From an uncultured Pelagibacteraceae bacterium (GTDB taxonomy: Bacteria > Pseudomonadota > Alphaproteobacteria > Pelagibacterales > Pelagibacteraceae), in NCBI GenBank assembly GCA_902557935.1, contig CACECJ010000002.1, positions 1-64,000 of the forward strand: a stretch of DNA of 64,000 nt, in the 5' to 3' direction. Each line of letters starts with the position of its first letter. The first letter of the stretch is position 1. The position numbers were made by a program, and so were the translations under genes. The notes under the pieces were generated by a model. The model was not told the DNA's origin. It saw only the letters and a list, made by a program, of their open reading frames with translations, and made no database searches. Positions 1-64,000 of the stretch are shown here, piece after piece.

Positions 1-257
<257 letters not shown>

Positions 258-277
258 TTATATACAATTTTTAAAAT

Positions 278-904
278 TTATAAAGTCTTTAAAATTTTAC
301 AATGTAAATAAGTTTCTTTGGACTCATTTCGACTAGACTTAGGTTTAAAGAAATTAACAGTTTTAAATGTTGATTTAGCTAAACTTTTCACTTCTAAAAA
401 ATCTTCACCCATAAACAATTTCGACACAAAGGTCCCATTTTTTTTCAAAATTTTGGTTGATAGTTTTATTGCTTCAGTGCAAATTTGGTTAGTTCTTATA
501 GAATCAAGAGATTTATTCCCGGTTGTATCCGCAGCCATATCTGAGACGATTACATCCAATTTATCATTAAAGAAATCTAAAATCCTGCCTTTTGTTGATT
601 GATCAAAAATATCACATTTAAAAAAATTAACTTTATTAATTGGCTTCATTTCTTTTATGTCAATTGCTAAAATTTTTCCACTTGTAACCAGTTTGCCTGC
701 TACTTGAGACCATCCTCCTGGATAAGCACCTAAATCCAATAAAAAAACATTTTTTTTTATAAACTTAAATTTTTGATTAAGCTCTAGTAATTTAAAAGAA
801 GCTCTAGACCTGTAACCAAGAACTTTTGATTTTTTAATATAATGATCTTGTTGTTGTTTTACCTTCCAAAAGTTGCTTTTTTTAACTCTTTTGGATTTTC
901 TCAT
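278..904 (-). CDS. rlmE: 23S rRNA 2'-O-ribose methyltransferase RlmE (FtsJ/RrmJ)
   Basis: RlmE methylates the 2'-OH of U2552 in the 23S rRNA A-loop, a late step of 50S assembly. The 208-aa length is normal for the family. The SAM-binding motif LLDLGAYPGGWSQV lies at residues 55-68. The K-D-K-E catalytic tetrad can be placed at K38 (in RSRASFKL), D122 (VSDMAADTTGN), K162 (FVSKLFMGED) and E197 (SKETY). The basic N-terminus fits RNA binding. The ATG at 904 overlaps the stop of the upstream pssA, so they are probably translated from one message. Confidence 0.95.
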   Translation of the reverse strand: MRKSKRVKKSNFWKVKQQQDHYIKKSKVLGYRSRASFKLLELNQKFKFIKKNVFLLDLGAYPGGWSQVAGKLVTSGKILAIDIKEMKPINKVNFFKCDIFDQSTKGRILDFFNDKLDVIVSDMAADTTGNKSLDSIRTNQICTEAIKLSTKILKKNGTFVSKLFMGEDFLEVKSLAKSTFKTVNFFKPKSSRNESKETYLHCKILKTL

Positions 905-1695
905 TATAAAACATCTTCATGATCTTCATCAGATATTTTCATAGAATATTTTTTTTGCTGTTTTTTGTAAGATATAATACTTACAGGTAAAGAAGTTAAA
1001 TAAATCAAACTAAAAATAAAAAGCGTTTCAAAAGTGTAAAATAATAATGCAATAAATATTATACCCGCACTTAATAAAAGAAATATTGTAGTTTTTGAAG
1101 ATATTGAAATTTTTTTGAAAGAAAGTGTTGGAGCCTTGCTTACTAATAATAAAGCAATTAAAACTGTAAAATAAGGAGTAATTAATTTAACATCAATATT
1201 AAAACTAAAATCAGTTAATTCATAAATTAATGGAGTTAAAATTAATATACCTCCTGCAGGTGATGGCACTCCCTCAAAAAAATTATTTTTCCATTCTTGA
1301 TTTTCATCAATTTTTGTTAAATTAAATCTTGCCAGTCTAAGAACACAACAAACTGAATAAATTAAAGTTATAGCCCATCCTAATTTTCCATAATTAAAAA
1401 GTTCCCAGAAATATAAAGTGAAAACTGGTGCTATACCGAAACTAACAAAATCTGTAAGTGAGTCTAATTCTTTACCGAATTCAGATGTCCCTTTTACCAT
1501 TCTTGCAATTCTTCCATCTAAAGCATCTAAAATTGCTGCAAACAAAATTAATGTAACAGCTAATCCAAAATTACCATCGATTGAAAATTTAATTGAGCTT
1601 ATACCTAAGCACAATCCTCCCAAGGTAAGAATGTTAGGTAACAAATATCTTGTTTTTTTTGATGATACTAATTTAAATTTTTTATTTTGTTCCAT
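904..1695 (-). CDS. pssA: CDP-diacylglycerol--serine O-phosphatidyltransferase
   Basis: This integral membrane enzyme makes phosphatidylserine from CDP-diacylglycerol and serine. The CDP-alcohol phosphotransferase signature DG-x2-AR-x8-G-x3-D-x3-D is complete, running from D60-G61 through A64-R65 and G74 to D78 and D82. Several hydrophobic helices follow, and the C-terminus is charged. The length (263 aa) fits the Gram-positive/alphaproteobacterial type II Pss rather than the E. coli peripheral type. It directly follows psd with touching start and stop codons, so the two consecutive steps of phosphatidylethanolamine synthesis form one unit. Confidence 0.95.
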   Translation of the reverse strand: MEQNKKFKLVSSKKTRYLLPNILTLGGLCLGISSIKFSIDGNFGLAVTLILFAAILDALDGRIARMVKGTSEFGKELDSLTDFVSFGIAPVFTLYFWELFNYGKLGWAITLIYSVCCVLRLARFNLTKIDENQEWKNNFFEGVPSPAGGILILTPLIYELTDFSFNIDVKLITPYFTVLIALLLVSKAPTLSFKKISISSKTTIFLLLSAGIIFIALLFYTFETLFIFSLIYLTSLPVSIISYKKQQKKYSMKISDEDHEDVL

Positions 1696-2345
1696 TATGT
1701 TGATGCAATCAAACTTTCTCCGGCTACAACATTTTGCCCAAGTTTAGCTAATACTTTTTTATTTTTAAAATAGATATCAACTCTACTTCCAAAACGGATC
1801 ATTCCTATTCTTTCACCTTGTTTTAATTCCTGTCCTTGCTCTACTTCGCATACAATCCGCCTAGCAATAAGCCCTGCTATTTGAACAATTATAATTTCTT
1901 CGCCGTCACTTATAGATTTAATTTTATAATAATTTCTTTCATTCTCTTCACTAGCTTTATCTAATGATGCATTTAAAAATTTTCCGGGTTTATAAAAAAT
2001 TTCTTCGACTTTAGAACTCGTAGGAGTTCTATTAACGTGGCAATTAAATACATTCATAAAAATACTAACTTTGGTAAAAGTCGTATTTTCAAGTCTTAGT
2101 TCCTCTGGGCCAGACCTTTCTGAAACATCAGTGACTAAACCATCTGCTGGACTAACTAAATAAGAGTCGTCATTTATAGAAAATCGTTCTGGATCACGAA
2201 AAAAATAATATATCCATATCGAAATTAGTGCTAAGAGTAATCCAAAAATCTTTGAAAAGAATAGCACTACAAAAGTTGTTAGAATTGAAATAGCTAGAAA
2301 TTTGTAGCCCTCTTTATGAATTTTTGGAAATATCGTATTAAACAT
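1695..2345 (-). CDS. psd: Phosphatidylserine decarboxylase, short form
   Basis: Psd decarboxylates phosphatidylserine to phosphatidylethanolamine using a pyruvoyl group made by self-cleavage. The 216-aa length matches the short Psd-related subfamily. An N-terminal hydrophobic hairpin (about residues 15-48) anchors the protein in the membrane. The self-cleavage site is visible as RFGSRVD with G186-S187, where Ser187 would become the pyruvoyl. Conserved SPADG (65-69) and NCHVNR (101-106) are present. It is the first gene of a psd-pssA-rlmE run and is divergent from icd, with about 64 bases between them. Confidence 0.95.
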   Translation of the reverse strand: MFNTIFPKIHKEGYKFLAISILTTFVVLFFSKIFGLLLALISIWIYYFFRDPERFSINDDSYLVSPADGLVTDVSERSGPEELRLENTTFTKVSIFMNVFNCHVNRTPTSSKVEEIFYKPGKFLNASLDKASEENERNYYKIKSISDGEEIIIVQIAGLIARRIVCEVEQGQELKQGERIGMIRFGSRVDIYFKNKKVLAKLGQNVVAGESLIAST

Positions 2346-2355
2346 AATTTTAAGT

Positions 2356-2383
2356 TTGCTAAATTTTTCTTAATATGTATAAA
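2356..2383 (+). promoter_or_regulatory. Candidate sigma70-type promoter of icd
   Basis: TTGCTA at 2356-2361 and TATAAA at 2378-2383 are separated by 16 bases. They lie about 26 bases upstream of the icd ATG, inside the psd/icd divergent gap. The match is reasonable, but AT-rich DNA yields such boxes by chance. Confidence 0.4.
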
Positions 2384-2409
2384 AATTACAGTTTATCAAT
2401 CAATATTTT

Positions 2410-3624
2410 ATGGCAAAAATAAAAGTTAAAAATCCAGTAGTTGAGTTAGATGGCGACGAAATGACCAGAATCATATGGTCTTTTATTAAAGATAAGCTAA
2501 TTAAACCTTATCTTGAGGTAGATTTAAAATATTACGATTTAGGAATGGAGAGCAGAGATAAAACTGATGATCAAATTACTGTCGATGCTGCTAACGCGAT
2601 TAAACAACATGGTGTTGGCGTCAAATGTGCCACCATTACACCGGATGAGGCACGTGTTGAAGAATTTAAATTAAAAAAAATGTGGAGGTCGCCTAATGGA
2701 ACTATTAGAAATATTTTAGGTGGAACAGTTTTTAGAGAACCAATTATCTGTAAAAATGTTCCGAAACTAGTTCCAGGTTGGAGTCAACCTATCGTAATTG
2801 GGAGACATGCTTTTGGAGATCAATATAGAGCTACAGACTTTTTGATCCCTGGAGAAGGTAACCTTGAAGTTAAATGGACTTCCAAGAATGGTAAGGAAAA
2901 AAAAGAATTTAAAGTTTTTGATTTTCCCGGTTCGGGCATTGCTCTTACAATGTATAATCTTGATGAGTCAATAAAAAATTTTGCAAGAGCATGTATGAAT
3001 TATGGACTTGTAAGAAAATGGCCAGTATATCTATCAACTAAAAATACAATCCTTAAAGCATATGATGGTAGATTTAAGGATCTTTTCCAAGAAGTTTTTG
3101 ATGAAGAGTTTTCTGATAAATTTAAAAAAGCTAACATTAGCTATGAACACAGATTAATTGATGACATGGTTGCTTGTGCTATGAAATGGAATGGTGGTTA
3201 TGTTTGGGCTTGTAAAAACTATGATGGTGATGTGCAATCCGATACTGTCGCCCAAGGATTCGGGTCTTTAGGACTAATGACTAGCGTATTGATGACACCT
3301 GATGGCAAGACAGTAGAGTCCGAAGCAGCACATGGGACTGTGACCAGACATTATAGAATGCACCAGCAAGGAAAAGAAACTTCCACAAACCCAATAGCAT
3401 CTATATTTGCATGGACAAGAGGTTTGGCTCATAGAGGAAAGCTTGATGGGAATAGTGAATTAATTAAATTTTCAAATAATGTTGAAGAAGTATGTATTAA
3501 AACAGTTGAAAGTGGCTCAATGACTAAAGATTTGGCAATTTTAATAGATAAATCAAGTAAATATTTAACTACAAACCAATTTTTAGAAGCTATTGATGGA
3601 AATTTGAAAAGGAAGCTTAAATAA
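2410..3624 (+). CDS. icd: Isocitrate dehydrogenase (NADP+)
   Basis: This TCA-cycle enzyme oxidatively decarboxylates isocitrate to 2-oxoglutarate and is a main NADPH source. The 404-aa sequence is of the homodimeric eukaryote/alphaproteobacterial subfamily. It begins with [20 protein letters not shown] and contains [13 protein letters not shown], the substrate-binding segment, and the late motifs [12 protein letters not shown] and [13 protein letters not shown]. The ATG follows a candidate promoter closely. The 3' end overlaps the convergent alaS by 8 bases, leaving no space for a separate terminator. Confidence 0.97.
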
Positions 3625-6292
3625 TTTTTTTTGATATTTCTTTAAAAGCTTCCTCTATTTTACTTTTATCTACGCCACCTGCTTGAGCAAAATCTTTTCT
3701 ACCTCCGCCCCCCTTGCCGCCTAAAATAGTAGAAGCAGCTTTTGCCAGAACTACTGCGTCATACTTTGAGGTCAAATCTTGAGAAATTCCTACGGCTAAG
3801 CCAACCTTATCTTCAAGAATAGAAATACTAATTACAATACCTGATTTAATATCTTTTTTACCTTGATCGATTACACCTCTAAGTTCTTTTGGAGGAAAAT
3901 CTTTTAAAATCTGCTCTCGAATTAGTATATTTCCGACTTTTTTATCCTTAATTATATTTTTACTTTTATCGTTCTTAATGCTTTCAATTCTTACTTTGTT
4001 TAATTGTTTGTTTAAATTTTTTAAATTTTCAGTTAAATCTAAATTTTCTTTAAAATTAGGATTAATTTTTAATTTTTGAAGTTCTTTTTTAATTACCTCT
4101 ATTTCATTTTTTACATTAGTTTCTTTTTTGGACTTATCTTTTTTTTGCATTTTTTCATATTCTTCTAATTGCTTATCTCTTAATGCTTCAACTCTCCTAA
4201 CCCCTGATGAAATTGAAGATTGACTTATAACTTTAAACTTTCCAACTTCTTTAGTATTTTTTACATGAGTACCACCACATAATTCTGTTGAAAAAAAACC
4301 ATTTTTTTCTTTTCCCATAAAAACCACTCTTACTTCTTCGCCATACTTTTCACCAAATAACGCAAGAGCACCCATTTTTACCGCTTCTTTTGGGGTCATT
4401 ATTCTTGTTTGTACTTCAGAGGATCCTGCTACTATTTCATTAACTATATTATTTATTTTGATTATTTCCTCTTTTTCAATAGGTTTATTATGACTAAAAT
4501 CAAATCTTAATCTTTCAGGGGAGACTAAAGACCCTTTTTGTGTCACATGCTTTCCTAAAGTTCTTCTTAATGACTCATGCAACAAATGAGTAGCCGAGTG
4601 ATTAGCTTTAGAATTATTTCTTTTTAAAATATCTATTTCTAAATTAACATGATTTCCAATTGCTATTGATCCTTTTTCAATTGTTCCATAATGGACAAAC
4701 AAATCTCCCATTTTTTTTTGTGTATCATTAACTTTTATTTTACAATCTGAATTAAAAATATAACCCTGATCACCGACTTGACCGCCAGACTCACCGTAAA
4801 AAGGTGTTTGATTTGTAATGACCTCGATTTCTTCTCCAGAATTTGCTATGTCTACAAATTTGCCATTTTTTGAAATTTTAATTATTATGCCTTCAGCTTT
4901 ATCAAATTCGTATCCTAAGAATTCGGTTGGATTAATTTCCTCCCTAACTTTAAACCACCTTTCCTCAACAGACTTATCTCCTGATCCTTTCCAATTAGCT
5001 CTTGCCAAAGCTTTACCTTTTTCCATCTCTTTCTCGAAACCAATATTATCTACTTGAATATCTTTATCTCTTAAAATGTCAGCAGTTAGGTCTATAGGAA
5101 AGCCATAAGTGTCATATAATTTAAAAGCTACTGAACCGGGGAGAGTCTTGTTTTGAACTTTACTTAAATTTTCATCGAGTATTTTCATTCCACGTTCAAG
5201 TAGAGAAGAAAATTTTTCCTCTTCATTTTTTAGAGTTTCAACTATCAATTCTTTTCCATTGATCAATTCAGGGTAACTACTCTTCATTTCATTTAACAAA
5301 ATTTCAAAAAGTTTAAAAAAAACAGGGTCTTTACTGCCTAAAGAATGAGCGTGTCGCATCCCCCTTCTCATAATTCTTCTTAAAACATATCCTCGGCCTT
5401 CGTTTGAAGGTAGTATTCCTTCGGCAATTAAAAAACTACTAGCTCTTAGATGATCAGCAATTACTCTATGACTAGCTATTGATTTATTATCAATTTGGTT
5501 TTTAATGATATCTGATGAAGCGGCCATAATTTTTTGAAAGTGATCGATTTTATAATTATCATGAGTGCCTTGTAGAACTGCAGTCATTCGTTCTAGACCC
5601 ATACCTGTATCAACAGAAGGTTTTGGTAAATCGATTCTTTTTTCTTTCGATATTTGTTCATATTGCATAAATACAAGATTCCAAATTTCAATAAATCTAT
5701 CACCGTCTTCATCTGGACTTCCAGGAGGTCCGCCCTTTAATTTATCTCCATGATCATAAAAAATTTCAGAGCAAGGACCGCAAGGGCCTGTGTCACCCAT
5801 TGACCAAAAATTATCAGATGTTGATATTTTAATTATCTTATTCTCACTTAATCCAGCTATTTTTTTCCAAAGGTTAAATGCATCATCATCCTCATGAAAC
5901 ACTGTTACTGATAATTTTTCTTTGGGTAGTCCAAAATCTTTGGTCAATAAATTCCAAGCATGATGAATAGCTTGTTCTTTAAAATAATCACCGAATGAAA
6001 AATTTCCGAGCATTTCAAAAAATGTGTGATGTCTAGGTGTATAACCAACATTTTCTAAATCATTGTGTTTGCCGCCTGCTCTCACACATTTTTGTGACGT
6101 AGTAGCTGTTTTATATGGTCGTTTTTCCAACCCTGTAAAAACATTTTTAAACTGAACCATTCCAGAATTGGTAAACATCAGTGTGGGATCATTATTTGGC
6201 ACCAAATTGCTTGAATCAACAATTTGATGATTGTTTTTTTTAAAATAGTTTAAGAATTTTTTTCTTACATCTGTAAGCAAAATTTTGCTCAT
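3617..6292 (-). CDS. alaS: Alanyl-tRNA synthetase
   Basis: AlaRS charges tRNA-Ala and clears mischarged Ser/Gly. At 891 aa it is full length. The class II catalytic domain is at the N-terminus ([33 protein letters not shown]). The editing domain carries the zinc motif HSATH near residue 560 and CGGTH near residue 670. The C-terminal region contains a lysine-rich coiled coil followed by the C-Ala domain with the glycine-rich [16 protein letters not shown]. The ATG at 6292 gives the standard N-terminus, placing 'VRKKFLNYF' at the start. It overlaps icd tail-to-tail by 8 bases. Confidence 0.98.
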
Positions 6293-6335
6293 ACTTAATT
6301 AAATACAGATATTTTTCGGCTTGTCTATAAAGAGA

Positions 6336-6692
6336 TTAGTTAGTCTGCTTTTTATCGTTATCTACAACAACACATATTTCAGATTTTGTTAGAAATCTTT
6401 GTCCTGTGCCATTATCTAATGAGAACATTCCCCCAATTCCTTTAACTGCATCAATTGTAAGATCTGTATGTTTCCATTTTTCGTATTGATCTTCATTCAT
6501 ATAAAAAGGGGTTCCATCTACTTCTCCCAATTTTACATCGCTGTTACCAACTTGATACTCTTTAGCTGGAAAACACATGGGTGCGCTACCATCACAGCAT
6601 CCACCAGATTGATGAAATAGAAGATCATCACCGTGAACCTCTTTAATTTCATTGAGTAATTTTTTTGCGGATAATGTGAATGAAACTTTCAT
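6336..6692 (-). CDS. DUF779 family protein, aldehyde-dehydrogenase associated
   Basis: A small cysteine-rich protein of the DUF779 family, which often sits beside NAD-dependent aldehyde dehydrogenases; its biochemical role is not established. The hallmark FHQSGGCCDGSAPMC is present, followed by a PFYM segment. The ORF track starts six codons earlier, at 6710. I chose the ATG at 6692 because family N-termini begin like MKVSFTLSAKKLL, and because the upstream ATG is buried in a perfect 11-bp hairpin (6704-6728). It lies 51 bases downstream of the aldehyde dehydrogenase stop on the same strand. A metal-binding or redox accessory role is plausible from the cysteines but unproven. Confidence 0.85.
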   Translation of the reverse strand: MKVSFTLSAKKLLNEIKEVHGDDLLFHQSGGCCDGSAPMCFPAKEYQVGNSDVKLGEVDGTPFYMNEDQYEKWKHTDLTIDAVKGIGGMFSLDNGTGQRFLTKSEICVVVDNDKKQTN

Positions 6693-6703
6693 TTGTATAT
6701 TTC

Positions 6704-6728
6704 GGCCCATGATTTAGAATCATGGGCC
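6704..6728 (-). promoter_or_regulatory. Intercistronic 11-bp perfect hairpin between aldehyde dehydrogenase and DUF779 gene
   Basis: GGCCCATGATT and its exact reverse complement AATCATGGGCC flank a 3-base loop. On the minus strand the stem follows the aldehyde dehydrogenase stop by about 15 bases and precedes the DUF779 ATG at 6692 by about 11. No U-run follows the stem, so it is not a standard terminator. It could stabilise the upstream mRNA end or lower DUF779 translation. Confidence 0.7.
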
Positions 6729-6743
6729 ATTATATATTATTGG

Positions 6744-8297
6744 TTAAAAGAAGCCTAATTTTTTCTCACTGTATGACACGTGTAAGTTCTTCACTTGTCT
6801 ATAATGATTTAACATCATTTTGTGAGTTTCTCTTCCGATACCAGATTGTTTGTATCCACCAAACGCTGCGTGAGCTGGGTATGCATGATAACAGTTTGTC
6901 CAAACTCTTCCTGCTTCAATACCTCTACCCATTCTGTAAGCAATGTTTCCATCTCTAGTCCAAACACCTGCTCCTAATCCATAAAGTGTATCATTAGCTA
7001 TTTCTAATGCTTCTTTCTCATCTTTGAACGTTGTAACTGATACAACCGGTCCAAAAATCTCCTCTTGGAATATTCGCATATTGTTTTTACCTTCGAAAAT
7101 AGTAGGTTGGATATAGTTTCCTTTTTCAAGACCACTATTAATTTTTGCAGCACTACCACCACATAGAACTTTGGCACCTTCTTTTTTACCCAAGTCTAAA
7201 TAAGACTTAATTTTTTCCATTTGTTCTAATGAAGCTTGAGCTCCAATCATAGTTTCCATTTTTAAAGGATTGTCCTGTTTCACAGCTTTAGTTCTTGCAA
7301 TCGCTTTTTCCATGAATTTATCATAGATAGACTTTTGAATTAAAGCTCGACTTGGACAAGTACAAACTTCTCCTTGGTTAAGTGTAAACATTGCAAAACC
7401 TTCTAGACACTTATCAAAGAAGTCGTCATCTTTAGCCATAACATCTTCAAAGAAAATATTTGGCGATTTTCCACCTAATTCCAATGTGATTGGTATTAAG
7501 TTTTGAGATGCGTACTGCATTATCAAACGTCCAGTAGTAGTTTCACCTGTAAAAGCTATCTTCTTAATTCTTTTTGAAGAAGCTAATGGTTTACCTGCTT
7601 CAAGACCATATCCGCTAACAACATTAACAACACCTGCTGGTAACAGATCCCCAATTAGTTCCATTAAAAGCATAATTGATGCTGGTGTTTGCTCAGCTGG
7701 TTTTAATACTACACAATTTCCTGCAGCTAATGCTGGAGCTAGTTTCCATGTAGCCATTAATAACGGGAAGTTCCAAGGAATAATCTGACCAACCACACCT
7801 AATGGTTCTGGTATATGGTAAGAATATTCACTGTTGCTGATTTCAGCGACTGAACCTTCCTCTGCTCTTATTACTCCTGCAAAATATCTCCAATGATCAA
7901 TTACTAAAGGTAAATCCGCAGCCATACATTCTCTTATTGGCTTACCATTGTCTAAACATTCTGCTGTTGCTAAAACGTTTAAATTTTTCTCTATAACATC
8001 AGCAATCTTTAAGAGTATATTTGACCTCTCAGTGATTGATGTTTTTCCCCATGCAGGAAATGCTGCGTGAGCGGCGTCTAGAGCAAAATCAACGTCTTTT
8101 TCGTTCGATCGTGGCACCTTACAGATAACTTCATTAGTGATAGGAGTAGTATTATCAAAATACTTTCCAGATTTAGGTTCTACAAATTTTCCATTAATGT
8201 AGTTTCCATATTTTGCTTTAAATGGAAATTTAACCTTCAAATGAGAGGTATCTAAAGATGAAGACACTTTCGAGCTTGTTGCTTGTTGTGTACTCAT
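6744..8297 (-). CDS. NAD-dependent aldehyde dehydrogenase (AldB/ExaC-like)
   Basis: Oxidises an aldehyde, probably acetaldehyde or a similar small aldehyde, to the acid. ALDH-superfamily motifs are complete: [23 protein letters not shown], the catalytic-Glu motif [13 protein letters not shown], and the nucleophile in [15 protein letters not shown]-track coordinates extend to 8396, but the start is better placed at the ATG at 8297 (MSTQQATSS). A strong purine-rich site (GGGGG at 8302-8306) lies just upstream, and 517 aa matches the roughly 506-aa family length. The DUF779 gene follows on the same strand. The exact substrate cannot be read from the sequence. Confidence 0.93.
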
Positions 8298-8412
8298 TTT
8301 TCCCCCTTTTGTGTTTTTTTTATTAAAACCAATATGAGCAAGATTGTACACTTGTTTTTTTGGCCTGATTTTTTTAAACACCAAATGTAGATTCAATCAA
8401 TTTTAGGTTGCA

Positions 8413-8448
8413 GTTTCATGAGAAACAGGAGGTTTGGTTTAAACCTCC
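8413..8448 (-). terminator. Tandem hairpins downstream of recA
   Basis: Two adjacent stem-loops lie between the recA stop and the aldehyde dehydrogenase: GGAGGTTT/AAACCTCC with a 5-base loop (8428-8448), then GTTTC/GAAAC with a 4-base loop (8413-8426). On the minus strand the first stem is followed by TGTTTCTC, not a proper U-run, so it would be only a weak terminator or an mRNA-end stabiliser. They could alternatively belong to the leader of the dehydrogenase mRNA. Confidence 0.45.
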
Positions 8449-8470
8449 CGTTGAAATGATGGCAGAAGAA

Positions 8471-9574
8471 TTATTCTTCTTCTTTTTTATCGCTAATTTT
8501 TTCTTTTGTTGAAGGATTGCCTTCTAGCTCTTTACTGATTGCTGAAGCTTCGTCTCTTATAACTTTTTCTATTTCTGCGGCTACAGCGGGATTTTTTTGA
8601 AGGTAAATTTTTGCATTTTCTCTACCTTGACCTATTTTTTCTCCTTTATAGGCATACCAAGCGCCCGACTTTTCTACTACGCCTGCTTTTGTTCCTAAAT
8701 CAATTAATTCGCCTAATTTACTAATTCCTTTACCGTACATTAAGTCGAACTCAACTACTTTAAATGGTGGGGCAACCTTGTTCTTTATTACTTTTACTCT
8801 AGTTGAATTACCTATTATTTGATCTTTTTCTTTAATCGCTCCTATTCTTCTAATATCCATTCTAACTGATGAGTAGAATTTAAGTGCGTTTCCGCCTGAT
8901 GTTGTTTCAGGATTACCAAACATTACACCTATTTTCATTCTTATTTGATTTATAAAAATAACCATTGTATTTGATTTAGATACTGAACCGGTAATCTTTC
9001 TCAAAGCCTGACTCATTAATCTTGATTGTAAACCAACGTGATGATCTCCCATTTCTCCCTCTAGCTCTGCTTTAGGGGTTAATGCTGCTACGGAGTCTAC
9101 TACTAAAACAGATACAGATCCTGATTTTATCAATGTGTCAGTTATCTCTAATGCTTGTTCACCAGTATCAGGTTGAGAAATTAACAATTCCTCAGTTTTA
9201 ACTCCTAATTTTTTAGCATAGACTGGGTCCATTGCATGCTCTGCATCAACGAAAGCGCAAATACCCCCAGCTTTTTGTGCTTCAGCTACTACTTGGAGTG
9301 CTAAAGTTGTCTTTCCTGAAGATTCTGGACCATAAATTTCAATAATTCTGCCCTTAGGTAAACCTCCAATTCCTAGCGCTAAATCTAAACTTAGCGAACC
9401 AGTCGATATAGCCTCGACATCCAAAGCTTTTTGTTGTCCAAGTCTCATTACTGAGCCTTTTCCAAAATTTTGATCAATTTGGCTGATTGCTGCTTCTAAA
9501 GACTTGTTTTTTTCCTTTATTTCTTGTTGTTTTTTGTTATCTGTCTTCACTACTTTTAAGTTATTTTTTGTCAT
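8471..9574 (-). CDS. recA: Recombinase RecA
   Basis: RecA forms ATP-dependent filaments on single-stranded DNA for homologous recombination and SOS signalling. At 367 aa it is typical. Walker [10 protein letters not shown] is at residues 82-90, followed by [12 protein letters not shown], the [13 protein letters not shown] Walker B region and the L2 loop [16 protein letters not shown]. The acidic C-terminal tail is present. An AAGGAT ribosome-binding site precedes the ATG. The upstream gap holds a one-mismatch copy of the alphaproteobacterial LexA box. Confidence 0.98.
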
Positions 9575-9612
9575 ATTTTATCCTTTTTATTACACGAATC
9601 ATTACAATAAAT

Positions 9613-9627
9613 GTACACATTTTGTTC
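9613..9627. promoter_or_regulatory. Possible degenerate SOS box upstream of recA
   Basis: GTAC-N7-GTTC differs at one base from the alphaproteobacterial LexA consensus GTTC-N7-GTTC. It lies 39-53 bases upstream of the recA ATG. The position is right for an operator, but one such near-match in AT-rich DNA is weak evidence. Confidence 0.3.
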
Positions 9628-9666
9628 TTTTTATCAAGAAATTTAAGTTTAAGACATAAATAAAGT

Positions 9667-10956
9667 TTATTTAACTGATTTTGGTGAAAGAGTCCCTAAC
9701 TGCATAGACAGCTCAAATTGTGAGATAATAAAGTCTCTCTCAGCTTTGGCAAAGGAAATTCGAGCATCTAGCAATAAACTCCTAGATTGAATTACCTCCA
9801 ATGTTGAACGAGCATTTCCAGAGTCATATTCTAGAGTGATCCCCTCGTTAGCTATTTCTGCTGCTTTTAACTGAGCTTTTGTAGCCTCCATCACACTTTT
9901 GGAGGATTGATATATAGACCAAGAATTAGAAGTTTCGGAGGTGATTTTATTCTTGATATCTCTTAATAATAATTGTGATCGTTGTTTATCAAAGGAAGAC
10001 TTTTTGATTGAAGAAATGTTTTCACCTCCTTTTATAATTGGCCAAGTTATAGTTGCTTTTATGGTTTCATCATTTTTTTCATCAATTGTAGAACTTACAT
10101 CTTGACTTTCAGTTTTGGAAACTTTGATGGATGCCGTAGGTGACAATCTCGCTCTTTCAATTTTTAAATCTTTGACAGCTATTTCATATTCTAGTTTAGC
10201 TATTAAAAGACTTAGGTTCTTTAAATTTGATAACTCTAAAGATGAGTTTAAGGAAGTGGGGAGTTTTAAAATAACTTTTTCATTCAAATTTTTATAATCA
10301 GGCGTTTTTTCGCCTGTGACTCTTTCAAAGATAATCTTTGACGAAAGTAGTTCAGTTTCAGCTTTGATCAATTTAGCTTTTGCTCCAGCAAGAGAAGATT
10401 CAGACTGAGCGAGATCGGTCAAAGTAATTTCTCCTTTTTGCAATCTAGCATTATCTGTTTCAACCTGTCGTTCAAATAAGCTTACATTTAAAAAATTAAA
10501 TTCCTGATTTTTTGACTTAAAAATAAAATCATAATAAGCATTTGCTGTATTTAAAATAGTTTGCTGCTCAACTTGTTTGAGTTTTAAACTGGCTTTCTGG
10601 ATTTCCAATTCTGATTTTTTAAAAGTATTTACTCCTTTAAATCCAGAAAAAATTTTTTGTTCAAGAGAAATTGACTTACTCTCAGTATCTAAATTTGAGT
10701 CTGGTAAATTTGAGCCAGTTTGATCAGATCTGTTCGTAGAGGTAGAGCTAGTTTGATCACCTGTAATTGTTATATTGGGTAAAAATTCACTTTTTGAAAT
10801 ATTTTCAGATTGTTTAGATGATTCAAAATTTTTTCTTTCTGCGTTTAATTGAAGATTATTTTTAATTGCATTTTTAATAAAATATTCTAAATTTTCTCCC
10901 GCTTGCAATTGAAAAAATAAAGAAAAGTGTATTAACAAAAAAAATATTTTTTTCAT
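9667..10956 (-). CDS. TolC-family outer membrane efflux/secretion protein
   Basis: An outer-membrane channel component used by type I secretion or RND/ABC efflux systems. The 429-aa protein has an N-terminal signal peptide (about residues 1-19, cleavage near QLQAGEN). It then shows two repeats of long alpha-helical coiled-coil stretches with short beta segments, the TolC pattern, including SLEQKIFSGFKGVNTFKKSE and the late ANEGITLEYDSGNARSTLEVIQ segment. It starts directly after the glycerate-kinase-like gene with no spacer. No inner-membrane partner is encoded nearby, so its pump is presumably elsewhere. Confidence 0.88.
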   Translation of the reverse strand: MKKIFFLLIHFSLFFQLQAGENLEYFIKNAIKNNLQLNAERKNFESSKQSENISKSEFLPNITITGDQTSSTSTNRSDQTGSNLPDSNLDTESKSISLEQKIFSGFKGVNTFKKSELEIQKASLKLKQVEQQTILNTANAYYDFIFKSKNQEFNFLNVSLFERQVETDNARLQKGEITLTDLAQSESSLAGAKAKLIKAETELLSSKIIFERVTGEKTPDYKNLNEKVILKLPTSLNSSLELSNLKNLSLLIAKLEYEIAVKDLKIERARLSPTASIKVSKTESQDVSSTIDEKNDETIKATITWPIIKGGENISSIKKSSFDKQRSQLLLRDIKNKITSETSNSWSIYQSSKSVMEATKAQLKAAEIANEGITLEYDSGNARSTLEVIQSRSLLLDARISFAKAERDFIISQFELSMQLGTLSPKSVK

Positions 10957-11874
10957 TTAATTAAATTTAATTGACTTTAATCTATGTTTTTCATCTATTT
11001 TGATTACCATGTCAGCTTTTTTGTCAAAAGATTTTAACATATGTTTTGTTAATCTTTCATAATGCATTATAAAATTTTTAACTTGAAGTGCATTCATTAT
11101 TTTTTTTCCTTTTGAAGTGATTTTTAATTTTCTCTCCTGTAAAAGTCGCCATTTGTATACATGTTTAAAACTTGGTACTTTTAAAAATATCATTTTATCA
11201 ATTAGTTTAAATATTCTTTTATATGCATTTTTCAATTCATTATTCACCTTATTTCTCCAAATTTTTTTTTTGTCTTCATATTTTTCTAAAGTATTTATAG
11301 ATACTATCAATTCTTTTTTTCTTTGGGGCGTTACACCAACGCACCATCCCTCAAATATAACAATATCTGGTTTTATTTTTACCTTTTGCCATTTATTTTT
11401 TGATAATCTGTCGTCTGAAGATTTATCGAATCTTGGGATCAAAACTTTCTTAAATTTTTTTTTTTTTAGAAGTTTTAAACATTTATATAACAATTTTGCA
11501 TCATGTGTTCCAGGCACTCCTCTAGTTAAAAACAATGGGCTCACTTTCTTAGACATGATTTTTCTATCTTTTAAAGTTTTATAGAAATCATCAATAGAAA
11601 AAATTACTGTATTTAAATTAAAATTTTCTTTTAAAATTATTTTTAAAATGCTTGAAATAGTCGATTTTCCAGAGCCTTGTCCTCCCGTGAGGCCAATTAT
11701 TTTTGTTTTTTTGTCCTTGGAAAAATCTGTAAAAATTTTTTTACTTACCGGGAAATAATAATTTTCAAATTGACCGATTTTGTCTCTAAATGGCTCTGAT
11801 AAAGCTTCTTGGGATTTTAAAAAATTAAGATATTTTTTTTTTACTCTTTGATAGCTCACAATCTTATCAGACAT
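10957..11874 (-). CDS. P-loop kinase of the D-glycerate 3-kinase type
   Basis: The protein resembles the plant/yeast/YggC glycerate kinase family, which phosphorylates D-glycerate to 3-phosphoglycerate. Walker A GGQGSGKST lies at residues 64-72, followed by IFSIDDFYKTLKDR and TRGVPGTHD, and VIFEGWCVGV corresponds to the family's conserved EGW region. The length (305 aa) is in range. Its stop is immediately followed by the ATG of the TolC-family gene, so they share a transcript, though no shared function is evident. If it is GLYK, it would let the cell use glycolate-derived glycerate; that is inference. Confidence 0.8.
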   Translation of the reverse strand: MSDKIVSYQRVKKKYLNFLKSQEALSEPFRDKIGQFENYYFPVSKKIFTDFSKDKKTKIIGLTGGQGSGKSTISSILKIILKENFNLNTVIFSIDDFYKTLKDRKIMSKKVSPLFLTRGVPGTHDAKLLYKCLKLLKKKKFKKVLIPRFDKSSDDRLSKNKWQKVKIKPDIVIFEGWCVGVTPQRKKELIVSINTLEKYEDKKKIWRNKVNNELKNAYKRIFKLIDKMIFLKVPSFKHVYKWRLLQERKLKITSKGKKIMNALQVKNFIMHYERLTKHMLKSFDKKADMVIKIDEKHRLKSIKFN

Positions 11875-11877
11875 TGG

Positions 11878-12237
11878 TTATTTTTTATCTAGAGGATGAT
11901 TTTTTCCATCATTAATTGATATTTCTTCAATCTTAAATATATCTATTTCATCAACACAACCAATATTAAAACCTGTCATTGATGGGTTAGACCTAGGATG
12001 GTGGTGGGTGTAAATTCCACAAATAGAACAAAAATAATGTTTCGCTACGTTTGTATGAAATTGGTAAATTTTTAAATTGCTCTCCCCTTTTAATATTTTA
12101 AAATCCTCATTTTTTACCATAGACATTATTGCGCCTTTTCTTTTACATATAGAACAGTTGCATCTTAAAACTTTGCCTAAATCGTTAATCTGTATTTCAG
12201 CTTCAAACTGTCCACAATGGCACCTGAGTTTTTTCAT
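11878..12237 (-). CDS. GFA/CENP-V-type zinc-binding protein
   Basis: A small zinc protein of the glutathione-dependent formaldehyde-activating enzyme (GFA) domain family. The cysteine ligands are visible as RCHCGQFE, LRCNCSICKRKG and YFCSICGIYTHHHPRS, the usual order for this fold. I set the start at the ATG at 12237 (MKKLRCHCG), where family members begin; the ORF track opens at a GTG six bases earlier. Many GFA-domain proteins do not have formaldehyde activity, so the function is open. It ends 3 bases before the glycerate-kinase-like gene. Confidence 0.85.
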   Translation of the reverse strand: MKKLRCHCGQFEAEIQINDLGKVLRCNCSICKRKGAIMSMVKNEDFKILKGESNLKIYQFHTNVAKHYFCSICGIYTHHHPRSNPSMTGFNIGCVDEIDIFKIEEISINDGKNHPLDKK

Positions 12238-12362
12238 AATCACTTATATTTTCTTCTTAAGACTATCTATGTTTGAAGGTATCCACAATAGTCCAAAATA
12301 TACAAAAAATGTTCACCTTTTGATTCCTCTTTGACTCCAATTAAGACTCTTTTTGCAACTTT

Positions 12363-13235
12363 TTAGTGTGCTATATCCTTTATGCTATTAAGATTTTCTT
12401 TACTGTTAAGTAACGCTTCCTTTTTTTCTCTTAGAGACACAAAAAATATAGTTATACAAAAAATTATTAAAGCTAATTGGGAAAAAATTGATATAAATCC
12501 TAAATAATCATTTAAGAAAAAAAATAACACTATTAGTACACTAGATCTTAGTAATACCTGATATTTAAAAACAGCAATTATAGCAAAAGAATGTAGTATC
12601 AAACTTAATAAAGACATTTGTGATGGTCCGAAATACCTACTACCTCTTATAGATTCTATTTCATTATAATTTTTTAAGATTTTTTTTATTGTACCAGAAT
12701 AGCTGCTCCATAAGGATGCTGATGACGAAATTGAATTTACATCCTTCTTTGGTAGACAACTGTAATTACCAAAATTAATATTTTTTCCAGTAAATAAATA
12801 TGTAATTACTTTGTGTAAAAAATACAAAAATTTAAAAAATATATTCTCTGATCTTTTAACTCTTTTTGCTACTACAGATTTATCTGGATCATCTTTGATC
12901 TTATTCATCAAACTTTTTATTTCAACCGGCCTATCTTCTCCATCTCCATCCATCAAAATTAAATAGTCAAATACTTCATTTTCATTTAAATATCTTATAC
13001 CAAATGCATTACATCTTGCATGACCCTTGTTTTTGAACATATTTAGAATTTTAAAAGAATTAAATTTTACTGGCTTTATTAATTTTGGTTGAGGTATTTC
13101 TGATGCATCATTAATTACATAACAATCAAATAAGAAGTCTTTTAAGTCTTTTATATTATCGTTAATATCAATTATTAATTTTTTTAAGGATTCCCAGTCA
13201 TTAAAAATAGGTATTAAAATTATAACTCTTTTCAC
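12363..13235 (-). CDS. Family 2 glycosyltransferase, membrane-anchored
   Basis: The N-terminus (KRVIILIPIFNDWESLKKLI) and LILMDGDGEDRPVEI match GT2 enzymes of the dolichyl-phosphate-mannose-synthase type. These charge a polyprenyl phosphate with a sugar. Two hydrophobic segments near the C-terminus (about residues 205-265) would anchor it in the inner membrane. The start is GTG and overlaps the stop of the GT39 gene upstream in a GTGA arrangement, so the pair is translationally coupled. The likely division of labour is that this enzyme makes a polyprenyl-P-sugar and the GT39 protein transfers it; the sugar and acceptor are unknown. Confidence 0.85.
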   Translation of the reverse strand: MKRVIILIPIFNDWESLKKLIIDINDNIKDLKDFLFDCYVINDASEIPQPKLIKPVKFNSFKILNMFKNKGHARCNAFGIRYLNENEVFDYLILMDGDGEDRPVEIKSLMNKIKDDPDKSVVAKRVKRSENIFFKFLYFLHKVITYLFTGKNINFGNYSCLPKKDVNSISSSASLWSSYSGTIKKILKNYNEIESIRGSRYFGPSQMSLLSLILHSFAIIAVFKYQVLLRSSVLIVLFFFLNDYLGFISIFSQLALIIFCITIFFVSLREKKEALLNSKENLNSIKDIAH

Positions 13236-14602
13236 TTAACTCCAATCATGCAATATCCAACAGGCTTGATAGTTCCATAAACTCCAGGACATACACTTCT
13301 CAATATTTTTGGATTACCGGTGTAAATAATACCCTCATTATTTTTCATTTCTTTAGATATTTCATTAAGTTCAATCATCCACTGTGGGCGAGATCTTAAA
13401 TGATAAGACAAATTTCCAGCAAACCACTCATCTCCAATAACTATACTAATCTCATTTTTAAAATTATTGTCCCACTTATTTTGAACCAATCTTGCAATTT
13501 CCTTGCCAGGATAGTCTGTTCTTTTAAATTCATTAGTCAAAGAGTCAATTAAGTAAATAATTGGAGATAAAAAAAATATAAATATAAATATAATATAAAA
13601 TTTTTTCAGATTTTTAAAATTTAAAAACTTTTTAAAAAATTCAATGAATGTAATACCAGCTAAAAGGTAAAAAGGAGTCATCCACATAGTCCTTATTTTT
13701 ACACCCATTATTATAGAAGTCAAAATTATGAAAATAATTGGAACAAAGAATGTAAAAAATAAAAATATTCTCTTTTGATTTATCTTAATCTTTTTAAGGT
13801 TTATTTTTTTGGTTAAAAAAAAAGTCATCAAAAAAAATGGGATTAAAATAGCCAATTGTTTTAAAATAAAAATTAATGGCAAATATATATGATCCGTAAT
13901 TTTGCCGATACCACTTGCTCTTTGCATTCCATAAGTAAATGTAATAAAATTGTTTTCAATCAGCCATATTATGTGCGGAAAAATAATTATTAAAGACACA
14001 ACTCCAGTAATCAAAAAATTGAAAGATTTTATTTTTTTTTGAATTAAAAAATATATAAATAATAATTTAATACCTATTATCAAATATAAGAAAATATATT
14101 TTGAGAGAATTCCTAAACCTAAGAAAACACCTAACAATATATAATCTATGGCTTTATCACTTTTAAGGCACCGCCAAGAAAAATAAACGCTTAAAGCCCA
14201 AAAAGGAAGTTGCGAAATATTTACATTAAATTCTGGACTGGTGTAATTAAAAAAAAATATTCCCTCTAACAGTAATAAAGATAAAAATGCAAAATTTATA
14301 TTATCAAAAAGCTCAAAAGCCAATTTATAGACTATAATAAAAGCAGTAATTACAAAAATTTGACTCAATAAATAAAAAGCCCAATCTTGATTTCCAAATA
14401 TTTTATAGAAAACTTCAACTGCAAATGCACTAAAAGGTGGATGCTTGTTAAAACCCCAATCTAAATTACTTCCCCATGCTAATGCCTCAATAGTATCTAG
14501 AGGTAGGTTCATATTTGAGATTGATGGAATTAGTGTCCAAATAAATAAATGGATTAAAATAAATAAATAAAAAAAATTTTTTACGCTTTTTTTTGCAATC
14601 AT
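13232..14602 (-). CDS. ArnT/PMT-like membrane glycosyltransferase (GT39/GT83 type)
   Basis: A 456-aa polytopic membrane protein with roughly ten hydrophobic helices. An early acidic loop (LPLDTIEALAWGSN) is followed by FNKHPPFSAFAVEVFY, as in glycosyltransferases that move sugars from polyprenyl phosphates on the periplasmic side. The C-terminal soluble tail contains WFAGNLSYHLRSRPQW. The acceptor could be lipid A, another glycolipid or a protein; the sequence does not decide. It heads a two-gene operon with the GT2 gene and is divergent from dksA with overlapping candidate promoters. Confidence 0.85.
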   Translation of the reverse strand: MIAKKSVKNFFYLFILIHLFIWTLIPSISNMNLPLDTIEALAWGSNLDWGFNKHPPFSAFAVEVFYKIFGNQDWAFYLLSQIFVITAFIIVYKLAFELFDNINFAFLSLLLLEGIFFFNYTSPEFNVNISQLPFWALSVYFSWRCLKSDKAIDYILLGVFLGLGILSKYIFLYLIIGIKLLFIYFLIQKKIKSFNFLITGVVSLIIIFPHIIWLIENNFITFTYGMQRASGIGKITDHIYLPLIFILKQLAILIPFFLMTFFLTKKINLKKIKINQKRIFLFFTFFVPIIFIILTSIIMGVKIRTMWMTPFYLLAGITFIEFFKKFLNFKNLKKFYIIFIFIFFLSPIIYLIDSLTNEFKRTDYPGKEIARLVQNKWDNNFKNEISIVIGDEWFAGNLSYHLRSRPQWMIELNEISKEMKNNEGIIYTGNPKILRSVCPGVYGTIKPVGYCMIGVK

Positions 14603-14621
14603 ATATTAAGAATTATTACAA

Positions 14622-14651
14622 TTTATAAGCTATTGACACGACTAAAATCAA
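14622..14651 (-). promoter_or_regulatory. Candidate promoter of the GT39-GT2 operon
   Basis: On the minus strand TTGATT (14646-14651) and TATAAA (14622-14627) are 18 bases apart, about 20 bases from the GT39 ATG. The element overlaps the better dksA promoter on the other strand, so the two might compete for polymerase. Confidence 0.3.
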
Positions 14652-14660
14652 ACATATACT
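14633..14660 (+). promoter_or_regulatory. Strong sigma70-type promoter of dksA
   Basis: A perfect TTGACA (14633-14638) is separated by 16 bases from TATACT (14655-14660). The expected transcription start near 14667 would leave a leader of only about 9 bases before the dksA ATG at 14676. This is the best -35/-10 pair I found in the window. Confidence 0.6.
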
Positions 14661-14675
14661 CGCCAAATTCGAAAA

Positions 14676-15101
14676 ATGGTAAAAAAAGCAACTATTAAAA
14701 AAAAATACACTCCAAATTCAAAAGAGAAATATATGTGCGCGAAGCATAAAAAATTCTTTACAGATGAATTGCTTAAGTGGAAAAATGATATAATAAAAGC
14801 TAATAATTTAGGCAATATTTTGAACTCATCTGATGATAATGTGTCCTCAGCTGACATTGTAGATCAGGCCTCTTCTTACACTGATAAGTCTGTAGAAATG
14901 AAAGCTTTAAATAGGAGCAGAAAATTAATTTCTAAAATTAATTCAGCATTACAAAGGATAAAGGACGGAACATACGGTTATTGCGAAGAAACCGGTGAGC
15001 CTATTGGGTTAAAAAGATTAATGGCTAGACCTGTAGCAACATTATCAATTGAGGCTCAGGAAAGGCATGAAAGAGATGAAAAGATTTTTATAGATGATTA
15101 A
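14676..15101 (+). CDS. dksA: RNA polymerase-binding transcription factor DksA
   Basis: DksA binds the secondary channel of RNA polymerase and, with ppGpp, tunes stable-RNA and biosynthetic promoters. The 141-aa protein has the coiled-coil tip residues D60 and D63 with A65 (ADIVDQASS). It ends with the alphaproteobacterial tail GYCEETGEPIGLKRLMARP and ATLSIEAQERHERDEK. Three of the four zinc-finger cysteines of E. coli DksA are replaced (C103 remains, then Thr, Ser and Ala), as in cysteine-poor DksA variants. The ATG at 14676 keeps the conserved YM(C/N) segment. The stop shares TTAA with the convergent GST gene. Confidence 0.93.
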   Translation: MVKKATIKKKYTPNSKEKYMCAKHKKFFTDELLKWKNDIIKANNLGNILNSSDDNVSSADIVDQASSYTDKSVEMKALNRSRKLISKINSALQRIKDGTYGYCEETGEPIGLKRLMARPVATLSIEAQERHERDEKIFIDD

Positions 15102-15724
15102 ACTTTTGGAATTTCCTCGCCTTTTTTTAACAAATCATAACCTTTAATTACAGCTTCTCTTTCAGATATCTGATTATACCACCTAGATAAATTAGAAAAT
15201 CTTTTTAGACCTATATCATGCCACTCATGTCTTGCGATCCATGGGAAAGTTGCTATGTCTGCGATTGTATAATTTTTTCCAGCGAGAAATTCAGAAACTG
15301 CTAATCTTTCATCAAGTTCATTATAAATTTTCTCTGAAATCTTAAAATATCTTTTTTCTCCAAAATCACTTTTGCCTGGATTATAATGATGAAATTGATG
15401 GTGTTGTCCCAACATGGGTCCAACATAAGCCATTTGACCCATTAACCATTGAATTATATTTGTGCGTTCTTTTTTATCATAAAACTTTCCACTTTTTTCA
15501 CCTAGATAAATTAATATTGCACCTGACTCAAATAGACTTTGCTTATTTTCATGATCAATTATCACCGGAATTTTCCTGAATGGACTTAGTTTGGCAAATT
15601 CTGGTTTAAATTGTTCGTCCTTATTTATGTTTACTTTTGTAACCTTATATTTAAAATTAATCTCCTCAAGCATAATAGAGATTTTCTTACCGTTTGGAGT
15701 ATTGGCGGTAAGTAATTCGATCAT
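15098..15724 (-). CDS. Nu-class glutathione S-transferase (YfcG/YghU-like)
   Basis: A 208-aa GST. The thioredoxin-fold N-domain starts IELLTANTPNGKKISIMLEE, the TPNGxKxxxxLEE pattern typical of Nu-class disulfide reductases, followed by KIPVIID and the glutathione-binding FESGAILIYLGEKSG. The all-alpha C-domain carries YTIADIATFPWIARH. It probably acts as a glutathione-dependent disulfide reductase or peroxidase in the cytoplasm. Its ATG overlaps the stop of the FNR-type gene, making it the last gene of the run that includes ferredoxin and FNR. This context suggests a redox role. Confidence 0.88.
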   Translation of the reverse strand: MIELLTANTPNGKKISIMLEEINFKYKVTKVNINKDEQFKPEFAKLSPFRKIPVIIDHENKQSLFESGAILIYLGEKSGKFYDKKERTNIIQWLMGQMAYVGPMLGQHHQFHHYNPGKSDFGEKRYFKISEKIYNELDERLAVSEFLAGKNYTIADIATFPWIARHEWHDIGLKRFSNLSRWYNQISEREAVIKGYDLLKKGEEIPKV

Positions 15725-16734
15725 TTTTTTCCAAGTCTATCTTGTATTGTTTTAGAGGAAGTGGTGAATTCAAACCTATATTTTTCGTTTGGTCTTGCCC
15801 TTTTGAAGCACTCAACAGAAGCAAGCGCAACTTCATGAAAGCCGGAAAGAATTAATTTTAATTTTCCAGGGTAAGAACAGATATCGCCAGCTGCAAATAT
15901 TCCTTTTTTGCTAGTTTCAAAATTTTTTGGATTCACCTCAATAGTTTTTTTGTCCATATTCAAACCCCATTCAGCTATTGGGCCTAATTTCATTATTAAA
16001 CCAAAAAATCCAAGTATTATATCCGTAGGAATTTTTTCTTTTTTCCCATCATCAAATTTAATAGTGATAAATTTTAAATGTTTCTCATCGTCTAAAGCCT
16101 CTATTTGACAAGGAGTTTTTATTGAAACTTTCCCTTCATTTTCTAATTTTTTAATTTCTGAGAGAGTATGCTGTGCTCCTCTGAATTCGTTTCGTCTATG
16201 TATTAGTGTTATTTTTGAGAATTTCGAAAGCTCTAGAGCCCAGTCTAAAGCTGAGTCTCCTCCACCAAAAATTGAGATCTTTTTATCTTTAAATTGATCT
16301 TTTTTTCTCACTGAGTAAAATACTGATTTTCCCTCGAGTTTCTCTGCTTCTTTTAGAGAAATCTTTCTTGGTTCAAATGAACCTATTCCACCAGCAATTA
16401 AAACGTTAGGCGCAATAAATTCTTTTTTGTTATTTGTTTTTACCACCCAATTTTCTTTTTCTTGGTGAACTTCTTCAACTCTCTCATTTAAAAATATTTC
16501 GGTTTTAAATGGTTTTATTTGTTCAAGCAGTCTTGTGGTCAATTGTTCACCAGTGCATTCCGGCACTGCAGGAATGTCATATATAGGTTTATCTGGGTAA
16601 AGTTCAATGCATTGTCCGCCGGCTTTATCTAGATTATCAATAACGACAGCGTTGAGACCTTTGATGCCCAATTGATGTACTGCGAATAAGCCAACAGGTC
16701 CAGCGCCAATAATTATAACATCAGTTTTTTTCAT
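15721..16734 (-). CDS. Ferredoxin--NADP+ reductase, TrxR-like type
   Basis: A two-domain FAD/NAD(P)H flavoprotein of 337 aa. FAD binding is shown by DVIIIGAGPVGLFAVHQLG and the late FAAGDICSYPGK motif, and NADPH binding by ISIFGGGDSALDWA. The CxxC pair of true thioredoxin reductases is missing: the region reads FYSVRKKDQFKDKK. This points to the TrxR-like ferredoxin-NADP+ reductase family rather than TrxB. The track opens at TTG 16737, but the ATG at 16734 is the better start and overlaps the ferredoxin stop as TGATG. A ferredoxin directly upstream supplies the obvious partner. Confidence 0.9.
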   Translation of the reverse strand: MKKTDVIIIGAGPVGLFAVHQLGIKGLNAVVIDNLDKAGGQCIELYPDKPIYDIPAVPECTGEQLTTRLLEQIKPFKTEIFLNERVEEVHQEKENWVVKTNNKKEFIAPNVLIAGGIGSFEPRKISLKEAEKLEGKSVFYSVRKKDQFKDKKISIFGGGDSALDWALELSKFSKITLIHRRNEFRGAQHTLSEIKKLENEGKVSIKTPCQIEALDDEKHLKFITIKFDDGKKEKIPTDIILGFFGLIMKLGPIAEWGLNMDKKTIEVNPKNFETSKKGIFAAGDICSYPGKLKLILSGFHEVALASVECFKRARPNEKYRFEFTTSSKTIQDRLGKK

Positions 16735-17054
16735 CAAGTTTGTTTTTCTGGTGTTGAAACTTCTAAACCCTCTAAATCATCAGTAACAATAATTTGACAA
16801 CTTAATCTACTATTTTTTTTTGGTTCAAAAGCCATATCAATCATATCAACCTCTGCATCCTCTGCTTTTGGAATTTTATTAAACCAATTTTCATTTATAT
16901 AAACATGGCATGTCGCACAAGCCATTGATCCCCCACAATCAGCATCTATGCCTGGTATCTCATTTTGAATTGCGCCCTCCATGACCGATAGACCTGATTC
17001 AACTTCTATTATTTTAGAATTACCTTGACAATCTTTGTAAGTAATTTTTGGCAT
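16734..17054 (-). CDS. [2Fe-2S] ferredoxin, adrenodoxin/ISC type
   Basis: A 106-aa electron carrier. The cluster ligands are C40, C46 and C49 (DADCGGSMACATCHVYI) plus C86 (SRLSCQI), the C-x5-C-x2-C...C spacing of vertebrate-type ferredoxins. It is translationally coupled to the ferredoxin--NADP+ reductase gene downstream. Proteorhodopsin and a 44-aa membrane ORF lie immediately upstream on the same strand. The partner enzyme accepting or donating electrons beyond the FNR is not evident here. Confidence 0.93.
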   Translation of the reverse strand: MPKITYKDCQGNSKIIEVESGLSVMEGAIQNEIPGIDADCGGSMACATCHVYINENWFNKIPKAEDAEVDMIDMAFEPKKNSRLSCQIIVTDDLEGLEVSTPEKQT

Positions 17055-17057
17055 AAT

Positions 17058-17192
17058 TTAATAGTATGCTAAATAAATCGAAATTATTACTACCCAGAAG
17101 AAAGCATAATAAAGTATATACCCTTTAACAGTGAAGGGCATTTTTTTTAATCTTCTTTTTCCTTTTCCTTTGTAAGGCTTAGATATTTCCAT
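17058..17192 (-). CDS. 44-aa single-pass membrane micro-ORF between proteorhodopsin and ferredoxin
   Basis: I found this by reading the gap; it is too short for the ORF track. It encodes a 44-residue protein starting MEISKPYKGKGKRRLKK, with a strongly basic N-terminus. A hydrophobic helix rich in aromatic residues follows (about residues 24-44, GYILYYAFFWVVIISIYLAYY-like). The pattern predicts a small inner-membrane protein with its basic end in the cytoplasm. The stop lies 3 bases from the ferredoxin ATG, which argues for co-translation with ferredoxin and FNR. It begins just after the proteorhodopsin terminator. I do not recognise the family; the ribosome-binding site is weak. Confidence 0.6.
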   Translation of the reverse strand: MEISKPYKGKGKRRLKKMPFTVKGYILYYAFFWVVIISIYLAYY

Positions 17193-17206
17193 AGTTTATT
17201 AATATC

Positions 17207-17245
17207 AAAAAAAAAGGGCAAGTATGTGAGACATACCCGCCCTTT
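17207..17245 (-). terminator. Rho-independent terminator after proteorhodopsin
   Basis: AAAGGGC..GTATGT pairs with ACATAC..GCCCTTT around a GAG-type loop (17213-17245), and on the minus strand the stem runs straight into nine U residues (17207-17215). It sits 16 bases after the proteorhodopsin stop. It should separate proteorhodopsin mRNA from, or attenuate into, the micro-ORF/ferredoxin/FNR/GST run. Confidence 0.8.
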
Positions 17246-17261
17246 CTAATTAGTTTATCTA

Positions 17262-18032
17262 TTATCTAGATGATAATCTTGTGTTTTGCATTGCTGCTGC
17301 CCAAATAACTAGACCAAAAGCGATCTTGTTAACAAAGTCAGCTAAATTGTAAATTACGTTTAAAGCATTTGCATCAACACCACCAGTTAGGTAACCGAAA
17401 ATATATCCTAAAGGATATATTGCCCAACCAATAGTTACGATTATTCTCATTGCGCTGAACGCTGTAGACATAGCTTTGTTACCAGCTTTTGCCGCCATCG
17501 TTCCTGCTTCACCTGAGAATATTTCAAACAAGATGTAAATCCATCCAGCCATTCCAATTACGAAACCTACAAATGGTTGAATATAACCAGCTTCACCTAA
17601 GTATCCACCAATTAACATTACTAATGAACCAATTAATAGTTTCCAGAATATAGAAGTTGGCACCTTTCTAACAGCTGCCAAGATTAGATAGAATTCTATC
17701 ATTTGAAGTGGCACTGTGATTAACCAATCGATATATCTGTATACCGTTGGAGAGTCACCTGTACTCACCCAAACTTCTCTCATATACATGTAGTGAACAA
17801 ATGCAACACCAGTTACAAGTCCAGCTACTGTTAAAGATGTTCTCCATGATGCAGCAACAGTTCCTCTTTCTGCAAAGAAAAACACAGTTGTTGCGATCAT
17901 TCCCATTGAAACAAGCCAGAATGAAATTCCTACGAAATCATTTGTTTGTAACAATGCAGTCGCTGCGTTAGCTGAGCTTGTGATACCTAAAAAGGCAACA
18001 GCTGCTAAAGCAAATAGACCTAATTTTCTCAT
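17262..18032 (-). CDS. Proteorhodopsin, blue-absorbing type, proton-pump residues intact
   Basis: A 256-aa seven-helix retinal protein that pumps protons out of the cell in light. It has a cleavable-looking signal peptide (residues 1-23, ending SSANA). The proton acceptor D102 and donor E113 are both in RYIDWLITVPLQMIEFYLI, matching Asp97/Glu108 of green proteorhodopsin. The retinal lysine is K236 (ADFVNKIAFG) and the helix-B His is H80. The spectral-tuning position (105 in the reference) is Gln110, which indicates blue absorption. The gene has the strongest Shine-Dalgarno in the window and its own terminator, which implies high expression. No retinal biosynthesis gene is in the window. Confidence 0.97.
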   Translation of the reverse strand: MRKLGLFALAAVAFLGITSSANAATALLQTNDFVGISFWLVSMGMIATTVFFFAERGTVAASWRTSLTVAGLVTGVAFVHYMYMREVWVSTGDSPTVYRYIDWLITVPLQMIEFYLILAAVRKVPTSIFWKLLIGSLVMLIGGYLGEAGYIQPFVGFVIGMAGWIYILFEIFSGEAGTMAAKAGNKAMSTAFSAMRIIVTIGWAIYPLGYIFGYLTGGVDANALNVIYNLADFVNKIAFGLVIWAAAMQNTRLSSR

Positions 18033-18036
18033 GAAA

Positions 18037-18045
18037 ACCTCCCTC
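18037..18045 (-). promoter_or_regulatory. Strong Shine-Dalgarno of proteorhodopsin
   Basis: GAGGGAGGT on the minus strand lies 4 bases from the proteorhodopsin ATG and is nearly fully complementary to the 16S rRNA 3' end. Most other genes here have only weak purine stretches, so this one stands out. Confidence 0.8.
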
Positions 18046-18064
18046 GTTTGTTTAGTTTTCGTTT

Positions 18065-18080
18065 AGTTTATATATAAACT
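18065..18080. promoter_or_regulatory. Perfect 16-bp palindrome upstream of proteorhodopsin
   Basis: AGTTTATATATAAACT is its own reverse complement, 33-48 bases upstream of the proteorhodopsin ATG. It may contain the -10 region (TATATA/TATAAA) and could also be an operator for a dimeric regulator. No good -35 is evident. The surrounding gap (about 18081-18248) holds nothing else I can support apart from A/T runs. Confidence 0.45.
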
Positions 18081-18248
18081 ACTCGGACAAATGGAAATTG
18101 TACCCACTACCGAATAACTTGTCGGGAACCATAGTAAAAAAAAAAGTTACAGTGAAGTCTTTTTTTCATCAAAAAAGCCCATTTTTAAAGGTTTTTTTAT
18201 TTTTTTTTGGGGATATTTGTGAAATACTCTCAAAAATTAGGTAATTTT

Positions 18249-18254
18249 AAGGAG
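18249..18254 (+). promoter_or_regulatory. Ribosome-binding site that sets the prpE start
   Basis: AAGGAG lies 6 bases before a TTG at 18261. It argues that translation begins at this TTG and not at the TTG at 18207 used by the ORF track. Confidence 0.65.
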
Positions 18255-18260
18255 TGTCAG

Positions 18261-20159
18261 TTGAGTCGAAAATATAGGGATATATACGAACAATCTATTC
18301 AAAATAGAGAAAATTTCTGGAAAGAAGTTTCAGATGATATCTTTTGGTACAAAAAACCATCAAAAATACTCAATTCAGATAATCCCCCTTTCTACAAGTG
18401 GTTTGAGGATGGAATTACTAACACTTGCTATAATGCTTTAGACCTTCACGTCGATAATGGAAAAGGTGATAAACTTGCTATAATTTACGATAGTCCTATT
18501 ACTGGAACAAAAAAAAATATTACCTACAATGAATTAAAAGAAAAAGTCTCTTTGTTTGCTGGTGCCTTGAAAAAACAAGGAATTAATAAAGGTGATAGAA
18601 TAATAATCTATATGCCTATGATACCTGAAGCAGTTATAGCAATGTTGGCATGTGGAAGAGTCGGTGCAATTCACTCTGTAGTATTTGGAGGTTTTGCTGC
18701 AAATGAGCTTGCAAGTAGAATTGATGACTCTAAAGCTAAAATTCTAGTCACTGCCTCATGTGGTTATGAGCCTGGTCGCACAGTTCATTACAAGCCATTA
18801 GTTAACAAAGCTTTAGAGCTAGCTAATCATAAAATTGATAGATGTATTATATTCCAAAGAGAAAAAGATAAAGCAGAGTTAGATCCAAAAATAGATATAA
18901 CTTGGGATGAAGCACACAAAGACGCTAAGCCAACTGAGTGTGTAAAAATGAATGCAAATGACTATGCTTATATCCTTTACACCTCTGGAACTACTGGTCT
19001 TCCAAAAGGAATAGTACGTGACATAGGTGGGCACATTGTTGCTTTAAAATGGACTATGAAAAATATTTATAATATTGAACCAGACGATGTTTGGTGGTCG
19101 GCAAGTGACATTGGATGGATTGTCGGGCATTCTTATATAGTTTATGGCCCGTTATTTTACGGCTGCACAACAGTTTTGTTTGAGGGTAAACCAGTAGGTA
19201 CACCTGACGCAGGTGTTTTCTGGAGAATTATTTCAGAACATAAGGTTAAATCTCTTTTTACTGCTCCGACTGCAATACGAGCAATAAAAAAAGAGGATCC
19301 AAATGGAAAATTCTTTACAAAATATGATTTAAGTAGGTTCGATAAACTTTTTCTTGCTGGTGAAAGAGCTGACCCAGATACAATTAAGTGGTTTGAAAAA
19401 CTCTCGGGCTCTCCAGTAATTGATCACTGGTGGCAAACCGAAACAAGCTGGGCAATTACATCAAGTTGTACTGGAATAGAAAATTTTCCTGTAAAATACG
19501 GGTCTGCTTTCAAGCCAGTACCGGGATATGATCTTAAAGTTTTAAACTCTGATGGAAAAGAAGTGGGTCCAAGTAAAATGGGAGATATTGTAGTGAAACT
19601 TCCTCTCCCCCCAGGAACTTTTCCAACTTTGTGGGGAGCTGATAAAAGATATAAAGATAATTATATGACAACTTACCCTGGATATTATCAGACTTATGAT
19701 GCAGGGCATATTGATGAGGATGGTTACGTTTGGATAATGTCAAGAACAGATGATATAATTAATGTTGCTGGTCACAGACTTTCTACCGGGGCAATAGAGG
19801 AAGTTTTAGCTGAACATCCAAATGTTGCTGAGTGTGCTGTAATTGGAATTGCTGATAAGCTTAAAGGTCAAATACCAATAGGCTTACTTGCGCTTAAAGC
19901 TGGCGTCACAAAAGACAAAAAAGTAATTATTAGTGAGTGTGTTAAAATGGTAAGAGAAAAAGTTGGTCCTGTTGCTGCATTTAAAATAGCTATCGTTGTT
20001 AAAAGATTGCCAAAGACTAGATCTGGAAAAGTGCTTAGAGGCACAGTAAGAAAGATCGCAGATAATGAGCCATATAAAATGCCAGCAACTATAGATGACC
20101 CTGTTATTTTAGATGAAATTAAACAAGATCTTAAAGATAATAATATTTTAAAACTCTAG
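18261..20159 (+). CDS. prpE: Propionyl-CoA synthetase (acyl-CoA synthetase family)
   Basis: Activates propionate, probably also acetate, to the CoA thioester with ATP. Adenylate-forming motifs are complete: YTSGTTGLPKGIVRD, HWWQTETSWAI, TDDIINVAGHRLSTG, and the acylation lysine in KTRSGKVLRGTVRK. The segments CYNALDLHVDNGKGDKLA and IADNEPYKMPATIDDP are typical of PrpE rather than Acs. With the TTG start at 18261, backed by AAGGAG, the protein has 632 aa, close to E. coli PrpE. The 3' end overlaps the convergent dihydroorotase homologue by 12 bases. Confidence 0.88.
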   Translation: MSRKYRDIYEQSIQNRENFWKEVSDDIFWYKKPSKILNSDNPPFYKWFEDGITNTCYNALDLHVDNGKGDKLAIIYDSPITGTKKNITYNELKEKVSLFAGALKKQGINKGDRIIIYMPMIPEAVIAMLACGRVGAIHSVVFGGFAANELASRIDDSKAKILVTASCGYEPGRTVHYKPLVNKALELANHKIDRCIIFQREKDKAELDPKIDITWDEAHKDAKPTECVKMNANDYAYILYTSGTTGLPKGIVRDIGGHIVALKWTMKNIYNIEPDDVWWSASDIGWIVGHSYIVYGPLFYGCTTVLFEGKPVGTPDAGVFWRIISEHKVKSLFTAPTAIRAIKKEDPNGKFFTKYDLSRFDKLFLAGERADPDTIKWFEKLSGSPVIDHWWQTETSWAITSSCTGIENFPVKYGSAFKPVPGYDLKVLNSDGKEVGPSKMGDIVVKLPLPPGTFPTLWGADKRYKDNYMTTYPGYYQTYDAGHIDEDGYVWIMSRTDDIINVAGHRLSTGAIEEVLAEHPNVAECAVIGIADKLKGQIPIGLLALKAGVTKDKKVIISECVKMVREKVGPVAAFKIAIVVKRLPKTRSGKVLRGTVRKIADNEPYKMPATIDDPVILDEIKQDLKDNNILKL

Positions 20160-21461
20160 TGGTTGGCCTTTTGACTTAATTAAAATTTTTCCATTCGACA
20201 TTACTAAAATACCATTGACGATCGTTCCAATTGGAAATCCCTTTACTTTGTAATTATGAAAAGGTGTCCATCCACATTTACTGGCAATCATCTCATTTTT
20301 AATTACAACTTCTTTATTCATGTCAACTATTGTCAAATCTGCATCAAAACCCTCTTTTATGTATCCTTTATTTTTAATTCCAAAAATTTTACATGGATTT
20401 TCGCACATTAAATCTATTAGTTGATTAAGAGTTAGCTTTCTATTGTTTACATGGTCAATCATTACCGGAAAAATTGTTTGGACGCCTGGCATACCTGAAG
20501 GAGTTTTTGGATACACTTTATCCTTATTTGCTTTTAAATGGGGTGCATGATCTGACCCGAGAACATCAACAACATTATTCTTAATTGCTACCCACAAACG
20601 GTCGTAATGATCTTTGGATCTCAATGGTGGGTTCATTTGAGCATAAGTCCCTAATTTATTGTAACAATCTGGAGCATATAAAGTTAAATGTTGAGGAGTG
20701 GTTTCAAAGGTAACATTTTTTTTATGCATAGCTAAAAAATCTACCTCTTCTTTAGTAGTAACATGTAGTATATGGATCTTTTTATTATATCTTTCAGCAA
20801 TTTTTACAACTCTACGAGTAGAAGACATTGCGCATTCAACATTTCTCCATTCGGGATGAGAATGAACATCCCCTTCTTTAATAAATTTTTTTCTTAATTT
20901 AATGATATCTTCATCTTCAGAGTGAATTGATACTATTCTATCACTACTTGATATTACTTTTTCAATATCAGCCTCTTTATCGACTAATAGATTTCCAGTA
21001 GAGGAACCGGCAAAAAGTTTTACACCACAACAGCCCTTAACATTTTTTAATTGAGCAAGCTGATCGGTATTATCAGGAGTAGCTCCAAAATAAAATGCAT
21101 AATTACTGTGCATTCTATTTTTTGCTGCTTGAAGTTTTTTTTCAAATTCAATTAAATTAGCTGTAGGCGGATTGGTGTTAGGCATTTCAAATAAAGAGGT
21201 TACTCCGCCTAATATTGCTGCTCTACTTCCGCTTTCTAAATCTTCTGCATCCGTAGAACCAGGCTCTCTGAAATGCACCTGAGTATCTATTATTCCTGGC
21301 AAAACTACCTTATCAGTAGCATCGTAAACTTTTGCTTTGTTTACGTCTATATTGCCTATTTTCTTAATTTTGTTTCCAGACAACCCGATATCTGTCTTAA
21401 TCAATTTTCTATCAATATAACAAGAGCCATTTTTAATTATGAGTGTATAGTTATCAGACAT
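20148..21461 (-). CDS. pyrC: Dihydroorotase family amidohydrolase with altered metal motif
   Basis: Dihydroorotase closes carbamoyl-aspartate to dihydroorotate in pyrimidine synthesis. The 437-aa class I-like sequence has the carbamylated Lys site K148 (GVKLFAGSSTGN), metal His180 and His233, and catalytic Asp304 (LGSDHAPH). The first metal motif, normally HxH in D-x-H-V-H, reads DTQVHFREPG, so Q61 replaces the first His and only H63 remains. I recall the TQVH form in other alphaproteobacterial dihydroorotases, so it may be a subfamily trait. Allantoinase or hydantoinase activity remains an alternative. It overlaps prpE tail-to-tail. Confidence 0.8.
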   Translation of the reverse strand: MSDNYTLIIKNGSCYIDRKLIKTDIGLSGNKIKKIGNIDVNKAKVYDATDKVVLPGIIDTQVHFREPGSTDAEDLESGSRAAILGGVTSLFEMPNTNPPTANLIEFEKKLQAAKNRMHSNYAFYFGATPDNTDQLAQLKNVKGCCGVKLFAGSSTGNLLVDKEADIEKVISSSDRIVSIHSEDEDIIKLRKKFIKEGDVHSHPEWRNVECAMSSTRRVVKIAERYNKKIHILHVTTKEEVDFLAMHKKNVTFETTPQHLTLYAPDCYNKLGTYAQMNPPLRSKDHYDRLWVAIKNNVVDVLGSDHAPHLKANKDKVYPKTPSGMPGVQTIFPVMIDHVNNRKLTLNQLIDLMCENPCKIFGIKNKGYIKEGFDADLTIVDMNKEVVIKNEMIASKCGWTPFHNYKVKGFPIGTIVNGILVMSNGKILIKSKGQPLEF

Positions 21462-21497
21462 ATTTTTAATATATAATATATTGTATAAGTATTAATT

Positions 21498-22379
21498 ATG
21501 AAAAAAGATCAAGTAGTAATTTTAGAAAAAAGAGGCACACTCTTAATAACTGGAGATGATGCTAAAGATTTTCTTCAAAATATTATTACTAATGATATTA
21601 ATAAGGTTACTCCCAAAAATTCTATTTTTTCAGCATTATTAACTCCTCAAGGCAAGTACTTAAACGAGTTTTTTATTATAAAAAATTCTACTGGGTATTT
21701 ATTAGATTGCGGTGAAAATTCTGCTAAAGAACTATTGAAAAATTTATCTAAGTACAAATTGAGATCAAAAGTTGATATTAAGGACCTTTCTTCAGAATAT
21801 GTGGTAGGAGTTATAAGTCATAAAAAATATCAAGATTTACAAAAAGAACTAGGATCTACAGATAATACAATTAATTATAGGAATACTCCTATTTTTTCTG
21901 ATTTAAGAAATAAACAGCTTGGAGCTAGGATATTTTCAAGTTTGGAAAAATTATATTTAACCATAAAAAAATTAAACCTTAAAATTATTGATAGTGATGA
22001 GTATTACTCCCTTGCCTATAAATTGGGCATTCCAGAAACAGGTCTGCACAATTTAAAAGATAGAATCTTTGGTCTAGAGGCAAATTTTGAAAAGCTTCAG
22101 GCTATAGATTTCAAAAAAGGATGTTTTATTGGTCAAGAGAATACTGCCAGAATGAAGTTAAAAAACAAGGTGAGACGTAAATTGCTTCCAATAGTATCTA
22201 AAGATGAATTAAAAATTGGAGATGAACTAATATTTAATAAGTCTGTGATTGGAAAAATATTAATTGATAGACCTTATCCTTTTGCTTTAATAAAACTTTT
22301 TGACCCAGATTTTTCAAAATTTAGATATGAGGATATAGATGCTAATAGTAGCAAGGTTAAAATAATCAATATCCCTTAA
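21498..22379 (+). CDS. ygfZ: Folate-binding Fe-S/tRNA-modification protein YgfZ
   Basis: A GcvT-like, folate-binding protein that supports certain Fe-S enzymes and MiaB-type tRNA modification. The signature KGCFIGQE is at residues 207-214, preceded by the typical LGIPETGLHNLKDRIFGLEANFE region. The N-terminal GDDAKDFLQNIITNDI also matches the family. Length 293 aa is normal. It is divergent from the dihydroorotase homologue, 36 bases away, and is followed by the YIDPGTG micro-protein gene after 58 bases. Confidence 0.9.
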   Translation: MKKDQVVILEKRGTLLITGDDAKDFLQNIITNDINKVTPKNSIFSALLTPQGKYLNEFFIIKNSTGYLLDCGENSAKELLKNLSKYKLRSKVDIKDLSSEYVVGVISHKKYQDLQKELGSTDNTINYRNTPIFSDLRNKQLGARIFSSLEKLYLTIKKLNLKIIDSDEYYSLAYKLGIPETGLHNLKDRIFGLEANFEKLQAIDFKKGCFIGQENTARMKLKNKVRRKLLPIVSKDELKIGDELIFNKSVIGKILIDRPYPFALIKLFDPDFSKFRYEDIDANSSKVKIINIP

Positions 22380-22437
22380 TTAATAATTGAATATAATTTT
22401 AATTGTTATATTAAGCTTAAAGCAGTATTAAATAACT

Positions 22438-22635
22438 ATGAAACATTTTTTGATAATTGTTTTTATTTTTTTGATGAGTACTAATTCATATGCCTATATT
22501 GATCCAGGAACAGGTGGGATATTACTTCAAGCTCTTCTCGGAGCTATAGCTGCGATTGGCGCTTATATCACGATATATTGGAGGAAATTTAAAAATTTAT
22601 TAAGTAAAATTTTTAAAGTTAAGAAAAAAGATTGA
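22438..22635 (+). CDS. YIDPGTG small membrane protein
   Basis: A 65-aa protein with a signal-peptide-like N-terminus (MKHFLIIVFIFLMSTNSYA). Directly after it comes YIDPGTGGILLQALLGA, a hydrophobic helix to about residue 46 and a very basic tail (RKFKNLLSKIFKVKKK). Small YIDPGTG-type proteins occur next to surface-polysaccharide genes in diverse microbes; no function is known to me. Its stop codon overlaps the TTG start of the next gene in a TTGA arrangement, so translation is probably coupled to the methyltransferase fusion. The motif sits exactly at the predicted cleavage point, so it may become the mature N-terminus. Confidence 0.8.
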   Translation: MKHFLIIVFIFLMSTNSYAYIDPGTGGILLQALLGAIAAIGAYITIYWRKFKNLLSKIFKVKKKD

Positions 22636-24026
22636 CTAACTTATATTACGAACCTGGTTCATTCAGAGATCCAGCCGGTAAAATTTTTTATAAGAATGGA
22701 AAAGTATACCGAAAATTATCTGAAACAGGTGCCAAAAGATTTGACTACTTGAAAAAAGATAATCTTTTAGAAGAACTAATCAAAAAAGAATTCATCGTCA
22801 AAACCTCAGAAACTAATGGAAGACAAATAGACGATAAATTGAAAGGTGAAAAGATTTTAGAACACGAAAAAATTGATTTTATTTCTTATCCATTCGAATG
22901 GACGTTTAATCAATTAAAAGATGCAGCTTTATTTCATCTGGATTTTCAAATCTATTTGTTAAACAAAAATGCTAAACTCATTGATGCTAGTGCTTATAAT
23001 ATTCAATTTAAAGATAATAAACCAATATTCATTGATGTATTATCCATAGACGAATATAAAGATGGAGAGTTTTGGTATGCTCACAAACAGTTTTGTGAAA
23101 ATTTTTTTAATCCTCTTTTATTATCTTCAAGAAAAGGTGTAAGTTTTAATAATTGGTTTAGAGGTAATTTGGAAGGTATACAAACAAGTGACTTAAACTC
23201 TCTTCTTAATTTTTTTGATTTTACATCACCATCAGTTTTTATAAATGTTTTCATGATGAATAAATTAGATGAAAGATCTAAAATAAATCCAAAAAAAGCG
23301 AGTGATAAAGTGAAATTCTCCAAAAAATTTTCAAAAAAATCTTTCATAAATCTTCTTTCGCAAATGAGAAATTTTATAAGCAAATTAAAGTCAAAGAAAA
23401 AAATTTCAGATTGGGATACATATGAAGAAAATAATACCTACCAGGTCCAAGAGGAGGAGGACAAATTAAGCGTAATTAAAAATTTTGTAGATAAACATAA
23501 TCCTAGTTTTTTGGTAGATTTAGGATGTAACGAAGGTAAATATTCTGAGTATGCATCTAAACAAAAAAATGTCAAAGTGGTAGGAATTGATTTCGACCTA
23601 AACGTATTAGATAGAGCTTACATTAAGTCGAAAAAAAATAATCCAAATTTTTTTCCTATGTATGTTGATTTTTCTAATCCAAGTTCAAATTTAGGTTGGG
23701 CAGGCAGTGAAAGAAAAGGTCTTCAAGAAAGATCAAATTTTGATTGTGTTATTGCGTTAGCGTTAATTCACCATTTGGTAATAGCAAAAAATATTCCACT
23801 CGAAGATGTGATAAAATGGATAGTCTCTTTTGCGCCCTCAGGATTAATTGAATTCGTGCCTAAAGAGGATCCAACTGCTAAAATTATGATGAGTCTAAAA
23901 GGTGACATATTTAAAGATTATGAGGAAAAAAAATTTGAAACTTTATTATCAAAGTACGCAAAAATAAAAAATATTTCGAATGTAACTTCAACTAATAGAA
24001 AAATTTACGAGTTTAACAAAAATTAA
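22632..24026 (+). CDS. Kinase-like/class I SAM methyltransferase fusion (NoeA-related)
   Basis: A 464-aa protein. The C-terminal half is a class I SAM-dependent methyltransferase: FLVDLGCNEGKYSEYAS near residues 293-309, VVGIDFDLNVLDRAY, and DCVIALALIHHLV. The N-terminal ~200 residues resemble the NoeA nodulation-protein type as I recall it. They also hold a kinase-fold-like catalytic pattern: D118 and N123 (DASAYNIQF) followed by D135 (IFIDVLSI). The start codon is TTG inside the stop of the micro-protein gene; no ATG is nearby. The methyl acceptor is unknown; a glycan or lipid-linked substrate is inferred only from the neighbours. Confidence 0.75.
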   Translation: MTNLYYEPGSFRDPAGKIFYKNGKVYRKLSETGAKRFDYLKKDNLLEELIKKEFIVKTSETNGRQIDDKLKGEKILEHEKIDFISYPFEWTFNQLKDAALFHLDFQIYLLNKNAKLIDASAYNIQFKDNKPIFIDVLSIDEYKDGEFWYAHKQFCENFFNPLLLSSRKGVSFNNWFRGNLEGIQTSDLNSLLNFFDFTSPSVFINVFMMNKLDERSKINPKKASDKVKFSKKFSKKSFINLLSQMRNFISKLKSKKKISDWDTYEENNTYQVQEEEDKLSVIKNFVDKHNPSFLVDLGCNEGKYSEYASKQKNVKVVGIDFDLNVLDRAYIKSKKNNPNFFPMYVDFSNPSSNLGWAGSERKGLQERSNFDCVIALALIHHLVIAKNIPLEDVIKWIVSFAPSGLIEFVPKEDPTAKIMMSLKGDIFKDYEEKKFETLLSKYAKIKNISNVTSTNRKIYEFNKN

Positions 24027-24032
24027 GTTTGT

Positions 24033-25550
24033 TTAATTTTTTATATAAACTTTTCCGTAATTTTCCTCGCTTTCATAAAAAGTCTTATATTTTGTATCTT
24101 TAGAGTATTTGATCTCATTATTACCCGAGCAATTAAAAGCATATCTCATTATATTTACGGTAGATTTAGGGGTTTTAATTCCGTTGCATCTATTAGGAGC
24201 TTTATATGAAAAAAATATATCAAATCTACTTTCGATAGGGTCTAAGTTATATTTTTTCATAATATTTTTTTCAAAGGTCCAGCCGTGGTCGCCTAAGATA
24301 AATACTAAGTTATTTTCATCTATTTTTCTTATCCAGTTTTTTACAACGTTCAGTAGGCAATTATAAGCAAATTTATAATATTTTTTTTCAGCTAAATGGT
24401 CATTCTCTCTATAAATTATTTTTTTATCTAAACTACAGTCTTCGCTAAAATAAAAGGGAGGATGAGGACTTAAGACGTGGATAAAATAAATAGAATTTTT
24501 TTCATATTGGTATTTGTCATTTAATAAAAAATTTATAGCAAATTTATTATCATCAATATCTGAAAAAATATTAAGTGGATAAATTAGAATGCTATTAAAA
24601 TAAAATAATTTCATCTTTGAAAGATATTTACTATTTTTATTAGATCTCAAACAATTAATATAAATATTTTCTTTACATCCATGCCAATAGTTTCCTACCC
24701 AAAAAAATTTTTTTTCCGAAGATCTTAAAATTTTAAAAAAGTTATTATCCTTAGATTGATTTAGTATAAAAGATGGAAAAAAATTTTTTCTATTATTATA
24801 TTTTTTTGAATTTTCATTGACAGGATAATCTCCTTGTAATAATGAAGTCAAGCTTAAATAAGTTACATCATAATTTGTTACAAAATTTTCAATATAATTG
24901 AGTTTATTTTTTTTTAAAAATTTTTTCTCTATTTCTTTATTATCTATAATATCTAGTTTTTCAGCATTATCTAAACTCATCATTCCATCTAAAACTATAA
25001 AAAAAATTGTTTCATTGTTTTCACTTTTTTTAATTAAAGAAGGATTAAAAATATTTTTTTCGTTATTCAAATTTTTTTTTAATGGACTTTCATGATCAAT
25101 TTGATGGTTATAAAAATTTATAAGAAAATTGGCCAATTGTAAAAAGGTAAAGATTATTAAAAATCGTACCATGAATTCTATAATTTTTTTTGAAAATTTT
25201 AGGGTTATGATATATGCACCAATATATAAAAATAAAATTAAAAAATCATCAAATAAAAAATTTTGTTTATCATAAATCATTCCTTTTAAATTCTGGTAAA
25301 AAAAAGTTAAATAAAAGAATAAAGAATTAATTAAAAGAAATATTCCAAAAGATAAATTTTTTATAAAAAATGTATAAGTTAAAAAACTTAAAATAAATAT
25401 AATTGAAAAAAAACTTATTTGGGAAAATAGAATTATGTAAAAGTCCTCTTTGAGAATTTGCGGTAAATTTATCTCATTCAAAAAAGAAAGGATAGGAATT
25501 AAAAAAAGAAATAATGAAATTAAATAATATTTTTTTTGAGACTTATCCAT
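24033..25550 (-). CDS. Membrane sulfatase-like (alkaline phosphatase superfamily) protein
   Basis: A 505-aa protein with five or so N-terminal membrane helices (residues 1-150) and a C-terminal extracytoplasmic domain. That domain has alkaline-phosphatase-superfamily motifs: FFIVLDGMMSLDNA, a Thr/Ser-rich nucleophile region YDVTYLSLTSLLQGDYP, HVLSPHPPFYF and VFILGDHGWTFEKN. The layout matches phosphoethanolamine or phosphoglycerol transferases and membrane sulfatases. No C/S-x-P-x-R sulfatase signature is seen, so a phospho-group transferase on a surface glycolipid is as likely as a sulfatase. It converges on the methyltransferase gene with a 6-base gap. Confidence 0.75.
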   Translation of the reverse strand: MDKSQKKYYLISLFLFLIPILSFLNEINLPQILKEDFYIILFSQISFFSIIFILSFLTYTFFIKNLSFGIFLLINSLFFYLTFFYQNLKGMIYDKQNFLFDDFLILFLYIGAYIITLKFSKKIIEFMVRFLIIFTFLQLANFLINFYNHQIDHESPLKKNLNNEKNIFNPSLIKKSENNETIFFIVLDGMMSLDNAEKLDIIDNKEIEKKFLKKNKLNYIENFVTNYDVTYLSLTSLLQGDYPVNENSKKYNNRKNFFPSFILNQSKDNNFFKILRSSEKKFFWVGNYWHGCKENIYINCLRSNKNSKYLSKMKLFYFNSILIYPLNIFSDIDDNKFAINFLLNDKYQYEKNSIYFIHVLSPHPPFYFSEDCSLDKKIIYRENDHLAEKKYYKFAYNCLLNVVKNWIRKIDENNLVFILGDHGWTFEKNIMKKYNLDPIESRFDIFFSYKAPNRCNGIKTPKSTVNIMRYAFNCSGNNEIKYSKDTKYKTFYESEENYGKVYIKN

Positions 25551-25662
25551 AGATTATAATAATACATTTATGTGACTTTTAAAAGTTAAGTTAATATTTG
25601 ATCTTAAATTTAATAGTTTTATCTGTTTCAATAATTATTAATAAGTAATAAAATTAGAAATC

Positions 25663-25782
25663 TTAAATTGCGTTAAGTAATCTTGAAAGTGAAGCCAAAA
25701 TTCCATAACCACTTAATTCGATAAAGGCTATTATCAAAATTATTAACACTATACGCTTATTTTTTTTTAAATATTCAATCAT
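25663..25782 (-). CDS. Possible 39-aa membrane micro-ORF behind tRNA-Leu
   Basis: Absent from the ORF track. It encodes 39 residues: a basic start (MIEYLKKNKR), one hydrophobic helix (IVLIILIIAFIELSGYGIL) and a short tail (ASLSRLLNAI). The ATG lies 10 bases past the encoded CCA of tRNA-Leu on the same strand, so it would be read from the tRNA transcript after 3' processing. The ribosome-binding site is poor. The sequence has a credible small-membrane-protein pattern, but AT-rich DNA can yield hydrophobic ORFs by chance. The rest of the gap to the sulfatase-like gene (25551-25662) shows nothing I can support. Confidence 0.4.
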   Translation of the reverse strand: MIEYLKKNKRIVLIILIIAFIELSGYGILASLSRLLNAI

Positions 25783-25792
25783 ATAACGCTTT

Positions 25793-25876
25793 TGGTGCGG
25801 TCGGAGAGACTCGAACTCTCACGGAAAACCCACACGCCCCTCAAGCGTGCCTGTCTACCAATTTCAGCACGACCGC
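25793..25876 (-). tRNA. tRNA-Leu(GAG)
   Basis: The minus strand folds into a cloverleaf: acceptor GCGGTCG/CGACCGC, D-stem CTG/CAG, anticodon stem CACGC/GCGTG with loop TTGAGGG (anticodon GAG at 25840-25842), a longish variable arm and T-arm GAGAG-TTCGAGT-CTCTC. The long variable arm fits Leu. The 3' CCA is encoded (25793-25795). Confidence 0.95.
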
Positions 25877-25937
25877 AATAATAATGCGACAATAAATGAA
25901 TGACAATTTAATCTCAAGTTGGTAGATTGGAATTAGT

Positions 25938-26927
25938 ATGTCCGTACAACAACAAAATTTTGGCTCTACTCAAGAGATTTATAAAAAAATCTCAAAATTT
26001 ATACCTGAAGCTGAATGGAAAATTCACGCTCCACTAATAGAAAAAATTAATAAGATTAAAAAAGAGAAAAATACAATTATCTTAGCTCATAATTACCAAA
26101 CTCCAGAAATTTTCCATGGTGTAGCAGATATATCTGCAGATTCATTAGCGCTAGCAATAGAAGCTTCTAAAACAAAAGCTGATAAAATTATAATGTGTGG
26201 GGTGCACTTTATGGCAGAAACAGCAAAATTAATGTGTCCAGAAAAAAAAGTATTCCTTCCTGATATGCAAGCAGGTTGCTCTTTATCTAGTTCTATTACA
26301 GGTGAAGATGTAAAATTACTAAAACAAAAGTTTCCGGGCGTTCCTGTTGTCTCTTATGTAAATACTTCTGCAGACGTTAAAGCAGAGACTGATGTTTGCT
26401 GTACTTCAGCTAACGCAGTAAAAGTAGTTGAGTCTTTAAATGTAGATAAAGTAATTTTTCTACCTGACCAATATTTAGCAGACTATGTAGCAAAAAATAC
26501 TAAGGTCAAAATAATTTCTTGGAAAGGAACATGTATAGTGCATGAACAGTTTACAGGAAAAGAAATTGAAGAGATAAAATCCCAAAATCCTGGAATTAAA
26601 ATAATAGCCCATCCTGAATGTCCGCCAGATGTCATTGCTGCTTCTGATTTTGCAGGATCAACGTCCGGAATGATTGATTATGTAAAAAATAAGCAACCTA
26701 AAAAAGTTATGTTAGTTACAGAATGTTCAATGAGTGATAACGTAGAAGCTGATAATCCGAAAGTATCGTTTATCAAACCATGTAATTTATGTCCTTATAT
26801 GAAAAAAATTAATTTAAAAAAAATATTAGATTGTTTAGAAAATGAAACTAATGAGATTATTTTAGATAGTAAAACTATAGAGGCTGCGAGAAAATCTGTA
26901 ATAAGAATGACCGAGATCGGTCGTTAG
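25938..26927 (+). CDS. nadA: Quinolinate synthase A
   Basis: NadA condenses iminoaspartate with dihydroxyacetone phosphate to quinolinate, using a [4Fe-4S] cluster. The 329-aa protein starts its core with TIILAHNYQTPEI. The cluster cysteines can be assigned to C114 (MQAGCSL), C199 (WKGTCIVHEQF) and C285 of KPCNLCPYMKK. The SADSLALA and HPECPPDV motifs are present. nadC follows after 4 bases, forming a NAD biosynthesis operon. The L-aspartate oxidase or aspartate dehydrogenase gene that makes iminoaspartate is not next to it. Confidence 0.96.
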   Translation: MSVQQQNFGSTQEIYKKISKFIPEAEWKIHAPLIEKINKIKKEKNTIILAHNYQTPEIFHGVADISADSLALAIEASKTKADKIIMCGVHFMAETAKLMCPEKKVFLPDMQAGCSLSSSITGEDVKLLKQKFPGVPVVSYVNTSADVKAETDVCCTSANAVKVVESLNVDKVIFLPDQYLADYVAKNTKVKIISWKGTCIVHEQFTGKEIEEIKSQNPGIKIIAHPECPPDVIAASDFAGSTSGMIDYVKNKQPKKVMLVTECSMSDNVEADNPKVSFIKPCNLCPYMKKINLKKILDCLENETNEIILDSKTIEAARKSVIRMTEIGR

Positions 26928-26931
26928 ATCA

Positions 26932-27762
26932 GTGCAAGTATTAAATCAATTTTATATAAAATCAGTTGTAAGAAAGGCTCTCGAGGAAGACCTGAAGCCA
27001 AGAGGTGATATCACTACAAACATCGTTAGTGCAAAAAATAAAATTATTAAAGCTAGGATAATAGCTAAACAGGATGGCATGATAGCAGGTCTAGAGTTTT
27101 GTAAGGTAGCTTTTAAATTAATCGGAAGAGAAACCGTTTTTACAAAGAAAGTCTCTGATGGGAAAAAAATAAGAAAAAATAAGATAATCGCAAATATAAA
27201 GGCTAAAACAAAAACAATTTTGACCGCTGAAAGAACTGCTTTGAATTTTCTAAATCATGCCTCAGGTATCGCTACTATTACTAATCAATTCGTAAAAAAA
27301 ATTGGTAAAAAAACTAAGATCTGTTGTACAAGAAAAACTACACCTAACTTAAGAGCACTAGAAAAATATGCTGTCAAAAAAGGTGGTGGTCATAATCACA
27401 GATATAATTTAAGCGATGAAATTCTTATTAAAGATAATCACATTAGTACATCTGATAATCTTAGAGAATTAGTTAAAAAAGCTATAAAAACAAAAAAAAT
27501 TGTTACAGTTGAAGTTGAAAATATAAATCAGCTTAAACAAATTTTAGGCTTAAAATTTAAAAGAGTACTTTTTGATAATATGAACTCCTCACAATTAAAA
27601 AATTGCTTAAAACTTTGCAAAAATAAATATGAAACAGAGTACTCCGGAAATGCTACTTTAAAAAATATTAAACAAATATCAAAAACAGGTGTAAATAGAA
27701 TTTCAGTTGGCGCGCTTACTCATAGCGCCAAATCATTTGATACTACTTTATTATTTAGATAA
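26932..27762 (+). CDS. nadC: Nicotinate-nucleotide pyrophosphorylase (carboxylating)
   Basis: NadC converts quinolinate and PRPP to nicotinate mononucleotide with loss of CO2. The 276-aa sequence has the family segments EEDLKPRGDITTNIV, CCTRKTTPNLRALEKYAVKKGGG, LIKDNH and VEVENINQL, plus the late VNRISVGALTHSA. The start is a GTG (GTGCAAGTA) 4 bases after the nadA stop; no nearby ATG would preserve the N-terminal helix. Its 3' end overlaps the convergent ppdK by 12 bases. Confidence 0.95.
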   Translation: MQVLNQFYIKSVVRKALEEDLKPRGDITTNIVSAKNKIIKARIIAKQDGMIAGLEFCKVAFKLIGRETVFTKKVSDGKKIRKNKIIANIKAKTKTILTAERTALNFLNHASGIATITNQFVKKIGKKTKICCTRKTTPNLRALEKYAVKKGGGHNHRYNLSDEILIKDNHISTSDNLRELVKKAIKTKKIVTVEVENINQLKQILGLKFKRVLFDNMNSSQLKNCLKLCKNKYETEYSGNATLKNIKQISKTGVNRISVGALTHSAKSFDTTLLFR

Positions 27763-30411
27763 TTCTGCTTGAGCTGCAGCTAATCTTGCCACTGGAACTC
27801 TGAATGGAGAGCAGGAAACATAGTTAAGACCTGTTCTAGAGCAAAATTCAATGCTCTTTGGATCGCCACCGTGTTCACCGCAAATACCTAATTTAATATT
27901 TCTGTTTGTTTTTCTGCCCCTTGAAGACGCTATTTCTACAAGCTCCCCTACTCCATTTTGATCAATACTAACAAATGGGTCTACATCAAAAATTTTATTA
28001 TCAATATAATCGTTTAAAAATTTTCCTGAGTCATCTCTGCTTATTCCAAAAGTAGTTTGAGTTAAATCATTAGTTCCAAAGCTAAAAAAATCAGCATGTT
28101 TTGAAATAGACTTCGCTTGTAAAGCGGCTCTTGGTAATTCAATCATAGTGCCTACCATATACTCAAGTTTTAATCTATTTTCTTTTTCTATTTCTTTAGC
28201 TATTTTATTAACTAAATTTCTTAAAATTTTTAATTCAGATTCAGTTGAAACCAAAGGTATCATTATTTCTACAAAAGCTGCTTTTACTTTTTGCTTTTTT
28301 AGCTCTACTATAGCTTCAAATATTGCTCTGCATTGCATCTCATAAATCTCTGGAAAAGAAATACCAAGCCTACATCCTCTATGTCCAAGCATAGGATTTT
28401 CTTCATGAAGTTCTGCTATTCTATCTTTAACTTCTTTCGCTGATAAATTTAAGGATCTTGCGACTTCCTCTATGTCTTTATCAGCTTTTGGTAAAAACTC
28501 ATGAAGTGGTGGATCTAATAGTCTTACCGTAACAGGTAAGCCTGACATAACTTTAAATATTTTTTTAAAGTCTTCTTTTTGATGGGGAAGAAGTTTATCT
28601 AGCGCGCTATTTCTATCCTCTTTTGATTTTGACAAAATCATTTGTCTGACAGATAAGATTCGTTCTTCATCAAAGAACATATGCTCTGTTCTACATAAGC
28701 CAATTCCTTCAGCACCAAACTCTCTAGCTGTTTTACTTTCTGCTTCTGTTTCTGCATTAGTTCTCACTTTTAATTTTCTAAACTCATCAGCCCATTTCAT
28801 TATTGTAGAAAAGTATCCAGAAATTTCAGGTTGAACAGTCGGAACTAATCCTTTCATTACTTTTCCACTTCCACCGTCGATAGTAATTATATCTCCCTCC
28901 TTAATAATTACATCCCCAGCTTTAAATTGTTTTAACTCGTAATCTATTGTTATTTCACTTGAACCAGAAACACATGGTCTTCCCATTCCTCTTGCTACTA
29001 CTGCAGCATGACTTGTCATTCCTCCTCTTGCAGTAAGAATTCCTTTAGCTGCATGCATTCCATGTATATCTTCTGGTGAAGTTTCTAACCTCACTAATAT
29101 TGTATCTTGCATCATTCCATTTAATTTCTCTGCTTCATCAGCAGTGAAAACAACTTTACCACTTGCAGCTCCTGGTGACGCCGGTAAACCCGAAGCAATT
29201 ACCTCTTTCTTAACTTTTTCGTCTAAAGTGGGATGTAATAAAGTATCTAAAGTATTTGGATCAATTCTTTTGATTGCTTCTTTTTTTGAAATTAATTTTT
29301 CTTTAACCATATCCACTGCAATTTTAATTGCTGCTTTGGCTGTTCTTTTTCCTGATCTTGTTTGCAACATCCAAAGTTTATTATTTTCAACTGTAAATTC
29401 GATATCTTGCATGTCTTTATAATGCCTTTCTAACTTAAGAAATACTTTTGCAAGTTCTTTATAAACTTTAGGCATAGCCTCTTCCATTGAAGGATCTTTA
29501 GATCCTGAATCTTTTTTTGCTTTTTTAGTAATATATTGAGGAGTTCTAGTGCCTGCCACCACATCTTCACCTTGCGCATTAATAAGAAATTCTCCAAAAA
29601 ATGAATTTTCTCCTGTTGAAGGATTTCTTGTAAAGGCAACACCTGTTGAACAATCTTCGCCCATATTTCCAAAAACCATAGCTTGAATATTCACAGCTGT
29701 TCCCCAATGATCTGGAATTTGATTTAATTTTCTATAAGTTTTTGCTCTTTGGCTGTCCCAAGATAAAAATACTGCGTTTATTGCTCCTAATAATTGCTCT
29801 TTGACATCTTGAGGGAAATTAATTTTTTTTTCTTTTTTTACTAATTCTTTAAAATTAATAATTAAGCCATCCCAATCGCTCTCGTCTAGATCTGTATCTA
29901 GCAAAACTCCTTTAGTAAATTTGTAATTATCAATTAGCTCTTCAAATAAATGTCCTTCTACACCTAAAACTACATTACTGTACATTTGGATAAATCTTCT
30001 ATAACTATCTTTAGCAAATCTTCCGTTAGAAGTTCTCTTTTTCAGCGACTCTACTGTTCTATCATTGAGACCAAGATTTAAAATTGTATCCATCATGCCT
30101 GGCATTGAAATTCTAGCACCTGATCTAACTGAAACTAATAATGGATTTTTAAGATCACCAAATTTTTTTTGGGTTTTCTTTTCAATATTCTTTAGCTCTG
30201 ACTCAATTTTCCGTATTACTTTTTTGGGTAATTTTTTTTTATTCTTGTAAAATAAATCGCAAACTTCAGTCGTAATAGTAAATCCAGGGGGAACAGGTAA
30301 GCCTAATCTACCCATTTCACCAAGGTTTGCTCCTTTTCCACCCAAAATATTTTTTTTGTTCTTTAACTTTTTGGCGGATTTATCATTAAAGCTAAATATA
30401 ATTTTTGCCAT
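27751..30411 (-). CDS. ppdK: Pyruvate, phosphate dikinase
   Basis: PPDK interconverts pyruvate, ATP and phosphate with PEP, AMP and PPi, here probably gluconeogenic or PPi-linked. The 886-aa enzyme is full length. The ATP-grasp domain begins with GGKGANLGEMGRLGLPVPPGF. The swivelling phospho-His domain has GGMTSHAAVVARGMGRPCV, and the PEP/pyruvate barrel has GAEGIGLCRTEHMFF and the late LGICGEHGGDPKSIEF. Its ATG touches the stop of glyS (TAATG), so glyQ-glyS-ppdK look like one operon, an unusual metabolic partner for glycyl-tRNA synthetase but a tight fit. Confidence 0.97.
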   Translation of the reverse strand: MAKIIFSFNDKSAKKLKNKKNILGGKGANLGEMGRLGLPVPPGFTITTEVCDLFYKNKKKLPKKVIRKIESELKNIEKKTQKKFGDLKNPLLVSVRSGARISMPGMMDTILNLGLNDRTVESLKKRTSNGRFAKDSYRRFIQMYSNVVLGVEGHLFEELIDNYKFTKGVLLDTDLDESDWDGLIINFKELVKKEKKINFPQDVKEQLLGAINAVFLSWDSQRAKTYRKLNQIPDHWGTAVNIQAMVFGNMGEDCSTGVAFTRNPSTGENSFFGEFLINAQGEDVVAGTRTPQYITKKAKKDSGSKDPSMEEAMPKVYKELAKVFLKLERHYKDMQDIEFTVENNKLWMLQTRSGKRTAKAAIKIAVDMVKEKLISKKEAIKRIDPNTLDTLLHPTLDEKVKKEVIASGLPASPGAASGKVVFTADEAEKLNGMMQDTILVRLETSPEDIHGMHAAKGILTARGGMTSHAAVVARGMGRPCVSGSSEITIDYELKQFKAGDVIIKEGDIITIDGGSGKVMKGLVPTVQPEISGYFSTIMKWADEFRKLKVRTNAETEAESKTAREFGAEGIGLCRTEHMFFDEERILSVRQMILSKSKEDRNSALDKLLPHQKEDFKKIFKVMSGLPVTVRLLDPPLHEFLPKADKDIEEVARSLNLSAKEVKDRIAELHEENPMLGHRGCRLGISFPEIYEMQCRAIFEAIVELKKQKVKAAFVEIMIPLVSTESELKILRNLVNKIAKEIEKENRLKLEYMVGTMIELPRAALQAKSISKHADFFSFGTNDLTQTTFGISRDDSGKFLNDYIDNKIFDVDPFVSIDQNGVGELVEIASSRGRKTNRNIKLGICGEHGGDPKSIEFCSRTGLNYVSCSPFRVPVARLAAAQAELSK

Positions 30412-32465
30412 TATAGTCCCTCTAATTTAGAAAAATCAATAAAGTTATCAAATGTATTACAGAACATTTTTAACAACTCTAATCGATTATTTTTTATATC
30501 TAGATTTTCATCATTTACTACGACATTGTCAAAAAAATTATCTGTAGTTTCTTTTGTATCAGAAAGCTTTATCAACAAGCTTTCATAGTCTTTATTATCA
30601 TCTTTAACTGTAAAAGCTTTACGAATCTCATTTATTTTTTCATGAAGAATTTTTTCTTCATCCTTTCTAAATAATACGGCATCGGGTCTACCAGTGACAC
30701 CAGTTCCAGCTTTTTCTAAAATATTTGAAGCTCTTTTATAAGAACTAATTGCATTAAGTCCAATTCCTTTATTTTTGTATTTATTCATTAAAATTGTTTT
30801 TATATAAAGAGCTAAGAAATTATCCCCAGCGTGAGAGCTTATAGAGGCCTCAATAATATCAGTTTTAATATTTTTCAATTTTAATACGTTTCGCATTCTT
30901 TCCTTAATAAATTCCAAAATTTCATATTCTGTTTTTTCATTTATCATTTTAATACCTTGTTCTTGATAAAGTCTTATAGCGTAACTAATTAAATCTCTAA
31001 GTTTAAACGATAATTTATTTTCGATAATTATTCTAAGCAATCCGATCGCAGCCCGTCTTAAAGCAAAAGGATCTTTTGAACTCGTTGGTTTTTCATCAAT
31101 GACAAAAAAGCCAACTAACGTATCTATCTTATCTACAATTGAAATAGAATAGCTAAAAGGTTTTTTGGGTATTACTGAAGTAAGACCAGTAGGCAAATAA
31201 TGATCGCTTACTGAATTTGCCACATCTTCATCAAAACCTTGAGCTAATGCAAAATATTTTCCCATTACGCCTTGCAGCTCTGGATATTCTCCGACTAAGT
31301 CAGAACATAAATCTGATTTAGAAATGGAGGCTGCAACTTGGACTTTTTCTTTATTGATATTTAAATCATCAGATAATAAACCAGCTAACTGTCTTAATCT
31401 TTGCGTTTTGTCGTAGATAGTCCCTAATTTTTCATAGAAAGTTACTGATTTAAGATTGGCTATCTGTTTTATCAAATTTTTAGATCTGTCTTTATCCCAA
31501 AAAAATTTGGCATCTGCCAGTCTGGCTTCCACAACTCTTTTATTTCCTTGGGTAATTAATTTTTTTTCGTCTTTTTTATTCGCTACAACAAAAAAATAAT
31601 TAATTAATCGATCTCGACTATCAAATATCGGGAAATATCTCTGATGTTTCTCTAAAGTAGAGATTATAATTTCTTTTGGTATTTCTAGATAATCCTTACT
31701 AAAACTAACATGAAGTAAATTTGGATCCTCAACAATATTAACGACTTCTTCCAAAAGTTTTGGATTTAAATTCTCTTTATACTGTTTTGATTGAGAAAAT
31801 GAGTTGATTTTTTTAAGAATGATCTCCTCTCTTTCCTTATGATCTACAATTATTTTGTTACTTCTTAAAAAGTTTAAGTAATCTTTAAAATCTTTTATTT
31901 TTTTAGTTTTTATAGTGAGATCTTGTTCAATAATAACCTCATCGGTAGTATCAAAATGTTCAAATTTAAATGTTAATTTTTTATTATTAAACTTTGCCAA
32001 AATTGACCTAAGCGGCCTACCCCACATCAAATTGTGGTCTGACCATTTCATTGATTTTTTCCAGTTAATTGATCCTATTGCTTTTGGAATAAGCTTGATT
32101 AATAGATTTTCAACTTCGATTGATTGCGATTGTGTTTTAATAAAATAAAATTCTCCTTTATCAGTGCCTTTTTTAATTAAGTCTTTTTCATTTGCATTTT
32201 TAGATCTTATGAAACCTTGCACTACTTTATCTGGAGAACCTACCTTAGGTCCTTTAATTTGTTTAGCCTCTATTTTAATTTTCTCAGCAAGAACTTTTGT
32301 AAATATTGTTAGTCTTGTTGGTGAAGAGTAAACAGATAATTCTTTGTATTCTATACTGTTCTCTTTAAAAGAGTTTTCAATATATTGTTTTATCTGAGAC
32401 CTTGCTGCTATTTGTAATTGAGGTGGAATTTCCTCACTATACAATTCCAATAATAGTTCTGCCAT
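30411..32465 (-). CDS. glyS: Glycyl-tRNA synthetase beta subunit
   Basis: The large subunit of the bacterial alpha2beta2 glycyl-tRNA synthetase, which recognises tRNA-Gly. At 684 aa it matches the family. It has the N-terminal AELLLELYSEEIPPQLQ and the SSPTRLTIF segment. Also seen are LEKHQRYFPIFD, ARLADAKFFWDKDR and an HD-like/anticodon-binding C-terminus with SSKDPFALRRAAIGLLRII. The gene follows glyQ after 3 bases and overlaps ppdK by one. Confidence 0.97.
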   Translation of the reverse strand: MAELLLELYSEEIPPQLQIAARSQIKQYIENSFKENSIEYKELSVYSSPTRLTIFTKVLAEKIKIEAKQIKGPKVGSPDKVVQGFIRSKNANEKDLIKKGTDKGEFYFIKTQSQSIEVENLLIKLIPKAIGSINWKKSMKWSDHNLMWGRPLRSILAKFNNKKLTFKFEHFDTTDEVIIEQDLTIKTKKIKDFKDYLNFLRSNKIIVDHKEREEIILKKINSFSQSKQYKENLNPKLLEEVVNIVEDPNLLHVSFSKDYLEIPKEIIISTLEKHQRYFPIFDSRDRLINYFFVVANKKDEKKLITQGNKRVVEARLADAKFFWDKDRSKNLIKQIANLKSVTFYEKLGTIYDKTQRLRQLAGLLSDDLNINKEKVQVAASISKSDLCSDLVGEYPELQGVMGKYFALAQGFDEDVANSVSDHYLPTGLTSVIPKKPFSYSISIVDKIDTLVGFFVIDEKPTSSKDPFALRRAAIGLLRIIIENKLSFKLRDLISYAIRLYQEQGIKMINEKTEYEILEFIKERMRNVLKLKNIKTDIIEASISSHAGDNFLALYIKTILMNKYKNKGIGLNAISSYKRASNILEKAGTGVTGRPDAVLFRKDEEKILHEKINEIRKAFTVKDDNKDYESLLIKLSDTKETTDNFFDNVVVNDENLDIKNNRLELLKMFCNTFDNFIDFSKLEGL

Positions 32466-32468
32466 AGT

Positions 32469-33353
32469 TTAAGATTGCGAGCTTAACCATAAGGCTCCGC
32501 AACCTTTTGCAAGCTCCCTTATCCTGGTAATATAGCCAGTTCTTTCTGCGACACCAATTACTCCACGAGCGTCTAATAAATTAAAAATATGACTAGCTTT
32601 TAGACATTGATCATAAGCTGGTAATGAAAGTTTTTTTTCGAGTAAGGATTTACACTCATTTTCAATATTTTCAAAACTTTTTAGTAAAGTATCTGTATTT
32701 GCAAACTCAAAATTATAAGCAGAAAATTCTTTTTCAGCTTGAAAAAAAACTTCTTTATACTTCACGCCATCGTTATTCCAATCCAGATCAAAAACATTAT
32801 TTTTTCCTTGAACAAACATACATAGTCTCTCTAGACCATAAGTAATTTCAACTGGAACAGGTTTACACTGTATACCTGTCATTTGTTGAAAGTAAGTGAA
32901 TTGAGTAATCTCCATTCCATCGCACCAAACTTCCCATCCTAATCCTGCTGCTCCTAATGTTGGACTTTCCCAATCGTCTTCAACAAAACGAATATCGTGA
33001 TTTTTTACATCAATACCTATAGCTGCTAAACTTTTTAAATAAAGTTGTTTAATATTTTTTGGAGAGGGTTTTATGATTACTTGATATTGATAATAATGTT
33101 GTAGTCGATTTGGATTTTCACCATACCTGCCATCTGTAGGTCTTCTGGACGGTTGTACGTACGCAGCCCTCCAAGGTTTAGGGCCAAGAGATCTTAAAGT
33201 AGTCGCTGGATGAAAAGTTCCTGCGCCAACTTCCATATCATAGGGTTGTAAAATAACACATCCATTTTTTCCCCAAAATTTCTGAAGGTTCATAATTATT
33301 TCTTGAAAAGATAGAAAGTTTAATTTTTGTTTAACTTTTTTTTTAACTGGCAT
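32469..33353 (-). CDS. glyQ: Glycyl-tRNA synthetase alpha subunit
   Basis: The catalytic subunit of the heterotetrameric glycyl-tRNA synthetase. The 294-aa protein contains [39 protein letters not shown] (class II motif 2 region), [18 protein letters not shown] and the C-terminal [16 protein letters not shown]. It directly follows the S49 peptidase gene, with no intergenic base, and precedes glyS, so the whole sppA-like-glyQ-glyS-ppdK block could be one transcript. Confidence 0.98.
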
Positions 33354-34166
33354 TTATAAACCAAATTTTTGCCACATCGATTTTTCTTCAATAATATTTG
33401 CTAATTTTTCAATAGGATCTTGAGTTGATGAAGAAAGTTTTCTTGCAATGAAACCTTTTGGTTTTTCAAATGTTTTTATAATTACCTTATCTCCAAATTT
33501 TTCTTTTAAAACTTGATCGGCATTACCGATTCCATCAATTAACCCAAGAGTAAGCGATGTTTTGCCTGTCCAAAACTCCCCGGTAAAAATATTGTTTTTT
33601 TCAGGGTCTTTCAGCTTGGATCCTCTACTTTTTTCTACAATTTTAATAAAATCTTCATGTAGCTCTAATTGTATAGTTTTTAATCTTTTTATATCCTCCT
33701 CTTTTTCTTCTTTAAAAGGATCTAGTGTACTTTTATTTTTTCCAGCGGTGTAAACTCTTCTTTCAACTCCAATTTTTTGAATTAAATCTTTGAAACCAAA
33801 GGAAGCGGAGATCACCCCTATAGAACCAATAATTGAACTAGAGTTTGCGTATATTTCGTCCCCAGCGCAAGCAATAAAATATCCTCCAGAGGCAGCAACA
33901 TCTTCAGCAAAAACAATTACCTTAACTTTATTTTTTTCAGCCAGTTGTCTTATGTAACTATAAATTAAATGTGATTGAACTGGTGATCCTCCTGGTGAAT
34001 TGATAGAAATAGCAACATGAGATATTTTTTTTACTGAAAAAGCTTTCTTTAAAATATCTCTTTGGTTAGCTAATTCCATGCCTTGTTTAAATCTTCCGCC
34101 TGAGCCAATAATCCCAGTGAGTCTAACGTGTGGCACTACTTTTTTTTTTTTAAAAAATGAAAACAT
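33354..34166 (-). CDS. S49-family signal peptide peptidase (SppA/SohB-like)
   Basis: A 270-aa protease of the ClpP/crotonase-fold S49 family, probably acting on cleaved signal peptides or membrane-protein fragments. The catalytic Ser lies in AEDVAASGGYFIACAGDEI, preceded by the oxyanion segment SINSPGGSPVQSHLIY. The Lys of the dyad fits TAGKNKSTLDPFK. It is the short, single-domain form. The N-terminus (MFSFFKKKKVVPHVRL) has no clear membrane helix, so it may be peripheral or cytoplasmic. It precedes glyQ directly. Confidence 0.88.
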   Translation of the reverse strand: MFSFFKKKKVVPHVRLTGIIGSGGRFKQGMELANQRDILKKAFSVKKISHVAISINSPGGSPVQSHLIYSYIRQLAEKNKVKVIVFAEDVAASGGYFIACAGDEIYANSSSIIGSIGVISASFGFKDLIQKIGVERRVYTAGKNKSTLDPFKEEKEEDIKRLKTIQLELHEDFIKIVEKSRGSKLKDPEKNNIFTGEFWTGKTSLTLGLIDGIGNADQVLKEKFGDKVIIKTFEKPKGFIARKLSSSTQDPIEKLANIIEEKSMWQKFGL

Positions 34167-34245
34167 ATATTTACAATGATTATATATTCTTATAACAGCA
34201 AAAATTTAAATTTTAATTAATAATTACGCTACTTATAGTTGAATT

Positions 34246-34261
34246 GTGGGTGCGTCACCAC
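34246..34261. other. GC-rich inverted repeat in the sppA-like/ispB-like divergent gap
   Basis: GTGGGTGCGTCACCAC contains the exact inverted repeat GGTG-CGT-CACC, with three more pairs if one G is bulged. It is the only GC-rich patch in the 146-base divergent gap (34167-34312) and lies 52 bases upstream of the ispB-like ATG. It might be an operator; nothing else in the gap is supportable. Confidence 0.3.
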
Positions 34262-34312
34262 GTTACTAATAAAAAATTTATTATCATCAAAAAACAAATA
34301 TAAATATTACTA

Positions 34313-35326
34313 ATGGGATTAGTTGTACCAATAAAAAAATCAGCGAATTCGGCTTACTTAGAATTGAAAAATCTTCTGAGTGAAAAAATTAATGAAGTTG
34401 AAACACTGATTCAACTAAAGCTAAAAAGTGATGTAGACCTTATTGAGAAAATGAGCAATCACCATTTAAGCTCGGGTGGAAAAAGATTAAGAGCGTTATT
34501 AACACTTGGATCTGCTAAATTAACAGGTTTCAATGAGCAAGCTAGAGACATAAATTTAGCAGCTTGCGTTGAGCTAATTCATTCAGCAACATTGTTACAT
34601 GATGATGTCATTGATGAAAGTAAATTAAGAAGAGGATCTCAAACAACCAATTCAATTTGGGGAAATCAATCCTCAATTTTAGTAGGTGATTATTTATTAA
34701 GTAGATGCTTTGAGATGATGGTAGAAGATGGTGACTTAGAAATTTTAAAATTGTTATCGTCTACATCTGCAAGAATTGCTCAAGGTGAAGTATTACAACT
34801 TCAGCATAAAGGTGAGGCAGATCTTCTAGAGGAAACTTATATTGAAATTATTAATTTAAAAACAGCCTCTCTATTTGCTGCTGCAACAAAAACAGGCGCT
34901 TGTTTATCTAAAAGTAATGAAAAAGAAAAAAAAGCGTTAGAATCATATGGAAAAAATTTGGGCTTAGCATTTCAAATTGCAGATGATGCTCTCGATTATT
35001 ACGCAAAAGAAAAATTTTTTGGAAAAAAAATAGGTAAAGATTTTTTTGAAGGAAAAGTTACACTTCCGTTAATTTCAATTTTTCAAAAAGGGAACGATAA
35101 AGAAAAAAGTCATTTGACTGAGATAATGAAGAAAGAAAAGAGAACTGAAGAAGACTTTAATCAAATTTTAACTCTAATTAATAAATATAAAACGGTTGAG
35201 TCTACATTTAAAAAAGCAGAGTACTTTGTAAATGTTTCCTATGATGCTTTGGCTATTTTTCCTGATACAGATGATAAAAGAATTTTACAGAATTTAACTA
35301 GCTTTAGTCTAAATAGATCCTTCTAA
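34313..35326 (+). CDS. ispB: Long-chain polyprenyl diphosphate synthase (octaprenyl-type)
   Basis: Extends FPP with isopentenyl units to make the quinone side chain. The two aspartate-rich motifs are LLHDDVIDESKLRRGSQTTN and AFQIADDALDYYA, with GGKRLRALL for IPP binding. At 337 aa, with this first motif DDVID lacking the two-residue insertion of short-chain bacterial FPP synthases, it fits the IspB/decaprenyl group. The chain length is not readable with certainty. A separate ispA-like synthase in the window supplies FPP/GGPP. It shares a CTAA stop overlap with the convergent pdxH. Confidence 0.9.
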   Translation: MGLVVPIKKSANSAYLELKNLLSEKINEVETLIQLKLKSDVDLIEKMSNHHLSSGGKRLRALLTLGSAKLTGFNEQARDINLAACVELIHSATLLHDDVIDESKLRRGSQTTNSIWGNQSSILVGDYLLSRCFEMMVEDGDLEILKLLSSTSARIAQGEVLQLQHKGEADLLEETYIEIINLKTASLFAAATKTGACLSKSNEKEKKALESYGKNLGLAFQIADDALDYYAKEKFFGKKIGKDFFEGKVTLPLISIFQKGNDKEKSHLTEIMKKEKRTEEDFNQILTLINKYKTVESTFKKAEYFVNVSYDALAIFPDTDDKRILQNLTSFSLNRSF

Positions 35327-35955
35327 GGATAAAGAAGTTCTTTTTTCCAACTTCCGTTTCTTTTTCTATAGTTTAATCTCTCATGTATTCTGCCCTCACC
35401 ATCTAACCAAAATTCTATTTCTTCGGGTAATAACCTCCACCCAGACCAATAAGGGGGCCTTGGTACATTTTTTTCATCAGGAAATTTTTTTTCAAATTGT
35501 TTAATCTTATTCGTAAATGTTTTTCTTTGGTCTAAAATTGCCGATTGCGATGAAGCCCATGCGCCAATTCTATTTTTGTACGGTCGTGAGTTAAAATAAT
35601 CATCGGCTTCTTTAGTTGAAACCTCTTCTACTTTTCCAATAGCTCTTACTTGACGTCTTAAACTTTTCCAATGAAAGCACATTGAGGCTTTTTGATTTTC
35701 TTTAAGTTCATTTCCTTTTTTACTGTTAAAATTAGTATAAAAAACAAATCCTTTATCACTTAAACCTTTGAGAAGAACCATTCTAACATTAGGCTGATTA
35801 TATTTATTTGAAGTTGCAACAGCAACGGCATTTGGGTCATTTATTTCAGTCTCTTCTGCTTTAGAAAACCATTTTTTGAACAATTCTATAGGATTATCTA
35901 TATCTTCAAAGATAGCGTCTAAACCTAGTAAATTTTTGCCATTTTTTTGATTCAT
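35323..35955 (-). CDS. pdxH: Pyridoxamine 5'-phosphate oxidase
   Basis: PdxH is an FMN enzyme that oxidises pyridoxine or pyridoxamine phosphate to PLP. The 210-aa sequence has PNVRMVLLKGLSDKGFVFYTNFNS, SRPYKNRIGAWASSQS, and the C-terminal PPYWSGWRLLPEEIEFW and RIHERLNYRK, all diagnostic. It stands alone between ispB-like and aroC. It diverges from aroC with only 34 bases between start codons, so the two promoters must be compact or overlapping. Confidence 0.96.
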   Translation of the reverse strand: MNQKNGKNLLGLDAIFEDIDNPIELFKKWFSKAEETEINDPNAVAVATSNKYNQPNVRMVLLKGLSDKGFVFYTNFNSKKGNELKENQKASMCFHWKSLRRQVRAIGKVEEVSTKEADDYFNSRPYKNRIGAWASSQSAILDQRKTFTNKIKQFEKKFPDEKNVPRPPYWSGWRLLPEEIEFWLDGEGRIHERLNYRKRNGSWKKELLYP

Positions 35956-35989
35956 AATTTCTATAAAATAATTTATACATTAATTATCT

Positions 35990-37072
35990 ATGTCTTTTAA
36001 TACTTTTGGAAAAATTTTTAGGTTCACTACATGGGGAGAATCCCACGGTCCAGCTATTGGTTGCGTAATTGATGGCTGTCCGCCCAACATATCTCTATCT
36101 GAGAAAGACATTCAAAAAGATATGGACAGAAGAAGACCTGGACAGTCAAAATTCACTACTCAGAGGAAAGAGTCAGATAAAGCTATAATTTTATCTGGGG
36201 TTTTCGAGGGTAAAACCACAGGAACGCCGATTTCAATAATTATATATAATGAGGACAAAAGATCTAGAGACTACGAAACTATTAAAAATAAATTTAGACC
36301 TGGTCATGCCGATTATACATATTTTAAAAAATATGGAATTAGAGATTATAGAGGAGGCGGAAGACAGTCCGCTAGAGAAACTGCATGTAGAGTCGCTGCT
36401 GGAGCTGTGGCAAAGATTGTTTTAAAAAAAATTATTGGTCCTAATTTTAATGTAATTGGAGCTGTTACTCAATTAGGATTAATGTCTTGTGATAAATCAA
36501 ATTGGAAAAATAGTGAAATAAGAAAAAATCCATTTTTTTGTCCAGATAAAAAATCTGTCAAACTATGGGAAAAATATCTTTTAGCTGTTAGAAAAGCTGG
36601 TTCTTCTTGTGGTGCAATAATAGAATTAAGAGCATCTGGAGTTCCTATCGGATTAGGTGCTCCAATTTATTCTAAACTTGACACAGATATAGCTGCAGCA
36701 TTAATGAGTATTAACGCTGTCAAAGGTGTAAATATTGGAGCAGGAATGAATGCAGCTTTTTTAAGTGGTGAAGAAAACTCTGATGAAATAAGTAAAGGAT
36801 CTGGAAAAGTAAAATTTAAATCTAACCAAGCTGGTGGAATTTTAGGTGGGATTTCCTCAGGTCAAAAAATTGTGGCCTCATTTGCTGTCAAACCTACATC
36901 TTCAATTTTAACTAGCCGGAATACAATTGATAAAAAAGGCAATAATACAAAAATATCAGTTAAAGGAAGACATGATCCTTGTGTCGGTATAAGAGCAGTT
37001 CCTATAGGTGAAGCTATGATTAATTGTGTAATTTTAGATCATTTTTTAATGCATAGAGCTCAATGCAATTAA
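35990..37072 (+). CDS. aroC: Chorismate synthase
   Basis: AroC makes chorismate from EPSP with reduced FMN, the last common step to aromatic amino acids and folate. Signature motifs: [39 protein letters not shown] with [16 protein letters not shown], and the C-terminal [18 protein letters not shown]. The 360-aa length is normal. Its stop is part of a TTAA shared with the convergent dxs stop, so each gene ends inside the other. Confidence 0.97.
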
Positions 37073-38988
37073 TTAGAAATCTTATTTTTATTTTTAGCTA
37101 AAATTATATTTGAATTTAAAGTTTGCTCAACTTTATTAACAATTGAAAAACTATCTAAACCTGCTTTTTCATACATTTTTTCTGGCGTATCTTGATCGAT
37201 AAATACATCAGGTAAAATCATAGATCTAAATTTTAATCCAGTATCAAAAACACCTCTATCAGAGAGTAATTGCATTACATGTGATCCAAAACCTCCTATT
37301 GACCCCTCCTCAATTGTTATAAGAACTTCGTGATTTGTAGCTATTTCCATTATAAGTTTTTCATCTAAAGGTTTAGCAAACCTTGCATCAATTATTGTAC
37401 AATTAATACCTTTTGTAATTAAGTTTTCTGATGCCTTCAAACATTCCTCTAATCTCGTTCCAAAATTCAATAATGCTACTTTTTTTCCTTCCTTTATAAC
37501 TCTCGCTTTTCCTATCTCAAGTATCTCCTTTATTCCAGGTAACTGGACTCCTGTACCATTACCTCTTGGATACCTAAAAGCAGAAGGTCTATCATTTATT
37601 TCTACTGAGGTATTAATCATTTTTACTAGCTCTGACTCATCGCTAGCAGCCATCACAATGAAATTAGGTAAAGTTGATAGATATGTTATATCAAATGATC
37701 CAGCGTGTGTTGGTCCATCCGCACCAACTAGGCCTGCTCTGTCGATTGCGAATCTCACTGGTAAAGATTGTAAAGCAACATCATGAACCACTTGGTCATA
37801 TGCTCTTTGTAAAAATGTGGAGTATATTGCAGCATATGGCTTGTACCCCTCAGTAGCTAATCCAGCTGCAAATGTAACAGCATGTTGTTCCGCTATACCA
37901 ACATCAAAAGTTCTGTCTGGAAATTTTTTTTCGAACAAATTTAGACCCGTGCCTGATGGCATTGCTCCTGTAATACCTATAATTTTAGTATCTTGTTCAG
38001 CATGTTTGATTAAAGTTTCAGCAAAAACCTTAGTATAAGAAGGTGTATTAGATTTAGATTTTGATTGTTCGCCAGTAGACACATTAAACTTTGAAACCCC
38101 ATGGTATTTATCACCTGAGTCCTCCGCTGGTTTATACCCCTTTCCTTTTTGAGTTCTGACATGTATTAGGACTGGTCCTTGATGACTTGAATTTTTAACA
38201 TTTTCAAAGATTTGAACTAAATTTTCTACATCATGTCCATCAATCGGTCCAACATAATAAAAACCAAGTTCGCTAAATAAAGTACCACCAGTTACTATAT
38301 TTCTTAACATATCTTCGGCTTTACCGGCTTTTTGACTAAATCTCTTTGAAAATGCAGATATAATCATCTTTAAAGTTTCTCTAAAACTAAAATATAATTT
38401 TCCAGATAACAATTTTGCTAGATAATTACTCATAGCGCCAACAGGTCTAGCTATTGACATATCGTTATCGTTCAAAACAACTATTAAATTAGATTTAAGA
38501 GCTCCTGCATTATTCATTGCCTCATAAGCCATACCAGCGCTCATTGCTCCATCTCCAATTACTGCAATCACATTATTTTTGTTATTAGATAACTTTTTTG
38601 CAACTGCCATACCTAATGTAGAGGAAATTGAGGTAGAGCTGTGAGCTGCTCCAAACGGATCGAATTCACTCTCAGTTCTTTTGGTAAAACCAGATAATCC
38701 TCCACCTTTTCTTAATGTTTTAATACGATTTCGTCTACCAGTTATAATCTTGTGAGGGTAACATTGGTGGCTAACATCCCATACTAATTTATCTTTTGGT
38801 GTGTCAAACACATAATGTAATGCAACAGTCAATTCAACAACGCCTAGTCCTGCTCCAAGATGTCCTCCTGTTTCTGAAACTACGTCTATAAGCTCATCAC
38901 GTAATTCATCTGAAATTTGCTTTAAATTTTCCTTTTTTAGCTTTCTTAAATCAGATGGATAATTTACCTGTTTTATAAGTCTTGCCAT
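37069..38988 (-). CDS. dxs: 1-deoxy-D-xylulose-5-phosphate synthase
   Basis: The TPP enzyme that opens the MEP isoprenoid pathway from pyruvate and glyceraldehyde 3-phosphate. The 639-aa protein has the TPP motif [50 protein letters not shown], and the second-domain [19 protein letters not shown] and GFGSHV. Gene order xseB-ispA-dxs on the minus strand is the classical proteobacterial arrangement. The ATG overlaps the ispA stop by one base. Confidence 0.97.
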
Positions 38989-39869
38989 TAAAATTTTCTT
39001 CCCAATATAAATTTAATTGTATCTTCTAAGTTATCAGATTTATTTCCATGTTTCTTTATTTTAAACAATATTTTTTTCATTAGATCATCAGCATACACAA
39101 ATGCCTTATTATAACCAATAAGATTAATTAATGTAGATTTACCTTTTTTTTTATCTTTTTTGATCGGTTTTCCTACCAGTGTCTTAGTTCCCTTGACATC
39201 TAAAAAATCGTCTGCTAATTGGAATAATAAGCCAATGTCCTCACCAAGCTTACCAAGTGAGGTTTTTTCTTTTTTATTTTTATTTGCAATTATCGCTACT
39301 GATTGAAGACAAAAATTAAATAATTTTCCAGTTTTTTTTTTTTGCATACTTATAATTTGATTTAACTTCTTTTTTTTATTTTCGTATTTTAAATCAAGTT
39401 CCTGGCCTCCTGCTATACCAGTATGCCCAGAAAAATTGGCCATCAAATTAATTATCTCATTTTTTTGTTTTGGTGAGAGTGAATTTCTTTTATCAGAAAT
39501 TATCTCAAACGCTAAAGTTAGTAATGAATTTCCAGCTAAAACAGCTGTTGCCTCTCCATATTTTATATGTGTAGAAGGTTTGCCCCTTCTTATCGAATCA
39601 TTATCCATACAAGGTAGATCGTCATGAATTAGGGAGTATGAATGTATACACTCTACTGCAGCACATACATGAATTACTTTTTTTATATTTAAATTTAATA
39701 ATTTTGCTGTGTCAAAAATAATTGTTGATCTTATTTTTTTTCCACCTGAAATAATCCCATATTTCATAGGTGAGATCAGAAGAGAATTATTTTGTTTTTT
39801 TAAGTAGTTGACTAAAAAAAGGTCTACTTTTTTTGCATTTTTAATGAGTTTGCTTTTAATTTTAATCAT
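38988..39869 (-). CDS. ispA: Short-chain prenyl diphosphate synthase (FPP/GGPP synthase)
   Basis: Condenses IPP with allylic diphosphates to FPP, possibly GGPP. The 293-aa sequence has the first Asp-rich motif [14 protein letters not shown] with the two-residue insertion typical of bacterial type II FPP synthases, and the second in [25 protein letters not shown] is the IPP-binding segment. Neighbours xseB and dxs support the assignment. Product chain length is inferred; GGPP would feed carotenoid and retinal synthesis for the proteorhodopsin, but that is not shown by this sequence. Confidence 0.92.
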
Positions 39870-40080
39870 TTTGGTTTTTCAAATTTAATATTTTTTTTGA
39901 TTTTAGTTTAAAAATACTCTCAATGTGTTTATTGAGTTGAATAAGTCTTTTATAATCAGTATCAATACTATTAAAATCTAAATTTTCGCTTTCAAGTTTT
40001 ATTAATATCTTATTTATCTCATCCTTAGCCTCTTTTAATGATTTACTTTTTATATCAGCTGGAATATTTTCAATTTTCAT
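39862..40080 (-). CDS. xseB: Exodeoxyribonuclease VII small subunit
   Basis: A 72-aa helical protein. The paired helices KSLKEAKDEINKILIKLESENL and YKRLIQLNKHIESIFKLKSKKI match XseB, the small subunit that clusters around XseA. Gene order xseB-ispA-dxs is a second line of evidence, and it overlaps ispA by 8 bases. Sequence conservation in XseB is low in general, so position carries weight here. xseA is not in the window. Confidence 0.85.
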   Translation of the reverse strand: MKIENIPADIKSKSLKEAKDEINKILIKLESENLDFNSIDTDYKRLIQLNKHIESIFKLKSKKILNLKNQND

Positions 40081-40101
40081 TTAATTAATAATAATTACTT
40101 T

Positions 40102-41049
40102 ATGGGAAACATTTATTCAAATATTTATTCTTTTAATAATAAGATGCTCAAAAAAACTGTTAATTCTTTGAAGAGAGGAAATATTGCAGGTTTACCGACA
40201 GAGACTGTTTACGGCTTAGCTGGTAACGCATATTCAAAAAGCGCAGTTAAAAAGATTTTTAAATTAAAAAAAAGACCCAAAAAAAATCCTTTAATAGTCC
40301 ACTATTATGACTTAAAATTTATACATGGAGATATATTAGTTAATCAATATTTTCGAAGATTATACAGAAAATTTTGCCCGGGACCAATAACATTTATTTT
40401 AAGAAAAAAAAAAAATTCTAAGATAGGCTCTTTAGTAACAGCAAATTTGAGTACGGTTGCAATTAGGTTTCCTAAACACAAAATTGCACGAGCAGTTTTA
40501 AAAAGTTTAAATTTTCCATTGGCTATGCCAAGCGCAAATCTTTCTTCTGGCTTAAGTCCAGTCAATGCTTCTGACGTATTTGATGAGTTTAAAAATAAAT
40601 TGAAAATAATTATAGATGGAGGCAAATCTAAGTTTGGAATAGAGTCAACAGTTATAGATTTAACCGGTATTCCTAGAATTTTAAGACCTGGAATAATTAG
40701 TTCTGATAAAATTAAAAAAACATTAAAAATAAATCTTTCAAATAAAAAAACAAAAATTAAGTCTCCCGGAATGTTAAAAAAACATTACTCACCTGGCATT
40801 CCAGTAATATTAAATAAAAAACCCACAAATCAAAAACACGCATTTATATTTTTTGGAAAAAAATACAAAAAAAAAGAAAATTATTTTTGTTTAAGCAAAA
40901 AATCAAACTTAAGTGAAGCAGCATCAAACTTATATAAAATAATGCGAAACATAAAGAGAAAAGGTTATAAAAAAATTTTTGTTTCTAAAATTCCAAATCG
41001 TGGTTTAGGAATTGCTATTAATGATCGTTTAAAAAGGTCTGCTTCATAA
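40102..41049 (+). CDS. tsaC: Threonylcarbamoyl-AMP synthase, Sua5/YwlC type
   Basis: Makes threonylcarbamoyl-AMP for the t6A37 modification of ANN-decoding tRNAs. The YrdC domain carries GLPTETVYGLAGNAY, KKRPKKNPLIVHYYD, FCPGPITFIL, PLAMPSANLSSGLSP and GIESTVIDLTG. The 315-aa length includes the C-terminal Sua5 domain (from SPGMLKKHYSPGIPV), so this is the two-domain Sua5/YwlC form rather than the short TsaC of E. coli. It diverges from xseB and its stop overlaps the ABC ATPase start by one base. Confidence 0.94.
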   Translation: MGNIYSNIYSFNNKMLKKTVNSLKRGNIAGLPTETVYGLAGNAYSKSAVKKIFKLKKRPKKNPLIVHYYDLKFIHGDILVNQYFRRLYRKFCPGPITFILRKKKNSKIGSLVTANLSTVAIRFPKHKIARAVLKSLNFPLAMPSANLSSGLSPVNASDVFDEFKNKLKIIIDGGKSKFGIESTVIDLTGIPRILRPGIISSDKIKKTLKINLSNKKTKIKSPGMLKKHYSPGIPVILNKKPTNQKHAFIFFGKKYKKKENYFCLSKKSNLSEAASNLYKIMRNIKRKGYKKIFVSKIPNRGLGIAINDRLKRSAS

Positions 41050-41780
41050 TGTTTATAGAAGTACAAAAATTATCTAAAATTTATAAAGAATATTTTGCAG
41101 TAAACAAAATTAATTTTAAAATCGAAAAAAATAAAACCTTAGGTTTGCTCGGCCCGAATGGTTGTGGAAAAACTACAACTATTGGTATGTTACTTGGACT
41201 TATAACACCAACAGAAGGTGAAATAATAATTGATGGAAAAAACTTAAGCCAATTTAAAAGAAATGAAATTTTATCTAGAGTAAATTTTGCATCTCCTTAT
41301 GTGGAGCTGCCAAAAAAACTTACTGTAAAGCAAAATCTTGAAATTTACGGTAGAATGTATGGAGTTGAAAATTTGGAGAAAAGAATTAGAGAAATTTCAC
41401 AAGATTTAGATATTCAAAATTTTTTCAATAGAAAAACTGGAGAGTTATCATCTGGACAAAAAAATAGAGTTTCTTTAGCCAAGTCTCTAATTAACAAGCC
41501 GGAAATCCTTCTCCTAGACGAGCCCACCGCTAGCCTAGATCCAGACATTGGTGATTTTATAAGAGGTTATATACAAGAGTATAAATCAAAAAATCAAATT
41601 ACAATTTTGCTAGCATCTCACAACATGAATGAAGTCGAGAGATTGTGTGACAGTGTAATAATGATGAGAAGTGGTAAAATAGTAGATGAGGGAACATGTG
41701 AAGAGTTAATAAAAAAACATGGCAGAAGCAACTTGGAAGAAACTTTTTTAAAAATAGTAAGGAGTAAAGATGAGTTTTAA
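41049..41780 (+). CDS. ABC-2 type transporter, ATP-binding protein
   Basis: A 243-aa exporter ATPase. Walker A is GLLGPNGCGKTTTIG (residues about 33-47), the signature is GELSSGQKNRVSLAKSL, Walker B is PEILLLDEPTASLDPD, and the switch His is in LASHNMNEVERL. The type resembles drug, polysaccharide or cell-division-linked ABC-2 ATPases. The permease gene starts 11 bases before its stop, so they form one transporter. Substrate is unknown; the downstream GT17 transferase hints at a glycoconjugate but does not prove it. Confidence 0.93.
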   Translation: MFIEVQKLSKIYKEYFAVNKINFKIEKNKTLGLLGPNGCGKTTTIGMLLGLITPTEGEIIIDGKNLSQFKRNEILSRVNFASPYVELPKKLTVKQNLEIYGRMYGVENLEKRIREISQDLDIQNFFNRKTGELSSGQKNRVSLAKSLINKPEILLLDEPTASLDPDIGDFIRGYIQEYKSKNQITILLASHNMNEVERLCDSVIMMRSGKIVDEGTCEELIKKHGRSNLEETFLKIVRSKDEF

Positions 41781-42561
41781 TAGAATATATGCCCTTGGTT
41801 TGAGACATTTATATTTAATAATGAATTCATTCCCTAGAGTTTTAGATTTAATTTATTGGCCAACAGTTCAGATTTTTTTATGGGGTTTTATCTCAAAATT
41901 TTTTACAATAAATTCAAATTATTATAGCGACACAGTCGGTGTAATACTTACGGCTGCAATACTTTACGATTTTTTATTTAGAGCAAGCATTAGTTTTAAT
42001 ATGATGTTTCTAGAGGAAATTTGGAGCAGGAACTTTACTAATTTATTTATTGCCCCAATCAAAGTAAGTGAAATTATTACATCTTTAACAATTACAGCAA
42101 TATTAAGAACTTTAATCGGTTTGGTTCCAGCTGTATTAATAGCAATACCTCTATTTGGCGTTTCAGTTTTAAGTCTAGGTTTACCGTTATTATTTCTTTT
42201 GGTAGCTTTGTATTTATTTGGTGTAAGTTTAGGATTGCTTGTAACATCGGGATTATTAAGATTTGGACCATCATTTGAAAATATTGCTTGGGCCAGTTTA
42301 TTCTTTTTGGCTCCACTAGGTTGCATCTATTATCCGATCGAAATTTTACCCTCCTCACTACAAATTGTTGCTAAGGGTCTACCTCTAGTGCACATATTTG
42401 AAGAGATGAGAAATATTCTTGTAGTTGGAGAGGTGGTTTATCAAAATATTTTCAAGTCAATAATAATTTCGATAATTTATTTTTTAATTGGTATATTGAT
42501 TTTTTATACTTCTTACTTTGGTGCAAAGAAAAGAGGAACATTAATGAATATGGGTGAATAA
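41770..42561 (+). CDS. ABC-2 type transporter permease
   Basis: A 263-aa membrane protein with about six hydrophobic segments and the ABC-2 permease layout. Seen are LIYWPTVQIFLWGFISKFF near the N-terminus, EEIWSRNFTNLFIAPIKVSEI (the coupling region) and LFFLAPLGCIYYPIEILPSSLQ before the last helices. It overlaps the ATPase gene by 11 bases and is followed by the GT17 gene after 3 bases, so all three may be one operon starting from tsaC. Confidence 0.9.
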   Translation: MSFNRIYALGLRHLYLIMNSFPRVLDLIYWPTVQIFLWGFISKFFTINSNYYSDTVGVILTAAILYDFLFRASISFNMMFLEEIWSRNFTNLFIAPIKVSEIITSLTITAILRTLIGLVPAVLIAIPLFGVSVLSLGLPLLFLLVALYLFGVSLGLLVTSGLLRFGPSFENIAWASLFFLAPLGCIYYPIEILPSSLQIVAKGLPLVHIFEEMRNILVVGEVVYQNIFKSIIISIIYFLIGILIFYTSYFGAKKRGTLMNMGE

Positions 42562-42564
42562 GAT

Positions 42565-43386
42565 ATGAAAATAATTGATTGTTTTATGTACTTTGATGAA
42601 GATCTTGTCTTAGATCTAAGATTAAATATTTTAAATAGTATAGTTGATAAGTTTGTAATAGTTGAATCGAAAATTGATCATGCTGGAAATCACAAAAAAT
42701 TAAATTTCAATATTAATAATTTCACTAAATTTAAAGATAAAATAGAATATTTCGTCTTGGAGGAATTACCGGTTAAAAAAAAAATTTTTTCAAAATCATG
42801 GAGAAACTCTCCCAATTGGATTAGAGAAAACTACCAAAGAAACTGCTTACTTAAAGGTTTCAAAGATAGTGATGATAATGATTTAATAATGATATCAGAT
42901 ATTGATGAAATTCCTAATCCAAAGATGATAAATAAATTTGAAAAAAAAAATAAGTACGCCTGTTTTGTCCAAAAAAACTTTCAATCTAAGATTAATTTAT
43001 TGAATACTTCTGAGCCCAATTGGTACGGTACTAGAATTTGTGTAAAAAAATTTATTAAATCTCCCATGTGGTTGAAGAATATAAAAATTAAAAAAAAAAA
43101 TTTTTGGAAATTTTTTCAACCAAAGCCTCCTCAATTAATTTTAGAAGGTGGATGGCATTTCAGTTTTTTGAAAACATCAGAAGGAATTTCGAAAAAAATT
43201 ATGTCCTACGCACATCAAGAATATAATAATTCAAATTATAATAATATTGATTTAATTCAAAAAAGAGTTGATGAGAAAAGAGATATTCTTGACAGAGATT
43301 TTGTTTACAAAAAGATAAATTTAGACTCAACTTTTCCTGATTTTATCATTAAAAATAAAGATAAATTGAAAGCATGGATTTTATAA
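42565..43386 (+). CDS. Family 17 glycosyltransferase (GnT-III-like)
   Basis: A 273-aa protein with the GT17 pattern: MKIIDCFMYFDEDLVLDLRLN and KFVIVESKIDHAGNHKKLNF at the start. Then come NWIRENYQRNCLLKGF, DDNDLIMISDIDEIPNP (the DxD-like nucleotide-sugar site) and EGGWHFSFLKT. The eukaryotic relatives add bisecting GlcNAc; bacterial members are mostly uncharacterised and found near surface-polysaccharide genes. It follows an ABC-2 exporter, so a role in an exported glycan is the simplest inference. It ends 7 bases from tRNA-Arg on the other strand. Confidence 0.87.
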   Translation: MKIIDCFMYFDEDLVLDLRLNILNSIVDKFVIVESKIDHAGNHKKLNFNINNFTKFKDKIEYFVLEELPVKKKIFSKSWRNSPNWIRENYQRNCLLKGFKDSDDNDLIMISDIDEIPNPKMINKFEKKNKYACFVQKNFQSKINLLNTSEPNWYGTRICVKKFIKSPMWLKNIKIKKKNFWKFFQPKPPQLILEGGWHFSFLKTSEGISKKIMSYAHQEYNNSNYNNIDLIQKRVDEKRDILDRDFVYKKINLDSTFPDFIIKNKDKLKAWIL

Positions 43387-43393
43387 ATATAAG

Positions 43394-43468
43394 CGCGCCG
43401 GATAGGAGTCGAACCCATAACCTCCGGAGCCGAAATCCGGCGCTCTATCCAGTTGAAGCTACCGGCGC
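43394..43468 (-). tRNA. tRNA-Arg(TCG)
   Basis: The minus strand folds as a cloverleaf: acceptor GCGCCGG/CCGGCGC with discriminator G, anticodon stem CCGGA/TCCGG with loop TTTCGGC (anticodon TCG), and T-loop GGTTCGACTCC. No CCA follows the discriminator, so it must be added after transcription, unlike the tRNA-Leu in this window. Confidence 0.94.
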
Positions 43469-43492
43469 ATAGTTGATAATTTAATTTAATTT

Positions 43493-44473
43493 ATGAATAA
43501 CGCAATAAAATTCTCAATCACGAAAAAAAATGTTGGTGAGAGATTAGATGTCTTTCTTTCAAAAAATATCAAAGATTTTACCAGGTCATATATCAAAAAA
43601 CTGATTACTGCTAGAAATGTTAAATTAAACGGTAAAATTTTACTATCTGCCTCTACCAAAGTAAAAGAGGGCGATCAAATTTTAGTTAAAGTAATTCAAA
43701 AAAATACTGATAATTTGATCGCTAATAAAATTGACTTAAAAATAATATACGAAGATAAAGACCTTTTAATAGTCAATAAATCTAAAGGGATGGTTGTGCA
43801 TCCTGGGGCAGGAAATTTAGAAAATACGTTAGCAAATGCCCTTAAGTTTAAGTATAAAAATAATTTGTCAAATAGAGGTGGAAATCTAAGGCCCGGGATA
43901 GTTCACAGAATTGATAAAAATACTAGTGGGTTATTAGTGATAGCTAAAAATAATTTATCTCATTCGAATTTAAGTAAACAGTTTGCTAATCACTCAATTA
44001 AAAGGAAATATAATTGTTTAGTTTGGGGTGTCTTACGCCCAATGCAGGGGACTATAAAAACTTTAATTTCTAGGAATAAAAAAAACAGAAAATTGATGAC
44101 CGTAAGTGACATAAATGGAAAATTAGCTATAACCAATTATAAAACTTTAAGAGTGTTTTATTCTAATGAAATTCCTAAAATAAGTTTTATTGAATGCGAA
44201 TTAGAAACAGGAAGAACTCATCAAATTAGAGTTCATTTAAAATACAAAAAAACTTCAATATTAGGTGACAAAGAATACGGTAAGAATAAATTAAAATTTA
44301 AAAAAATTAATCAAGATTTTCTTGAGAGTTTAGAGAAATTAAATGGACAGGTCTTGCATGCAAAAACTCTTGAATTCACTCATCCTTCGACTAATAAACA
44401 CATGAAATTTAGTTCTAATGTTCCAAATGAATTCAAAAAACTGTTACATTTGCTTGAAAATCTAACTAGTTGA
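43493..44473 (+). CDS. rluD: 23S rRNA pseudouridine synthase, RluD family
   Basis: Forms pseudouridines in helix 69 of 23S rRNA if it is true RluD. The 326-aa protein has an N-terminal S4 RNA-binding domain (GERLDVFLSKNIKDFTRSYIKKLI). The RluA-family catalytic motif RPGIVHRIDKNTSGLLVIAKN contains the essential Asp, and LETGRTHQIRVHLKYKK follows. rpoH follows on the same strand after about 31 bases, an arrangement common in alphaproteobacteria. RluC or RluA activity cannot be excluded from sequence alone. Confidence 0.9.
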   Translation: MNNAIKFSITKKNVGERLDVFLSKNIKDFTRSYIKKLITARNVKLNGKILLSASTKVKEGDQILVKVIQKNTDNLIANKIDLKIIYEDKDLLIVNKSKGMVVHPGAGNLENTLANALKFKYKNNLSNRGGNLRPGIVHRIDKNTSGLLVIAKNNLSHSNLSKQFANHSIKRKYNCLVWGVLRPMQGTIKTLISRNKKNRKLMTVSDINGKLAITNYKTLRVFYSNEIPKISFIECELETGRTHQIRVHLKYKKTSILGDKEYGKNKLKFKKINQDFLESLEKLNGQVLHAKTLEFTHPSTNKHMKFSSNVPNEFKKLLHLLENLTS

Positions 44474-44504
44474 AAAATAAATTTTAATATATATTTTCTT
44501 AAAT

Positions 44505-45401
44505 ATGGATAGTGAAAATCGCATAACTAACTTTCCGTCACCTGCAGTTGGGGGTTTGTCAGTTTATTTAGCTCAAATAAAAAAATTTCCAATGCTTGAT
44601 GCGGAGGAAGAATACATGCTTGCAAAAAATTGGCGAGAAAATGGGAGTCTACAATCGGCCCATAAATTAGTAACAAGCCATTTGAGATTAGTAGCAAAAA
44701 TAGCTATGGGCTACAGAGGTTATGGTTTACCAGTAAATGAACTTATATCAGAGGGTAATATCGGTTTGATGCAAGCAGTAAAAAAATTTGATCCAGATAA
44801 AGGATTCAGATTAGCGACTTACGCGATGTGGTGGATCAAAGCTGCAATTCAAGAATATGTGTTAAGATCATGGAGTTTGGTTAAAATGGGCACAACAACT
44901 GCACAAAAGAAACTTTTCTTTAATTTAAAAAAAATTAAAAGTCAAATTGCACCAGAGCAAGATGGAGATTTAAAAGATGAGCAGGTAAAAGAGATATCTA
45001 AAAGACTTGATGTGGACTCCAATGAGGTTGTAAATATGAATAGGAGAATGATGGGGCAAGAAAAATCTTTAAATGATCCTATCAAAAGTGGTGAAGCTGA
45101 TGAATGGCAAGACTGGTTGGTTGACGACAGTTTAGATCAAGAATTATTAATATCACAACAACAAGAATACAATGATAAGAAAGAACTTTTAAACAGTTCA
45201 ATGAAAATTTTAAGTGAGCGAGAAAAAGAAATTATTTACGCAAGAAGATTAACAGATGAACCTAAAACTTTAGAGGAGTTAAGCAAAAAATATAATATAA
45301 GCAGAGAAAGAATAAGACAAATTGAAACAAAAGCTTTTGAAAAACTTCAAAAATCAATGATAAGCGCAAGTAAATCTAAAAATTTACTAACTGCAAATTA
45401 A
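44505..45401 (+). CDS. rpoH: RNA polymerase heat-shock sigma factor RpoH (sigma32)
   Basis: Directs transcription of chaperone and protease genes. The 298-aa protein lacks the sigma70 region 1.1 and has region 2 ([41 protein letters not shown]). The RpoH-specific box is [13 protein letters not shown] (residues 133-145). Region 4 is [20 protein letters not shown]. The RpoH box distinguishes it from RpoD. It ends in a TTAA shared with the purA stop. ftsH, the protease that degrades sigma32 in E. coli, lies 4.5 kb away. Confidence 0.95.
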
Positions 45402-46690
45402 TTCTTAAAAGGATCTTGAATTAAAATAGTGTCTTCCCTCTCTGGGCTTGTAGAAACACTTGAAATTTTAGCTCCAATAAAATCCTCTAATGCATAAATA
45501 TATTTTTTTGCATTTTCAGGTAAATCTTTCATATTTCTTATACCTTGAGTTTTAGATTTCCAACCTTTGAAAGTTTTATAAATTGGCTTTATGCTAAATT
45601 GATCTTCTGAGGTTGCGGGTAAATAATCTATTACATTTCCGTTCAACTTATATCCTATACACATTTTGATTTCCTCTAAGTCATCTAATACATCAAGTTT
45701 TGTTAAGGCTATTCCATTTATTCCAGAAATCTGAATTGATTGTCTTACAAGAACTCCATCAAACCAACCACATCTTCTTTTTCTCGCAGTTACCGTCCCA
45801 AATTCTTTTCCTCTTTTTCCTATGCTTTCACCTATTTTATCTTTTAGTTCAGTAGGAAAGGGTCCGCTTCCTACTCTTGTAGTATAAGCTTTTGTAATTC
45901 CTAAAACGTATCCAATCTTATCCGGGCCAAGACCAGAGCCAGTAGCTGCAGTTGCTGGCACAGTATTAGAGGATGTTACAAAAGGATAAGTTCCATGATC
46001 AACATCTAAAAGAATCCCTTGAGCACCTTCAAAAAGAATCTTTTTTCTATCTTTAGAGAATTGGCTTAGTTTAAGCCATACTGGCTTTGCAAATTTTAAT
46101 ATTTTTGGAGCAATTTTCAATAACTCATTTTTGATGTCATCTTTTTTATAAATCGTTTTTTTTAAACCTTTTCTTATTGCATTGTGATGTAATAAAACAT
46201 TTTCTAACCTTTTTTCTAGATTACTTTCAGATCTTAAGTCCATTAATCTTATCGATCTTCTGCCAACTTTGTCTTCGTAACAAGGGCCTATACCTCTTCG
46301 AGTAGTGCCAATTTTTCCTTTTCCGGCAGCATCCTCTCTAATTTCGTCCATTTCTTGATGAAATGGTAAAATTAGTGAAGCAGATTCTGATATTATAAAA
46401 TTCTCGGGCTCTACATTTATCCCTTTTTTCTTTATATCATCAATTTCATCTAAAAGTGCCCAAGGGTCAATTACAACACCATTGCCAAGTATTGATATTT
46501 TTCCTTTTCTTACTATGCCAGATGGTAAAAGTCTTAATTTAAAAATTTTCTTATCGATTACAAGTGTGTGTCCTGCGTTATGGCCACCTTGAAAACGTAC
46601 CACTACATCTGCTTCACTCGACAACCAATCTACAATTTTGCCTTTACCCTCATCTCCCCACTGTGATCCTACTACTACAACATTATTCAT
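45398..46690 (-). CDS. purA: Adenylosuccinate synthetase
   Basis: PurA joins IMP and aspartate with GTP, the first step of AMP synthesis. The 430-aa sequence has the P-loop [68 protein letters not shown] and [13 protein letters not shown]. The ATG at 46690 gives the family's usual N-terminus. The stop codon of thiD upstream on the same strand coincides with the start region (one-base overlap). Confidence 0.98.
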
Positions 46691-47499
46691 TATAAAAATT
46701 TCTGTTTTACTTTTATTGAATTTAAATGATTGATTGGGCCATGACCTTTACCATAGTTTAAATTTGATCTTATTGCTTGGTTAACATATTTAATCCCCAA
46801 CTCACAAGATCTCTTTAATGGTTTTCCACATGATAAGAATGTTGCAATAGCGCTAGATAAAGTGCATCCAGTCCCGTGAGTATTTTTAGTTTTGATTTTT
46901 TTATTTTTAAATATTTTAAATTCCTTATTATTTAAAAAAACGTCCTCTAAAAGATTTGACTTACTATGACCCCCTTTTACCAGTACATTTTTTGCGCCAA
47001 TTTTGATAAGAAATTTTGCAGCTTTTATCATATCTTTCGTATTCTTAATTTCTACCCCTGTTAAAACTTCAGCTTCAGGAATATTAGGTGTGATTAAAAA
47101 TGACTCCTTTAATAGTTTTTTTTTTAAAGTTTTAATTGCAGACTTATTAATTAATTTTGACCCCCCTTTGGCAATCATAACTGGATCTAATATAATTTTT
47201 CTCTTTATCTTTTTTATAACTTTCAAAACTGATAATATTACTTGTGATGAGTGCAACATTCCTATCTTAACCACATCAGGTTTCATATCAGCACAGGTAA
47301 CTAAAATTTGTTTTTCAATATCTTTGGGACTTAATGGGGTTACTCCAAAAACTCCTTTAGTATTTTGTGCAGTAATGGCTGTTATTGCGGTCATTGCATA
47401 TCCACCTAAAGCTGTAACAGTTTTTATATCCGCCTGAATACCTGCCCCTCCTGAAGAGTCAGATCCAGCGATGATTAAAATTTTTGATTTTGGTTTCAA
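46690..47499 (-). CDS. thiD: Hydroxymethylpyrimidine/phosphomethylpyrimidine kinase
   Basis: ThiD phosphorylates HMP and HMP-phosphate for thiamin synthesis or salvage. The 269-aa ribokinase-fold protein has [50 protein letters not shown] and the anion-hole [15 protein letters not shown]. The start is TTG (TTGAAACCAAAA); no ATG exists before the conserved GSDSSGG. It is one base from the glmM stop. The pathway partners (thiC, thiE) are not in the window; many SAR11 cells take up a pyrimidine precursor, which would make this a salvage kinase (inference). Confidence 0.94.
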
Positions 47500-47500
47500 A

Positions 47501-48832
47501 TTAATTTATTGATTTTTTTATAATTTTTATACATTTTAAAATTAAACTTTTATTATTAGACTCTGCCATAATTCTAATCTTAGGTTCAGTGCCAGATTTT
47601 CTTACTAGTATTCTTCCTTTTTTTCCCATAATTGAGTTAGCTAGTTTGATGGCCTTTCTACAACTAGCTTTATTAATTATTTCTTTATCTCTAACCGTCA
47701 CATTTTCTAAGATTTGAGGTAAAGGCTTAAAAACATTTAATAAGGAGCTCGCTCTTTTTCTTTTTCTTAAAGAAAATAAAACCTCTAATGCAACAAGTAG
47801 TCCGTCCCCTGTTGTAGCGAATTTTCCTAAGATTATATGTCCAGATTGCTCACCGCCTAAATTAAAACTTAATTTTTTCATTTTCTCTTTAACATATTTG
47901 TCACCTACTTTTGATCTAGAGAATTTTATTCTCTCTTTTTTTAAAAAGTTTTCTAATCCTAGATTTGACATTAGTGTGCCTACTACACCTCCTTTTAATA
48001 TACCTTTAGACTTCCATCTACGGGCGAGCATTCCGATGATTTGGTCACCATCAATGATTTTTCCTTTCTCATCACACATTATTACCCTGTCAGCATCACC
48101 ATCAAATGAAACACCAATATGAGCTTGATGTTTTTTGACTGCAGATTTAATTCTAGATGGAAACATCGATCCACATTTTTCATTAATATTTAAACCGTTA
48201 GGCTTAATTCCAAGTGCAATCACTTTAGCTCCAAGTTCTCTAAGTAATTTGGGCGCGGCTTTATAGCAAGCTCCATTAGCGCAATCTAAAACTATCTTAG
48301 TCCCTTTCAAATTATAATTTTTTGGGAAATTATTTTTTAGGATTTTTATATATTTTTCATTACCATCTTCTAATCTTTTAACTCTACCTAAGTATTTTGG
48401 ATTAGTTAGTTGTTTCGAATTTTTGGCATCTATTAGTTTCTCTATTTTTTTTTCAATTTTGTTAGATAATTTCATACCATCTGGGCCAAATAATTTAAGC
48501 CCATTGTCAAAATAAGGATTATGAGAAGCTGTGATCATTATACCCATGTTAGCTTTCATTGATTTGGTCAACATGGCTAATCCGTTCGTCGGTAAAGGAC
48601 CCAAAGTAAAAACGTGCATACCACCTGAAACAAGTCCAGAAACCAATGCTGGCTCTAAGGTATATCCAGATAATCTAGTATCTTTTGCTATAATTGCAAT
48701 TTGTTTTATTTTTTTTTGATTTTTGAAGTATGTTCCAGATGCTAAGCCAAATTTAAAAAATTTTTCTCCTGTAATGTTTCCTTGATTTACAGTTCCTCTA
48801 ATGCCATCAGTTCCAAAATATTTATTTTTCAT
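47501..48832 (-). CDS. glmM: Phosphoglucosamine mutase
   Basis: GlmM converts GlcN-6-P to GlcN-1-P for peptidoglycan and lipid A precursors. The 443-aa protein begins KYFGTDGIRGTVNQG. The phosphoserine loop TASHNPYFDNG has the active Ser at residue 103. The metal loop is SFDGDADRVIMCDE, GGEQSGHIILG is the sugar-recognition loop, and RKSGTEPKIRIMAE is the phosphate-binding tail. It follows folP with an 11-base overlap, in the ftsH-folP-glmM order found in many proteobacteria. Confidence 0.97.
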   Translation of the reverse strand: MKNKYFGTDGIRGTVNQGNITGEKFFKFGLASGTYFKNQKKIKQIAIIAKDTRLSGYTLEPALVSGLVSGGMHVFTLGPLPTNGLAMLTKSMKANMGIMITASHNPYFDNGLKLFGPDGMKLSNKIEKKIEKLIDAKNSKQLTNPKYLGRVKRLEDGNEKYIKILKNNFPKNYNLKGTKIVLDCANGACYKAAPKLLRELGAKVIALGIKPNGLNINEKCGSMFPSRIKSAVKKHQAHIGVSFDGDADRVIMCDEKGKIIDGDQIIGMLARRWKSKGILKGGVVGTLMSNLGLENFLKKERIKFSRSKVGDKYVKEKMKKLSFNLGGEQSGHIILGKFATTGDGLLVALEVLFSLRKRKRASSLLNVFKPLPQILENVTVRDKEIINKASCRKAIKLANSIMGKKGRILVRKSGTEPKIRIMAESNNKSLILKCIKIIKKSIN

Positions 48833-49892
48833 ATGTCTTTACCATTTCGTTGTAGATTAAAATACCTTGCTTGATCTCATTAACATCATGCACTCTAAAA
48901 ATTTGAACTCCTTGAGACAATAAAAAAATTACTGAAGCTAAAGTTCCACCTACTCTTTCTTTACTATCAAATTTTCCTGATATCTGATTTATAAACCTTT
49001 TTCTAGAAGTTCCAATCATTATCGGAAGTCCCAAGCTATGAAATAAAGATATTTTAGAAATTAAAGTCAAATTATGTTTCAAAGTTTTTCCAAAACCTAT
49101 TCCTGGATCCAACACTACTTTTTTACTTTTGAATTTTGTGTTTAAGCTTTTTTCAAAAAAATCATAAACATCTAGTAATACATTATTATATTTTGGATTA
49201 TTTTGCATTGTTGAGGGATCACCCTTCATATGATGAAGAACTTTAGGAATATCTAAGTTTTTTAATTTATGAAAAGACATCTTATCATAACTAAAACCAG
49301 AGACATCATTTATCAAATTTACACCATATCTCGTACTTCTTTGCATCAATTCAGATTTTCTAGTATCGATTGATAGACAGGTATTCTTAAATTTATTTTT
49401 AAAATTTTTTATTATATATTTTATTCTATTCCACTCTATTTTTGGGTCTATGTCTTTGGCACCTGGTCTTGTCGACTCACCACCAACATCTATTATATCT
49501 GCTCCAGAATTTATTAAATTATTAATATGTTTAATAGATTTTTTTTTGTTATTATATTTCCCGCCATCTGAGAAACTATCTGGAGTAAGATTTAAAATTC
49601 CCATAATTGATGGTTTCGAAAAATTTACATTTTTTAAGAAATTTTTTCTTTTTAAAATAATTTTTTTTATATCTTTTTTGACTTTTTCTTTTTTTTTCTT
49701 TTCTAATTTTCCAACGTCAAGAATATTTATTAATTTGTAGCTGATTTTGTTTTTTTTTCTCGAAATGATTTCTAAGTTATCAAATGCTATGTTTTTATTA
49801 CCGCAAAGAGGTAGTGCGACTTTTTTTTTAATAAGCTTTTTTGCTTTTTCTCCATAGTAAAAATTACACGCTCTAGTGTAATATTTTATCAT
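48822..49892 (-). CDS. folP: Dihydropteroate synthase with N-terminal extension
   Basis: Joins pABA to the pterin diphosphate in folate synthesis. The DHPS core begins near residue 95 with SIMGILNLTPDSFSDGG, followed by GADIIDVGGESTRPGA, INDVSGF, VLHHMKGDPSTMQ, LDPGIGFGKT and RVHDV near the end. The protein has 356 aa, about 80-90 more than the minimal enzyme. The N-terminal lysine-rich extension has no motif I can name; I recall extended forms in alphaproteobacteria. The ATG at 49892 lies 4 bases after the ftsH stop. Confidence 0.94.
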   Translation of the reverse strand: MIKYYTRACNFYYGEKAKKLIKKKVALPLCGNKNIAFDNLEIISRKKNKISYKLINILDVGKLEKKKKEKVKKDIKKIILKRKNFLKNVNFSKPSIMGILNLTPDSFSDGGKYNNKKKSIKHINNLINSGADIIDVGGESTRPGAKDIDPKIEWNRIKYIIKNFKNKFKNTCLSIDTRKSELMQRSTRYGVNLINDVSGFSYDKMSFHKLKNLDIPKVLHHMKGDPSTMQNNPKYNNVLLDVYDFFEKSLNTKFKSKKVVLDPGIGFGKTLKHNLTLISKISLFHSLGLPIMIGTSRKRFINQISGKFDSKERVGGTLASVIFLLSQGVQIFRVHDVNEIKQGILIYNEMVKTYEK

Positions 49893-49896
49893 GAAT

Positions 49897-51789
49897 TTAG
49901 ATTGCTGGTTTAGGTTTTAATCCTAACGATCCTAGTGCTGATGATTTATTGTCATCACTTTCCTCTTCTTTGAAAGATCTTGTCGGTTTAATATTTTTCA
50001 AAATTAAATCTCTAATTTCATCACCAGATAAAGTTTCATAAATTAATAGAGCTTTAGCAATTTTGTGAAGATCATCGATTTTGTCTGTTAGAACTTTTCT
50101 TGCTCTTTCGTAGCCTTTATCTACTATTTTTTTTACTTCGGCATCAATTTTTCTAGCCGTGTCCTCTGACATATTTTGTTGTTTAGTTACTGACCTACCT
50201 AAAAAAACTTCTTCTTCATTTTCACCATATGCTATAGTACCAAGTTCTGTGCTCATCCCATATTTTGTAACCATGTTTTTTGCCATTTTTGTAACCATAT
50301 CAATATCTGAAGATGCGCCAGAAGTAACTTTATCATGTCCAAAAATTATTTCTTCAGCTATTCTTCCGCCCATAGCTACAGCAATATCTGCATGCATTTT
50401 TTCTCTAGAAACTGATAATTGATCTCTCTCTGGCAATCTCATTACCATTCCCAAAGCTCTTCCTCTTGGAATAATAGTTGCTTTATGAATTGGATCAGAT
50501 GCTTTTTCATTAAGCGCAACAATTGCATGGCCACCTTCGTGATAAGCTGTCAATTTTTTCTCGTCTTCTGACATTACCATTGATCTTCTTTCTGCTCCCA
50601 TCATAACCTTGTCTTTTGCTTCTTCTACATCAGACATTGTTACAACTCTCTTATTTTTCCTAGCTGCTAGTAGAGCAGACTCATTAATTAAATTTGCTAA
50701 ATCAGCACCAGAGAAACCAGGGGTTCCTCTAGCAATTGTTCTTAATTTTACATCAGGCCCTACATTTACCTTTTTGACGTGAACTTTTAAAATAGCTTCT
50801 CTGCCTATTATGTCAGGATTACCTACAACTACTTGCCTGTCAAATCTACCTGGCCTCAATAAAGCGGGATCAAGAACATCTGGTCTATTAGTTGCTGCGA
50901 TTAAAATAATACCCTCATTAGTGTCGAAACCATCCATTTCTACAAGAAGCTGATTTAAGGTTTGTTCTCTCTCGTCATTACCTCCGCCTAATCCAGCTCC
51001 TCTACTTCTACCTACCGCATCTATTTCATCAATAAAAATTATACATGGTGAATGTTTTTTTCCTTGTTCAAACATGTCTCTTACTCTAGATGCTCCAACT
51101 CCTACAAACATTTCGACAAAATCAGATCCGGAAATTGAAAAGAATGGCACATTAGCCTCTCCAGCAATAGCTTTAGCTAAAAGTGTCTTACCTGTACCTG
51201 GTGGACCTATTAAAAGTGCACCTTTTGGAATTTTACCTCCCAATCTGCTAAATTTTTTTGGATCTTTTAAAAATTCAACTATTTCTTCTACTTCTTCTTT
51301 TGCTTCCTCAACACCAGCAACATCATTGAAGGTAACTTTGCCTTGAGCCTCATTTAAAAGTTTTGCTTTAGATCTTCCGAAGCCCATTGCACCACCTTTT
51401 CCTCCTTGCATTTGACGCATAAAAAATATCCAAACACCTATTAATAACAACATAGGGAACCAAGATAATAGAATACCTAATAATGATGGCATTTTATCTT
51501 CTTGAGGCGAAGCTACAATACTTACTCCGTTTGATGAAAGTTTATCAACTAGCTCGGGATAATTAGGTGAATATGTTGTAAAATTATTTCCATCGGCTAA
51601 AACACCTTTAATGTTATTGCCTTGAATTTGAACTTCAACAACTCTCCCAGCCTCTACCTCATTTAAGAAATTTGAAAATGCAAGGGAGTTTTGTTGTCTG
51701 TTTATTTTTTCTGGATCTTGAAACATATTGAATAATCCTACTGATAATAAGACTATTATGACCCACATGACTAAATTTTTTACATTCAT
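49897..51789 (-). CDS. ftsH: ATP-dependent zinc metalloprotease FtsH
   Basis: A membrane-bound AAA+ protease that removes damaged membrane proteins and regulators. The 630-aa protein has two N-terminal membrane helices (about 5-22 and 103-123) flanking a periplasmic domain. Walker A GPPGTGKT is at 195-202, Walker B is [13 protein letters not shown], and the SRH region ends LLRPGRFDR. The zinc motif is H417-E-G-G-H421, where most FtsH proteins have HEAGH. The third zinc ligand region (GASSDI) is present. tilS lies upstream and folP downstream, as in many proteobacteria. Confidence 0.98.
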
Positions 51790-51823
51790 AATTTAATAAA
51801 TAATCATTAAAAATTGATTAACA

Positions 51824-51854
51824 AGTATACTAATAAAAAATATTAAGTTGTAAA
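51824..51854 (-). promoter_or_regulatory. Candidate promoter of ftsH
   Basis: On the minus strand TTTACA (51849-51854) and TATACT (51824-51829) are 19 bases apart, about 35 bases upstream of the ftsH ATG in the tilS/ftsH gap. The -10 is good but the spacing is long. I could not identify a convincing sigma32 promoter here. Confidence 0.3.
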
Positions 51855-51885
51855 TAAGACAAAATATAACAATTTTAGAGGAATA

Positions 51886-52905
51886 TTACTTTTTTTCCAA
51901 TTTTAAGGTCAAATAACCTGGTTTCTTTATAAATAAACACCCCCCGAGAGTAGATCTAGAAAAATTTCTGTTACTTAAATTATTTATCAAATTCATAACT
52001 TTTTTTGATCTTAGATTATAATAGTTGCCTTTAAGAGTTCTAATTGAATTATTGATTAAAGTCATTTTTGTCTCATTATTTAAACAGTTAAATTTTGTGG
52101 TATTAATCAGTAATAAATTTTTTCTTTTCCTTACTATTTCTTTAAAAGTTTTTTTAAAATAACTCTCCAAAGTTGAGCTGCTAGAGGCTAAATTATTAAT
52201 AGATCTTATAATCTGATCATAATTTATTCCACTTTGCTCTAAGGGTTTTTTTAGTTTTCTTATATTAGTTCTTAAATACTTCGAATTGTAATTAGATGGG
52301 TCTTTAATATATTTGCCGAATACTAATCTCGAAATTTTTATCAATTGATTTTTTTTTACATCAAGCAATGGCCTATAAATCTTAGCTTTGTTATTAAAAC
52401 TACTAAGTGTTTTCATAGCTGATAAACCTTTTAATCCACTTCCCCTTGAAAGACGAATTAAAAAGGTCTCGACTTGATCTTCTAAATTATGAGCAGTTAG
52501 TATAACTTTGGCTTTTTGTTTGGAGCAATACTCTTGCAATTTCGTATATCTTATTAATCTAGCCTCATTTTGAATGTTTTTTTTAATTTTTTTTCTATTG
52601 GTAAAAATTTTCAATTTAATTTTTTTCGTTTTCAAAAGATTTTTAACTTGTAAGGCCTCTTTCCCTGAATTTTTTCTAATATTATGATTTATCAAAACAT
52701 AATAAATTTTTGTTTTGTGCTCATAACTAAAAGATTTTGCCAAGGCGGCTAAGGCTAGACTATCTGGACCGCCAGAAACTGCAATTATCAATTTTTCTTG
52801 TTTTAAAATTTTAAGTTTTTTTTTAAAATCTAAATAAATTATTCTAAGATCATTAAAATCTTTAAAATTGTTTTTAAGATTTACAATTGAATTTTTTTTG
52901 CTCAT
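51886..52905 (-). CDS. tilS: tRNA(Ile)-lysidine synthase
   Basis: TilS converts the wobble C of tRNA-Ile(CAU) to lysidine so that it reads AUA, a codon that must be frequent in this AT-rich genome. The 339-aa protein has the PP-loop IIAVSGGPDSLALAALA (SGGPDS at residues 44-49), LINHNIRKNSGKEA, ILTAHNLEDQVETFLIRLSRGSGLKGL and RPLLDVKK. It is shorter than E. coli TilS, like other compact forms. Its start lies 32 bases inside the 3' end of cpoB. Confidence 0.95.
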   Translation of the reverse strand: MSKKNSIVNLKNNFKDFNDLRIIYLDFKKKLKILKQEKLIIAVSGGPDSLALAALAKSFSYEHKTKIYYVLINHNIRKNSGKEALQVKNLLKTKKIKLKIFTNRKKIKKNIQNEARLIRYTKLQEYCSKQKAKVILTAHNLEDQVETFLIRLSRGSGLKGLSAMKTLSSFNNKAKIYRPLLDVKKNQLIKISRLVFGKYIKDPSNYNSKYLRTNIRKLKKPLEQSGINYDQIIRSINNLASSSSTLESYFKKTFKEIVRKRKNLLLINTTKFNCLNNETKMTLINNSIRTLKGNYYNLRSKKVMNLINNLSNRNFSRSTLGGCLFIKKPGYLTLKLEKK

Positions 52906-53842
52906 ATTGAGCTTTTTGTAACACAGACTTGCTAGCTTTTGGATATTCTTTTTTAATACCAGATATCATCTTACATCCTTGGTCTTTTTCGCCTAGTTGA
53001 ACCATGGTGATACCTAACTTTAATAAATTATCTGGAGCTTTAATACTTTTCGGATAATTTTGATACCCGTCCAAGTATGCTGTAGCGGCGTCAGAATAAA
53101 GTTGTCTTATTCTAAAAGTTTCCCCGTACCAATATTGTGCACTACCGGCTAAGTCATGGTCTTTATTTTTTTCTATGAATTCTGCTAGTGCAAACTCAGC
53201 AGTTTCATAATCTCCTATCTTCATAAAGCTTACTGCAAAATCATATTGCTCTTTAGGTGGTTTGTTAGGAAGTAATGATTCTTTTTTTTCTGGCTCTTCA
53301 GTTATAACTGTTTGAGCACTCTCAACTGAATTTAATGTTTGATTAGCAGGTAAGTTCTGAGTTTTATACCCAGGATTAGCTCCAAAGTCCTGTGGTTTAC
53401 TTGTGCCAGGAAGTTGAACTTGTTTTTTTTCTTTGATTTGAGTTGATCCAGACTCTAAATCTGAAAATCTAAGCTGAGTATCAGATTGTATCTTTGTAAC
53501 TCTTGTTGACAACTTATCTAATTTGAAATTAACTTCCTCAAACTTATTCGTCAATTCACGAAATTGATCTTCTATATTATTTAATTTTAAAAGATGTTTA
53601 GTTAGAATATCTTCATTTAATCCATCCGATTTTAATGAAGATTTAAGTGCAGAAGATGCTGTAACATCGGATTTATTATAAACTGCTTTTTCTAAAGTTT
53701 TAAGATCTTTAGTTATTACTTGTATTTGATCAGAAATAGACTTTAGATAAATTTCTTCTTCCTCGGCATTTAAAAATGTAAAGAATGTTAGAATCGCAAA
53801 TACCAAAAAATTTATTTTTTTAAATTCTCTGATGAAAATCAT
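52874..53842 (-). CDS. cpoB: Tol-Pal cell division coordinator CpoB (YbgF)
   Basis: A periplasmic protein linking Tol-Pal and peptidoglycan synthesis during constriction. The ORF track opens at a GTG (53860); the ATG at 53842 gives a clean signal peptide (MIFIREFKKINFLVFAILTFFTFLNA) and 322 aa. A coiled-coil region (about residues 35-120) is followed by a linker. Then come C-terminal TPR repeats starting KEQYDFAVSFMKIGDYETAE and QYWYGETFRIRQLYSDAATAYL. It follows pal but is separated from it by a strong hairpin terminator, so it needs readthrough or its own promoter. Confidence 0.9.
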   Translation of the reverse strand: MIFIREFKKINFLVFAILTFFTFLNAEEEEIYLKSISDQIQVITKDLKTLEKAVYNKSDVTASSALKSSLKSDGLNEDILTKHLLKLNNIEDQFRELTNKFEEVNFKLDKLSTRVTKIQSDTQLRFSDLESGSTQIKEKKQVQLPGTSKPQDFGANPGYKTQNLPANQTLNSVESAQTVITEEPEKKESLLPNKPPKEQYDFAVSFMKIGDYETAEFALAEFIEKNKDHDLAGSAQYWYGETFRIRQLYSDAATAYLDGYQNYPKSIKAPDNLLKLGITMVQLGEKDQGCKMISGIKKEYPKASKSVLQKAQYEQKKFNCKS

Positions 53843-53869
53843 AGTTCTTTTTAATTTCACAAAATGGCA

Positions 53870-53908
53870 AAAAAAAGACCCTTTAATATCTTATATTAAA
53901 GGGTCTTT
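53870..53908 (-). terminator. Rho-independent terminator between pal and cpoB
   Basis: A perfect 16-bp stem (AAAGACCCTTTAATAT and its exact complement) with a 3-base loop occupies 53874-53908. On the minus strand it ends in a run of U residues. It lies 17 bases after the pal stop and ends 28 bases before the cpoB ATG. Confidence 0.85.
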
Positions 53909-53924
53909 AAGTTTTGTAAGTTAT

Positions 53925-54401
53925 TTAATTTACTTTGACTGTTACTGATCTTCTATTTTGTGACCAAGATAATGGCGAAGATTTTGGATTAACTGGTTTT
54001 TCCTTTCCGTAACTAATTACTGAAATCCGTTTACCCGATATTCCATAAGTCATTAAATAATCTCTAGCTGCATTTGCTCGTCTTTCGCCTAATGCTAAGT
54101 TATATTCTCTTGTTCCTCTTTCATCAGCATGACCCTCGATTGTAACATTAAGATTTTTATTTTTTCTTAAATACGTAGCTTGTTTTCTTAATGTTGCTCT
54201 TGAAGCAGTTGTCAAAGAAGATTTATTAGTTGCAAAAAACACTCTGTCAGGAACACCGGTTGCTAAAAACTCAACTGTCTCTTTTCCAGTATACACATCT
54301 CCGTCAATATCACCTGATTTTTTTGCCGTAGAACATGCGCTTAGTAAAAGTGTAGTAAATATTACTAAAAATATGTTTTTTAAATTCGTTTTCAATGTCA
54401 T
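53925..54401 (-). CDS. pal: Peptidoglycan-associated lipoprotein Pal
   Basis: An outer-membrane lipoprotein that binds peptidoglycan and TolB. The 158-aa precursor has a lipoprotein signal with lipobox LLSAC and the lipidated Cys at residue 23. The OmpA-like domain carries FFATNKSSLTTASRATLRKQA, VTIEGHADERGTREYNLALGERRANAA and ISYGKEKPV. An AGGGGAT ribosome-binding site precedes the ATG. It follows tolB by 75 bases and is followed by a strong terminator, which fits a highly expressed single message. Confidence 0.97.
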   Translation of the reverse strand: MTLKTNLKNIFLVIFTTLLLSACSTAKKSGDIDGDVYTGKETVEFLATGVPDRVFFATNKSSLTTASRATLRKQATYLRKNKNLNVTIEGHADERGTREYNLALGERRANAARDYLMTYGISGKRISVISYGKEKPVNPKSSPLSWSQNRRSVTVKVN

Positions 54402-54476
54402 TTTATCCCCTAGGTTTATTGTGGTTATTTCAAATTATTAGAAATTATTCAAGTATATTTTGCATAAAATTCAACC

Positions 54477-55814
54477 TCACTTAGATAATAAAGAGGACCA
54501 AGATGGGTCTGAAGCGTCAGTTTTCGTAGAAAGCCTTCTTTCATTGTATCCTGTTATATCAATAGACCATAATTTTGCGGAAAATCCCTCTCCTTTTTCC
54601 CCCGCTTTTGTTTCTCTATAAAACACTAAAACTCTTCCATTGGGAGACCACGAGGGAGCTTCCTGATAGTAATTTTCGGTAAGTAATCTTTCACCTGTTC
54701 CATCAGTTCTCATCACGCCAATAAAAAATCTTCCTTTATGCATTTTGGTAAAAGCTATTAAGTCCCCTCTAGGTGACCACACCGGTGTTCCATATATTCC
54801 CTTACCAAATGTAATTCTTTTTACATTTCTCCCGTCACTTCTCATAACATAAATTTGTTGTAAACCACTTCTATCAGAATTAAAGGCAATAAATTTACCA
54901 TCTGGTGAAAATGAAGGAGAGGTATCTATAGATGAATGTTCGGTTATTCGCTCTACAACTCTAGTGTCCAAATCCATTGTATAGATATCTGAGTTTCCAT
55001 CCTTAGCAAAACTCATTATAATTTTTTTTCCGTTTGGTGAAAATCTTGGAGCGAATGTCATTCCTGGAAAATTACCAACAACTTCTTGAGTACCGGTTTC
55101 AATATCTAAAAGATAAACTCTTGGCATATTTCTAAAATATGACATATAGGTAACCATTTGATTAGTTGGATTAAATCTTGGTGTGAGAACTAGTTCATTA
55201 CCTAAAGTAAGATATTTTGTATTAAATCCATCTTGATCCATTATCGCAAGCTTTTTAACTCTTTGATTTTTTGGTCCACTTTCGGCTACATATATTATTC
55301 TTGTATCGAAGTAACCCTCCTCACCTGTTAGTCTCTCATAAATTTTATCTGAAATTATATGAGCCACCCTTCTCCAATTAGAAGGAGTGGTCGTAAACGC
55401 TAAGGCTGTCATTTCTTGAGCAGCAGTTAAATCCCATAATCTAAACTCAACTTTTAATTTACCGTTTTTAATTAAAAGTTTCCCAGTCACTAACGCTTGT
55501 GCTTTTATCAATCTCCAATCTTCGAATCTCGGTTTAAGATGTGCGATGTCTGGTTTTTGAACAAACGCATCCCTTTTCAATGGATTAAACAAACCTGTAC
55601 TTTTAAAGTTTTTCTCAATTATTTCAGATATATTTAAACCCAAGTCTTTTATTTTCAAATTTTCAACTTTTTCAGAACTAATATCTACATGCAACGGTGA
55701 TACTGCGATCGGCAAAGGATCTAAATTACCTCGCGTAATATCGATCTCAATTAATGCGTGTAGATTTTTTAAAGAAAATAAATTGAATAAAATTATAAAG
55801 AAAATTTTTTTCAT
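54477..55814 (-). CDS. tolB: Tol-Pal system periplasmic protein TolB
   Basis: A periplasmic beta-propeller that connects TolA and Pal. The 445-aa precursor has a signal peptide (residues 1-20, ending NLHA). An N-terminal alpha/beta domain is followed by WD40-like TolB repeats of the type [42 protein letters not shown] and [14 protein letters not shown]. It starts 2 bases after the tolA stop and belongs to the tolQRAB run. Confidence 0.97.
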
Positions 55815-55816
55815 TT

Positions 55817-56626
55817 TTAACCTTTTAACATTTCAGCTGGGTTAAAATTTAATTGTATATTTTTCCACTTTTCATAACCAGTTGGTGGTACTTTAAGAGG
55901 CTGACACAATCTAACTGCTCTTAGTGCACTTTCAGCCAAAACTTTATAAAATTTTTGCCCTGGTTTATTCATCCTTTCGTGATCTAATATCTCTGATTTC
56001 ATAATTGTTCCATCTTTTTTAAGCTGCAATTTGACCCTAACCAGTAGATTTTGGTCATAAGGTAATCCAAGTGGAACACTCCAACAACCAAATATTTGGG
56101 CTCTCAAAGCGTCCTCTTGAGACAAAGTAAGACCAGATGCAAATGAATTTTTTTTGCTACTTTGAGTAACTTTTTCATTTTGTTTGCTTTGAACTGCTTC
56201 GACCTCTTTAGCTTTATCAATTAAAGCTGCTATTTGATTAGTATCAACTAGTTCTTTTTTTTCAAATTCTGACGATTGTCTTATTTGTGGTTTTACTTCT
56301 TCAGGATTCTGCTTTTTTTTGATTATTTGTTTATCTTCTTTTTTTTCGTCTGGTAACGGAATTCTGTCAGGTTTTTCTTTTGCTTTAGCTGATGGAGGAG
56401 CTTGCTCTGATACCACCCTCTCTTCCTCTTTTTTCTTTTTATCTTCAATTATTTTTCTTGCTTTTGGAGCATATGGAATATTGGTCCTATCTGAAATTTG
56501 AATTAATTCCATTGAAACTATAGGAGGTAAATCTACTGGTTCTCTAAGCATAAAAGGTAAGCTCAAAACTGTAAGAATTATCATTAAAGAATGAAATCCT
56601 ATTGAGTAAATTAAACTTCTTATCAT
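55817..56626 (-). CDS. tolA: TolA-like / TonB C-terminal domain protein
   Basis: The energy-transducing link from TolQR to TolB/Pal across the periplasm. The 269-aa protein has one N-terminal membrane helix (about residues 8-26). A long, charged Lys/Glu/Gln/Pro-rich region (about 55-160) follows, then a compact C-terminal domain with [30 protein letters not shown]. TolA is poorly conserved; the position between tolR and tolB makes the assignment secure. It is shorter than E. coli TolA because the helical spacer is reduced. Confidence 0.92.
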
Positions 56627-56634
56627 AATCCATC

Positions 56635-57048
56635 CTAATTTTTATATGGCTCTGAAACTAACGCCACTTTTGAAAAACCTGCTCCAGAAAGTGTGCCCAT
56701 AACTTCAAGTACTCTTCCATAATTTATATTTTTGTCTCCTCTCACATAAATTCTTGTATCTGTTCTATTTTTGGCAATAGCTAGTAGTTTGGGAACCATT
56801 TTTTGATAAGTAACTTGATGCTCTTGAATAAAAATTTCACCTTTTGAATTTATACTGATTGTTAAAGGCTCTTGATCATCTGGCAATGAGTCTGCTGCAG
56901 ACTCAGGTAAATCCACTTGCACACCAACGGTTAGGAGCGGTGCTGTAACCATGAAAATGATTAATAAAACTAACATTACATCCACAAAAGGAGTAACATT
57001 TATTTCACTCATCGGTTCGTTTTTTGAGCGGTTAAATTTAAATGCCAT
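56635..57048 (-). CDS. tolR: Tol-Pal system protein TolR
   Basis: An inner-membrane proton-channel subunit of the ExbD/TolR family. The 137-aa protein starts with NEPMSEINVTPFVDVMLVLLIIFMVTAPLL, which holds the single membrane helix and the conserved channel Asp (FVDVMLVLL). The periplasmic domain follows. It starts 6 bases after the tolQ stop and precedes tolA by 8 bases. Confidence 0.97.
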   Translation of the reverse strand: MAFKFNRSKNEPMSEINVTPFVDVMLVLLIIFMVTAPLLTVGVQVDLPESAADSLPDDQEPLTISINSKGEIFIQEHQVTYQKMVPKLLAIAKNRTDTRIYVRGDKNINYGRVLEVMGTLSGAGFSKVALVSEPYKN

Positions 57049-57054
57049 TATGAA

Positions 57055-57735
57055 TTAAATAATCGATAAAAATCTTTTAGAAAAATTTTCGATTTTAGAA
57101 AAATATCTTCTAGAGTCACTGTTAAATTTATTATAAGCAACAACTGCAGGTATGGCGGCAAGTAGTCCTAAAGCAGTTGCGAATAAAGCCTCAGCTATTC
57201 CAGGAGCCACTATTGCTAAACTTGTATTTCTTGAGATAGCTATTGACTGAAATGAATTCATTATACCCCAAACTGTGCCAAATAATCCTATAAATGGCGC
57301 CGTGGATCCAATAGTTGCTAAATATGTAAAATTTTTTTCTACCTTTTTTAATTCAGTATCTGTAGCTATTTCTAAAATTCTTTCAACTCTTGCTGACTGA
57401 ATAGACGCAGATTGCCTTTTTGTTTTAATTAATTCAGCCATTGCTGCTTTAAAAATAAGCGTTGCTGGATCTTTTGAATTTAAAGGGAGGTTGTTATTAA
57501 AACTTTCAGCAGATTTAGCCTTCCAGAATTTTTTTTCAAAATCATCTGTTGATTTATTGATAGTTTTAAAAAGTTTAAATTTATCGAAGATTAGAGCCCA
57601 TGAAAAAATTGAGCTTGCAATTAATAGTATTATAACAAATTTAACAACAAAGTCTGCTCTCATGAATAAACTCCATAAAGTAAACTCAGATGCTCCGCCC
57701 AATCCCACTACTTGAGATGCTATATCTTGCTCCAT
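57055..57735 (-). CDS. tolQ: Tol-Pal system protein TolQ
   Basis: A three-helix inner-membrane subunit of the ExbB/TolQ/MotA family that uses the proton gradient. The 226-aa protein has an N-terminal helix (ADFVVKFVIILLIASSIFSWAL) and two later helices around LATIGSTAPFIGLFGTVWGIMNSF and IAEALFATALGLLAAIPAVVAYN, with the family's conserved Thr and Gly residues. It heads tolQRAB. The thioesterase gene ybgC, often the first gene of this operon, is not present here. Confidence 0.97.
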   Translation of the reverse strand: MEQDIASQVVGLGGASEFTLWSLFMRADFVVKFVIILLIASSIFSWALIFDKFKLFKTINKSTDDFEKKFWKAKSAESFNNNLPLNSKDPATLIFKAAMAELIKTKRQSASIQSARVERILEIATDTELKKVEKNFTYLATIGSTAPFIGLFGTVWGIMNSFQSIAISRNTSLAIVAPGIAEALFATALGLLAAIPAVVAYNKFNSDSRRYFSKIENFSKRFLSII

Positions 57736-57792
57736 AGTGGTTAATTACTTTTAGATTGTGTCATGAATTTGGCGTTAATAGTTATTTTGGGT

Positions 57793-58284
57793 TCAATTTT
57801 CTTCGGTTAATCTTGTTTCACTGAAAAATCTTGCGATCAGTATGGCATCAGATTTATTAACGTCTTTTTTTTTTGATAGTTGATTAGATAGTTTGGGATA
57901 CATCTCAATTGCTTTAGTTCTACTTGAGTCCTTGGTAGAATTAATTAATTCAAAATGTTTTTTCCACTTAGATGGTCGAACAAAGAAAATTGGCAGATCT
58001 AGAGCAGCACAAATACCTTTAATAGCTCCAAAAGTTTGACCAAAATTAAACATACTTGTAACACCCTGGCCAGGCATAGCATTTACTTGTTCAACAACAA
58101 CCGATACTTCATTACTATCTATGATATTTTCTTTTAGTAGGCTTACCAGTAGTGCGCTATTTAATTGTCTTTTATTTTTTTTTCCCTCGGACATTACAGG
58201 TATGTCAAATATTTTCAGGACCTTGTTATTTTCAAGAATTGCTATTGCTCCACTTAAACCGGGATCTATTCCTATAATTTTCAT
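57793..58284 (-). CDS. RuvC-like nuclease of the phage-type subfamily
   Basis: An RNase H-fold nuclease in the place where alphaproteobacteria carry ruvC. The 163-aa sequence starts MKIIGIDPGLSGAIAIL (D7), has VVVEQVNAMPGQGVTSMFNFGQ with E65, and ends with KKDVNKSDAILIARFF (D141, D146). These acidic residues fit the four-carboxylate active site. The motifs FNFGQTFGAIKGI and VRPSKWKKHF with TKDSSRTKAIE resemble the short RuvC-like resolvases of phages more than canonical RuvC. It probably cuts branched DNA, but Holliday-junction activity is inferred. ruvA and ruvB do not follow. Confidence 0.8.
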   Translation of the reverse strand: MKIIGIDPGLSGAIAILENNKVLKIFDIPVMSEGKKNKRQLNSALLVSLLKENIIDSNEVSVVVEQVNAMPGQGVTSMFNFGQTFGAIKGICAALDLPIFFVRPSKWKKHFELINSTKDSSRTKAIEMYPKLSNQLSKKKDVNKSDAILIARFFSETRLTEEN

Positions 58285-59012
58285 TATTGTAAATTTTTAA
58301 TGTTGGCATTGGTAAAGATTTTTTGAACATCATCTAATTCCTCTAACGCGGTTAAAACCTCTATAAATTTCTCACTCTTATCTTTAGCTAAATCAATAAA
58401 ATTAATAGGCCTCCACTCTATCGAAGAATAGTGCAATGTTTCAATTTTTTTTTCAAGTTCCATTTTTATTTTATAAAAATCCTCTTTCTCAGTCAGGATC
58501 TCATAAATATTATCTAAAATAATACAGTCTTTTGCTCCAGCATTTATTGTAATTTCAAATATTTCTTCCTCGTTAATTTTATTTTTTTCAATATGGATCA
58601 CTCCACAATTAGAAAACATATGGGTAGTTGATCCTGTCTCCCCTAATCTTCCCCCATTTTTTTGTAAAATTGTTCTGATACTCGATGCAGATCTATTTTT
58701 ATTATCGGTCAGAGTCTCTATTATTAAAGCAGTGTTTGATGGTCCAAACCCCTCGTACCTTAAACTCTCATAATTTTTTTCTCCACTAATTTCTGATTTG
58801 CTGATCGCTCTTAAAATATTATCTTTTGGCATGTTGGCATGTTTAGCTGCCTGAATTGCAGTTCGTAATCTCGGGTTCATATCGGGATCCTTATCTCCTA
58901 ACTTCGCCGCAACGGTTATTTCTCTTGATAATTTAGAAAAAATTTTAGATCTCTGTTTATCTGCTCTGCCTTTTTTATGTTTAATACCTGCCCAATGCGA
59001 ATGTCCTGCCAT
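58284..59012 (-). CDS. yebC: YebC/PmpR family regulator
   Basis: A conserved DUF28 protein, reported as a transcription regulator in some species and linked more recently to translation of proline stretches. The 242-aa sequence begins with the diagnostic AGHSHWAGIKHKKGRADKQRSKIFSKL and contains NPRLRTAIQAAKHANMPKDNI, ALIIETLTDNKNRSASSIR and the GGRLGETGSTTHMF loop. The stop overlaps the RuvC-like start by one base, the normal yebC-ruvC order in alphaproteobacteria. Confidence 0.95.
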   Translation of the reverse strand: MAGHSHWAGIKHKKGRADKQRSKIFSKLSREITVAAKLGDKDPDMNPRLRTAIQAAKHANMPKDNILRAISKSEISGEKNYESLRYEGFGPSNTALIIETLTDNKNRSASSIRTILQKNGGRLGETGSTTHMFSNCGVIHIEKNKINEEEIFEITINAGAKDCIILDNIYEILTEKEDFYKIKMELEKKIETLHYSSIEWRPINFIDLAKDKSEKFIEVLTALEELDDVQKIFTNANIKNLQ

Positions 59013-59014
59013 AA

Positions 59015-59821
59015 TTAATTAGATAAACTTCCTCCGTGTATCAATCTTGTAATTTTTTTTGCTAAGCCAGTTTCAAAATCAGTTTCGATAATTACTCCAG
59101 ATAAAGTTCCCTCACCCTCCGCTGGAAAATGACTAACTGCATCTTTATCTTTTAAAAATTTTTTTATTGAGTTTTCTTTATTCATTCCAATTACAGAGTT
59201 ATAATCACCGCACATACCTATATCTGTTTGATAAGCTGTTCCACCATCTAAAATACGAGTATCTGCAGTAGGAATATGTGTGTGGGTTCCAATCACACAA
59301 GTAGCTTGACCGTCAAAAAAATGACCAGCTGCCATTTTTTCACTTGTGATTTCACCATGAAAATCTACGACTAAAAAATCTACCTCTTTTTTCAATCGCA
59401 TTTTATTCTGAATTTCTTTGGCTGTTTTAAATACATCTTCTGTTTTTCTCATGAAAACATTTCCCATTAGATTTATTACTCCTACTTTAAAATGTTTATC
59501 TTTTGAAATAAATATTTTATATCCTCTGCCTGGAGAACCATTTGCTAAGTTGGCAGGTCGTAAAAGCCTATTTTCTTTTTCTATAAAATCTGCTGTTTCT
59601 TTTTTGTCCCAAATATGGTTTCCAGAAGTAATTACGTCGACTCCTAATCTAAAAAAATCTTCTGAGATTTCTTTAGTAATGCCTCTGCCATCATCAGAAG
59701 CATTTTCTCCATTAACAATTACAAACTCAATTTTATTATTTTTAATAAGCTCTGGAAGTTTGTTGTATAAAACTTTTCTACCAGAAGCTCCCATAATATC
59801 TCCTAAAATTAGTAAGTTCAT
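59015..59821 (-). CDS. YmdB-type metallophosphoesterase
   Basis: A 268-aa member of the YmdB/TIGR00282 family of dinuclear-metal phosphoesterases; the Bacillus member hydrolyses 2',3'-cyclic nucleotides. Motifs: LILGDIMGASGRKVLY, VIVNGENASDDGRGITKE, DVITSGNHIWDKKE, VVDFHGEITSEK and VIGTHTHIPTADTRIL with GTAYQTDIGMCGDYNS. All expected metal-binding residues are visible. Located between yebC and fau, and overlapping fau by 4 bases, as in other alphaproteobacteria. The cellular substrate in this group is not established. Confidence 0.9.
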   Translation of the reverse strand: MNLLILGDIMGASGRKVLYNKLPELIKNNKIEFVIVNGENASDDGRGITKEISEDFFRLGVDVITSGNHIWDKKETADFIEKENRLLRPANLANGSPGRGYKIFISKDKHFKVGVINLMGNVFMRKTEDVFKTAKEIQNKMRLKKEVDFLVVDFHGEITSEKMAAGHFFDGQATCVIGTHTHIPTADTRILDGGTAYQTDIGMCGDYNSVIGMNKENSIKKFLKDKDAVSHFPAEGEGTLSGVIIETDFETGLAKKITRLIHGGSLSN

Positions 59822-60372
59822 TTATAAATTCTTTTTTCTGTTATAATAAAATCTAATTTAACATCTTTTTGACTCACCGGAAGTTTATGATGTTTTTGAA
59901 ACGAAAAAGCAACACCAATGGTCAAAATATTCTTAAATTTTTTTAAATATTTATTTAGATAACGATCATAAAACCCTTTACCATATCCCAATCTATATTT
60001 ATTTTTATCAAAAGCTAATATGGGAATTATCATTATATCAGGAACTTTAGCGTGGCTTTTAGCTGGTTCAAGTAAACCAAATTTATTCACAAATAATGCT
60101 TCATTTTTTTTCCAAGAAAAAAAATTCATTAGATTATTTTTGTCAATTACAGGAAGCAATATATCCTTTGTCAAAATATGGTTAAATTCTAAAATTTTAA
60201 GAACATTCAATTCAAAGTTAGAGGGATAATATATAGCTATTTTTGTAAATTTTTTTTTCGATTTAAATTGAATTAATTTTATTAAAGGTAAGAAGAATTT
60301 TTTATCGATATCAAAATATTTTTTTTTTCTTAAAATTAAATATTTTTTCCTTAATTGAGTTTTTTGATACAT
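59818..60372 (-). CDS. 5-formyltetrahydrofolate cyclo-ligase
   Basis: Converts 5-formyl-THF to 5,10-methenyl-THF with ATP. The 184-aa protein carries the basic N-terminus QLRKKYLILRKKK, IAIYYPSNFELNV, and the ATP-binding motif KNKYRLGYGKGFYDRYL. It directly abuts zapA: its ATG follows the zapA stop with no intergenic base, so the 6S RNA often found at this junction in other proteobacteria is not here. Confidence 0.92.
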   Translation of the reverse strand: MYQKTQLRKKYLILRKKKYFDIDKKFFLPLIKLIQFKSKKKFTKIAIYYPSNFELNVLKILEFNHILTKDILLPVIDKNNLMNFFSWKKNEALFVNKFGLLEPAKSHAKVPDIMIIPILAFDKNKYRLGYGKGFYDRYLNKYLKKFKNILTIGVAFSFQKHHKLPVSQKDVKLDFIITEKRIYK

Positions 60373-60819
60373 CTACTGTATTTTAGACAGCGATTCTGTG
60401 TTTGATATTATTTTTTCCAAAGATTTGGTAGTTTTATCAAGCATTGCTTCATATAAAGATTTATTTTCTTCAATAGTTTTTTTAAAGCTATCTAATTCAT
60501 TATTTAGATTTTGTATCTCAATATCTTTACTCTCTTTATATTTGATCGCCAAAGATCTTATTTCTTTAAATTTATTTGATATTTCGTCTAGTTTTTTCTT
60601 CTGATTTGTTACTTTCTGCTTTAAATCAAAATACTCGTCAATTAATTGAATAGTAGTAATTAGTAAAAGCTTATTTTCTCCTATATTCCCTAATTTATCT
60701 TTTAATTCTGAATATTTTTTGTCTAAAAACTTAGTTAATTTTTTTAACGATTCTTCTTGGCCATCGTCACATGAGAGTAGGTAATCCTTATTATTAAATT
60801 TTATATTTACATTTGCCAT
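60373..60819 (-). CDS. zapA: Cell division protein ZapA
   Basis: ZapA bundles FtsZ filaments at midcell. The 148-aa protein has the ZapA fold start ANVNIKFNNKDYLLSCDDGQEESLKKL and ENKLLLITTIQLIDEYFDLK, then a long coiled coil (about residues 65-140). It is longer than E. coli ZapA because of the extended C-terminal coiled coil. It overlaps the upstream coiled-coil gene by 13 bases. Confidence 0.88.
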   Translation of the reverse strand: MANVNIKFNNKDYLLSCDDGQEESLKKLTKFLDKKYSELKDKLGNIGENKLLLITTIQLIDEYFDLKQKVTNQKKKLDEISNKFKEIRSLAIKYKESKDIEIQNLNNELDSFKKTIEENKSLYEAMLDKTTKSLEKIISNTESLSKIQ

Positions 60820-61130
60820 TTATCTATTTCACTTACTAAATTTTCAGTTTCTTGACTTAATTCCTCAATATCTTGGTTAAACTTTTCCTCCATTTCAGTG
60901 CTTTTATTAATTGCTGATTGAAGATTTCTTATTTTTTCTTTTAAATACTTATGTTCCCTCATTAGTTCCTCATTTTTTTTTTCAATTTCTTTTTTTTGAT
61001 TAGCTAATTCAATTTTTTCAGTTTTAATTTTTTCTAATTCATTATTTGGCTGTGAATAACTTAATGACATTGAATTTAATTTATCAATAAGGTGGTTTAG
61101 ATTTTGTTCTTTTTTTTCAAAACTACTCAT
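60807..61130 (-). CDS. Coiled-coil protein upstream of zapA (DUF4164-like)
   Basis: A 107-aa, almost entirely alpha-helical protein rich in Glu, Lys, Asn and Leu, from EKKEQNLNHLIDKLNSM to EELSQETENLVSEIDKW. Alphaproteobacteria have a small coiled-coil DUF4164 gene just upstream of zapA, so position suggests the same. Sequence alone shows only a heptad-like coiled coil. A partner role for ZapA or the Z-ring is inference. It overlaps zapA and diverges from tkt. Confidence 0.75.
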   Translation of the reverse strand: MSSFEKKEQNLNHLIDKLNSMSLSYSQPNNELEKIKTEKIELANQKKEIEKKNEELMREHKYLKEKIRNLQSAINKSTEMEEKFNQDIEELSQETENLVSEIDKWQM

Positions 61131-61149
61131 AAAGATTTATACCATAATA

Positions 61150-61178
61150 TTGATATAGTTAGTTTAAGTCTATATAGG
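61150..61178 (+). promoter_or_regulatory. Candidate promoter of tkt
   Basis: TTGATA (61150-61155) and TATAGG (61173-61178) are 17 bases apart; TATATA two bases earlier is an alternative -10. The expected start would be only a few bases before the GTG codon at 61188, giving a nearly leaderless message. Confidence 0.3.
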
Positions 61179-61187
61179 TAATTAAAA

Positions 61188-63170
61188 GTGACTGTAAAAT
61201 TTAATCAATTATCCAACGCAATTAGATTTTTATCAATTGACGCTGTACAAAAAGCAAATTCTGGCCATCCTGGGATGCCCATGGGCATGGCAGATGTTGC
61301 GGCGGTTTTATTTAAATACCACCTGAGGTTTAATCCTAAAAATCCTAGTTGGGCGAATAGAGACAGATTTATTTTATCTGCCGGACATGGATCGATGCTT
61401 CTTTACTCGCTACTTTATTTGACTGGTTATAATTCTATTTCATTAGAGGATATAAAAAATTTTAGACAACTAAATTCTATTTGCGCAGGCCACCCAGAGT
61501 ATCAAAATGGGACAGGAATTGAAACTACCACGGGCCCATTAGGACAAGGTTTAGGAAATGCAGTCGGTATGGCTATAGCAGAGGAAATATATAGAAAAAA
61601 ATTTGGATCAAGTATAATTAATAATAAAACTTATGTTATTGCTAGTGATGGTGATTTAATGGAAGGCATCAGTCATGAGTCAATGAGTTTAGCGGGTCAC
61701 CTAAAATTAAAAAACCTCATAGTTTTTTTTGATAATAATAAAATTTCAATAGATGGTTCAACTGCTCTAAGCGTTTCAGATAATTATAAAAAAAGATTTG
61801 AGTCATATGGTTGGAGTTTTTTAGAAATTAATGGTCATAATGAAAAACAAATAACTAAGGCAATTTCAAAAGCATCTAAATCAAAAAAGCCAACGATAAT
61901 ATCTTGTAAAACTGTTATAGGTTATGGTTCGCCTAACAAATCTGGTAAAGCTTCGTCACATGGATCTCCTTTAGGAGAGGAAGAAATATCCTTGGTAAGA
62001 AAAAAACTTAAATGGGACAATGAACCTTTTGAAATTCCTGATAAAATTTTAAATGAATGGAGGAAAATTGGAAATAAGGGTGAAGAATTAGAAAATGAGT
62101 GGCTTGAGACAATCAATAAAAAATCTAATATTAAAAGCGAGCTTGATAAAACTATCAATAAATTTGATATTAATGGCTTAGAAAACTTAATTCTAAAAGA
62201 AAAACAAAAATATTTTGAAACTAAACCAAGTTTAGCAACGAGACAATGTTCTATGGCGGCTATCGAGAAGATTTCTGCTTTTATTCCTCAACTGATAGGT
62301 GGTTCAGCAGATTTAAGTGGCTCTAATAATACAAAAACAAATAATTCCAAAATCATAAACTATAAAAATTTTAATGGAAATTACATACATTATGGAGTTA
62401 GAGAACATGGTATGGCGGCAATCATGAATGGTTTATCATTGTACGGAGGAATTATTCCGTATGGAGGAACATTTCTTATATTTTCAGATTATTGTAAACC
62501 ATCTATTAGACTTTCTGCTTTAATGGGTCTAAAAATGATTTATATTTTTTCACATGACTCAATTGGTCTCGGAGAGGATGGTCCAACTCACCAGCCTATA
62601 GAACAGCTTTCAGGATTAAGAGCTATTCCAAATCTTAATGTTTTTAGGCCAGCAGATATTAATGAGACCTTGGAATGTTGGGAAATAGCTTTAAAAAATA
62701 AAAATACACCTAGCGTTATTGCTTTATCTAGACAAAAAGTTCCTTATATTAATCCTGATAATTCAAAACAAAATAAATGTGAAAAAGGAGCGTATGTAAT
62801 AAATATAACTTCGCATGAAAGCGTTGTTACAATAGTTGCCTCTGGGACTGAGGTGGAACTTGCATTAAAGGTACAAAAAAAACTTCAAGAAAATAATGTT
62901 CATTCAAAAGTTGTTTCTATGCCTTGCATGGAGATTTTTGATAGACAATCTGAAGATTACCGTAAAGATATTTTAGATGAAGGCTCATTAATAGTTACAT
63001 TAGAAGCGGGAAGTATAATGTGTTGGCAAAAGTATATAAAAAATAATGATGGTATTAATATAGGAATAGATAAATTTGGAGAGAGCGCTCCTTATAAAGA
63101 GGTCTATAATCATTTTGAGTTATCAGAGGAAAGTATAACAAGTTTCATCCAAAAAAAATTAAGAAAATAG
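61188..63170 (+). CDS. tkt: Transketolase
   Basis: A TPP enzyme of the non-oxidative pentose phosphate pathway, moving two-carbon units between sugar phosphates. The 660-aa protein begins with [22 protein letters not shown]. The TPP motif is [20 protein letters not shown]. The second domain has [19 protein letters not shown] and [19 protein letters not shown], and the C-terminal domain ends in the usual [14 protein letters not shown]. The start is GTG (GTGACTGTAAAA). pgk follows after 6 bases; a gap gene between them, as found in many alphaproteobacteria, is absent. Confidence 0.97.
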
Positions 63171-63176
63171 TGTTTA

Positions 63177-64000
63177 ATGGGTGAAATAAATTTCTTTCCT
63201 GATAATTTAAAAGTTCAAAATCAAAAAATAATTTTAAGATTAGATTTAAACGTACCAATAAAAAATAAAATCATAACAGACGATACTAGGATTACAGCGT
63301 GTTTACCTTTTATTAAAAGTTTAATAAAAAAAAAGGCTAAAATAATAATAATTAGTCACTTAGGTCGACCGAAAGGTGTAAAAGATCCCGAGCTTTCTTT
63401 AAAACCAATTTATAAATATCTTAAAAATGCCCTTAATACCAATGTGTATTTTTTTACAGGAAATTTTGATGACGAAATAAAGGAAAAATTCTCATACCTT
63501 AAAGAGGGTGAGGTAATGTTAATAGAGAATATTAGATATTTTAATGAAGAAACTGAAGATGACGAAAATTTTTCAAAAATATTAGGTTCATTAGGTGATA
63601 TTTATATCAATAACGCTTTTTCATGTTCGCACAGAAAACAAGCATCAGTGCATAATATAACAAAATTTGTAAAAAAAAATTACGCTGGCCCACTTCTTAA
63701 AAAAGAAATAGAGGCAGTTAATTTAGTTATTAAGAATAAAAAAGAACCGGTAACATGTATAATCGGGGGGTCTAAAATTTCAACAAAAATCAATGTAATC
63801 TCAAATCTAATTAGTAATGTTAATAATCTAATAATAGTTGGTGCAATGGCTAATAATTTTTTTGTTTATAAAAATTTAAGAGTAGGTAAATCATTAATAG
63901 AGAAAAATGTAGAAGAGATAATAGAAAATATCTATAAAAAAGCTCAAGCTAATAATTGTGAAATATTAATACCTCAAGATTGTATCGTCGGAAAAAATTT
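63177..64000 (+). CDS. pgk: Phosphoglycerate kinase, N-terminal part (partial at window edge)
   Basis: PGK interconverts 1,3-bisphosphoglycerate and 3-phosphoglycerate with ADP/ATP. I read it from the ATG at 63177; it is missing from the ORF track because it is cut by the window end after about 274 codons. Visible motifs are QKIILRLDLNVPIKN, DDTRITACLPFI, the substrate motif ISHLGRPKG, GEVMLIENIRYF and AGPLLKKEIEAV with IIGGSKISTK. The loop normally written NDAFGTAHRAHAS reads NNAFSCSHRKQAS. It is co-directional with tkt and 6 bases behind it. Confidence 0.95.
   Translation, partial: MGEINFFPDNLKVQNQKIILRLDLNVPIKNKIITDDTRITACLPFIKSLIKKKAKIIIISHLGRPKGVKDPELSLKPIYKYLKNALNTNVYFFTGNFDDEIKEKFSYLKEGEVMLIENIRYFNEETEDDENFSKILGSLGDIYINNAFSCSHRKQASVHNITKFVKKNYAGPLLKKEIEAVNLVIKNKKEPVTCIIGGSKISTKINVISNLISNVNNLIIVGAMANNFFVYKNLRVGKSLIEKNVEEIIENIYKKAQANNCEILIPQDCIVGKN

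Follow-up and report, generated by a model that had tools for sequence, protein, structure and literature searches.

A conserved 44-residue membrane microprotein gene occupies alternative operon positions in SAR11 Pelagibacteraceae

Results

A 44-codon gene between proteorhodopsin and ferredoxin

The window analyzed here is a stretch of 64,000 nucleotides of contig CACECJ010000002.1 from an uncultured Pelagibacteraceae bacterium, whose genome assembly (G000) spans 0.93 Mb and is 83% complete. Named relatives of the locus are SAR11 Pelagibacteraceae. A preliminary description had reported an open reading frame for a 44-residue protein in the gap between proteorhodopsin (PR) and a ferredoxin gene. 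This frame is real and lies on the minus strand, which that description had left out. The features of the locus are, in the direction of transcription:

17262..18032, minus strand: proteorhodopsin (Bac_rhodopsin, PF01036)
17211..17247, minus strand: intrinsic terminator 3' of PR, common to genomes with and without the micro-ORF
17193..17210, minus strand: 18-bp spacer between the terminator and the micro-ORF ATG
17058..17192, minus strand: micro-ORF, 44-aa CDS with ATG start and TAA stop, encoding MEISKPYKGKGKRRLKKMPFTVKGYILYYAFFWVVIISIYLAYY; the product comprises a cationic tail (residues 1-23, net +8), a G24-Y25..Y28-Y29 motif and a predicted transmembrane helix (22-43)
16734..17054, minus strand: 2Fe-2S ferredoxin (PF00111; the nearest NCBIfam model, ISC-type ferredoxin TIGR02007, scores below cut-off)
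15721..16737, minus strand: FAD/NAD(P) pyridine-nucleotide oxidoreductase, thioredoxin-reductase-like (type-2 ferredoxin reductase-like; FNR)

The coordinates confirm that the micro-ORF ends 3 bases ahead of the ferredoxin ATG (17054-17052), and the oxidoreductase gene in turn overlaps the ferredoxin stop. The micro-ORF had also been said to begin just past a PR terminator, and an intrinsic terminator was indeed found there: a stem of 17 pairs (17247-17211) followed by a T run, placed between the end of PR at 17262 and the micro-ORF. The RNA of the gap folds with –24.4 kcal/mol (z = –7.0).

The micro-ORF is under purifying selection

A tblastn search at a loose cut-off (E ≤ 10) gave matches in 187 of 297 family genomes, and strong matches (E < 1e-14), free of internal stops, in about 70 genomes of the window's own genus (g1). 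We read 90 homologous copies in full; none has an internal stop, and their lengths differ by whole codons only. Among the 72 distinct own-genus CDSs of similar length, pS was 0.634 and pN 0.068, giving a pN/pS of 0.107, compared with a mean of 0.73 and a minimum of 0.41 in 100 column shuffles. Over 42 codons, third positions vary at 40 sites, first positions at 17 and second positions at 13. The preliminary description had proposed frame conservation and selection as the check on its gene call; the frame is kept in relatives, and the micro-ORF is a true protein-coding gene under purifying selection. Where the order PR–micro-ORF–ferredoxin is present (42 genomes), its pN/pS is 0.073 versus 0.204 for ferredoxin, so that the PR-located gene is under tighter constraint than the ferredoxin of the same genomes.

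The product is a predicted single-span membrane protein

The positively charged N-terminus noted earlier carries a net charge of +8 over residues 1-23, compared with 0 over residues 24-44, and this asymmetry holds across the 90 copies (+7 to +11 in the N-part, –1 to +1 in the C-part). The single membrane helix is borne out as a prediction: AlphaFold2 gives one helix at residues 22-43, with pLDDT of about 95 over the C-terminal half and about 60 in the tail. Invariant or nearly invariant across four genera are M1, K5, P6, K8, K17, P19, T21, G24, Y25, Y28, Y29 and I39. With fewer than 50 residues, one hydrophobic helix and asymmetric charge, the product has the predicted properties of a single-span membrane microprotein. 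According to the positive-inside rule the cationic end of such a protein is cytoplasmic, and because of its cationic tail the product is predicted to sit N-in, with a short exposed C-terminus.

The window protein had no match in Pfam or NCBIfam, its homologs had only sub-threshold matches in Pfam and PHROGs, a PDB profile search returned nothing below E = 0.44, and Rfam gave no match over the region. A search of the order and of 240 genomes of the class with one profile found nothing convincing outside the family; we regard the matches with E values of 0.002-0.1 as probably due to chance, apart from three g4 genomes (G190, G212 and G220). These carry, ahead of an agmatinase gene, a K-rich ORF of 39-41 residues with a single helix and the pattern YI..YY.FFW.VLI (L050 5954-6073, L051 5992-6117, L084 2813-2932), which is a lead only and possibly a distant homolog. 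Our literature search found nothing on this gene, the smORF studies retrieved being eukaryotic or methodological.

Two oxidase components were considered and rejected as identities. Subunit IV of aa3-type cytochrome c oxidase (COX4_pro_2, PF07835) resembles the micro-ORF product in having about 45 aa and a single C-terminal helix; the micro-ORF does not match the profile, and the window genome has its own true COX4_pro_2 gene (G000:C2:74110-74196). FixQ/CcoQ (PF05545), likewise a small single-helix oxidase component, was matched by one of 12 members at E = 0.43, which is not significant and falls below the gathering score.

The gene occupies alternative positions

The 90 copies fall at three sites. 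PR accounts for 42 of them and a gene for acetyl-CoA acetyltransferase (thiolase), which the micro-ORF follows, for 44; the other 4 lie between nadA and fhs, three of these about 45 nt downstream of tRNA-Leu. The thiolase-located copies come from three other genera (g2, g3 and g8) and from about 30 genomes of g1. They lie directly 3' of thiolase, usually overlapping its stop codon; in G211, whose protein is identical to the window's, the micro-ORF starts inside that codon. Among genomes with both loci readable, 21 have the gene at PR only, 23 at thiolase only and none at both (Fisher p = 5e-13, relatedness uncorrected). In thiolase-located genomes the PR–ferredoxin gap is just 73-86 bp, and PR, terminator, ferredoxin and FNR remain together without the micro-ORF. 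Conversely, in PR-located genomes no micro-ORF intervenes between thiolase and the gene after it, commonly a histone-deacetylase-like gene at a distance of 12-15 bp. Both sites are empty in G150 and G219, which carry the gene at the nadA-fhs position. G175 has a further match with three stops, which was considered as a decayed second copy; as it lies among riboflavin genes, an unrelated place, we treat it as a chance match. In the window genome (83% complete) no thiolase match was found.

Both sites are also empty in G004, a 98% complete genome of g1. By tblastn, which could miss very divergent copies, no micro-ORF was detected in G004 or in related SAR11 genera, complete genomes included, so the product cannot count as a universal housekeeping protein. 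Outside g1, G008 and G016 have the micro-ORF and no PR match, both genomes being 77-80% complete. Most of the compared genomes are incomplete. Most named loci bear AG- or AH- names, which we take to denote single-cell genomes, and binning artefacts are for this reason less likely.

Two other small ORFs were seen near thiolase. In some genomes (L097 1265-1480, L098 and L102), thiolase is separated from the genes after it by a Cys-rich ORF (MKTYSCKKCGLTIP..) with a Fur-box-like TAATGATTATCATTA upstream. A second conserved-looking ORF of 42 aa (..NLDAKFWVQKILLKK..) lies behind thiolase on the opposite strand in g3 and g8 (L034 6114-6242 and L036 6121-6249, both minus strand), and similar DNA is present there in other genera.

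Putative expression signals differ between the sites

At the thiolase site, stop and start overlap as TAATG in most own-genus copies and as ATGA in most g2, g3 and g8 copies, which suggests translational coupling. In most gaps at the PR site, TTGCCC in the 3' arm of the terminator is followed at a distance of exactly 16 nt by TATATT or a close variant. By a tally made by eye, this holds for 16 of the 18 empty gaps and for at least 25 of the 42 filled gaps (L078-L082 and L161-L173 among others). The cluster's first ATG, be it that of ferredoxin or of the micro-ORF, usually follows 6-7 nt past TATATT. This arrangement suggests a promoter that uses the terminator arm as its –35 element and yields a nearly leaderless mRNA. 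The PR terminator is still found in the empty gaps of thiolase-located genomes, where read. An overlap of terminator and promoter with a near-leaderless ferredoxin mRNA may be the arrangement in most relatives. The spacing between TTGCCC and TATATT has been lost in the window's own subgroup.

Discussion

Three other genera also carry the gene at thiolase, and from this we infer that, within the gene family, thiolase is the earlier position; the place beside PR and ferredoxin seems to result from a later move. In other SAR11 genera thiolase is followed by a dehydrogenase-complex gene with no micro-ORF, which probably reflects a gain or insertion at thiolase before the move to PR. The PR/not-PR label changes 5 times on a PR tree of 60 genomes and 4 times on a thiolase tree of 50, both far below shuffled labels, neither tree being certain and the micro-ORF tree being too short to count moves. 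Two genomes with the gene at thiolase, G211 and G161 (L002 and L017 versus L078 and L079), have different neighbors in the two trees, a conflict consistent with recombination. No flanks that would explain the relocation of a 135-bp gene are visible. In the 42 PR-located genomes, pS is 0.25 for PR versus 0.62 for ferredoxin and 0.60 for the micro-ORF; recombination sweeps or strong codon constraint are two readings of the low synonymous divergence of PR.

The frame is short and its spacer AT-rich, as a chance opening would be, but the codon-position pattern, a pN/pS far beyond the shuffle null and preservation of the frame at three unrelated sites make it practically inconceivable that this is not a gene. 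The preliminary description went further and proposed an accessory role, as a pump partner or as a membrane anchor for ferredoxin/FNR. The conserved membrane micro-ORF on which this proposal was built is real; the role itself had been drawn from position and is not supported, since relatives carry the gene elsewhere (thiolase, nadA-fhs) and keep PR–ferredoxin–FNR intact without it. An accessory subunit or partner of PR is very unlikely. The gene adjoins PR on the same strand in 42 own-genus genomes and both products are membrane proteins, but a conserved terminator separates the two, 44 genomes keep the micro-ORF at thiolase, away from PR, and many PR-bearing genomes of other genera do not have it. 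The synonymous divergence of the two genes also differs, and G008 and G016 carry the micro-ORF without a PR match, though they are incomplete; neither a conserved neighborhood nor co-occurrence with PR is thus seen. It also seems quite unlikely that the product would anchor or regulate the ferredoxin/FNR pair. At PR the micro-ORF heads a tight ferredoxin–FNR cluster, whose next gene it either overlaps or precedes by no more than about 20 bp, and ferredoxin is near-universal in these bacteria, so that a role in trans is possible. However, about half of the genomes hold the gene at thiolase or nadA-fhs with ferredoxin and FNR still together, most genera have ferredoxin and no micro-ORF, and the neighborhood with ferredoxin is not conserved.

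The arrangement most widely shared is the one at thiolase: in g1, g2, g3 and g8 the micro-ORF comes right after thiolase and in most cases overlaps its stop codon. A membrane tether or regulator of acetyl-CoA acetyltransferase, acting at the acetoacetyl-CoA step, would account for this, yet we consider it rather unlikely: 21 genomes retain thiolase without a neighboring micro-ORF while the gene sits at PR, and other SAR11 genera have thiolase and no micro-ORF. A short, cationic, single-helix product whose gene is patchy between genera and changes place also recalls type I toxin-like hydrophobic peptides. Translational coupling to metabolic genes, a single copy, a pN/pS of about 0.1 and the absence of an Rfam match in the region render this reading extremely doubtful.

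On balance, we favor the view that the gene encodes a single-copy, single-pass inner-membrane microprotein of part of the SAR11 family, which probably serves as an accessory or regulatory subunit of a membrane protein encoded elsewhere. This view draws on the coding constraint, the alternative positions, the absence of a second copy wherever both main loci were read, and the cationic tail with its predicted helix. The thiolase-coupled gene would represent the older state, later relocated into the PR–ferredoxin gap, where it would now head the ferredoxin cluster as its first cistron. Its product would insert in the membrane as a stand-alone helix and bind a larger membrane protein encoded elsewhere, and the neighboring genes would supply only its expression. 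Against this favored explanation counts the thiolase coupling in four genera, which could reflect a functional link to thiolase.

CydX, AcrZ and KdpF are single-span bacterial microproteins that serve as small accessory subunits. The micro-ORF product is like them in its size below 50 residues, single helix, strong conservation and the ease with which annotation overlooks it. Unlike the micro-ORF product, these proteins usually have a known partner; the micro-ORF, for its part, has no Pfam match and moves among unrelated operons. The contexts in which it is found are thiolase-coupled, ferredoxin-promoter-coupled and behind tRNA-Leu. We tentatively suggest, as a possibility only, that a one-copy microprotein more constrained than ferredoxin has repeatedly changed operon, its ATG set each time on a translation or transcription signal already there, and that it represents a new family of membrane-complex subunits specific to part of SAR11.

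SAR11 genomes are famously compact, and gene order is kept among them: 96% of SAR11-homologous Sargasso Sea fragments agree with the gene order of HTCC1062 (PMC2217521). A conserved 44-codon gene that swaps operons and has no family name is therefore unusual in this setting. The case also carries a caution, in that a function guessed from adjacency to PR would have misled. Should the microprotein act in a large membrane complex, the known energy or transport machinery of a very abundant group of bacteria would gain an unnamed part.
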